Shown: positions 1-34,509 of the stretch, piece after piece
How the letters are laid out: every line of letters starts with the position of its first letter
Numbering within the stretch: position 1 is the first letter of the stretch
Origin: Spirochaetaceae bacterium
GTDB taxonomy: Bacteria > Spirochaetota > Spirochaetia > DSM-27196 > SKKC01
Length of the DNA: 34,509 nt
NCBI GenBank assembly: GCA_007694005.1
Contig: RECN01000019.1
Location: 1 to 34,509 of the forward strand
Reading direction: 5' to 3'
Position numbers and translations under genes: made by a program
The notes under the pieces: model-generated
Database searches by the model: none
The model's input: the letters and a program-made list of their open reading frames with translations, nothing else
What the model was told of the DNA's origin: nothing

Positions 1-498
1 CCGCGCGGTCGCGAGAATGCTCTGTTCATCGCCTCCCTGAAACAGCTTGAACGCCGCGTTGCCTCCGGGCCTCAGCATCGTTTCGGTGAGTGCGAGGGAT
101 GATTCGACTATCACTGCCGAGCGCGCCGTGTCGAGCGTGCGGTGGCCGCTTGTGTTTGGCGCGGCGTCACTCACAATGGTGTCAAAGGGCGCGTACTCGT
201 TCAGCATCGAATACTGCTCCGGTTCGGTAATGTCGGCGAGTAGGCACACGGCAGTGTTCCCCGCCCGCGAGAGTTCAGGAAGTTCCTTGCGATCCAGGGC
301 AACCACACGCCCTTCCTTTCCGGTAATCTCCAGAAGTCGGAGGGTCCAGCTGCCCGGGGATGCTCCGATATCGAGAACCCGGTCACCCCGTCGCACCAGT
401 CCGAAGCGGTGCTGCAGTTCGTCAAACTTGTATACGCTGCGGGCAGGAAAGCCCTCCTTGCGGGCCTGCTCGGTGTAGTGGTCCGGCTTGCGCTTCAT
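1..498 (-). CDS. rlmE: 23S rRNA 2'-O-methyltransferase RlmE/FtsJ (partial, 3' end off window)
   Basis: The reverse strand is open from an ATG at 498 to the window edge, giving 166 codons with no stop. The translation starts MKRKPDHYTEQARKEGF and has the FtsJ pattern: RSVYKFDEL with the first catalytic Lys at residue 24, the SAM-binding segment VLDIGASPGSW, the acidic strand VVALDRKEL, the motif SDAAPNTSG with the catalytic Asp, and NAAFKLFQG with the second catalytic Lys. The final Glu of the K-D-K-E tetrad would lie beyond base 1. In the known family this enzyme methylates the ribose of U2552 of 23S rRNA in the large subunit. The ATG lies 2 bases after the stop of the upstream decarboxylase, so the two genes are probably cotranscribed. 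A relative that methylates another RNA cannot be excluded. Confidence 0.93.
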   Translation of the reverse strand, partial: MKRKPDHYTEQARKEGFPARSVYKFDELQHRFGLVRRGDRVLDIGASPGSWTLRLLEITGKEGRVVALDRKELPELSRAGNTAVCLLADITEPEQYSMLNEYAPFDTIVSDAAPNTSGHRTLDTARSAVIVESSLALTETMLRPGGNAAFKLFQGGDEQSILATAR

Positions 499-500
499 GG

Positions 501-1712
501 CTATGAGACCGCAGCCGCCGGCTGTGCTTCAGGAGGCAGCACATAGGCTTCCAGCGGCGGAAATCCGTTGAAGTTCACCGAGCTGTAACTCTGCGTGTAC
601 GCGCCGGTTGAGAACACGTAGGCTCTGTCCCCGATGCGGCAGCTGTGAGGCATACGGTAGCGGTAATTCTGATACAGAATGTCCATACTGTCGCAGGTCG
701 GTCCTGCGAGTATGATCTCTTCGGACTTTCCGGCCTTGTCAAAATAGATCGGGTATCGGATTGCTTCGTTGAAGGTCTCTATGAGGCCCCCGAACATGCC
801 GACGTCAAGGTATACCCAGCGATACAGACCGTTCTTGGACTTCTTGGCTATGAGTACGATCTCCGAAACGATCACACCTGCGTCGGCCGTCATGCCCCGC
901 CCCGGCTCGATAAGGACTTCGGGCAGTACATCACCAAAATCCTCGTGCAGAAAGCGTTTGATCTCGCTGGCGTAGGTCTCCATGGGAAGCGTCGGATCAA
1001 CGTAGTTCGCTGGAAAGCCACCTCCTATATTGATCATGCTGAGTTGTATGCCTTCGTCACGAAGACAGGTAAAGAGGTACTTTGCGCGCGAGATTCCGTC
1101 GTCGTACTGACCGATGTCTCGCTGCTGGCTTCCTACGTGAAAGCTCAGTCCCCATGGTACAAGCCCCAGGTCACGCGCGCGTAGCGCAAGGTTATAAATC
1201 ACATCCGAGTGCGCGCCAAACTTTCTCGAAAGCGGCCAGTCGCTGCCGGAGCCCTCGGTTATCAGCCTGAAAAATACACGCGATCCCGGAGCGTGATCAG
1301 CAATATTCTGCGTATCCTCAAAGCTGTCGCTGCAGAAAACACGGACGCCTTTCTCGAAGAAATATGCAATGTCGGAGCGCTTCTTGATGGTGTTCCCGTA
1401 GCTCATGCGCGACGGGTCGACACCGAGTCGAAGCAGCTGATCGAGCTCGTAGCGGGTTGCCACGTCGAAGCTGCTGCCGAGATCGCGAAGAACTTCAATG
1501 ACCTCGTCCATGGGATTCGCCTTGACTGCATAGTAGACTTTGGCGAAGGGCATGGTCTTCTGAAAGAGTTTGTAGCGTTCCCTGATCAGATCGAGATCGA
1601 CAACGAGAAAGGGTGTCTCCCGACCCTGTGCGAAGTCCCGTATACGCGACATGCGTTCCGGATCGATATAGCGGTCAAGCGGAAAATAGTATGTTTCATC
1701 AATGGTATTCAC
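501..1712 (-). CDS. PLP-dependent ornithine/lysine decarboxylase (alanine-racemase fold)
   Basis: This is a fold-type III PLP decarboxylase of the ODC/lysine decarboxylase family (LdcA-like), which makes putrescine or cadaverine in the cytoplasm. Visible motifs are YYAVKANP with the PLP Lys (residue 64 from the GTG start), FHVGSQ with the ring-stacking His, INIGGGFP, EPGRGM (phosphate binding) and GPTCDSMD with the dimer-interface Cys-Asp. The length of 403 aa is normal. I start it at GTG 1712 because relatives begin just before the PLD...RIRDFA region and because a -10-like TACACT ends 9 bases upstream. In-frame TTG 1766 and ATG 1763 would add 17-18 residues but have no Shine-Dalgarno. Substrate (ornithine, lysine or both) cannot be read from sequence; diaminopimelate decarboxylase is less likely because the closest resemblance is to LdcA. 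Confidence 0.88.
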   Translation of the reverse strand: MNTIDETYYFPLDRYIDPERMSRIRDFAQGRETPFLVVDLDLIRERYKLFQKTMPFAKVYYAVKANPMDEVIEVLRDLGSSFDVATRYELDQLLRLGVDPSRMSYGNTIKKRSDIAYFFEKGVRVFCSDSFEDTQNIADHAPGSRVFFRLITEGSGSDWPLSRKFGAHSDVIYNLALRARDLGLVPWGLSFHVGSQQRDIGQYDDGISRAKYLFTCLRDEGIQLSMINIGGGFPANYVDPTLPMETYASEIKRFLHEDFGDVLPEVLIEPGRGMTADAGVIVSEIVLIAKKSKNGLYRWVYLDVGMFGGLIETFNEAIRYPIYFDKAGKSEEIILAGPTCDSMDILYQNYRYRMPHSCRIGDRAYVFSTGAYTQSYSSVNFNGFPPLEAYVLPPEAQPAAAVS

Positions 1713-1721
1713 GATTTCGAC

Positions 1722-1751
1722 AGTGTATCGCCAAAGGGTCGCCGTCGACAA
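1722..1751 (-). promoter_or_regulatory. Candidate leaderless promoter of the decarboxylase
   Basis: On the minus strand TTGTCG (1751-1746) is followed after 18 bases by TACACT (1727-1722). The expected transcription start falls within a few bases of GTG 1712, giving an mRNA with essentially no leader. The hexamers fit a sigma-70-type promoter only moderately. The same layout occurs for the divergent rhomboid gene. Confidence 0.4.
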
Positions 1752-1790
1752 TCTCAACAGCATCAAGTGTAATCAGTCACGTAATCGATG

Positions 1791-1820
1791 TTGCCGCAGG
1801 GATATCGCTTGGCGTACACT
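1791..1820 (+). promoter_or_regulatory. Candidate leaderless promoter of the rhomboid gene
   Basis: TTGCCG (1791-1796), an 18-base spacer and TACACT (1815-1820) precede ATG 1828 by only 7 bases, and no Shine-Dalgarno is present. The predicted transcript therefore starts at or very near the start codon. Confidence 0.4.
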
Positions 1821-1827
1821 GAGAGTC

Positions 1828-2472
1828 ATGAACAACAGAGTTTTGCTGCGTCGGCCCTTCGCCTATCGCCAGTATAACGCCGTCCTGTGGCTTGTCGGTG
1901 TAAACGTCCTTTTTTATGCAATCACAAATTTTCTGCCTGAATTCCTGTACCTTCTGGCAATGAACCCTCTTGAGACGATACGCAGGGGTATGTTCTGGCA
2001 ACCGTTTACCTACATGTTTGTGCACTCGCCGTTTGGCTGGGGGCATATTCTGTTCAACATGTTCGGTCTCTTCATTTTTGGGTCCCAGGTAGAGCGGCGA
2101 ATCGGTTCTACCGAGTTTCTGGTTTTCTACCTGTTCTCAGGCCTTGTTGCCGGACTGCTCTCGCTCGTCATTTACTGGATGACCGGCCTTGTGCAGATAC
2201 AGTTACTAGGAGCATCCGGAGCCGTCTTCGCGACGCTGCTCGCGTACGCGACGTTTTTCCCCGATTCGGTGATCTTTCTCTTCGCGATCATTCCAGTAAA
2301 GGCGCCCGTACTCGTGCTTGGGTTCACCGCGCTTGAACTGTTCAGGGGCCTCACGAGTCCGGGCAGTGGCGTCGCACATCTGACACATCTGGCCGGATTT
2401 CTCGCGGCCTTCGTGTATCTCCTGCTTCGCCTGAACATAAACTCTCTGCGGGTGTTTTTCGGGCGGGAGTAA
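1828..2472 (+). CDS. Rhomboid-family intramembrane serine protease
   Basis: A 214-aa polytopic membrane protein of the rhomboid family, which cleaves transmembrane segments of substrates within the inner membrane. The active-site Ser is in GASGA (S130) and the His in HLTHLAGF (H187). The conserved His and Asn of the oxyanion-stabilising helix are seen in GWGHILFNMFG (H73, N77). Six hydrophobic segments are visible, matching the basic bacterial rhomboid core with no extra domain. The open frame extends upstream, but that part is basic, Cys-rich and overlaps the divergent gene, so ATG 1828 is chosen. Its substrate is unknown. The next gene starts 11 bases downstream and is probably cotranscribed. 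Confidence 0.92.
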   Translation: MNNRVLLRRPFAYRQYNAVLWLVGVNVLFYAITNFLPEFLYLLAMNPLETIRRGMFWQPFTYMFVHSPFGWGHILFNMFGLFIFGSQVERRIGSTEFLVFYLFSGLVAGLLSLVIYWMTGLVQIQLLGASGAVFATLLAYATFFPDSVIFLFAIIPVKAPVLVLGFTALELFRGLTSPGSGVAHLTHLAGFLAAFVYLLLRLNINSLRVFFGRE

Positions 2473-2483
2473 GAAAGGGACCT

Positions 2484-3158
2484 GTGTACCGGCTATCCCG
2501 ATCGCTGATCCTGTACCTGATGCTCACTGCGGTTATTGTCGGTCAGGCTGCGGCCCGGGATATGATTCTGCAGGCCGAGTTGTGGGCCGAACTCGAGCCC
2601 TTTCTCTCGGAGGGCGAAAGCGCCTCCTGGGATGCAGAGCAGGCCGCGCTTCGTCTCCTTGAGACGGCTGCCTTCGTGTTTGCCGGGATGACCTACGGCT
2701 TCAACGTTCGCTACGTTCCGGCTGAACCGCTGCGCGGTGTGCGGGAGCAGGTTGATGTTGTCCCGCGGGCGGCGATCGTCCGGGGGGATCGCGGCCTTCG
2801 CACCCGGCAGATTCGTGAGGCTGATGGCCGTATCTACGGCGTTTTCTCCTTTCACCCGGACGAGGTGCAAAGCTCGTCGCGGTTGCGATTCCTGCGTTCC
2901 GACATCGCCCGGTCTGAAGGAATGGGCACAGCCGACTACTTCGCTGGGCCGGTGGCTGTACAGGAGGCGATACAGGCTGCAGTGGCACACGCGGTTCTCG
3001 CCGAGGCGCGTCGCGTGACTGCGAACAGGCCCGCCGAAATCGTTGCGGATGCAGTGCTCATCGAAGCTCCGCTTGTATCGATACGCAGCGGTGAGTATAC
3101 GGCTCGCGTACGCGTGTCCGTGCAATTCCGTGAGATCCGCGCGTACGAACTGTTCTAA
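2484..3158 (+). CDS. Predicted exported protein of unknown function
   Basis: A 224-aa protein starting at GTG 2484, preceded by AAGGGA at a good distance. The N-terminus has a signal-peptide shape: positive residues, then a hydrophobic run LILYLMLTAVIVG, then a likely cleavage site near AAA-RD. No Cys follows, so it is probably a soluble periplasmic protein and not a lipoprotein. The mature part alternates acidic and hydrophobic stretches and ends with a beta-rich segment (EYTARVRVSVQF). I recognise no catalytic motif or family. It lies between the rhomboid and SDR genes in the same direction, which suggests cotranscription but gives no function. Confidence 0.75.
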   Translation: MYRLSRSLILYLMLTAVIVGQAAARDMILQAELWAELEPFLSEGESASWDAEQAALRLLETAAFVFAGMTYGFNVRYVPAEPLRGVREQVDVVPRAAIVRGDRGLRTRQIREADGRIYGVFSFHPDEVQSSSRLRFLRSDIARSEGMGTADYFAGPVAVQEAIQAAVAHAVLAEARRVTANRPAEIVADAVLIEAPLVSIRSGEYTARVRVSVQFREIRAYELF

Positions 3159-3181
3159 TACGACCCGGACCGTGCTACAAT
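3153..3181 (+). promoter_or_regulatory. Possible internal promoter before the SDR gene
   Basis: A good -10-like TACAAT lies at 3176-3181, but the matching -35 position (TTCTAA, 3153-3158) is weak. If used, it gives a short leader containing the CAGGAG Shine-Dalgarno at 3188-3193. Confidence 0.25.
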
Positions 3182-3201
3182 CTCGCGCAGGAGTACAGTG
3201 C

Positions 3202-4011
3202 ATGTCCAGATTCTCGTTTCTGTCGGGTAAGACCGTCGTCATTACCGGCTCCAGTCGTGGTATAGGCCGCGAAACTGCTCATATCTGTGTTGAAGCCGGG
3301 GCGCGTGTCGTTATCCATGGCCGGAACGAGGCGAAACTGAACGAGGTCGCTGCTGCGCTCCTTGAAAAAGGTGGGGTGGTGCGAACGGTCGTCGGCGACA
3401 TCTGCGACCCACAAACCGCAGTGGATCTCAAGCAGGCAGCCGATGAGCTGTCGGGATGCGACATTCTTATCAATAACGCAGGGACATCGATGCGCGGACC
3501 TTTCAGTGACATACGTGCGGATGTGCTTGAGAGCGTAATGCGGACGAACGTCATTGGGTCGGCTGTTTCGACGCAGACCTTCCTCGCTGATCTCATATCG
3601 GTCCGTGGCAGCGTCATCTTCGTTTCCAGCGTCTCGGGTATGCGAGGTTTTCCCGGTATATCGATCTATTCAGCGGCGAAGATGGCGCTGACAGCCCTGG
3701 CGCAGTCCATCCGTGCCGAGACATCGGCGACCGGTCTTCATGTCGGAATCATGTACGTTGGCTTTACCGAGAATGATCCCGACAAGGAGATCTATAACGC
3801 GGATGGCTCAATCATGCACTCCAAGCGCAAGCACGACATGACGCAACGCGATGTTGCTGCCGAGATCCTTCTGCTCGCGGGACGGCGGAAATATCGTCGG
3901 ATTCTGACGCCGAAAGGCTGGCTGCTGCTGACGCTCGATCGCCTTGCTCCGCGTCTCGTCGACCATATCATAAACCGGTCCGGGGGCCGTTTTCACAGTC
4001 TCTTGAAGTGA
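3202..4011 (+). CDS. Short-chain dehydrogenase/reductase (SDR)
   Basis: A 269-aa classical SDR oxidoreductase using NAD(P)H. The Rossmann glycine motif is TGSSRGIG (residues 15-22). The structural motif NNAG follows, and the catalytic Ser and YxxxK are in SSVSG and YSAAK. Arg and Ser next to the glycine motif and the HGRN segment after the second strand favour NADP(H), as inference. ATG 3202 is chosen because CAGGAG stands about 8 bases upstream; the longer open frame upstream encodes Cys/Arg-rich sequence typical of non-coding frame. The stop lies 7 bases before the next gene. Substrate is unknown; the C-terminal region is hydrophobic, hinting at a lipid or other apolar substrate. Confidence 0.9.
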   Translation: MSRFSFLSGKTVVITGSSRGIGRETAHICVEAGARVVIHGRNEAKLNEVAAALLEKGGVVRTVVGDICDPQTAVDLKQAADELSGCDILINNAGTSMRGPFSDIRADVLESVMRTNVIGSAVSTQTFLADLISVRGSVIFVSSVSGMRGFPGISIYSAAKMALTALAQSIRAETSATGLHVGIMYVGFTENDPDKEIYNADGSIMHSKRKHDMTQRDVAAEILLLAGRRKYRRILTPKGWLLLTLDRLAPRLVDHIINRSGGRFHSLLK

Positions 4012-4018
4012 AGGGAGC

Positions 4019-5548
4019 ATGGTGAAGGTTTCACGCGTTCTCACGACAACCATCCTCGCTTTGACGGTGCTTGCTTCCTGTGCAACGGTGATCCCGACAG
4101 ATGAGTCTATGGACGAGGAAACGAGGTCGGAGCATGTGGACGATCGGGAACCGGGCTACGAGCCTGAGTTACCCGAGGAAGAGCCTCCGGCGGATCATCC
4201 GGAAGCACCACCGGACACCGTCCTGCCGGACGACGGGGAGCCGGTTCCTGACGACTCCTTTGAAGACCACCTCGGAGCCGCGGTATCGGTTCTTCCCCCG
4301 GATATTTTTGATGGTATGCCGGACGACGCGATGGAACTGCACGAGCCGCTGATTCTCGAGTCGCTGTCGTTTGATGATGAACGCATGAACGAGAACATGC
4401 GCCGGCAGCGCGCCGATCGGCTCGCTGCGCTGAGACTTGCCGAAATGACGCTCGAAGAGCAGATCGGGCAGATGATCATGCCTGCGTACATCTTTGACGC
4501 CGCATCACGGCCGGTGAGGTCCGTCACGGAGTTCATGCGGACCGAGATAGTCGATGTTCAGCCGGGTGGAATCATTCTGTTCGGGCAGAACATCGATAAT
4601 CCGCAACAGACGCGCAGTTTCGTCGACCATCTGCAGACGCTGACGTCGGTACCTCTGTTTATTGCCACCGACCAGGAAGGGGGTCTTGTCAGCAGACTGA
4701 CACAGAGTGCTGCAATGCCCGCGACCCGTTTTCCCTCGGCGCGTTTGATCGGCCGTACCGGTGATGTCGACTATGCCTACCGTGTGGGACAGGCCATAGG
4801 AAGCGAGATGCGTGCGCTCGGGATCAACATGAATCTCGCCCCGGTCGCCGACGTTCAGACCAACCCCCGCAATACCGTGATCGGCAGCCGGGCCTTCGGT
4901 GCAGACCCGGAGGTCGTCGCTGAAATGGTCGTGCAGATGGTCCGGGGGCTGCAATCGGAGTATATTCTTTCCGTTGTAAAGCATTTCCCCGGTCACGGTG
5001 ACAGCGATGAAGACAGTCATGTAGAGCGGGTCGTCCTGCTCCACGACAGAGAGCGTCTTTCATCGGTCGAGCTTGTTCCGTTCCGCCACGCGATCAGCGC
5101 TGGTGTCGACGGAGTCATGTCGGCACACATAGACTTGCCGAACATTTTCGGCAGTGATCTGCCGGTTACGCTCAACAGAACTGCGCTGGAAGGTCTCCTG
5201 CGCAGTGAGATGGGGTTTGAGGGTCTTGTTATAACCGACAGTCTCGTAATGGAGGCGGTAAGCGGTCGATTCTCTGGTGCGGAACTGGCGGTTGCATCAG
5301 TCGAGGCAGGCTCCGATATTCTGCTGCAGCCGCGAAACGCCGTTGTCGCAAGAGACGCGATACGGGATGCAGTTTTAAGCGGACGCCTTTCTTCGCGTCG
5401 TATACAGGAGTCGGCACACCGGATACTAGCGGCGAAGTACCGCAGCGGTGTCTTCGAGCCGGACCGCTGGCTGCCGGCGGACCAGTCTGCGCTCGGAAGC
5501 GAACGGCACCGGTTGCTGGTCGAAGAGATTCGCGCCGCTGCACAATGA
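4019..5548 (+). CDS. Lipoprotein beta-N-acetylhexosaminidase-like glycoside hydrolase family 3
   Basis: A 509-aa family 3 glycosidase related to NagZ, which removes beta-linked N-acetylglucosamine from peptidoglycan fragments or other glycans. A signal peptide ends in the lipobox LASC with the lipidated Cys at residue 21. A linker of roughly 90 residues rich in Glu, Asp and Pro follows, then the catalytic barrel. Hallmarks are the substrate segment ATDQEGG, the NagZ signature KHFPGHG (321-327) with D332-S333-H334 carrying the acid/base His, and the nucleophile Asp in GLVITDS (D407). Unlike cytosolic NagZ of enterobacteria, this protein should be anchored outside the cytoplasmic membrane, as in several Gram-positive homologues. 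AAGGGAG precedes ATG 4019. Confidence 0.9.
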   Translation: MVKVSRVLTTTILALTVLASCATVIPTDESMDEETRSEHVDDREPGYEPELPEEEPPADHPEAPPDTVLPDDGEPVPDDSFEDHLGAAVSVLPPDIFDGMPDDAMELHEPLILESLSFDDERMNENMRRQRADRLAALRLAEMTLEEQIGQMIMPAYIFDAASRPVRSVTEFMRTEIVDVQPGGIILFGQNIDNPQQTRSFVDHLQTLTSVPLFIATDQEGGLVSRLTQSAAMPATRFPSARLIGRTGDVDYAYRVGQAIGSEMRALGINMNLAPVADVQTNPRNTVIGSRAFGADPEVVAEMVVQMVRGLQSEYILSVVKHFPGHGDSDEDSHVERVVLLHDRERLSSVELVPFRHAISAGVDGVMSAHIDLPNIFGSDLPVTLNRTALEGLLRSEMGFEGLVITDSLVMEAVSGRFSGAELAVASVEAGSDILLQPRNAVVARDAIRDAVLSGRLSSRRIQESAHRILAAKYRSGVFEPDRWLPADQSALGSERHRLLVEEIRAAAQ

Positions 5549-5566
5549 GGGAGCGTACGACACAGT

Positions 5567-7066
5567 ATGAACGACAAGAGAGCAGCAGTTGTTGTAGGAG
5601 CGGGTCTCGGAGGTCTGTCGGCGGCGATACGTCTGGCAGCCCGGGGCTGGCACGTCAGCGTGTATGAAGCCTCAGAAACGGTCGGGGGCAAAGCCGGCAC
5701 CATGGAGCAGGACGGGTATCGCTTTGATACCGGACCATCGCTGTTCACCATGCCGAATGTGTTCGAAGAGCTCTTTTCCGTCGCCGGGAGGGACATGGCC
5801 GATTACGTGAAGCTGATCCCGCTTCCCGAAATCTGCCGTTATTTTTTCGCCGACGGTGTTTCCTTCAGTGCCTGGTCGGATGAGGACCGCTTCGCACGCG
5901 AACTCCACGAGGCAACCGGGGAGGGAAGCGAGAACCTGGCACGCTTCCTGGCCTATTCCACACGCATACACTCTATAGCCGCCGACATGTTCCTGAACCG
6001 GAGTCTTCACGACTGGGCATCCTATCTGCGCCTCGGTTTCCTGAAGTCCCTGTTCCGGTTTCCGGGGATAGATCCGATGCGTACCATGGCCGAAGCGGTG
6101 GAACACTATTTTGAGACGCCGCACGCTCGTCAGCTGTTCGAGCGCTACGCGACCTACAATGGCTCAAGTCCGTTCCGAACGCCGGCAACCCTGAACATCA
6201 TACCTCACGTGGAGTACCGTGGTGGTGCGTACGCGGTGGCCGGTGGCATACACGAGATACCGAAGTCGCTGGAACAGGTGGCGCGAGAAATCGGTGTGCA
6301 CGTGCATCGGGGGAAGCACGTGGAGCGCATTACCTGGGCACAACAGGGTCGGCACCGTCGGGTGACTGGCGTCAGCGTGAACGGGACCCACGTCCCGGCG
6401 CAGGCGGTTGTCTGTAATGCCGACGTGACCGTGGCGTATCGTGATCTGCTCGCCGAGCCCGAAGCGCCGGAGCTCGTGCGACACGAATCGCTTGAACCGA
6501 GTTCTTCGGCCCTGGTTTTTTACTGGGGTGTCCGGCGAGTCTGTCCGGAGCTGTCTCACCACAACATATTTTTCTCGCGGGATTATCGAAAAGAGTTCGA
6601 GCAGATTTTCGACGAGCGGGTCTGTCCGGACGATCCGACCGTGTATGTGAACATCACGTCCAAGTCGAACCCCGGTGATGCGCCCGAGGACGGTGAAAAC
6701 TGGTTCGTGCTGATCAATGCCCCGTACGATGACGGTCAGGACTGGGCAGCCGAAACGGCACGGGTCCGAACGGTGGTCCTGGCGACCATTTCGTCGAGAT
6801 TAGGTGTGGATGTGGAACCTCATATAGAGACAGAACAGGCTATGACCCCCGCCGATATCGCTGAGCGTACGCGGAGCCATCGAGGGTCGCTCTACGGCAT
6901 TTCCTCAAACAGCAGGTCTGCCGCGTTCCTCCGGCATCCCAACAGATCAAAGCGGTATCGGGGACTGTATTTCTGTGGCGGCAGTTGTCATCCCGGTGGA
7001 GGCATGCCATTGGTCGTCAGTGGCGGAAAAATAGTTTCGGATCTGATTTTGCAGCACGAAAGTTAA
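5567..7066 (+). CDS. crtI: Phytoene desaturase-family FAD oxidoreductase (CrtI-like)
   Basis: A 499-aa flavoprotein of the CrtI family, which introduces double bases into phytoene or a related C30/C40 precursor at the membrane. The N-terminal dinucleotide fold is VVVGAGLGGLSAAIRLA, followed by the family segment GGKAGTMEQDGYRFDTGPSL. The C-terminal FAD-binding block GLYFCGGSCHPGGGMPLVVSGG is diagnostic. No phytoene synthase or cyclase is encoded nearby, so the exact step (crtI, diapophytoene desaturase, ketolase-like CrtO or another desaturase) is open and the symbol is a family assignment. The gene starts 18 bases after the GH3 gene. A purine-rich GAGGGAG lies 14 bases upstream of the ATG, farther than ideal. 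Confidence 0.85.
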   Translation: MNDKRAAVVVGAGLGGLSAAIRLAARGWHVSVYEASETVGGKAGTMEQDGYRFDTGPSLFTMPNVFEELFSVAGRDMADYVKLIPLPEICRYFFADGVSFSAWSDEDRFARELHEATGEGSENLARFLAYSTRIHSIAADMFLNRSLHDWASYLRLGFLKSLFRFPGIDPMRTMAEAVEHYFETPHARQLFERYATYNGSSPFRTPATLNIIPHVEYRGGAYAVAGGIHEIPKSLEQVAREIGVHVHRGKHVERITWAQQGRHRRVTGVSVNGTHVPAQAVVCNADVTVAYRDLLAEPEAPELVRHESLEPSSSALVFYWGVRRVCPELSHHNIFFSRDYRKEFEQIFDERVCPDDPTVYVNITSKSNPGDAPEDGENWFVLINAPYDDGQDWAAETARVRTVVLATISSRLGVDVEPHIETEQAMTPADIAERTRSHRGSLYGISSNSRSAAFLRHPNRSKRYRGLYFCGGSCHPGGGMPLVVSGGKIVSDLILQHES

Positions 7067-7076
7067 TCGATGCATG

Positions 7077-7102
7077 GCCTATCCCATTATTTGCTGATAG
7101 GC
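7077..7102 (+). other. Hairpin between the desaturase and pnt genes
   Basis: GCCTATC (7077-7083) and GATAGGC (7096-7102) form a perfect 7-bp stem with a 12-base loop, 10 bases after the desaturase stop. No T-run follows, so it is not a standard intrinsic terminator. It could stabilise or attenuate the transcript leading into pntA. Confidence 0.4.
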
Positions 7103-7143
7103 TGCCGATGTTCATCAATGAACTGGAAAAGGAGTGTCTCATC

Positions 7144-8286
7144 ATGATTGTAGGTGTGCTCAAGGAAACAGCACCCGGGGAGAAGCGTGTCGCCGTGATT
7201 CCGGCGCATGTATCTCTTCTTGCGAAGCTCGGCTGTGAAGTAAAGGTCGAGAAGGGCGCCGGTGTTCAGGCCGGCTATGCGGACAGCGAATACGAAGAGA
7301 AAGGGGCGGTCATCGCGGACCGAGCCTCCATAACAGCCGGGAGTCAGATCGTGTCGACGGTACGCTGCGCTTCGGGTGCCGACGGTGGTGCCGATCTCGA
7401 CGTCGGTCATGAAGGGCAGGTCTGGGTTGGCATCGCCGATCCCTTCCGCAGCCACGCTTCGTTCGATACGCTCGTAAAACAGAAGGGCTCGCTGCTGTCG
7501 ATGGAGCTCATTCCGCGTATCACGCGGGCACAGAGCATGGATGTGCTCTCGTCCATGGCGAACCTCGCCGGGTATCAGGCGGTTCTGACTGCCGCAACAA
7601 CCCTGCCGAAGATGTTCCCCATGATGATGACTGCAGCGGGAACGATCGTACCGGCGAAGGTGTTCATCGTCGGCGTGGGCGTCGCGGGGCTTCAGGCGAT
7701 TGCAACCGCACAGCGTCTCGGAGCGATCGTCAGCGCGTACGATGTCCGAAGCGCCGCAAAAGAGCAGGCGGAGAGCCTCGGGGCGAAGTTCGTGCAACTC
7801 GACCTCGGCGAAGGCGCCGAAGGCTCGGGCGGCTATGCAAAGGAAATGGACGAAGCCTTCTACGAGAAACAGCGGGAAATGATGAAGAGCGTGCTCGCGG
7901 ACAGCGACGTGGTCATTACGACCGCTGCCGTTCCCGGCAAGCCGGCACCGAGACTCGTGACTGAGGAAATGGTCGCCGGAATGCAGCCGAACTCGGTTAT
8001 TATCGATCTTGGTGCAGAACGGGGGGGCAACTGCGAGCTGACCAGGCCGGGTGAAACCGTCACAGCTCACGGGGTAACCATCGTCGGTCCGCTGAACCTT
8101 GTCTCACAGATGGCCGGTAGCGCATCGCAGCTGTACAGCAAGAACATGGTCACCTACCTGCAGAACGTTATCGCCGACGGCGAACTCACCCTCGACCTGT
8201 CCGACGAGATTACTGACGCCACCCTTGTCATTCACAACGGTGAGATTCGTGGACAGTATCTGAAGTCGGCTTACGGAAAGGAGTAA
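7144..8286 (+). CDS. pntA: NAD(P) transhydrogenase subunit alpha part 1 (NAD-binding domain I)
   Basis: A 380-aa soluble domain I of proton-translocating transhydrogenase, which binds NAD(H) and passes hydride to NADP(H) in domain III. It begins MIVGVLKETAPGEKRVA, typical of PntA and the related alanine dehydrogenases; the nucleotide fold is VGVGVAGLQAIATA, and the family block MDVLSSMANLAGY is present. The protein ends after domain I, so this is the split (pntAA) form and not the fused alpha subunit of E. coli. ATG 7144 is chosen because AAAAGGAG precedes it and because the alanine-dehydrogenase-like N-terminus begins here. It heads the three-gene transhydrogenase operon. Confidence 0.95.
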   Translation: MIVGVLKETAPGEKRVAVIPAHVSLLAKLGCEVKVEKGAGVQAGYADSEYEEKGAVIADRASITAGSQIVSTVRCASGADGGADLDVGHEGQVWVGIADPFRSHASFDTLVKQKGSLLSMELIPRITRAQSMDVLSSMANLAGYQAVLTAATTLPKMFPMMMTAAGTIVPAKVFIVGVGVAGLQAIATAQRLGAIVSAYDVRSAAKEQAESLGAKFVQLDLGEGAEGSGGYAKEMDEAFYEKQREMMKSVLADSDVVITTAAVPGKPAPRLVTEEMVAGMQPNSVIIDLGAERGGNCELTRPGETVTAHGVTIVGPLNLVSQMAGSASQLYSKNMVTYLQNVIADGELTLDLSDEITDATLVIHNGEIRGQYLKSAYGKE

Positions 8287-8293
8287 CAACAGT

Positions 8294-8572
8294 ATGGATA
8301 CCAGCTTTGTCATGATTCTGACCATTTTTGCCCTGGCGGTCTTCGTCGGGTTCGAGGTCATAACCAAGGTTCCGCCGATTCTGCATACGCCGCTCATGTC
8401 GGGTTCGAATGCCATTTCGGGGATAACCCTCGTCGGTGCAATCGTTGCAAGCGGATCGACCACCGGCCCTCTCGCGGCTGTACTTGGCGTCACCGCTCTC
8501 GTGTTTGCTACGACCAATGTGGTCGGCGGCTTTCTCGTGACACACCGCATGCTCAAGAAGTTCAAGAAGTAG
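8294..8572 (+). CDS. pntAB: NAD(P) transhydrogenase subunit alpha part 2 (membrane domain II)
   Basis: A 92-aa membrane protein with three hydrophobic helices, the alpha-2 part of the proton channel (domain II). The run FVGFEVITKVPPILHTPLMSG is the family hallmark. It contains the SNAISG motif that lines the channel. AAAGGAG at 8278-8284 overlaps the pntA stop and lies 9 bases before ATG 8294, so expression is coupled. With PntA and PntB it completes the membrane complex. Length matches other split PntAB proteins. Confidence 0.94.
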   Translation: MDTSFVMILTIFALAVFVGFEVITKVPPILHTPLMSGSNAISGITLVGAIVASGSTTGPLAAVLGVTALVFATTNVVGGFLVTHRMLKKFKK

Positions 8573-8582
8573 GGGAATGTAC

Positions 8583-9983
8583 ATGACCTTTGATTTTGTA
8601 AATCTCGCGTATCTCATTGCGGCTGTCCTGTTCATTCTCGGATTGAAGGGACTGACCCATCCGCGCAGCGCGGTCCGCGGAAATCTATACGGCGCGGTGG
8701 CCATGCTCATTGCAGTTGTCGTCACGCTTGTCGACCAGGAACTGCTCAACCTGCCTGTTCTCATCGGAGGCATGGCCGGCGGTGCGGCGATCGGAGCGGT
8801 GTTTGCGCTGACTATCAAGATGACCGCCATGCCGCAGCTCGTCGGTCTGTTTAACGGCTTCGGAGGAGGCGCATCGGTGCTCGTCGCCGCGGCGGCTCTG
8901 ATGCAGGCGGTTGGTATCATCAGTGGCGCCGGAGCCGGTGGTCTGGACCTGCAGATCTCCATATCCACGGTGCTGAGTGCGATCATCGGAGCGGTCACCT
9001 TTACCGGCAGCGTCGTTGCCTTCGCCAAGCTGCAGGGCCTGGTTACCGAACAACCCGTGCGGTATCGTGGTGAGCAGATCGTGAAAATCCTTGTCGGTGG
9101 TCTCACCGTAGCTGTCGCAGTTCTGGTCATTCTCGATCCGGCGGATATGTCACTGTTCTGGGTTCTCGCGGGTATTGCGGGACTTCTCGGACTGCTCCTG
9201 GTCGTACCGATCGGTGGTGCCGACATGCCCATAGTCATTGCGCTGTTGAACTCGTACTCCGGTCTCGCCGCAGCGGCCACCGGTTTTGTACTCTCCAACA
9301 CCATCCTCATTATATCCGGATCGCTGGTCGGTGCATCCGGTATCATTCTTACTCAGATCATGTGTAAGGCAATGAACCGGTCGCTGGCGAACGTGCTGTT
9401 CGGTGGCATGGGCGCCATACCGGAGAAGGCCTCAACCGACGATATCTATGCGGGCAAGACCAAGAGCACGAACGCGGATGAAGTCGCCATGATCCTCAAG
9501 ATCGCGCGACGCGTGGTGTTTGTCCCCGGCTACGGTATGGCGGTCGCCCGCGCCCAGTCGGCGGTCAGGCAGCTTACCGAGGCAATGGAGGCCGATGGAA
9601 TCACCGTTGAGTTCGGCATACACCCGGTTGCGGGTCGCATGCCCGGGCACATGAACGTGCTTCTGGCCGAAGAGGCGATCAGCTACGATAAGCTCAAGGA
9701 AATGGATCAGATTAACCCGACCTTCAAGAACACCGACGTCACCATCGTCATCGGTGCGAACGACGTCGTGAACCCGTCAGCCCGGGAAGCGGGGGGGCCG
9801 ATTTCGGGCATGCCCATTCTCGACGTCGACCAGTCCCGTACGGTCGTTGTCATAAAACGCAGCCTCAGTCCGGGGTTCGCGGGTATACCAAATCCGCTGT
9901 TCACCTTCGACAACACCCTCATGTTGTTCGGTGACGGGAAAAAGGCTGTAGACGATCTTGTGCAGGCGTATAAAGAAGCCTGA
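8583..9983 (+). CDS. pntB: NAD(P) transhydrogenase subunit beta
   Basis: A 466-aa beta subunit, close to the E. coli length. The N-terminal half has about nine membrane helices of domain II; the C-terminal third is the NADP(H)-binding domain III, with VPGYGMAVARAQ, the fingerprint segment that binds NADP, followed by HPVAGRMPGHMNVLLAEA-type sequence and VIGANDVVNPSA. The complex uses the proton gradient to drive NADPH formation from NADH. The Shine-Dalgarno AGGGG (8571-8575) lies only 1 base before ATG 8577 but 7 bases before ATG 8583, so 8583 is the better start. The upstream gene ends 10 bases earlier. Confidence 0.95.
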   Translation: MTFDFVNLAYLIAAVLFILGLKGLTHPRSAVRGNLYGAVAMLIAVVVTLVDQELLNLPVLIGGMAGGAAIGAVFALTIKMTAMPQLVGLFNGFGGGASVLVAAAALMQAVGIISGAGAGGLDLQISISTVLSAIIGAVTFTGSVVAFAKLQGLVTEQPVRYRGEQIVKILVGGLTVAVAVLVILDPADMSLFWVLAGIAGLLGLLLVVPIGGADMPIVIALLNSYSGLAAAATGFVLSNTILIISGSLVGASGIILTQIMCKAMNRSLANVLFGGMGAIPEKASTDDIYAGKTKSTNADEVAMILKIARRVVFVPGYGMAVARAQSAVRQLTEAMEADGITVEFGIHPVAGRMPGHMNVLLAEEAISYDKLKEMDQINPTFKNTDVTIVIGANDVVNPSAREAGGPISGMPILDVDQSRTVVVIKRSLSPGFAGIPNPLFTFDNTLMLFGDGKKAVDDLVQAYKEA

Positions 9984-9991
9984 GCCGGGGT

Positions 9992-10016
9992 GCGCCGCAT
10001 CGTTCCGAAGCGGCGC
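9992..10016. terminator. Hairpin between convergent pntB and HD-GYP genes
   Basis: GCGCCGC (9992-9998) pairs with GCGGCGC (10010-10016); inside the loop TCG pairs with CGA across an A-A mismatch. It lies between two genes that converge, where a bidirectional terminator is expected. There is no T-run on either side, so termination may be weak or Rho-assisted. Confidence 0.5.
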
Positions 10017-10045
10017 GGCAGCGGTCGCATGGACCGTGTCTTCGG

Positions 10046-11275
10046 CTATTCGGGGTCTTTGTAGCGTTTTGTGATCTGCCTGATATTCGGCAGCACTTCG
10101 AGAAAACACTCAACCACTTCAGGGTCAAACTTGACACCGCTGAGCTTGCGGATCTCTTCGATAACGTCTTCTTCGGACCACGCCTCTTTGTAGACCCGAC
10201 TCGAGCAGAGTGCGTCGTAGACATCGGCGATGGAGACGATGCGCCCGTAAATCGGAATTTCCTCGCCTGCGTATCCAAGAGCTTTTCCCGCATCGTCGGT
10301 TTCAACCGGCGTGCCGGTATCGATATCAACCTTCCCGGGATAGCCCGTCCCGTCCCAGCTCTCATGGTGGCTGACCGCAATTTCGGCGGCGATATCATCG
10401 AACTCTGACTGCCGGTCTGCGAACAGCCGCGCACCTACCCAGGTATGGGTCTTCATGACTGAAAACTCTTCGTCGGTGAATCGTCCCGGTTTTTTGAGGA
10501 TGGTGTCCGAAATAGCGACCTTGCCCACGTCGTGCAGCATCGCCGCCATGCGCAGGTTATCTCGTGCGCGTTCGATTTCGTTCGGGTCACGCCCCTGCCG
10601 CTGTGCCCAGCGCTCGTAGATCTCAACCGAATACCCGGCGACGCGGTTAACGTGGGGGCCGGTCTCCTTTGGATCCCGCAACTCGGCCATGCGAATCATG
10701 CGGAGAATGATCGCACGGGTCATCTGTGCCCGCTGCAACGCGACGGTGGCGTTGGTAGCGAAGTGCATCGTGATCAGTTCATCATCAGCATCAAACACTC
10801 CGACCGAGCCGTCGGGGTTCATTTTGTTAATGAGCTGTATGACTCCGAGTATACTGCCGTTCTGGTCGCGAAGCGGTACGGCAAGCATCGAGCGTGATCG
10901 ATACTCACTGATGCGGTCGTACGAGGGGTCAAAGCCGTAGGGCGCTTCTTCGGGAATCTCGTACACATCCGGGATGTTCACCTGTTCGCCGGTAGCCGCA
11001 CAGTAGCCGCTTATGGTTTTGTGGCTGATCGGGACGGTAAACACGTTGTAAATGAGTTTCTGCCCCGTCGGAAGTTTCGCCTGATGGGTATCGTTCTGGG
11101 CGTAGCTGATCAGAAGCTCATCTTCTTTTCGCACGTAGATGCTCCCCGCGTCTGCTCTGGCTACGCGGCGGGCCTCGGAGAGAATGCGCTCGAGCAGGAT
11201 GTCAACGTCCTGTATACGGTTGAGCTCTACATCGAGTGCAAGAATTTCGCGGAGTTTCTGCTCGGAAGACGTCAT
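10046..11275 (-). CDS. GAF and HD-GYP domain protein, predicted cyclic-di-GMP phosphodiesterase
   Basis: A 409-aa cytoplasmic signalling protein. Residues about 20-180 form a GAF sensor domain (SRSMLAVPLRDQNG, GVIQLINK). Residues about 190-400 form an HD-GYP domain, with the metal ligands H208 (GPHVNRV), H248-D249 (MLHDVGK), HT at 277-278, HHE (303-305) and the GYP signature at 311-313 (DGTGYP). Intact HD-GYP proteins hydrolyse cyclic-di-GMP to GMP through a di- or trinuclear metal site, so this one is probably active. The GAF ligand is unknown. No receiver or membrane segment is present. A strong TTGACA/TAGACT promoter lies upstream, so it is likely transcribed alone. Confidence 0.92.
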   Translation of the reverse strand: MTSSEQKLREILALDVELNRIQDVDILLERILSEARRVARADAGSIYVRKEDELLISYAQNDTHQAKLPTGQKLIYNVFTVPISHKTISGYCAATGEQVNIPDVYEIPEEAPYGFDPSYDRISEYRSRSMLAVPLRDQNGSILGVIQLINKMNPDGSVGVFDADDELITMHFATNATVALQRAQMTRAIILRMIRMAELRDPKETGPHVNRVAGYSVEIYERWAQRQGRDPNEIERARDNLRMAAMLHDVGKVAISDTILKKPGRFTDEEFSVMKTHTWVGARLFADRQSEFDDIAAEIAVSHHESWDGTGYPGKVDIDTGTPVETDDAGKALGYAGEEIPIYGRIVSIADVYDALCSSRVYKEAWSEEDVIEEIRKLSGVKFDPEVVECFLEVLPNIRQITKRYKDPE

Positions 11276-11314
11276 ATGCGGTCTGTGTCCTTGAAGATGT
11301 GCGCCCCCTTCTCA

Positions 11315-11343
11315 AGTCTATGAACCCCCGCACGCGGTGTCAA
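11315..11343 (-). promoter_or_regulatory. Promoter of the GAF/HD-GYP gene
   Basis: On the minus strand a perfect -35 TTGACA (11343-11338) is separated by 17 bases from TAGACT (11320-11315). The expected start point is about 30-35 bases before ATG 11275. This is among the best sigma-70-type matches in the window and overlaps the promoter region of the divergent nudC. Confidence 0.65.
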
Positions 11344-11366
11344 GTTCGCTGCTTCCATACTACAAT
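11337..11366 (+). promoter_or_regulatory. Candidate nudC promoter
   Basis: GTGTCA (11337-11342), an 18-base spacer and TACAAT (11361-11366) stand before GTG 11373. The -35 box overlaps that of the divergent HD-GYP gene, so the two promoters may compete for polymerase. The -10 ends 6 bases before the start codon. Confidence 0.35.
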
Positions 11367-11372
11367 GGATGC

Positions 11373-12143
11373 GTGGACTCTTACATCGTACGCCTCTCAG
11401 ACACACTGATCACGCACGACTCACGCATACTTCTCGAACACAGCGATGTTCGTGCCCTCGGGCTGAACGCCGACGACGCAGTTGATCTCGGCCTCTGTTC
11501 GAACGGCAGGCGCGTGCGTCTGCTCACGACAACCCCTGAGTTTGAGGTCACCGGGGCGTATGGAACGCGTACGCTGCGGGACCTGCTTCGCAGCGCCCCG
11601 GAAGCCGACTTCCGCTGTGCAGCGCGGGCGGTCCATCTCGCACACTGGGACACGACGCACCAGTACTGCGGCTCCTGCGGCGGAAAAACCGAGCGCATGG
11701 CTGCCGAGCACGCACGAAAATGCCTCTCGTGTGGGGCTGTGGTGTACCCCCGCATTTCCCCGGCGATAATTGTAGCGGTAATCCGGGACGGGAAACTGCT
11801 TCTGGCTCACAACGCACGACGAGCGCACGGCTTCTACAGCGTGATCGCGGGCTTTGTTGATCCCGGAGAGACCCTTGAAGAGTGTGTCGCACGCGAGGTA
11901 CGCGAAGAGACTGCAGTCGAGGTGCAGAATATCCGCTACATGAGCAGTCAGCCCTGGCCCTTTCCCGACAGCCTCATGATCGCCTTTATCTGTGAGTATC
12001 GTTCCGGTGAGATCGAGGTCGATGGAAGCGAAATCGATCACGCGTACTGGTGCGACCCGGATAATCTCCCGGAAGTCCCTCCCCGGCCGAGTGTTGCGCG
12101 TTCGCTCATCGACTGGTTCGTTGCCCATCACGCCGACCTGTGA
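11373..12143 (+). CDS. nudC: NADH pyrophosphatase / NAD-RNA decapping Nudix hydrolase NudC
   Basis: A 256-aa NudC-type hydrolase, which cleaves NAD(H) to NMN(H) and AMP and removes NAD caps from RNA. Visible in order: an N-terminal variable domain, a four-Cys zinc ribbon (YCGSCGG then CLSCG), the conserved YPRISPAIIV entry, the Nudix box from GFVDPGE through REVREETAVEV, and the NudC-specific SQPWPFPDS. In the box, the usual Gly after EE-x is Ala; the metal-binding Glu residues are intact. GTG 11373 is chosen because the -10-like TACAAT ends 6 bases before it; the in-frame GTG at 11337 would fall inside the promoter and adds 12 unconserved residues. Confidence 0.9.
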   Translation: MDSYIVRLSDTLITHDSRILLEHSDVRALGLNADDAVDLGLCSNGRRVRLLTTTPEFEVTGAYGTRTLRDLLRSAPEADFRCAARAVHLAHWDTTHQYCGSCGGKTERMAAEHARKCLSCGAVVYPRISPAIIVAVIRDGKLLLAHNARRAHGFYSVIAGFVDPGETLEECVAREVREETAVEVQNIRYMSSQPWPFPDSLMIAFICEYRSGEIEVDGSEIDHAYWCDPDNLPEVPPRPSVARSLIDWFVAHHADL

Positions 12144-12163
12144 CCGCGTCAACTTCTGCATCG

Positions 12164-12191
12164 TTGACAAAGCCCGGCAATCTGATAGTCT
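12164..12191 (+). promoter_or_regulatory. Promoter of the GlpA-like/iron-sulfur operon
   Basis: A perfect -35 TTGACA (12164-12169), a 16-base spacer and TAGTCT (12186-12191), with TG one base before the -10 box (extended -10). The start point would lie about 45 bases before ATG 12244. Confidence 0.6.
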
Positions 12192-12243
12192 TTACAGCGG
12201 TGGAAAGCACAGCAACGACGCGCAAGGTACCCTCGCTACGCGC

Positions 12244-13443
12244 ATGCAGCCTATGGGCAATGTATCAGACACGCACGTTGTTGTTATTGGTGGAGGCGGG
12301 ACCGGCGCAGCCATCCTGTACGACCTCGTACAACGCGGATTCAAGGCGACATTATTCGAACGCGGTGAGCTGACCTGCGGCTCAACCGGTCGACACCACG
12401 GCCTCCTGCATTCGGGAGCCCGATACGTGGTCAAAGACCGCGAGGTCGGCCGGGAGTGCATGAACGAAGTGCGCATTCTCAAGCGCATAGCTCCCGAGGC
12501 GATCGAGGCCAACCGGGGGATATTCGTCGCCTTCACCGAGGAAGAAGAAGCCTACCGGGAGACCTTTGAGGAAGCCTGTGCAGAGGCTGATATACCCACA
12601 CAGTGGCTGGATGCCGATGAACTGCTCGCTATGGAACCGCGGCTGAATCCGACCCTGCGCGGCGGTGTTATGGTGCCGGATGGAACTCTGGATGCGTATC
12701 GGCTTCCGATGCATTTTTTTGCCGGTGCGCGGCAGCTCGGTGCGGTGATCCGGAACTTCGCCCGCGTCGAATCGTTCGTATTTGAGGGACGGAGGATCGC
12801 CGGGGTTACCGTTCGCGATCTTCGAACCGGAACAGACGAGACCGTTGCGTGTGACCTTGTAATCAACGCCACCGGTGGCTGGGCCGGGAAACTCGCCGCC
12901 ATGGCCGACATCAACCTGCCGATTACACCCGCACCCGGAACCATGCTTGCGCATCAGGGTCGTCTGGTGAACAACATAATAGAGCGCCTCAGACCTGCCA
13001 GCGACGGCGATATTCTGGTGCCGCAGCGGGGCCTGTCCATAATCGGGTCGACGCAGTGGCAGAGTGATGACCCGGATGACTGCAGGGTGCCCGATGCCGA
13101 CGTAGAGCTTCTCACTAACGCTGCAATCGACATGGTGCCCGACTTCAAGGACACGAAGTATCACAAGGCCTGGGCCGCAGTCCGGCCGCTCGCCGGAGCA
13201 TCCTCGACCGAAGAGGAAGGCCGCGAGCTCAGTCGCGATTTCGAGGTCCGGAATCACGGCACTCTCGACGGTGTTGAAGGCATGTTGAGCCTGACCGGCG
13301 GGAAGGCGACGACGCTCAGGATCATGGGCGAAAAGACGGTCGACGTTGTCTGTGAGATGTTCGATGTCGAGGCGTCCTGTCGCACGGCCGACGAGCCGCT
13401 TCCGAATTATCGTCAATTTTTCCGCCATGGAGTCCTCGTATGA
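12244..13443 (+). CDS. GlpA-like FAD-dependent glycerol-3-phosphate dehydrogenase, short form
   Basis: A 399-aa flavoprotein of the anaerobic glycerol-3-phosphate dehydrogenase family, which oxidises glycerol-3-phosphate to dihydroxyacetone phosphate. The FAD motif VVVIGGGGTGAAILYDL is at the N-terminus, followed by the GlpA hallmark STGRHHGLLHSGARY. Later blocks VPDGTLDAYRL, DGDILVPQRG, VRPLAG and LTGGKATTLRIMGE also fit GlpA closely. It stops where E. coli GlpA continues into its C-terminal BFD-like iron-sulfur domain, so that domain is absent. Its last codons overlap the next gene by 4 bases (ATGA), coupling it to an SdhB-like protein instead of GlpB and GlpC. ATG 12253 is an alternative start. 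Substrate could be another 2-hydroxy or polyol phosphate compound. Confidence 0.85.
   Translation: MQPMGNVSDTHVVVIGGGGTGAAILYDLVQRGFKATLFERGELTCGSTGRHHGLLHSGARYVVKDREVGRECMNEVRILKRIAPEAIEANRGIFVAFTEEEEAYRETFEEACAEADIPTQWLDADELLAMEPRLNPTLRGGVMVPDGTLDAYRLPMHFFAGARQLGAVIRNFARVESFVFEGRRIAGVTVRDLRTGTDETVACDLVINATGGWAGKLAAMADINLPITPAPGTMLAHQGRLVNNIIERLRPASDGDILVPQRGLSIIGSTQWQSDDPDDCRVPDADVELLTNAAIDMVPDFKDTKYHKAWAAVRPLAGASSTEEEGRELSRDFEVRNHGTLDGVEGMLSLTGGKATTLRIMGEKTVDVVCEMFDVEASCRTADEPLPNYRQFFRHGVLV
12784..12797 (+). repeat. Repeat half-copy GAGGGACGGAGGAT inside the GlpA-like gene
   Basis: Fourteen bases identical to the repeat consensus, read here as Glu-Gly-Arg-Arg-Ile. It is the only copy far from the 27.6-34 kb cluster. 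The protein aligns to E. coli GlpA here without an insertion. Confidence 0.6.
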
Positions 13444-14138
13444 AAGAACGTACTGTTGCCGTATACCGGACTGCGAAGAAGGCAGTAGATGAGTTTACCG
13501 TCCCGTATAACGAACGAACGACCATCCTCGACGCGCTCGAGTACATCCGTCTGCAGGAAGACCCGGACCTTATGTACCGGCAGTCCTGTCATCACGGTTC
13601 CTGCGGCACCTGCGGCATGGCGGTGAACGGGGAGTTCGTTCTATCCTGCATAAAACGCCTCGCAGACATCCCCGAGGATCAGGCGGTGCGAATCGAGCCG
13701 CTGCCGACCATGCACCAGATCGGCGACCTCGCCTTCGACCCGGCCGGGTTCTTCAACGAGTTTCCGGACGACATTACGTATAAACGGGTCAGTGACGTGA
13801 ACACCGATGCTGCGGTTCCCGAGGACATGGAGCACTACGAACGCTTCGAGAGCTGCATAGAATGTGGCCTGTGTGTGACAAGCTGTCCGGTCACCGTAGA
13901 CTGGATGGGGCCTGCCGCGCTCGCGTCCATACATCGCATGATAGAGAAGAACCCCGATGAGGCGGATACGTGGCTTGACCGTGCTGCCGAAAAACGGGGA
14001 GTGGAACAGTGTACGAAGGACTTCAGCTGTTCCCGGGTCTGTCCCACCGGTGTGGCACCCGGAAAGCGGATCACGCTGCTCGGCAGCATGATCAAGAAGC
14101 GCGAGAAAGCGCGGGCGTCTGAAGAGAAGCAGGAGTAG
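13440..14138 (+). CDS. SdhB/FrdB-like iron-sulfur protein
   Basis: A 232-aa protein resembling the iron-sulfur subunit of succinate dehydrogenase/fumarate reductase. An N-terminal ferredoxin-like domain has the [2Fe-2S] ligands C50, C55, C58 and C70 (CHHGSCGTC and VLSC). The C-terminal domain has CIECGLCVTSCP (C139, C142, C145, C149) and later C191, C197 and C201, the pattern for [4Fe-4S] and [3Fe-4S] clusters. MGPAALASIHR after the second Cys group matches FrdB. No succinate-type flavoprotein or membrane anchor is nearby; the start overlaps the GlpA-like gene (ATGA). I infer that it carries electrons from the GlpA-like flavin to an unknown acceptor or membrane anchor encoded elsewhere. Confidence 0.9.
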   Translation: MKERTVAVYRTAKKAVDEFTVPYNERTTILDALEYIRLQEDPDLMYRQSCHHGSCGTCGMAVNGEFVLSCIKRLADIPEDQAVRIEPLPTMHQIGDLAFDPAGFFNEFPDDITYKRVSDVNTDAAVPEDMEHYERFESCIECGLCVTSCPVTVDWMGPAALASIHRMIEKNPDEADTWLDRAAEKRGVEQCTKDFSCSRVCPTGVAPGKRITLLGSMIKKREKARASEEKQE

Positions 14139-14153
14139 ACGCGCGCGCGATCG

Positions 14154-15575
14154 CTACAGCTTGTCGATAAGCATGGAGCACTTGCCCGAGGGAATGGGCA
14201 GGGTTTTCTTCTTGTGCTTCAGGATGTCTATGGTGAAGTAGTAGAGTTTCTCGCTTTCGAGTCTGATCTCCCAGCCCCGTGAGGTCTTGTTGCTCAGGAT
14301 CGTCACGAGGTTGCGTTTCAGCGAGAGGTTCTCTATACCCATGATTTCCAGGGTCGGAATGATCCAGTCGACGGTTTTGCGCGGCAGGCTGATGTACAGC
14401 CCGATGACGTTCTCGATCATGAGCGCCACAGACGACAGCGCCGTATAGGTCAGGAACATCGGACGCGGGAAGCCCGCCTTGCCCCGCCACTTGGAGGGTC
14501 CGTCTTTCCTCGGGAGGTAGGCCTCCCAGACGTTGCCCTTGTCCTTCCCTTCCGGATGCAGCGTATCGAGTATGTAGTACAGATGCCGGATCGCGCATTC
14601 GCGGGCGAGTTCGAACTGACCGTACTTTTCAAGCCCCTTGATGACCATGAAGGTCAGGTGCGGGTACACCGAACCCTTGTAGCCCGAGCCATTCTCGTCG
14701 AAATCAGGCTCGTTCGCGGCGACGGTCGGGAAGGGGTTTTCGGTACCGAAGGTTTCCGGATCGCGTACCTGGCGTATGAGCGGATCACTCTTGGCCTCGT
14801 TAGGGATTTCTCCGAGAAGAGGCCAGAATCCTGCGATGGTTTTTACCCGTATCTGTTCCTCTTTCGAGTCGAGATCGAAGTAGAAACCTGCGTCGTCGTT
14901 CCACATCATGGAGTTGATGCGGGTCTTCAGACTAAAATAATGACGCTTGTACTTGAAGCTGATGTCCTTGTCGTTGAGGATGTCGCCGAGTTCGGACATG
15001 TACAGCGCATTCATCGCCTGCTGTGCGTTGAAGTCTATGGGATACTTGACCTTCCTGCGAGGCGCGTTGGTCATGGTCGTGGCCTGGAGCGATACCGAGT
15101 ATAAGCCGTTTTCCTGTTTGAAGGTCGTTTCGAGCCACTCGAAATAGGCTTCAAGCGTCGGCATGATCTCCTTGATGCGCTTCTTGTTCCCGATCTTGTG
15201 GTAGAGGTTATATTCTGCCCAGGCAAACAGCGGCGGGTGTACGCATTCCGGGTTATCCTTCGTGGTGACCGCTTTCCCGTCTTTCAGCGAGTACTCACCT
15301 CTGATCGCGCCGTCCTTTTCCTGTCGGCCGTAGAAGTTGTCGAGCTGTGCCGAGGCCGAATAGATGCGGTTCGAGTAGACGAGAAAGAAGGTCGAAAAAC
15401 AGGAATCGAGTTGATTGATCGTCTCGGCGGACGGGTAGTTGAGATACTTCGCCTGAAGCTTGTTTCGCGTTGTGCCCTTTTTCTGGAAGTCATCCATCCA
15501 GGTCCAGGTCTGATTGTACAGGTCGACAAAATCCTGATCGTAAAAATGTATAGTCGGGAACTCTTTCTTAGTCAC
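14154..15575 (-). CDS. GH63/GH37-type (alpha/alpha)6 glycoside hydrolase
   Basis: A 473-aa predicted cytoplasmic glycosidase. The pattern of the trehalase/GH63 clan is visible: CVHPPLFAWAEYNLY, then MMWNDDAGFYFDLD, then GSGYKGSVYPHLTFMVIKGL, then GNVWEAYLP with a likely catalytic Glu. Family members cleave trehalose, glucosylglycerate, mannosylglycerate or related alpha-glucosides; which one cannot be decided. Glucosylglycerate or mannosylglycerate would suit the BCCT and stress genes further on, as inference. GTG 15575 is chosen because AAGAGG stands 6 bases before it. ATG 15629 is rejected because it lies inside the -10 box of a good promoter. The gene converges on the iron-sulfur gene, with 15 bases between the stops. 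Confidence 0.8.
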   Translation of the reverse strand: MTKKEFPTIHFYDQDFVDLYNQTWTWMDDFQKKGTTRNKLQAKYLNYPSAETINQLDSCFSTFFLVYSNRIYSASAQLDNFYGRQEKDGAIRGEYSLKDGKAVTTKDNPECVHPPLFAWAEYNLYHKIGNKKRIKEIMPTLEAYFEWLETTFKQENGLYSVSLQATTMTNAPRRKVKYPIDFNAQQAMNALYMSELGDILNDKDISFKYKRHYFSLKTRINSMMWNDDAGFYFDLDSKEEQIRVKTIAGFWPLLGEIPNEAKSDPLIRQVRDPETFGTENPFPTVAANEPDFDENGSGYKGSVYPHLTFMVIKGLEKYGQFELARECAIRHLYYILDTLHPEGKDKGNVWEAYLPRKDGPSKWRGKAGFPRPMFLTYTALSSVALMIENVIGLYISLPRKTVDWIIPTLEIMGIENLSLKRNLVTILSNKTSRGWEIRLESEKLYYFTIDILKHKKKTLPIPSGKCSMLIDKL

Positions 15576-15624
15576 CTGTAACCTCTTGTGTTCAGCTGTA
15601 GCCGCGGATTTTCCAAAGTACTGC

Positions 15625-15654
15625 AACATACTGTAAGACGAAAACGCCCGTCAA
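15625..15654 (-). promoter_or_regulatory. Promoter of the GH63/GH37-type gene
   Basis: On the minus strand TTGACG (15654-15649), an 18-base spacer and TATGTT (15630-15625). The start point would be near 15618, leaving a leader of about 43 bases with the AAGAGG Shine-Dalgarno before GTG 15575. Confidence 0.55.
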
Positions 15655-15700
15655 ACAAGAAAATGTCCTTCAAAGGCCAGAAACTAGCTATTTACAATGG

Positions 15701-15729
15701 TTGACAGCCGCCCGGCGACCTAGTAAACC
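15701..15729 (+). promoter_or_regulatory. Promoter of the gatC-gatA-gatB-aspS operon
   Basis: A perfect -35 TTGACA (15701-15706) with TAAACC (15724-15729) 17 bases on as a weak -10 box. The predicted start point is within about 3 bases of GTG 15738, so the gatC message would be leaderless or nearly so. Confidence 0.5.
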
Positions 15730-15737
15730 TTTCAGCC

Positions 15738-16022
15738 GTGGGTGAAACGGAACTTTCCATTACCGCAGCTCTGGCCAAACTCGACCTTTCAGAAGAGGAA
15801 CATCAGCGATTTGCCGATGAGGTGAAGAAGATGCTCTCGTATTTTGACATTATGGCCGAGGCGGACGCTGAATCACAATCCTCCGACACCGTGACTATGC
15901 CGATACGGGGCGTGGACGCTTTGCGTGAGGACAGTAAGTACCGGTTCTGTGACGCCGACACCCTGATCGATCGTGGTCCGGAAATCGAGGACCGCTACAT
16001 CGTCATTCCTAATGTACTCTAA
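15738..16022 (+). CDS. gatC: Asp/Glu-tRNA amidotransferase subunit C
   Basis: A 94-aa GatC, which clamps GatA to GatB in the amidotransferase. The N-terminal pattern ITAALAKLDLSEEEHQRFADEVKKML, split here by eye into the usual helix pair, is typical, as is the extended C-terminal stretch ending LREDSKY...VIPNVL. GTG 15738 is chosen because the conserved N-terminus begins there; there is no Shine-Dalgarno, and the -35 TTGACA lies only 31 bases before the start codon. It is the first gene of the operon, with 72 bases before gatA. Confidence 0.93.
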   Translation: MGETELSITAALAKLDLSEEEHQRFADEVKKMLSYFDIMAEADAESQSSDTVTMPIRGVDALREDSKYRFCDADTLIDRGPEIEDRYIVIPNVL

Positions 16023-16094
16023 CGACTGACAGGCTCCGGAACCGCGGCCGAGCCCGGTACCCGGGTTTCAGGTCAACCGATAAAGGAGCATGTG

Positions 16095-17501
16095 GTGCAA
16101 GCCGACTGGAATACTGTTCTCGCGACAGCCGAAACACTCAAAGAGTACAGGGCTGGCGTTGAAGCCCGCGATAAGGATCTGGGTGCCTTTCTGCACTTCA
16201 GCCCATCTATCAGTACGGAAGCTGAGAACCCGGGTTCCGCTTCTGCGATTTCGGGTCTGCCAATCGCCATAAAGGACAACCTTGCCGTCACCGATTTCCC
16301 GCTGACCTGTGGATCGCGACTGCTTGAGCATTTCACGAGTCCCTACGATGCGACGGCCGTCGAACGGCTCAAAGCTGCCGGTGCATCGATAGTGGGAAAA
16401 ACCGCTATGGATGAGTTCGGCATGGGCTCGGCGACCGATACGAGCGCCCTTTCAGAGACGAAAAACCCCTGGGACCCGAACCGTACTGCGGGCGGCTCAA
16501 GCGGAGGATCAGCGGCTGCTGTCGCAGCCGGAATGGTCCCCGCAGCTCTCGGGTCTGACACCGGCGGGTCTGTCCGACAACCCGCATCCTTTTGCGGCGT
16601 GTACGGGCTGAAACCAACCTACGGAGCGGTGAGCCGGTTCGGCCTTGTCGCCTACGCGTCGAGCCTCGATACCGTCGGCGTAATCGCCGACACACCGGAT
16701 CGCCTCGAGGCGGTCTTTTCGGTAATCGCCGGCGAGGATGCGAAGGATCAGACCTCAATAGCCGCATTCAGTCCCGGGAAGCCGCCGGTGGCGCCCTCAG
16801 ATCTGTCATCGCTGCGCGTCGGTATACTACAGGCAGATGAGAGCGACGAGCCCGGTGTGCGTGAGGCCATGACCTGTGTCGAAGATGTGTTTCGCACCGC
16901 GGGGACGGAGGTAGAGACGGTTACGCTGCCGTTCCTCGAGTACGCTTCGGCTGTCTATTATACGATCGCAACCGCGGAGGCGGGAGCCAATCTCGCCCGG
17001 TTTGACGGTATCCGCTACGGCGAGCGACCCCTGTACGCTGAAAACCCGGATGAGCTGGTTCGCCTTTCGCGCAGCACCGGACTTGGTGACGAAGTCAAAC
17101 TTCGTATACTGCTGGGGACCTATGTGCTTCGAAGCGGCTTCCACGACCAGTATTACGGCAGGGCACAGCGACTGCGGGCACGGATCATACAGGATATGCA
17201 GGACCTGTTTTCCCGGTTCGACCTGCTCGTGTCACCGGTCTTTCCAACCCTGGCATTCAAGCTCGGGCGCGACGGTCTGACTCCCTACCAGCGCAAGCAG
17301 GCGGACCGCTATACGACGGTCGCTAATCTTGCCGGTATTCCGGCACTTGCCATCCCGACCGGTGTTCACGACGGGCTGCCCGCCGGTGTGCAGATTACCG
17401 GTCCGGCGGGAGGAGATTATGCGCTCATCGCCGCTGCGAAGGCGCTGCACCAGGCTTTGCCGCCGGCAGCCCCTGCCACCTATCCCCGAATCTGGAGCTG
17501 A
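16095..17501 (+). CDS. gatA: Asp/Glu-tRNA amidotransferase subunit A (amidase)
   Basis: A 468-aa amidase-signature enzyme that releases ammonia from glutamine or asparagine for transamidation of mischarged Asp-tRNA(Asn) or Glu-tRNA(Gln). The catalytic triad is visible: Lys in PIAIKDNLAV (K60), cis-Ser in the GGSSGGSAAAV block, and nucleophile Ser in DTGGSVRQPA (S159). So the canonical ammonia source is intact. AAAGGAG at 16082-16088 is 6 bases before GTG 16095 and only 3 before GTG 16092, favouring 16095; ATG 16090 is in another frame. Six bases separate its stop from gatB. Confidence 0.95.
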   Translation: MQADWNTVLATAETLKEYRAGVEARDKDLGAFLHFSPSISTEAENPGSASAISGLPIAIKDNLAVTDFPLTCGSRLLEHFTSPYDATAVERLKAAGASIVGKTAMDEFGMGSATDTSALSETKNPWDPNRTAGGSSGGSAAAVAAGMVPAALGSDTGGSVRQPASFCGVYGLKPTYGAVSRFGLVAYASSLDTVGVIADTPDRLEAVFSVIAGEDAKDQTSIAAFSPGKPPVAPSDLSSLRVGILQADESDEPGVREAMTCVEDVFRTAGTEVETVTLPFLEYASAVYYTIATAEAGANLARFDGIRYGERPLYAENPDELVRLSRSTGLGDEVKLRILLGTYVLRSGFHDQYYGRAQRLRARIIQDMQDLFSRFDLLVSPVFPTLAFKLGRDGLTPYQRKQADRYTTVANLAGIPALAIPTGVHDGLPAGVQITGPAGGDYALIAAAKALHQALPPAAPATYPRIWS

Positions 17502-17507
17502 AGCCTT

Positions 17508-19904
17508 ATGTACGCGTCAAAAATCGGACTTGAGATCCACATACAGCTTCTGACGAACAGCAAGATCTTCTGCGGATGTCGTGCGGCCTTCGGCGACGAG
17601 CCGAACACCAACGTCTGCCCGGTGTGCATGGGCTATCCCGGTGTCATGCCTGCGCTCAACGGTGAAGCAATGCGCATGGCCTATCAGGTGGCGCTCGCGC
17701 TGAACTGTACGCCGACAGAACACACGCAGTTCGCCCGCAAGAATTACTTCTATCCCGATCTGCCGAAGAACTACCAGATAAGTCAGTTCGGCGCTCCGAT
17801 CGGCACCGACGGCTATCTCGACATCGAGTTTCACGGAAAAACCCGTCGGGTGCGCATCAGCGAATGTCACCTCGAAGAGGACGCAGGAAAAATGGTCCAC
17901 GCCGGTGACATGTCGCTGCTCGACTATAACCGTGCGGGAACCCCGTTGCTCGAGATCGTGACCGAGCCGGACCTTGAGATCGCCGAAGAGGCGGAGGTGC
18001 TCTTAACCCAGCTCAGGCGTATGGTGCGCTACCTTGCGGTCTGCGACGGAAACATGGAAGAGGGCAGCATGAGGTGCGACGCCAACGTGTCGGTCGCCCC
18101 CGAGGGAGCTCCGCTGGGAAACAAGGTCGAGATCAAGAACCTGAACAGCTCGCGCTTCGTGCGCAAGGCGCTGGCCTACGAAATAGACCGGCAGACAGAC
18201 ATCCTCGAGCGGGGCGGGACGGTGAGCGTCGAGACCAGGCTCTGGAACGAGAACCGCGACCAGAGCGAACCGATGCGCACCAAGGAACTCGCACACGATT
18301 ACCGCTATTTTCCCGAACCGGATCTTCCCATCGTGGAGGCGGATGCCTCCTTTATAGCGAAGCTCAGTGATGCTCAGGTTGAGCTCCCACAGGCACGCAT
18401 GCAGCGTCTCAAGCAGGTCCACGGACTCGGCGACCGGGTCGTGGAGCTTCTGTGTGATGAAAAAGAGACTGCCGATTTTTTCGAAGCAGTTGTTGCCGAA
18501 GGAGCTGATGCGGGAGCGGTCGCGTCCTGGCTGACCTCCGACGTGCGAAAACTCCTGAACCGTTTCGAAGTCAGTCTTGCGGCGAGTCCTCTGTCACCAC
18601 GCAGACTCGCCGAGCTCCTCGGCCTGCTTCAGTCCGGCCGTATACACGGTAAGATCGCAAAACAGACCCTTGAAGCGGTGTTCACCCTCGATGATGATCC
18701 CGAACGCATTATCACTGAGAAAGGATGGGAGCAGATCGTCGATCCGAAGGCTCTCGCCGAACTCGCGGTCGCGGTCATCGCCGACAACCCGGAAGCGGTG
18801 GCTGCGGTGCGGGCCGGAAACGCCAAACCGCTCGGATTTCTCGTCGGTGAGGCGATGAAGCGTAGCGCAGGCCGGGCTGAACCCCGGGCCCTGCAGCAGG
18901 CGCTCAAGGATGCGCTGTCGGTAGAGCCGCTGTACGTTCTTGATTTCGGCGGTGCCATCGGTGGCGAACGTCGCCCGGATGGCATGGTGCAGCCCGGTAC
19001 ACGTAAGGAAGTGAAGGAGCTGCTCGCAGCAGACCCCGATCTGCCGGATTCGATACGCTTCGACGAGATTACCCTCGGGGGCTTTCTCAGCGAGGAAATA
19101 TCGCCTCGTGACTGGGCGCAGCTCGTCAGCGCGGTGCGATACCGAATCGAGGATTCGTCAAGCGGAGTTGTCATTTCACACGGAACCGATACGCTCGCGT
19201 ATACTGCGGCTCTTCTGTCGTGGGTGTTTCCCGATCCGCAGGTACCGGTCGTTCTCACCGCAGCGGTAACCCCCGAGAAAGCGCCTGAGCTCATGCGGGA
19301 TGCGGTCCGTGCAGCGCTGCAGCTGCCGCCTGCCGTACACGTGGTCCTTGAAGACGGAACCTACCCCGCGGTGAACCTGCGTTTCGAGCGGGTCGAAGCG
19401 GACGCAGCCCGGTTTCGGACCTGGAACGCGACCGGTCTCGAGTCTGAGCAGTGGCCGGGGTTTGCGCTCGGAGATGCTTCAGCGGACGCGCTGACCGCAC
19501 GATTCGAAACCGCCATGCGGCAGGTACACATAGCCCGCATATATCCGGGAATGCGCAGTGAAAGTCTTGTCCGGCTTATGGATGCGGGGTACAGGGCTTT
19601 TATCCTTGAGCTCTATGACACCGGAACCGCGAACCTTGGCCATTCCCCGTTCGGGCTCCGAGCCGCGTTCGAGGAGGCCCGTCGACGCGGCGTGCGCATC
19701 TTTTGCACGAGCCAGCAGGAAGGCGTCGTCGATTTTCAGAGCTACGTGACCGGCCATGCCCTGTGGAGGGAAGGTGCTGTCCCGATGGGATCGTTGACCA
19801 CTGAGACCGCGTACGCACGGCTTGTCGCGGCTATGGTCTGCATGGAAGATGATGACGAGGCATTTGCCTCCATGGAGCATAGAGGGAGCATGAAGAATGA
19901 GTGA
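17508..19904 (+). CDS. gatB: GatB fused to an asparaginase I/GatD-like domain with degenerate active site
   Basis: A 798-aa protein, far longer than the usual 470-490 aa of GatB. Residues 1 to about 472 are a complete GatB: IGLEIHIQL, the zinc-type Cys pairs (FCGC and CPVC), the cradle segments EEDAGKM and YNRAGTPLLEIVTEPD, and the C-terminal YqeY-like tail. From residue 473 the chain runs directly into a type I asparaginase fold, aligned with E. coli AnsA as follows. YVLDFGGAIGG matches YVAYTGGTIG, so the nucleophilic Thr is Ala483 and the first Thr is Phe480. SHGTDTLAYTA (T560-D561) is conserved, while the catalytic Lys position is about F626. The second-lobe blocks IYPGM, GVRIF and YVTGHAL are present. 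The canonical asparaginase mechanism should not work. It is a GatB-plus-GatD-like arrangement recalling archaeal GatDE. GGAG lies 10 bases before ATG 17508. Confidence 0.92.
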   Translation: MYASKIGLEIHIQLLTNSKIFCGCRAAFGDEPNTNVCPVCMGYPGVMPALNGEAMRMAYQVALALNCTPTEHTQFARKNYFYPDLPKNYQISQFGAPIGTDGYLDIEFHGKTRRVRISECHLEEDAGKMVHAGDMSLLDYNRAGTPLLEIVTEPDLEIAEEAEVLLTQLRRMVRYLAVCDGNMEEGSMRCDANVSVAPEGAPLGNKVEIKNLNSSRFVRKALAYEIDRQTDILERGGTVSVETRLWNENRDQSEPMRTKELAHDYRYFPEPDLPIVEADASFIAKLSDAQVELPQARMQRLKQVHGLGDRVVELLCDEKETADFFEAVVAEGADAGAVASWLTSDVRKLLNRFEVSLAASPLSPRRLAELLGLLQSGRIHGKIAKQTLEAVFTLDDDPERIITEKGWEQIVDPKALAELAVAVIADNPEAVAAVRAGNAKPLGFLVGEAMKRSAGRAEPRALQQALKDALSVEPLYVLDFGGAIGGERRPDGMVQPGTRKEVKELLAADPDLPDSIRFDEITLGGFLSEEISPRDWAQLVSAVRYRIEDSSSGVVISHGTDTLAYTAALLSWVFPDPQVPVVLTAAVTPEKAPELMRDAVRAALQLPPAVHVVLEDGTYPAVNLRFERVEADAARFRTWNATGLESEQWPGFALGDASADALTARFETAMRQVHIARIYPGMRSESLVRLMDAGYRAFILELYDTGTANLGHSPFGLRAAFEEARRRGVRIFCTSQQEGVVDFQSYVTGHALWREGAVPMGSLTTETAYARLVAAMVCMEDDDEAFASMEHRGSMKNE

Positions 19905-21204
19905 TACTGACGCAACACAGGCGATGGAGCGGACCCCGGCGGCGGAGATATCTGCGATGGCCGCCGGAACGGATGTCCGTGTAGCCGGATGGGTACACCG
20001 GGTCAGGGAACTCGGGCAGGTAAGCTTCGTTGTTCTGCGCGATCGAAGCGGATTCGTGCAGATCGTCTATGAAGGCTCTTCACCGGTGACCCCCGAAACA
20101 GTCGTCAGCATACAGGGCCGGACCGCTTCCAACGAAAAAGCTCCCGGTGGCATGGAGGTTCAGGCGATCGCTACGGAGGTTCTCGGGCCTGCGGCGGCAG
20201 ACGCACCGATTTCGGTTGCCGGAGATCCCGACAGCATCGGCATCGAGACGCTGCTCGATCACCGCATTCTGAGCCTTCGCATGCCCAAGGTGCGTGGGAT
20301 GTTCGAGCTGCAGTCCGAGATTGTCCGTCTCTTTGCAGACTACCTGCGGGGCTACGATTTTACCGAGGTGAAGACCAGCAAGCTCATCGGTTCAGGAACA
20401 GAAGGCGGGACGGGGCTTTTCGAAGTCGATTACTTCGGCGAACGCGTATTCCTCGCGCAGAGTCCGCAGTTCTACAAGCAGGCGATGGTCGCAAGCGGCC
20501 TTGAGCGGGTATTCGAGATTGGAGCCGCCTACCGGGCTGAAAAACACGATACACCCCGACACCTGAACGAGTACGTGAGTCTCGACGTGGAAATGGGCTT
20601 TATCGACGGCATCGATGATCTCATGGACCTCGAGCTTGGCATCCTGAGCCATATTTTTGACGGCATCCGGGACGGATCGGCTGCGAAAGTCCTCACCGAG
20701 TATGGAGCCTCCGTCCCTGATCGGGAGACGCTCTTCAAGACGCCGAGGATAGACTATGAGGAAGCGAAGAATATCGCGTCTGAGCGAACCGGTAAGAAGC
20801 TCTTCGATCTGAATCCGGAAGCCGAGCGGGCGCTCTGTGACTGGGCGCTTGCCGAACACGGGATTGAGGCGGTGTTCGTCACCGGGTTTCCCCGCAAGAA
20901 GCGCCCCTTCTACACCTGGCCTGACGGACGGCAGACCGCCAGTTTCGACCTCCTGTTCCGCGGGCTTGAAATCACAACCGGCGGGAAACGCATACACGAC
21001 TACGATATGCTCGTCGCCGAACTTCCCAAGTTTGGCATGAAGCCCGAAGACCTTGGAGACTACCTGACCATTTTCCGCTATGGATGTCCTCCGCACGGTG
21101 GCTTCGCGATCGGGCTTGAGCGGCTGACACAGAAAATACTCGGGCTCGACAACATCAAGGCCGCGAGTCTGTTCCCGCGCGACCGTAAACGGGTGCGGCC
21201 ATAG
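19897..21204 (+). CDS. aspS: Aspartyl-tRNA synthetase, archaeal-type, predicted nondiscriminating
   Basis: A 435-aa class II synthetase of the short archaeal genre, lacking the large insertion of the ~590-aa bacterial AspRS. The N-terminal anticodon-binding OB fold contains GWVHRVRELG. Class II motif 2 appears as FEIGAAYRAEKHDTPRHLNEY and motif 3 as GFAIGLERLTQKILG. H34 stands where discriminating archaeal enzymes have Trp, and P83 (KAPGG) falls in the anticodon-loop contact where Pro marks the nondiscriminating form studied in Deinococcus. This suggests charging of both tRNA(Asp) and tRNA(Asn). The start overlaps gatB by 8 bases with AGGGAG 8 bases upstream, so it is translationally coupled to the amidotransferase. 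AsnRS is excluded as less likely by the Asp-type active-site run. Confidence 0.92.
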   Translation: MSDTDATQAMERTPAAEISAMAAGTDVRVAGWVHRVRELGQVSFVVLRDRSGFVQIVYEGSSPVTPETVVSIQGRTASNEKAPGGMEVQAIATEVLGPAAADAPISVAGDPDSIGIETLLDHRILSLRMPKVRGMFELQSEIVRLFADYLRGYDFTEVKTSKLIGSGTEGGTGLFEVDYFGERVFLAQSPQFYKQAMVASGLERVFEIGAAYRAEKHDTPRHLNEYVSLDVEMGFIDGIDDLMDLELGILSHIFDGIRDGSAAKVLTEYGASVPDRETLFKTPRIDYEEAKNIASERTGKKLFDLNPEAERALCDWALAEHGIEAVFVTGFPRKKRPFYTWPDGRQTASFDLLFRGLEITTGGKRIHDYDMLVAELPKFGMKPEDLGDYLTIFRYGCPPHGGFAIGLERLTQKILGLDNIKAASLFPRDRKRVRP

Positions 21205-21219
21205 GCTGCGGGAGGATGT

Positions 21220-22629
21220 ATGGAGCGCAGCCTGAGGGATCAGCGGGCTGAGCAGCGGACCAGAACTCTCGGAGAGGGCCCCCTCGTACGGGTACTCGTG
21301 AGCATGAGCCTGCCCGGAATCGTAGGCATGACGGTGAACGCGTTTTACAACGTCACCGACAGCGCGTTCATCGGGCGGCTTGGAACCGCGCAGATTGGGG
21401 CTGTCGCCGTCGTGTTTCCGCTCCTGACCCTCGTGAGCGCGGTGGGTCTGACCTTCGGGGTCGGAGCTGCGAGCTACATAAGCCGCTGCCTCGGCGCCGG
21501 ACGGCGGGAGGAAGCGAGTCGTACCGCGACCGTTGCGCTTACCGGTACCATCCTCTCCTCGATTGTTTTCTCCCTCGCCGCCTACCGCTATCTTGAACCC
21601 CTTCTGTTTGCCCTCGGAGCTTCCGAGACGGTTCTTCCCTACGCACGCAGCTACGCTGAGGTTTTTCTCTTCGGAGCATCGGCGATCATGCTCAAGCAGT
21701 GTCTTGCACACTGCATACGTGCCGAAGGTGCGGCACGCTACAGCATGGCGGGACTCGTCCTCGGCGCCGTCCTGAACATCATCCTCGATCCGATCTTTAT
21801 TTTTGTCCTCGATCTCGGCATTGCGGGGGCCGCGTACGCCACGGTGATCAGCCAGACGGTGGCGGTTCTGTTCCTGTCGGCGCACTACGTCCGGGGACGG
21901 AGCTACATACACGTCGGTCTCCGTGCCTTGAAACCCGATGCGATCATCCTCAGGGAGGTGATCGGGAACGGAGGGCCGCTGTTCTTCCGGCTGCTGCTTG
22001 AAGCGGTAGCATTTTCGATCGTAAACAGCTTCGCCCGTCCCTTTGGTGATGCGGCGCTCGGCGCCGTAGGCATACTGTTCCGGGTCCTGTTGTTCGCCTC
22101 GTTCCCGGTCTATGGGTTTGGTCAGGGCTACGGGCCGGTGGTTGGGTACAACTATGGCGCGAAGTTCTACGACCGCCTTATGCGCGCGGTAAAGCTCGGG
22201 TACCTGTGGAGTAGTATCTACGCCTGCACGGTCGCCGTGCTGATCGTGGGTTTCGCGCCCTGGATTATGCGTGTGTTCACTACCGACCCGGAGGTCATAG
22301 AGATCGGTACCTGGGGTCTTCGGGTCGTCCACGCAGTATTTCCGCTTTTTGGTCTGCAGACGATGGCCCTGTTTACCTGTCAGGCGCTCGGGAAGTCAAA
22401 GCCTGCGTACTTCATTGGGATATCGCGGCAGGGGCTCTTTCTCATTCCGGTGGTGTTTCTGCTCTCCGAGCTCTTCGGTCTCCCCGGGGTCATCGCCTCG
22501 CAGGCGGTCGCCGACGTGCTGACAGCGCTGGTCGGGGTCGTGTTTCTCGTCGCAACGACGAGGTTTCTGCACAGAGAGCGTGATGAGGGCCTTCTCGGGA
22601 TAAAACCTGCAGAAAGCTCGGAGGTTTAA
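21220..22629 (+). CDS. MATE-family multidrug/organic cation efflux transporter
   Basis: A 469-aa membrane protein with about twelve hydrophobic helices in two related halves, typical for MATE antiporters that export drugs or metabolites against sodium or protons. The N-terminal signature is SLPGIVGMTVNAFYNVTDSAFIGRLG; the second half repeats the pattern with GPLFFRLLLEA and GQGYGPVVGYNYGA. GGAGG stands 6 bases before ATG 21220. It follows aspS by 15 bases in the same direction, so it may be the last gene of the gat operon. Nothing in the sequence indicates substrate. Confidence 0.93.
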   Translation: MERSLRDQRAEQRTRTLGEGPLVRVLVSMSLPGIVGMTVNAFYNVTDSAFIGRLGTAQIGAVAVVFPLLTLVSAVGLTFGVGAASYISRCLGAGRREEASRTATVALTGTILSSIVFSLAAYRYLEPLLFALGASETVLPYARSYAEVFLFGASAIMLKQCLAHCIRAEGAARYSMAGLVLGAVLNIILDPIFIFVLDLGIAGAAYATVISQTVAVLFLSAHYVRGRSYIHVGLRALKPDAIILREVIGNGGPLFFRLLLEAVAFSIVNSFARPFGDAALGAVGILFRVLLFASFPVYGFGQGYGPVVGYNYGAKFYDRLMRAVKLGYLWSSIYACTVAVLIVGFAPWIMRVFTTDPEVIEIGTWGLRVVHAVFPLFGLQTMALFTCQALGKSKPAYFIGISRQGLFLIPVVFLLSELFGLPGVIASQAVADVLTALVGVVFLVATTRFLHRERDEGLLGIKPAESSEV

Positions 22630-22640
22630 GCCTGAACCGA

Positions 22641-22669
22641 TTGTATTGAACCGCAGACACGATTTATCC
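22641..22669 (+). promoter_or_regulatory. Possible promoter of the UspA-BCCT-MgtC cluster
   Basis: TTGTAT (22641-22646), 17 bases, TTATCC (22664-22669); moderate match. The start point would be about 6 bases before ATG 22682. Confidence 0.3.
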
Positions 22670-22681
22670 TGAAGAAAAGTT

Positions 22682-23539
22682 ATGGTATTTGAAAAAGTCC
22701 TCGTACCCCTGAAACTTAACGAGTCTCCCAAACGTATTTCTGCTCTCGCCACCGCGGTGGCAGGGTTCGGCGCCCGGTCAGTGGTGCTCCTGCACGTTGC
22801 CGGAACCGAGTCTGCTACCGAAGACCGCCGGGGAAGCGACATCCTTGAACAGCGGCGGGAACTCTTTTCCGAGGCCGGACTTCGTGTCGAGCAGCGGACC
22901 GTATGGTACGCGGACAGCCAGGTGGTCACGCGGGTTGCGCGTGAGCTTGGTGCCGACTGCATTGCAGTCTCGTGGAAGCCGAAAAACTGGATACAGCGTT
23001 CGTTTTCCGGAAGCCTCATAATGGACACCATACGCACGACTGACGTGCCGGTGTTTGTACACAAACAAGCCCTGTTACAGAGCTGGTCTGACCCGAAGGG
23101 CCCGATTCTCTACGCAACGGCCTTTGACGCGACCGACCGATTTGCGCTGCCGCTTCTGAACAGAAGCGACTTCGGACCGGGGCATGTGATCATACTGCAC
23201 AGTGATGAACGGGCACCGGATCCAGTTTCGGAATCGTCTCGAAACGACCTGGCAGAGGGTACCCTTGGGCGTCTGGCGGCACGCTGCCTGAATCGCAATG
23301 TTACGACCATGTCACTGACTGGAACGCCACATCACGTGATTCCCCGGCAGGCTCGCGTCGCGGGTGCTCGTATGGTCGTCATCGGGAAGTCGGGTACGGT
23401 GCAGTCGGGCCCCCGGACGATAGGGCGGACCGCCGAGGCGGTTCTGCACGCGCGCGGGGTATCGGTGTTCGTGCTGCCGGCCGATGCTCCGGTTTTGCAC
23501 GCAGGCGAACGATGGAACCCCGAGGAGTCCTCTTCATGA
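22682..23539 (+). CDS. Tandem-domain universal stress protein (UspA family)
   Basis: A 285-aa cytoplasmic protein with two UspA-like domains. Domain 1 begins FEKVLVPLKLNESP and ends in VPVFVHK; domain 2 covers the second half and ends in ARGVSVFVLP. An ATP-binding-like glycine pattern is seen only in domain 2 (IGKSG then nine residues then G), so domain 1 probably does not bind nucleotide. Its stop overlaps the start of the transporter gene (ATGA, 23536-23539). Such USP proteins often accompany transporters and may regulate them in response to ATP, as inference. A GAAGAAAAG run before the ATG may serve as a weak Shine-Dalgarno. Confidence 0.85.
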   Translation: MVFEKVLVPLKLNESPKRISALATAVAGFGARSVVLLHVAGTESATEDRRGSDILEQRRELFSEAGLRVEQRTVWYADSQVVTRVARELGADCIAVSWKPKNWIQRSFSGSLIMDTIRTTDVPVFVHKQALLQSWSDPKGPILYATAFDATDRFALPLLNRSDFGPGHVIILHSDERAPDPVSESSRNDLAEGTLGRLAARCLNRNVTTMSLTGTPHHVIPRQARVAGARMVVIGKSGTVQSGPRTIGRTAEAVLHARGVSVFVLPADAPVLHAGERWNPEESSS

Positions 23540-25107
23540 ATCGGACCAAGGCTGAACAGTTCAGCAGAATCCCGCTGGTGAGCGTTATATCGCTCATCGT
23601 GGTGTTTACAAGCCTTCTGGCCGTGCAACCGGTGTGGACGATGGGGCTGATTCGAGCTGCACACCGGTTCGTGACCAGCCACGTCTCCTCCTGGTACGTC
23701 CTTTCGGTAGCGCTCTGCCTGGTGCTGGCGCTGTATCTGGCGTTCAGCCGGTACAGCCATATGATCATCGGAACCGCGGATGAACTGCCACGGTTTACGA
23801 CCGCGGCATGGATCACCCTGCTCGTGTCAGCCGGTCTGACGCTGGGGGTTCTGTTTCTCGGTGTTTCGGAGGTCATAGTCGGCTTCGCAGCGCCATCGAC
23901 GGAGATCAGCCCTTACACGGCGGAAGCGGCGCGTGAAGCCATGCAGACCGGGTTTCTTCAGTGGGGTCTGCACATGTGGGCAGTCGCAATCGTCACCGGA
24001 CTTGCGGTCTGCTGGTTTGCCTTCAGACGGGGAGTGCCCATGCGGCTTTCTGCCGCAACATTCCCGATTCTCGGGTTCAGGTCCGAGAGGTGGGCCGGAC
24101 ACATCATTGACGCGGTGGCCGTCATTGCAACACTCGTCGCTGCCGTTGCGGCACTGGTTCTGGTCGCCGCGCAGACCGCTTCCGGTTTCGCGTCGGTGTT
24201 CGGGATGACCGATTCTTCGGCGATGGTGCTGGTAAGTCTTCTTGTGATTACCGCCCTGCCCATGGTTCTCGTGCTGTTCCGGCGGCACCGGCAGCTGCAA
24301 CTGATCCGTCGGCCCGCTGTCGCGGTGGTCGCTGCGCTCGTTCTATTGGTTCTGCTCGTCGGTCCGGGGAACTGGCTTCTGTCTTTTTTCTCAACCTCCG
24401 TAGGCGGCTATTTTTCAGAGCTCCCTGCCACCGCTCTTGGTATCGGTGCCGTCGCTGGCGGGAACGCACCCGCTGAACAGTCTCTGTTCTACTGGGCGTT
24501 CTGGATAATCTGGGCTCCGTTCACCGGTGTGTTTCTCGTCAGCGTGTCACGCGGACGAACCATACGCTCATTCATCGTAGCCACGCTCAGTATTCCGATG
24601 ATCGCGACCCTGTTCGTCATCGCTGTGCTGGCAGGAGCAGCCCTGTTTCTCGAGCTCGAGCAGGGAGTGCTGATCGCAGATCGCGTAGCCGCAGCGCCGG
24701 AATCGGCGCTGTTTCTTGTTCTCGGAGAGTATCGACTCGGCGTAGTCCTGCGACTTCTCGCGCTGATCGCTGTCACGGCCTTCGGTGTGATCATGATGGA
24801 CAGCGGCAGCTGGTTTCTGACGCAGATTTCGCTGCCGGCCGGGTCTCCGCTTCGAACGTCAGTCCGCGTCCTGTGGCTGGTATTGACCGGGGTGCTTGCG
24901 GCTGTTCTTCTGGTTGCAGGAGGCCTGCACGCCGTACGCAGTCTTGTCGTGATCGCAGCGCTACCGGTGATACCACTCTTATTGCTCGCACTCGCCGGCT
25001 TCATGAAGGCACTGCGTTTTGAACAGGGCAGGGTGACCGCTTCCTTGAAACACAAAACTGCGGTACAATCCCCCGGTCATGTGGGGATGGATACAGGATC
25101 TCGTTAG
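23536..25107 (+). CDS. BCCT-family transporter (betaine/choline/carnitine type)
   Basis: A 523-aa membrane protein of the BCCT family, which imports quaternary ammonium osmolytes such as glycine betaine, usually with sodium or protons. Family blocks are visible: LQWGLHMWAV (helix 4), FYWAFWIIWAPFTGVFL followed by SRGRTIRSF (helix 8 and loop), MMDSGSWFL (in place of the usual SADSGS) and the late LLVAGGLHAVRSL. Some tryptophans of the classical Trp box are replaced (WAFWII for WAWWIS), so the substrate may be atypical. ATG 23536 is chosen because GAGGAG is 8 bases upstream; it overlaps the UspA stop by 4 bases. It overlaps the MgtC gene by 29 bases. Confidence 0.88.
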   Translation: MNRTKAEQFSRIPLVSVISLIVVFTSLLAVQPVWTMGLIRAAHRFVTSHVSSWYVLSVALCLVLALYLAFSRYSHMIIGTADELPRFTTAAWITLLVSAGLTLGVLFLGVSEVIVGFAAPSTEISPYTAEAAREAMQTGFLQWGLHMWAVAIVTGLAVCWFAFRRGVPMRLSAATFPILGFRSERWAGHIIDAVAVIATLVAAVAALVLVAAQTASGFASVFGMTDSSAMVLVSLLVITALPMVLVLFRRHRQLQLIRRPAVAVVAALVLLVLLVGPGNWLLSFFSTSVGGYFSELPATALGIGAVAGGNAPAEQSLFYWAFWIIWAPFTGVFLVSVSRGRTIRSFIVATLSIPMIATLFVIAVLAGAALFLELEQGVLIADRVAAAPESALFLVLGEYRLGVVLRLLALIAVTAFGVIMMDSGSWFLTQISLPAGSPLRTSVRVLWLVLTGVLAAVLLVAGGLHAVRSLVVIAALPVIPLLLLALAGFMKALRFEQGRVTASLKHKTAVQSPGHVGMDTGSR

Positions 25108-25780
25108 CGCATCTGATATTACTCTACCGGTCACGCTTCTGCGGCTCGGCATTGTCTACCTGCTCGCCGGTGCGATCGGTGTGGAACGGGAGCGCAGTAA
25201 CCAGCCGGCGGGCTTGAGAACGCACATACTCATCGGGCTTGGCGCGACGCTCATCATGCAGATTTCGATTCACCTGCCTCAGACACAAGGCGCCGGCGAC
25301 CCTGCGCGGCTCGCGGCACAGGTGGTTTCGGGCATAGGGTTTCTCGGCGGAGGCGCCATCCTCAGGCTTGGCGCTGATATACGCGGACTGACGACCGCAG
25401 CGTCGATCTGGACGGTGGCCGCGATAGGGCTTGCGGTCGGGGCGGGGCTGTATGGAGCAGCGGTGACCGCGACGGTTCTTATTCTGATGACGCTGACGCT
25501 GCTCGACCGATTCGAGCGCAGATATTTCCCGAAGCTTGTTATCAAGAATCTTCATATCGCAACCAACAGTAAAAAGGCTCAGGCCTACGTGCTCGAGGGC
25601 GTTCTTGAAGACCTGAATATCCGCATTCGCAGCACCGACGTGCAGCGTTCCATGGAGAAAGGCTCCACCCGTTACCGGTTCATGGTGTACGTGCCACCCG
25701 ATCTCGACTATGACGAGATGTATGAGGTCGTGAACGGCGTTCCCGGGGTCACAAAGATCCGCCTTGAGGATGTTGGGTAA
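25079..25780 (+). CDS. MgtC/SapB-family membrane protein
   Basis: A 233-aa protein. The N-terminal half has about four or five membrane helices with the family hallmarks GAIGVERERSNQPAGLRTHILIGLG, here cut for length, VVSGIGFLGGGAILR and GLTTAASIWTVAAIGLAVGAG read as separate blocks. The C-terminal half is soluble with an ACT-like pattern (beta-alpha repeats after KNLHIATNSKKAQ). Family members affect magnesium homeostasis and virulence-related ATP control, but most are uncharacterised, so function here is unknown. ATG 25079 lies 29 bases inside the BCCT gene. A TACAAT at 25064-25069 could be a -10 box only 9 bases before the start, with a poor -35. Confidence 0.9.
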   Translation: MWGWIQDLVSASDITLPVTLLRLGIVYLLAGAIGVERERSNQPAGLRTHILIGLGATLIMQISIHLPQTQGAGDPARLAAQVVSGIGFLGGGAILRLGADIRGLTTAASIWTVAAIGLAVGAGLYGAAVTATVLILMTLTLLDRFERRYFPKLVIKNLHIATNSKKAQAYVLEGVLEDLNIRIRSTDVQRSMEKGSTRYRFMVYVPPDLDYDEMYEVVNGVPGVTKIRLEDVG

Positions 25781-25835
25781 TACACGCTTCTGTCCAGCCA
25801 GTGGGACACGTTTTCGTAACTTTCGAGTTATCGCA

Positions 25836-25865
25836 TTGATTGTAAAAAACTGAACACAGTACGAT
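25836..25865 (+). promoter_or_regulatory. Possible promoter of the ABC exporter genes
   Basis: TTGATT (25836-25841), an 18-base spacer and TACGAT (25860-25865). The leader to ATG 25939 would be about 65 bases. A small TAACT-TTCG-AGTTA hairpin lies just upstream at 25817-25830; its role, if any, is unknown. Confidence 0.3.
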
Positions 25866-25938
25866 GGTTCGAACATGCGGTGCTGCTGCCACCTGTGTTC
25901 TTCCGGCTGCACTTCCTCGCATGTCGGAGATTTTCATC

Positions 25939-27771
25939 ATGCCACGTACAAAAATCAGATTGCATACGCTCGGACGGATCGCCCGTATGGCGTTCCGTCA
26001 CCGGACACGTATGTCGGTTACCATCGCATGCGCCGTCGTCGCAGGCGCCTTTCAACTCTGGATTCCACAGCTGCTCGGATCCGCGGTCGACAGCTCCTTT
26101 ACGTTCTTCCAGCGAGGTGCGTCTATTGACGAAGCACAGTCGGTTCTGCTCCTTTCCGCGGCGCTTCTCTTTGGAGCAAGTGTGGCACACGGTGTGTTCA
26201 CGATGCTTCACAACTACCACGCCGAGGCGGTCGGACAGTTTGTCGGCTACGAACTGCGTCTGGCCATCTACGAGAAGGTGCAGCGGCTGAGTTTCAGCTA
26301 CCACGACGCGATGCACAGTGGAGATCTCATTACCCGGGGCATGCTGGACATCGAAGGCGTGCGGCTGTTCGTGAACACCGGCATCGTGCGCCTCATCGTA
26401 CTCTCGGTGCTCGTCGGCGCGGGTTCCTGGCTCATGATCAGCACCGAGCCTGTGCTCGGGCTCGTCGCACTGAGCTTCGTGCCTGTGGTCGGATGGCGCG
26501 CGATCGTCATGAGACTGCGGCTGCGTAAAAGCTGGCACGGACTGCAGCGGCGACTGTCGGTTCTGACCCGCATAATGGAAGAGAATCTCGGTGGCATTCG
26601 GGTCGTGCGCTCGTTCGGGTCACAGGACTACGAAATGTCGAAGTTCGACCGGACGTCGAATCGCGCGTTCAACCTTACCCGACATCGAATCGGAGTCAGG
26701 GTTCGTAACGCCACCTTCATGAGTTTCGTGTACTTCATCTCCATGGGTCTGGTTCTGACGGTCGGTGGTGCCATGGTTCTCGATGGCAGCATAACGGTCG
26801 GGCGCCTGACCGAGTTCCTCGCGTATCTGACGATACTGCAGATGCCGGTGCGGCAGATGGGGCTGCTTGTGAACTCCATCGCCCGGGCAACGACATCCGG
26901 CGAGCGGCTTTTCGACGTGCTTGACCGTGAGCCGGAGATCCGCGACAAACCCGGAGCACCCGCGTTGAAGCTGAAGAAAGGGGTTCTGACTTTCGATTCG
27001 GTCGGCTTTGCCTACGAAGGGCAGGATGAGAAGGAACACACCCTCGCCGACATTTCCTTCGAGATAGCGCCGGGGCAGACTCTTGGCCTCGTCGGCCCGC
27101 CGGGTGCCGGAAAATCCACCATCGCTCACCTGATACCCCGGTTCTATGACGTGAGCTCGGGAAGCATCAGAATTGATGGACAGGACATTCGCGATGTGAC
27201 GCTTGATTCGCTCAGACGGGCGGTGAGCGTCATACAGCAGGACAGCTTCATTTTTACCTCACGACTTGAGAACAATCTTGCCTACGGAAATCCGTGGGTG
27301 GACAGGGACCACATAGAATGGGCTTCTGAGACTGCACAGCTGCACAGCTACATCGAGCAGCTGCCCAAGGGGTACCGGACGCTCGTCGGCGAACGGGGTG
27401 TGTCGCTCTCAGGGGGGCAGAAGCAGCGCCTGGCCATAGCCCGCATGCTCGTGCTCCAGTCCCCGATCATGGTCTTTGATGACTCCACCGCCGCGATAGA
27501 CGCGGCGACCGAACAGCGAATCAGGCAGGGACTCGCCTCTATCGCACATAAACACGCGACGGTCGTTATCGCACACCGCCTGAGCTCGCTCATGCACGCC
27601 GACGAGATCCTTTTCATAGACGGCGGCCGCATCATCGAACGCGGCACACACCAGAGTCTGCTGAGGGACGGAGGACGCTACGCAGCACTCTATGCCCTGC
27701 AGACCAACCCGGATGAGGACGAAGCGATCGACGCGCAGGTCTTTTCGAGGGACGGAGGATTGAATGTCTAA
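25939..27771 (+). CDS. ABC exporter half-transporter, degenerate-site subunit
   Basis: A 610-aa type IV ABC exporter with an N-terminal six-helix domain and a C-terminal ATPase. Walker A is GPPGAGKST, the signature LSGGQKQRLAIAR, Walker B IMVFDDSTAAID and the H-loop AHRLSS. Asp replaces the catalytic Glu after Walker B, as in the BmrC/YheI or TM287-type partner of heterodimeric exporters. So it likely pairs with the next gene, whose site is intact. ATG 25939 is chosen because GGAG lies 9 bases before it; ATG 25864 and 25921 lie upstream without support. The C-terminus encodes a copy of the GAGGGACGGAGGATTG repeat and overlaps the next gene by 8 bases. Exported substrate is unknown. Confidence 0.92.
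   Translation: MPRTKIRLHTLGRIARMAFRHRTRMSVTIACAVVAGAFQLWIPQLLGSAVDSSFTFFQRGASIDEAQSVLLLSAALLFGASVAHGVFTMLHNYHAEAVGQFVGYELRLAIYEKVQRLSFSYHDAMHSGDLITRGMLDIEGVRLFVNTGIVRLIVLSVLVGAGSWLMISTEPVLGLVALSFVPVVGWRAIVMRLRLRKSWHGLQRRLSVLTRIMEENLGGIRVVRSFGSQDYEMSKFDRTSNRAFNLTRHRIGVRVRNATFMSFVYFISMGLVLTVGGAMVLDGSITVGRLTEFLAYLTILQMPVRQMGLLVNSIARATTSGERLFDVLDREPEIRDKPGAPALKLKKGVLTFDSVGFAYEGQDEKEHTLADISFEIAPGQTLGLVGPPGAGKSTIAHLIPRFYDVSSGSIRIDGQDIRDVTLDSLRRAVSVIQQDSFIFTSRLENNLAYGNPWVDRDHIEWASETAQLHSYIEQLPKGYRTLVGERGVSLSGGQKQRLAIARMLVLQSPIMVFDDSTAAIDAATEQRIRQGLASIAHKHATVVIAHRLSSLMHADEILFIDGGRIIERGTHQSLLRDGGRYAALYALQTNPDEDEAIDAQVFSRDGGLNV
27663..27675 (+). repeat. Repeat half-copy GAGGGACGGAGGA in the first ABC gene
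   Basis: Thirteen bases match the consensus. Read as part of Leu-Arg-Asp-Gly-Gly-Arg. This peptide is common in ABC exporters, so the match could partly reflect protein sequence. Confidence 0.5.
27747..27762 (+). repeat. Full repeat copy at the end of the first ABC gene, supplying the next gene's ribosome binding site
   Basis: All 16 consensus bases are present. They encode Arg-Asp-Gly-Gly-Leu near the C-terminus of the first ABC protein. The internal GGAGG (27754-27758) is 5 bases before ATG 27764 of the second ABC gene and is its only Shine-Dalgarno. Confidence 0.8.
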
Positions 27772-29671
27772 CCCATATCAGCCTGAACAGGATAAATTTT
27801 ACGGAGAACACGAGGTCGACCACCCGCCTTTGGCGGTTGTGGGGTCGCAGACGAACCGCGATGAGAGGATTTTCGGCGAATTCTACGACGGACACGTGAT
27901 CCGGCGATTCATGGGCTTTGTCGCACCTTATCGCCGGCAGCTCGTGTGGTCGGTTGTAGCCGTTCTTGCCTTCACGCTGACACAGCTGTCGGTTCCGCTG
28001 GTTATTCGTTACACGGTCGATGAGGCACTCGTTGACACCGGGGCCGGTACGACTGCTCTGGCTATCGTCGGTCTCGTATTCCTGGGGCTCATCAGCCTGA
28101 ACTATCTGGCGAACTTCATGCAGGAATGGCTGTCGAACAACGTCGCGCAGCACGTGCTGTTTGACCTCAGGCGGGCGATGTTCGCACATCTGCAGAAAAT
28201 TTCGCTCTCGTTCATGGATAAAACCGAGGTCGGCAGGATGATGTCGAGGCTGCAGGGAGATGTGAACGCGCTGCAGAACTTCCTTGAGTCCTCGATTTTC
28301 GTAATCGGGGATCTTGTTCTGCTCTTTGGCATCGTCTTTGTCCTTTTGACCATGAATCTGCGACTGGGTCTTATGACGGTCGGAATCGTGCCGCTTCTGT
28401 TTCTGGTGCGCATTATCTGGCTGCCTCGTGCGCGCAAGGCCTTTATTCGAGCCCGCGAGACGCAGTCATCGGTCAACGGAGCACTTGCCGAAGGGATTAA
28501 CGGGGTTCGCACCATTCAGGAGATGGCCCGCGAGGATGTGAACTTCATGCTCTTTCGCGACAAAGCGCGCGATAACCTCGCCGCACACCTTACCGCCTCG
28601 AAATATTCGCAGGTCATGGTGCCGATAGTGGAGACGCTGACCGGCATCGCTATGGCCGTAGTCGTCTTTTTCGGAGGGACGGAGGTTCTGTCGGGAACGC
28701 TCGAGCTTGGTGTAATGGTCGCCTTTCTCTTCTACATTCAGCGTTTTTTCGCTCCGATACGCTCGGTAACCATGCAGTACAGCATCATGCAGCGGGCCAT
28801 GGCTGCCGGACAGCGCATTTTCGAGGTCATGGACGTACCAATTGACGTTGATGACAGGGACGGAGCTCTGGATCTCACGGAAATCGACGGCTCCATCGAG
28901 TTTGAGCACATGACGTTCGGGTATGAGCCCGATAGACCCATCCTGAACGATATCTCGTTTCGCGTGAACTCCGGCGAAACCGTCGCGTTGGTCGGTCCTA
29001 CCGGTAGCGGAAAGACCAGCCTGACCGCGATTGCCCACCGCTTCTATGATGTGTGGGAGGGATCGGTGAAAATCGGGGGGCACGATGTGCGTGATCTGAC
29101 CCAGGCGACCCTCGGCCGGAACATCGCCATGGTACTGCAGGATCCTTTTCTGTTTACTGGAACGATACTCGAGAATCTGCGGTATCACAAACACGACGCT
29201 TCATTTGAACAGGTCAGGCAGGCGACCGAGGCAGTTGGTGCCCACGAGTTTATTGCCCGCCTTCCCGACGGGTATTACACGAAGGTCGAACAGGGCGGTG
29301 GTAACCTTTCAGTCGGGCAGCGTCAGCTCATAAGCTTCGCGCGCGCCTTAGTGGCGGACGCCCCTATTCTGGTTCTCGACGAGGCGACGGCGAACATCGA
29401 CAGTTATACCGAGCGGGTCATACAGAAAGCGCTCTCGGTGCTCCTTGAGAACCGCACCGGTATGGTGATCGCGCACCGCCTCAGCACTATACGCGGTGCT
29501 GACCGGATCGTCGTGCTTCAGGACGGCAGAATCGTTGAAACCGGCTCCCACGATGAGCTCATCGAGAAGCGGGGACTGTATGCCCGGCTGTACTCGATGA
29601 ACTATGCCTCGTTTGATGACATACCCGAAGATCTGGTGCAGGCGGCGCTTGACTCGTCCCAGCGGACGTGA
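27764..29671 (+). CDS. ABC exporter half-transporter, catalytic-site subunit
   Basis: A 635-aa partner of the preceding half-transporter. A 60-residue cytoplasmic N-terminal extension precedes six membrane helices and a C-terminal ATPase: Walker A GPTGSGKTS, signature LSVGQRQLISFARAL, Walker B ILVLDEATANID with catalytic Glu, H-loop AHRLST. The signature reads LSVGQ, not LSGGQ, which fits the asymmetric pair because this signature would serve the degenerate site. The start overlaps the previous gene by 8 bases, and its Shine-Dalgarno is within the 16-bp repeat. Together they form a heterodimeric exporter of lipids, drugs or peptides; the substrate cannot be inferred. Its stop is 15 bases before the inverted repeat pair. 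Confidence 0.94.
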   Translation: MSNPYQPEQDKFYGEHEVDHPPLAVVGSQTNRDERIFGEFYDGHVIRRFMGFVAPYRRQLVWSVVAVLAFTLTQLSVPLVIRYTVDEALVDTGAGTTALAIVGLVFLGLISLNYLANFMQEWLSNNVAQHVLFDLRRAMFAHLQKISLSFMDKTEVGRMMSRLQGDVNALQNFLESSIFVIGDLVLLFGIVFVLLTMNLRLGLMTVGIVPLLFLVRIIWLPRARKAFIRARETQSSVNGALAEGINGVRTIQEMAREDVNFMLFRDKARDNLAAHLTASKYSQVMVPIVETLTGIAMAVVVFFGGTEVLSGTLELGVMVAFLFYIQRFFAPIRSVTMQYSIMQRAMAAGQRIFEVMDVPIDVDDRDGALDLTEIDGSIEFEHMTFGYEPDRPILNDISFRVNSGETVALVGPTGSGKTSLTAIAHRFYDVWEGSVKIGGHDVRDLTQATLGRNIAMVLQDPFLFTGTILENLRYHKHDASFEQVRQATEAVGAHEFIARLPDGYYTKVEQGGGNLSVGQRQLISFARALVADAPILVLDEATANIDSYTERVIQKALSVLLENRTGMVIAHRLSTIRGADRIVVLQDGRIVETGSHDELIEKRGLYARLYSMNYASFDDIPEDLVQAALDSSQRT

Positions 29672-29686
29672 ACGGGGGGCGTGAAA

Positions 29687-29734
29687 GAGGGACGGAGGAT
29701 TGATATTTGGACAAAAACCAATCCTCCGTCCCTC
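29687..29734. repeat. Inverted pair of 16-bp repeats (REPIN-like hairpin), likely bidirectional terminator
   Basis: GAGGGACGGAGGATTG (29687-29702) is followed after 16 bases by its exact reverse complement (29719-29734). The 16-bp perfect stem sits between the second ABC gene (stop 29671) and convergent xylB (stop 29743), the place for a bidirectional terminator; no T-run follows. The arrangement of two REP half-elements in opposite directions is what is called a REPIN in gamma-proteobacteria. Confidence 0.85.
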
Positions 29735-29742
29735 GGTGAACC

Positions 29743-31380
29743 TTACTTTGACAGGTGATCCGACTCGAGTTTTGCGTATCGCGCAATGATTTTATCGAAT
29801 AACTCCACATTCTCAGGCGAAGGATGGCACTCACTGCCAGGATCCGACTTTACGAAGCGCTCCGAGACTTCTTCGTAACCGGCACCAAGCGCGTAGCGTG
29901 CAGCACTCATAGCGGCTCCGTAGGGAGCGGCGAACTCGGCGTTCGTGATGGTGTAAGTAATCGCTCCGAAGGCGTCAGCGAGTGCCTGCCGGATGAAGCG
30001 GTTTGATGCGCCGCCTCCGACTACACAGAGACGCGTTACATCCGACAGATGCCGTGAGTGCAATCTGAGTGACGCAACCTGCGAGATGTGCAACGCACGG
30101 ACGTTGGCTTGTGCATCACTCTCCGCGAAACCGTCCCGAACGATGCCTGCCTTTGCGACCGGGACACTTTCATCTGACAAATAAGGAAGCATGAGCGGTT
30201 CCTCCTCGGGCACCTGTATCGAGCCGCCGGCGAGATCTGCGTATCGCTCCCAGTCGCCGCCGGCATACGTGTCACAGAACTGCCGGTGAAGCTTGCCACC
30301 GTTGGTTATGACCGCCAGGGCCATCGCAAGGCCCGGTCTATACCCGAATATGTTGTAGGATGCGCCGTTCTCCGGGTGTACTTCGTCCATAGGACCGCAG
30401 ACGGTGTAGCTCGAGCCGAGACTGACGAGTGCTCCGTCCCCGCAGCCAAGGAGAGTCGCCGGATTATCCCCCGTCCCCGCGAGCACCGTGGCATCCGGTG
30501 CAAGGCCGTACTTTTCGACAAAGTAGCTACTCACCGGGCCAATTGGCCTGTCGTAGGCGACCATTCGGCCCAGCTGACCACCGAGCAGGTCCTGATACTG
30601 TTCCGCGAGAGGGACGGAGGATGGTGCCTGCAATCCGTTTTCACCGATATCGGCTGCAATCTGCTCTGATAGAGCCTTGATCGCCCGCTCAGAGAACGCA
30701 GGCTGATCGATGTCTATAGAGTTGAGATTTGTCCCCCAGCCGTCTCCGGTATCGACCGGTGCGACAACACCGGCGAGCGCTGAAGTAACGAAAGCGCTCA
30801 AAAGCATAATGTGCGAGGTCTTCGCGTACTGTTCGGGCGATTCTTTTGCCCATTTGAGTATTTGTGCCGCAGGGAAACGCAGCTCAGCCCGGTTTCCTGT
30901 GGTCGCCTGTATTCCTCCGTCCCCAGCGAAACGGTTAGTCAGATCCTGAGTTTCGGATTCGGTAGTTCTGTCTTCCCAGATTGGACTGTGCTTTCGGGTA
31001 AGGCACGGCGAAAGCGCACTGGCGAGGCTCGATGAGGGGTCGATCGAGGAAAGACGCCTCGCGAGTGTGTCCGCCGCGTAGACGGTGGCGTGTTGCTGGG
31101 CGTCGCATTTAATCGATGCAACACGGCTTAGCTCAATGTCATGCCTGACCATTGAAGAGAATATCTCATCGAGTGCATCGAGGAACATCAACGTTGGGCT
31201 TTCCCGGCGTTGGGTGTCTGGACTCTTGAGAACACCGCCGACTGTCTCGTAGGCGGGGAAGGTCTGGTCGTACGCGATGGAAGCCGAAGCAATAACCCTG
31301 GCTGTTTTTATCTCGAGTGCAATCCACTTCGCCGACTGTGTTGAAAGCTCGATACCAAGCGCAATAGTGTTATCCGACAT
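29743..31380 (-). CDS. xylB: FGGY-family carbohydrate kinase, probable xylulokinase
   Basis: A 545-aa sugar kinase in the cytoplasm, probably phosphorylating D-xylulose. The N-terminus IALGIELSTQSAKWIALE is the FGGY phosphate-binding start, with further blocks AGTGDNPATLLGCG, VSLGSSYTVCG and the adenosine-binding VVGGGASNRFIRQALADAFG. It is slightly longer than the usual 480-520 aa. ATG 31380 is chosen because AAGGAG stands 6 bases upstream; the in-frame ATG 31395 lies further up. It overlaps the end of xylR by 11 bases and is the last gene of the xylA-xylR-xylB operon. Two copies of the 16-bp repeat lie within the gene. Another pentulose or hexulose substrate is possible, but xylA upstream favours xylulose. 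Confidence 0.88.
   Translation of the reverse strand: MSDNTIALGIELSTQSAKWIALEIKTARVIASASIAYDQTFPAYETVGGVLKSPDTQRRESPTLMFLDALDEIFSSMVRHDIELSRVASIKCDAQQHATVYAADTLARRLSSIDPSSSLASALSPCLTRKHSPIWEDRTTESETQDLTNRFAGDGGIQATTGNRAELRFPAAQILKWAKESPEQYAKTSHIMLLSAFVTSALAGVVAPVDTGDGWGTNLNSIDIDQPAFSERAIKALSEQIAADIGENGLQAPSSVPLAEQYQDLLGGQLGRMVAYDRPIGPVSSYFVEKYGLAPDATVLAGTGDNPATLLGCGDGALVSLGSSYTVCGPMDEVHPENGASYNIFGYRPGLAMALAVITNGGKLHRQFCDTYAGGDWERYADLAGGSIQVPEEEPLMLPYLSDESVPVAKAGIVRDGFAESDAQANVRALHISQVASLRLHSRHLSDVTRLCVVGGGASNRFIRQALADAFGAITYTITNAEFAAPYGAAMSAARYALGAGYEEVSERFVKSDPGSECHPSPENVELFDKIIARYAKLESDHLSK
30609..30622 (+). repeat. Repeat half-copy GAGGGACGGAGGAT in xylB
   Basis: Fourteen matching bases, antisense to xylB. 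On the coding strand it reads Pro-Ser-Ser-Val-Pro-Leu, a frame different from the ABC copies. Confidence 0.75.
30913..30923 (-). repeat. Repeat core GGGACGGAGGA in xylB
   Basis: Eleven-base core in the opposite orientation to the 30609 copy, reading Gly-Asp-Gly-Gly on the xylB coding strand. Shorter match, hence lower confidence. Confidence 0.5.
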
Positions 31381-32578
31381 GTGAATCTCCTTCATTCTTT
31401 GTTGATGTCATCCGATTCTCGTTTATGTTCGACATATCAGGCCGTTTAAGCCCCAGACCGGGGAGAAGGCCCGAGAACGTCATAAGTCCAGCTCCAAGCG
31501 CCGATGCTATGTCGGGATGTTTTGATACAGAAACCTGTATACCCTGTGTAAGAAACGATACTTCGGCAAGCGCGCGTTGCAGGGGTTGAATCAGCCGGTC
31601 GCCAAGGTTTGCTATACTACCCGATATGACTACGAGGTCGGGATTGATACATGCCGCGATGTTTTCGATCCCGATTGCAAGACTCTCTATGTATTGCGCC
31701 CATATGCCTGATACCGACCCATCGCCGTCTTCTATGTGGTCCTTCAGACGGGCGATAGCGTCGTCCCCAAGGTCAGCGATGAGGGCCCGTTCCGACACAT
31801 ACTGTTCCCAGCAACCGGTCCTTCCACAGTTGCACGGCCTTACGCCTGCTCGGATGGCCATGTGTCCGAACTCACCAGCCCTCCAGCTTCGACCCCGCAC
31901 CACCTGTCCTGCGAGCAATATACCTGCTCCAACACCTTCTCTGATCGAAATCAGCACCATCGACGTTGAGGGAGGGACGGAGGATGTCCAGTATTCGCCG
32001 ATCGCAGCAGCATTCGCCTCATTATCGACAAACAACGGCAGCGACAGCTTCTGCGCGAGGCCGCCAAACGAGTAGTTTTTGAGAAAGAGATTCGGAGCGT
32101 TTACGAGCAGCCTGTTCTCGCAGTCGACAATACCCGGGACGGCGATGCCCGCGCCGTGAATGACAAGTTTTCGCCTCCACTTCTGGTGCAATCCGTTAAT
32201 GGCCTTCGCGATCATCGCTTCCGCATATCCTCCGTCCCTGACGAGGGACGCGTCAATATCGGTGCGGACACTGTCCCAGATTTCTCCGTTGACCCCGCAG
32301 CAGACACTCAGAATGTGGTTTGGGTGCAACTCAACACCTATCGCAGCGAGGGACGGAGGATTGATCTGGTATTCGTCAGCGGGGCGCCCTCCACTCGATG
32401 GTCGCTGACCCGCTAATTCGAGCAGTCCAGCTTCCATGAGAGCATCGATATGCGAGGCGGCTGCAGGCAGACTCTGTCGAATCAGGCGTGCCACTTCCTG
32501 TCTGGTGAGATGGGCCCCGCGCAGAAAACTGCGCAGGACCTTGATCCGGGCACCCTGAAACGAGTCCCATGGTCTCAT
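31370..32578 (-). CDS. xylR: ROK-family transcriptional repressor (XylR-like)
   Basis: A 402-aa repressor with an N-terminal winged helix-turn-helix (LTRQEVARLIRQSLPAAASH) and a C-terminal ROK sugar-binding domain. ROK hallmarks are GIAVPGIVD, VDNEANAAAIGE and the zinc motif GHMAIRAGVRPCNCGRTGCWEQ, quoted in part, with His and three Cys. Such proteins bind promoter palindromes and release them on xylose. The gene starts 1 base after the xylA stop and overlaps xylB by 11 bases, so it is coexpressed with its likely targets. A perfect palindrome upstream of xylA is the best operator candidate. Three copies of the 16-bp repeat lie within the gene. The regulator name is inferred from context. Confidence 0.87.
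   Translation of the reverse strand: MRPWDSFQGARIKVLRSFLRGAHLTRQEVARLIRQSLPAAASHIDALMEAGLLELAGQRPSSGGRPADEYQINPPSLAAIGVELHPNHILSVCCGVNGEIWDSVRTDIDASLVRDGGYAEAMIAKAINGLHQKWRRKLVIHGAGIAVPGIVDCENRLLVNAPNLFLKNYSFGGLAQKLSLPLFVDNEANAAAIGEYWTSSVPPSTSMVLISIREGVGAGILLAGQVVRGRSWRAGEFGHMAIRAGVRPCNCGRTGCWEQYVSERALIADLGDDAIARLKDHIEDGDGSVSGIWAQYIESLAIGIENIAACINPDLVVISGSIANLGDRLIQPLQRALAEVSFLTQGIQVSVSKHPDIASALGAGLMTFSGLLPGLGLKRPDMSNINENRMTSTKNEGDSHVG
31972..31985 (+). repeat. Repeat half-copy GAGGGACGGAGGAT in xylR
   Basis: Fourteen matching bases. On the coding strand it reads Ser-Ser-Val-Pro-Pro, in a loop between VDNEANAAAIGEYW and VLISI of the ROK domain. Confidence 0.75.
32227..32239 (-). repeat. Repeat half-copy AGGGACGGAGGAT in xylR
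   Basis: Thirteen matching bases in the reverse orientation, reading Arg-Asp-Gly-Gly-Tyr on the coding strand. A second short GAGGGAC follows at 32243-32249. Confidence 0.7.
32348..32363 (+). repeat. Full 16-bp repeat copy in xylR
   Basis: All 16 consensus bases, reading Asn-Pro-Pro-Ser-Leu on the coding strand, a third reading frame. Confidence 0.8.
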
Positions 32579-32579
32579 G

Positions 32580-33893
32580 TCAGATGAACTGGTTGATTAC
32601 CGACTCAAGCCACTCACGTCTGCCTGATTCGTTCGAGATTTCAGGTTTGTCGATGATGTATGACTCGAGTGAGGCAAAATCAGCCTTTCCAGAGACAATT
32701 TCGGCACCGATTCCGGAATCGTAGCTTGCGTAGCGGTTTGTGACGAAGGTATCGATCGTACCGTCCTCGATCATCGCGTGCGCGATCTCAAGCCCTCGTG
32801 CAAAGGTGTCCATAGATGCGATGTGCCCGAGGAAGATATCATCCGGTTTGAAGCTCGCACGGCGCAGCTTTGCGTCAAAGTTCAAGCCACCTGGCGCGAT
32901 TCCACCGTTTTTAAGCACTTCATACATGACCATGACGGCTTCATATATGTTTGTCGGCATCTGGTCTGTGTCCCATCCGATGAGATAGTCCCCCTGGTTT
33001 GCATCCAGACTGCCAAGCAGACCGTTAATACGTGCAAGTCTGACTTCGTGCTGGAAGGTGTGTCCGGCGAGAATGGCGTGGTTCTGTTCGATATTGATGC
33101 GGAAACGGTCGTCGAGGTTATAGCCCCGCAGAAATGCAATTACGTTCGCAACATCGTAGTCATACTGGTGGGTGGTCGGTTCTTTCGGTTTTGGTTCAAT
33201 CAATAATTGACCGTCAAAGCCGATTTTCTTCGCATAGTCGGCGGCCATATGCAGAAACCGGGCCATATTGTCCAGTTCAAGCTTCATATTCGTGTTCAGA
33301 AGCGTGTCATAACCTTCCCTGCCACCCCAGAACACGTAGTTGGCGCCACCGAGTTCCTTGGTCACCTCCATTGCCTTTTTGACCTGTGCGGCAGCATAGG
33401 CGAATACTTCGGCATTCGGGGATGTCGCTGCTCCGTGTACAAACCGGGGATTCGTGAACAGGCATGCGGTGCCCCATAAAAGCTCCGCGTTCGCTTCGCT
33501 CTTGTACTCTTTGAGTACTTTGATGATTTCGTCGAGCTGTTTGTTCGTTTCTCGCAGGGTCTGTCCCTCAGGGGCGATATCCCTGTCATGAAAACAGAAG
33601 AAGGGCAAATCGAGTTTTCCGAGAATCTCGAACGTTGCCCGCATTCGAGCCTTAGCCTGTTCCATGGGATCGGAAATCGACAACCACGGACGCTCGTTCA
33701 CGCCGACGCCAAACGGATCTGCACCTGTACCAGTCAAGGTATGCCAGTAGGCCAGTGAGAACCGGAGATGCTCTTTCATGGTTTTGTCGCCGATCTTCTT
33801 GTCGGGATCATAAAACTTGAATGCAAGCGGATTATCCGACCCCTTACCCTCAAACGGAATCTTGGGAACGTCAGTAAAAAACTCATTTAACAT
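32580..33893 (-). CDS. xylA: Xylose isomerase
   Basis: A 437-aa xylose isomerase interconverting D-xylose and D-xylulose in the cytoplasm with divalent metal. The group II signature is seen: [12 protein letters not shown] with the catalytic His, [30 protein letters not shown] with metal ligands, [19 protein letters not shown], and GSLDANQGD then [11 protein letters not shown] 33893 is chosen because AAGAGG stands at a good distance upstream; GTG 33902 overlaps that spacing. It is the first gene of xylA-xylR-xylB. By eye its base composition is less GC-rich than the genes before 29.7 kb. Assignment is firm. Confidence 0.96.
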
Positions 33894-33926
33894 ATGAAAC
33901 ACCTCTTCTTTTGTTGGTCTGTCTCC

Positions 33927-33958
33927 ATCCTACACCCGAAACCAGACTTTCGAAAGTC
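33927..33958 (-). promoter_or_regulatory. Candidate xylA promoter with operator palindrome
   Basis: GACTTTCGAAAGTC (33945-33958) is a perfect 14-bp palindrome. On the minus strand a possible -10 TAGGAT lies at 33932-33927, so the -35 region (about 33955-33950) falls inside the palindrome. A repressor bound there would block polymerase; the ROK protein of the same operon is the natural candidate. Confidence 0.5.
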
Positions 33959-33996
33959 ATTTTCATAAGTCGGTAGACATTTTTCGGGAGAGGTTA

Positions 33997-34024
33997 GTAG
34001 GAGAGGTAGGAGGAGGTAGGAGAG
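33997..34024 (+). repeat. Short purine-rich tandem repeat (GTAGGAGAG-type, three units)
   Basis: Units GTAGGAGAG, GTAGGAGGAG and GTAGGAGAG follow each other and run into a copy of the 16-bp repeat family. The surrounding 194-base gap (33894-34087) otherwise holds the xylA promoter/operator and the transposase leader. Confidence 0.6.
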
Positions 34025-34034
34025 GGACGGAGGA
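34022..34034 (+). repeat. Repeat half-copy GAGGGACGGAGGA upstream of the Y1 transposase
   Basis: Thirteen matching bases, 53 bases before the transposase start. REP-type repeats characteristically flank their RAYT gene. Confidence 0.75.
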
Positions 34035-34087
34035 CTTTCGCAGCACTGGCAGCAAGCGAACAGTCAAATCTACGCGTATATAAGGGT

Positions 34088-34509
34088 ATGAGAACACCAC
34101 GACAAACCATGCCCGGCGGGCTGTATCACGTAGTAGCCCGAATCAATCGCCAGGAGTTCGCGCTGCGAAACCCCGAAATCAAAGAGATGCTGCTGCTCGT
34201 AATCGCCCGTTCCCGAAAAAAGTACCGTTACGAAATTATAAGCATCTGTGTGATGGACAATCACATACACCTGATGCTGCGAATGGCACAGGACGAATCA
34301 CTCTCGAAGACCATGCAGTGGATCCTCTCGGTATTTGCGATCAAATACAACAAAAGATTGGGGATCCGCGGTCACCTCTGGTACGATCGTTTTAAAAGCC
34401 GGCTCATAAAAACAGTTCAACACTTCACAGCCACGTATCAATACATTATCGATAATCCGGTTCGTGCCGGAATGTGCAGTCAGGCTGATGATTACCCTTA
34501 CGGACCACA
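34088..34509 (+). CDS. REP-associated tyrosine transposase (Y1, HUH family), partial
   Basis: An open frame of 140 codons runs off the window end. It begins MRTPRQTMPGGLYHVVARIN, and the GGLYHV-type start is typical of the TnpA-REP/RAYT branch of IS200/IS605 Y1 transposases. The HUH motif is in MDNHIHLMLRM (H-I-H), and the catalytic Tyr is in the block TYQYIIDNPVRAG, which is the RAYT hallmark. These enzymes cut and join single-stranded DNA at REP hairpins and are usually single-copy, non-mobile genes. AAGGG stands 3 bases before ATG 34088. The neighbouring 16-bp repeat family is its likely substrate. Whether the gene is intact beyond the edge cannot be seen. Confidence 0.85.
   Translation, partial: MRTPRQTMPGGLYHVVARINRQEFALRNPEIKEMLLLVIARSRKKYRYEIISICVMDNHIHLMLRMAQDESLSKTMQWILSVFAIKYNKRLGIRGHLWYDRFKSRLIKTVQHFTATYQYIIDNPVRAGMCSQADDYPYGP

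Follow-up and report, generated by a model that had tools for sequence, protein, structure and literature searches.

Known RAYT-associated repeats

The closest described arrangement is that of TIRYT/TIRtron elements, in which a RAYT-like Y1 transposase gene is flanked by inverted copies of a motif with the shared form GGGGWSAS, additional copies being present in some TIR families (Di Nocera et al. 2013, PMC3733652). Members of its subclass 2.1 (median 238 aa) bear a long C-terminal HTH extension. The TnpA-REP/RAYT systems of E. coli and Pseudomonas involve the same protein family (Y1_Tnp, 4er8) and pair one transposase with one cognate repeat family; their canonical REPs are palindromes with a GT[AG]G or CGTC tag and lie mostly between genes and mostly genome-wide (PMC3733652, PMC6006769). 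Intragenic REPs, and the RPE of Rickettsia, are found in coding sequence in varied frames and proteins, where they are insertions adding residues, frequently 20-30 and at most 82 (PMC3733652).

The window analysed here is one whole contig (34,509 bases) of the 3.9-Mb genome G000. Over its motif-rich stretch it is 89% identical to G001, a related spirochaete metagenome assembly.

The RAYT gene and its terminal motif

The transposase gene at 34088 has a Pfam Y1_Tnp domain (PF01797, E 4.9e-16), and the profile of its family matches the E. coli TnpA-REP structure 4er8 (E 1.7e-8). Its product contains NHIH, the HUH motif, and YIIDNP, the Y---NP signature, of which H, H, Y, N and P are invariant across 12 relatives. 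The G001 orthologue is 94% identical, while the other two of the three RAYT copies carried by G000 are 48-49% identical to the window RAYT. Domain, HUH motif and signature are those of the RAYT/TnpA-REP group (Y1 class 2), and the low copy number and divergence of the copies also agree with it.

In most relatives a direct motif lies 30-220 nt upstream, and many have inverted copies downstream, as in TIRtrons; in relatives from the same order, GGGGACGGAGG is found in direct orientation ~50-160 nt upstream. The downstream side of the window RAYT falls beyond the contig end. The RAYT-type Y1 transposase gene at 34088 has GGGACGGAGG(A) as its terminal motif; it encodes a RAYT whose motifs resemble terminal repeats, an arrangement nearest to that of TIRYT/TIRtron elements. 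The GGGGACAG variants fit GGGGWSAS fully and the window variant GGGGACGG fits it at 7 of 8 positions. The full-length relatives (174-183 aa) are without the long extension of subclass 2.1. Unlike canonical REPs, the motif (GGGACRGAGN) has neither the tag nor the palindrome, and many copies stand alone, without a paired arm.

Motif copies in the window

The window holds 14 occurrences of the GGGACGGAGG 10-mer, 11 of which fall within the last 7.4 kb, against none for the reversed motif. This last part includes five GGGACGGAGG(A) copies inside xylB and xylR, in different frames. When up to two mismatches were allowed, 19 matches were obtained in the window versus 3.4 +/- 1.8 in shuffled sequences, and none of 100 shuffles reached 19. 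Genome-wide, the 11-mer core is present in 35 copies, 12 on the window contig (reversed control, 1), and the 13-mer in 13 copies, nine on this contig. The Poisson P for the cluster is ~1e-17. Three other 13-mers, located off the contig, recur in G001. As listed in Table 1, repeats are embedded in coding sequence in several frames. Every peptide and coordinate named in the earlier note was verified, the copies encoding the different peptides PSSVPL, GDGG, SSVPP, RDGG, NPPSL and EGRRI. In the copy at the ABC gene junction, GGAGG stands 5 nt before the ATG at 27764.

Table 1. Motif copies and related features of the window
Feature	Position	Strand	Evidence or comparison
RAYT-type Y1 (HUH) transposase gene, truncated at contig end, source of cognate motif	34088..34509	+	Pfam Y1_Tnp; 4er8 profile match; G001 orthologue
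Copy in terminal-repeat position, 54 nt upstream of RAYT	34022..34034	+	Position and orientation shared with upstream motif of most related RAYTs
xylR copy, antisense, encodes NPPSL	32348..32360	+	Present in G001 and G002; different residues, equal length in other genera
xylR copy, RDGG, gap-free, complete in G000 only	32228..32239	-	GGGACGGAGCT in G001; unrelated bases in G002
xylR copy, antisense, SSVPP	31972..31984	+	10-mer core retained in G001 and G002; variable-length loop in other genera
xylB copy, GDGG, gap-free replacement	30913..30923	-	Matching columns AEGG (G002), AAGG (G012), SRGG (G004)
xylB copy, antisense, PSSVPL, genus-specific loop	30609..30621	+	No loop in G012, G004, G003
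Inverted motif pair, terminator-like hairpin, between convergent ABC and xylB genes	29687..29734	.	Arms 91% complementary; in G001, not in G002
Copy ending GGAGGT in second ABC gene (GTE), gap-free versus ABCB structures	28674..28686	+	10-mer retained in G001 and G002
Copy at ABC gene junction, overlapping Shine-Dalgarno site of second ABC gene	27747..27759	+	Retained in G001 and G002
Copy in first ABC gene (RDGG), gap-free versus PDB homologues	27663..27675	+	10-mer retained in G001 and G002
Copy in GlpA-like gene (EGRRI), 21 kb from RAYT, gap-free versus structure	12784..12796	+	Conserved in G001

Comparison of the window copies with relatives

Ten of 11 window copies are exact in G001 (P 1.7e-4) and five of 10 in G002, while all five of G002's own copies are exact in G000, at 73% identity (P 1.6e-6). 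Some copies differ between G000 and G002 by gain or loss. The earlier note had argued from family-typical protein lengths that the copies are not simple insertions, and this holds for most of them, which align without gaps to their homologues. The exceptions are the copy at 30609, located in a loop of ~8-12 residues that is found in the window genus only, and that at 31972, in a loop whose length varies. Simple insertion was thus rejected for most copies and retained for the 30609 loop and for tandem arrays. G002 keeps the PSSVPL peptide of the 30609 copy by synonymous codons without the DNA motif, which means that the motif was either lost in G002 or gained in the other two genomes.

Alignment of XylB and XylR orthologues, as the earlier note had proposed, revealed that the motif is absent in other genera and that the copies at 30913 and 32228 differ from G002 by gap-free changes. 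A common ABC peptide may account by coincidence for the copy at 27663, and the copy at 12784 may likewise be coincidental, a PDB homologue having similar residues (YEGDQI) at the aligned site.

Distribution of motif copies around RAYT genes

Eighty loci were gathered by RAYT homology, all from Spirochaetota. Of the 72 that were analysed, 63 showed a family motif no more than 220 nt upstream. They are not fully independent because they were chosen by RAYT similarity, and many of the genomes are fragmented assemblies, with RAYT loci often at contig ends. Each locus was scored for the 10-mer of its own RAYT. Across the 63 loci, own-motif density was 2.06/kb within 500 nt of the RAYT, 0.5-0.6/kb out to 4 kb, and then 0.46/kb at 4-6 kb, 0.32/kb at 6-8 kb and 0.18/kb at 8-10 kb, with no match to the reversed motif over ~850 kb. 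The complete Breznakiella homolactica genome has 16 copies, 11 of them in a 14.4-kb stretch around the RAYT, and the remaining five equal the number predicted by the control; in G120, 31 of 46 copies fall within 14.6 kb.

The copies are also cognate to the adjacent gene. The GGGACGGAGG loci hold 150 copies of their own motif and one of GGGACAGAGC, and the GGGACAGAGC loci 167 of their own and one of GGGACGGAGG. Motif variants track the RAYT phylogeny, with three changes at position 6 across 51 rows. This own-motif enrichment and the match of locus-specific variants to the adjacent RAYT bear out the RAYT involvement that had been suggested from the window. Whereas canonical REPs are mostly intergenic and genome-wide, the copies here are local, and a crude ORF caller assigns ~70% of those not in the RAYT to ORFs, with all six phases represented, versus 88% of bases; by the same caller, intergenic sequence holds 30% of copies in ~12% of bases. 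Host genes confirmed by Pfam include MurJ, PrmC, a DEAD-box helicase, a Mur ligase and an FGGY kinase. In the 63-locus count, no orientation bias relative to the RAYT was detected (96:106 upstream, 79:70 downstream).

Between L117, L125, L128 and L135, which are 66-72% identical, copies persist. G024 (97% complete) and G004 hold 72 and 63 GGGGACGGAGG copies, respectively, and no RAYT was detected in either, which means that copies may remain after, or be present in the absence of, a detected RAYT. In the shared downstream gene of eight Treponema loci no gain event was found; there the copies sit in the spacer.

Codon replacement, silent sites and relics

In murJ, copies have replaced existing codons. 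Four Treponema-type genomes with an adjoining RAYT have three to five exact copies in this gene, while the motif is missing from 30 orthologues of 56-73% protein identity. Coincidence would have been indicated, by the earlier note's own reasoning, if motif-less orthologues carried the same bases; the 30 carry other bases at these places. The columns concerned are mostly without local gaps. In one, a well-conserved Phe/Tyr is changed to Gln and the next residue to Ser, and in another a common Glu is changed to Gln; in two others Ala-Leu-Ser or a similar peptide is already common and mainly the codons are changed.

Silent sites inside the copies are conserved, which supports the proposal that the constraint acts on DNA and not on protein. 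Between the murJ genes of L141 and L143, four-fold silent sites were identical at 8 of 8 positions inside copies versus 72 of 216 outside, and across the four genomes at 5 of 7 versus 8 of 150; these numbers are small, and every pairwise test was concordant.

Mutated relics of the motif are nearly absent. The 63 loci contain 389 exact copies outside terminal repeats, and single-mismatch versions are in excess of the control mainly at the positions where the motif family itself varies (4, 6, 9 and 10), with no excess over background at positions 1, 2, 3, 5 and 7. Neutral insertions as old as murJ implies should have left relics outnumbering intact copies. One-mismatch sites in GGGACGGAGG loci numbered 10 against ~24 expected from non-cognate loci, and those in GGGACAGAGC loci 21 against ~10 expected.

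Origin and maintenance of the copies

On balance, we cautiously favour reading the repeats as the recognition or terminal motif of the adjacent RAYT, forming a cis array of sites that were placed by replacement and are kept by selection. The RAYT is a domesticated IS200-like HUH/Y1 transposase, and its motif forms a halo, inside and between genes, limited to about +/-10 kb of the RAYT gene. New copies would arise mostly by base replacement in existing sequence, the RAYT or a single-stranded motif fragment probably acting on DNA near the RAYT gene during replication, and selection at the DNA level would keep existing copies exact, since they would serve as a cis array of RAYT sites. The candidate sites may be bound by the RAYT protein, which would probably also write them. 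The superfamily carries out site-specific single-strand cleavage and ligation (PMC6006769), chemistry by which writing on single-stranded DNA close by is plausible; a short range would follow from a substrate consisting of DNA that is exposed close to the gene at the same fork. Against this reading stand the GGGGACGGAGG copies of G024 and G004 with no detected RAYT, the gains or losses between G000 and G002, the lineage-specific insertion that holds one copy, tandem expansions such as that in L146, and the crude ORF calling. The fuller proposal, that a domesticated HUH enzyme writes its motif into neighbouring genes by base replacement and that an array function keeps the sites exact even at the protein's expense, is put forward tentatively and may well prove wrong.

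Continual rewriting without selection is the alternative that comes nearest, and we consider it rather unlikely. The RAYT would template its motif onto similar nearby sequence, in a manner resembling gene conversion or oligonucleotide annealing, and repeated conversion would keep the copies identical. This would suit the locality and the gap-free replacement, with nonsynonymous changes even at well-conserved residues of murJ, as well as variant switches at orthologous positions that leave the remaining motif intact and the scarcity of one-mismatch sites in GGGACGGAGG loci. However, GGGACAGAGC loci are undepleted in one-mismatch chance sites, which means that rewriting is not general, and copies hold orthologous positions beyond silent saturation. 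Selection for a site array and repeated rewriting both fit the data, and the inconsistent depletion of one-mismatch sites leans slightly towards selection, which probably maintains the copies. Conventional REP/TIR mobile units that had inserted close to the RAYT, decaying neutrally and tolerated in loops, are already disfavoured and seem improbable: the motif pairs flanking RAYTs like terminal repeats, the genus-specific loop at 30609, the tandem copies in L146 murJ and the intergenic enrichment would all be expected of them, but not the gap-free alignment of most coding copies, the conserved silent sites or the virtual lack of relics.

Coincidence of codon usage with common peptides, such as EGRRI and RDGG in ABC and FAD enzymes, is plausible for the copies at 12784 and 27663, whose homologues have similar residues, and the recurrence of the off-contig 13-mers in G001 could also be taken in its favour. 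For the cluster as a whole pure coincidence was rejected by the murJ and cross-motif tests and appears very improbable, in view of the clustering probability, the motif-free murJ orthologues and the empty reversed-motif control. DNA-uptake and Chi sites are present in many copies, genome-wide, with one motif per species. A role of this kind had been proposed in the earlier note, and a short motif retained in coding sequence in all frames would be consistent with it. It is now hardly credible, since the copies are few and local, spanning ~10 kb around one gene (12 of the 35 core copies on one contig), their variants differ by locus and match the adjacent RAYT, and there is no orientation bias. 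In parS/ParB, a binding-site array lies near the gene of its binding protein, with short exact sites in genes that are kept at the DNA level. The candidate RAYT sites are alike in being short, exact, intragenic, close to the gene of the protein and maintained at the DNA level, but the protein family differs and there is no sequence relation.

The present copies differ from intragenic REPs and RPE in being mostly ~10-base replacements. No description of a local halo, base-replacing coding copies or silent-site conservation was found in PMC3733652, and a search by motif letters returned unrelated papers only. No such halo was found described in the literature searched, the coverage of which is incomplete, and the novelty is therefore provisional. 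RAYTs are widespread domesticated transposases of enigmatic role, and a compact conserved cis array gives defined candidate targets and a direct handle on their function. Being locus-specific, the array predicts each RAYT's motif from its locus. It also distinguishes a function from parasitism: decay at silent sites is expected of parasitic repeats, and halo copies do not show it.

Other features of individual loci

In G002, an unrelated inverted repeat occupies the place matching 29687-29734. At 32228-32250 the xylR copy extends to a perfect hairpin (CGTCCCT-GACG-AGGGACG) in G000 only, from which G001 departs by gap-free substitutions. The xylR and xylB orthologues L062 and L075 (G003 and G045) have long in-frame low-complexity insertions in variable loops, for example repeated SAAGTASSPGNGG, which are without the GGGACGGAGG motif. 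In G024 and G004 (L189-L198, L205-L208, L035-L037), some GGGGACGGAGG copies are clustered and some clusters end at contig breaks. At L117 and L135 at least two motif variants coexist at one locus, and variants have switched in place at positions orthologous to those of L125/L128, the rest of the motif being intact. The murJ of L146 (5990-7810) has a C-terminal tail with four tandem-like copies encoding IFxGQS variants; the murJ of L141, without these copies, is ~65 residues shorter.
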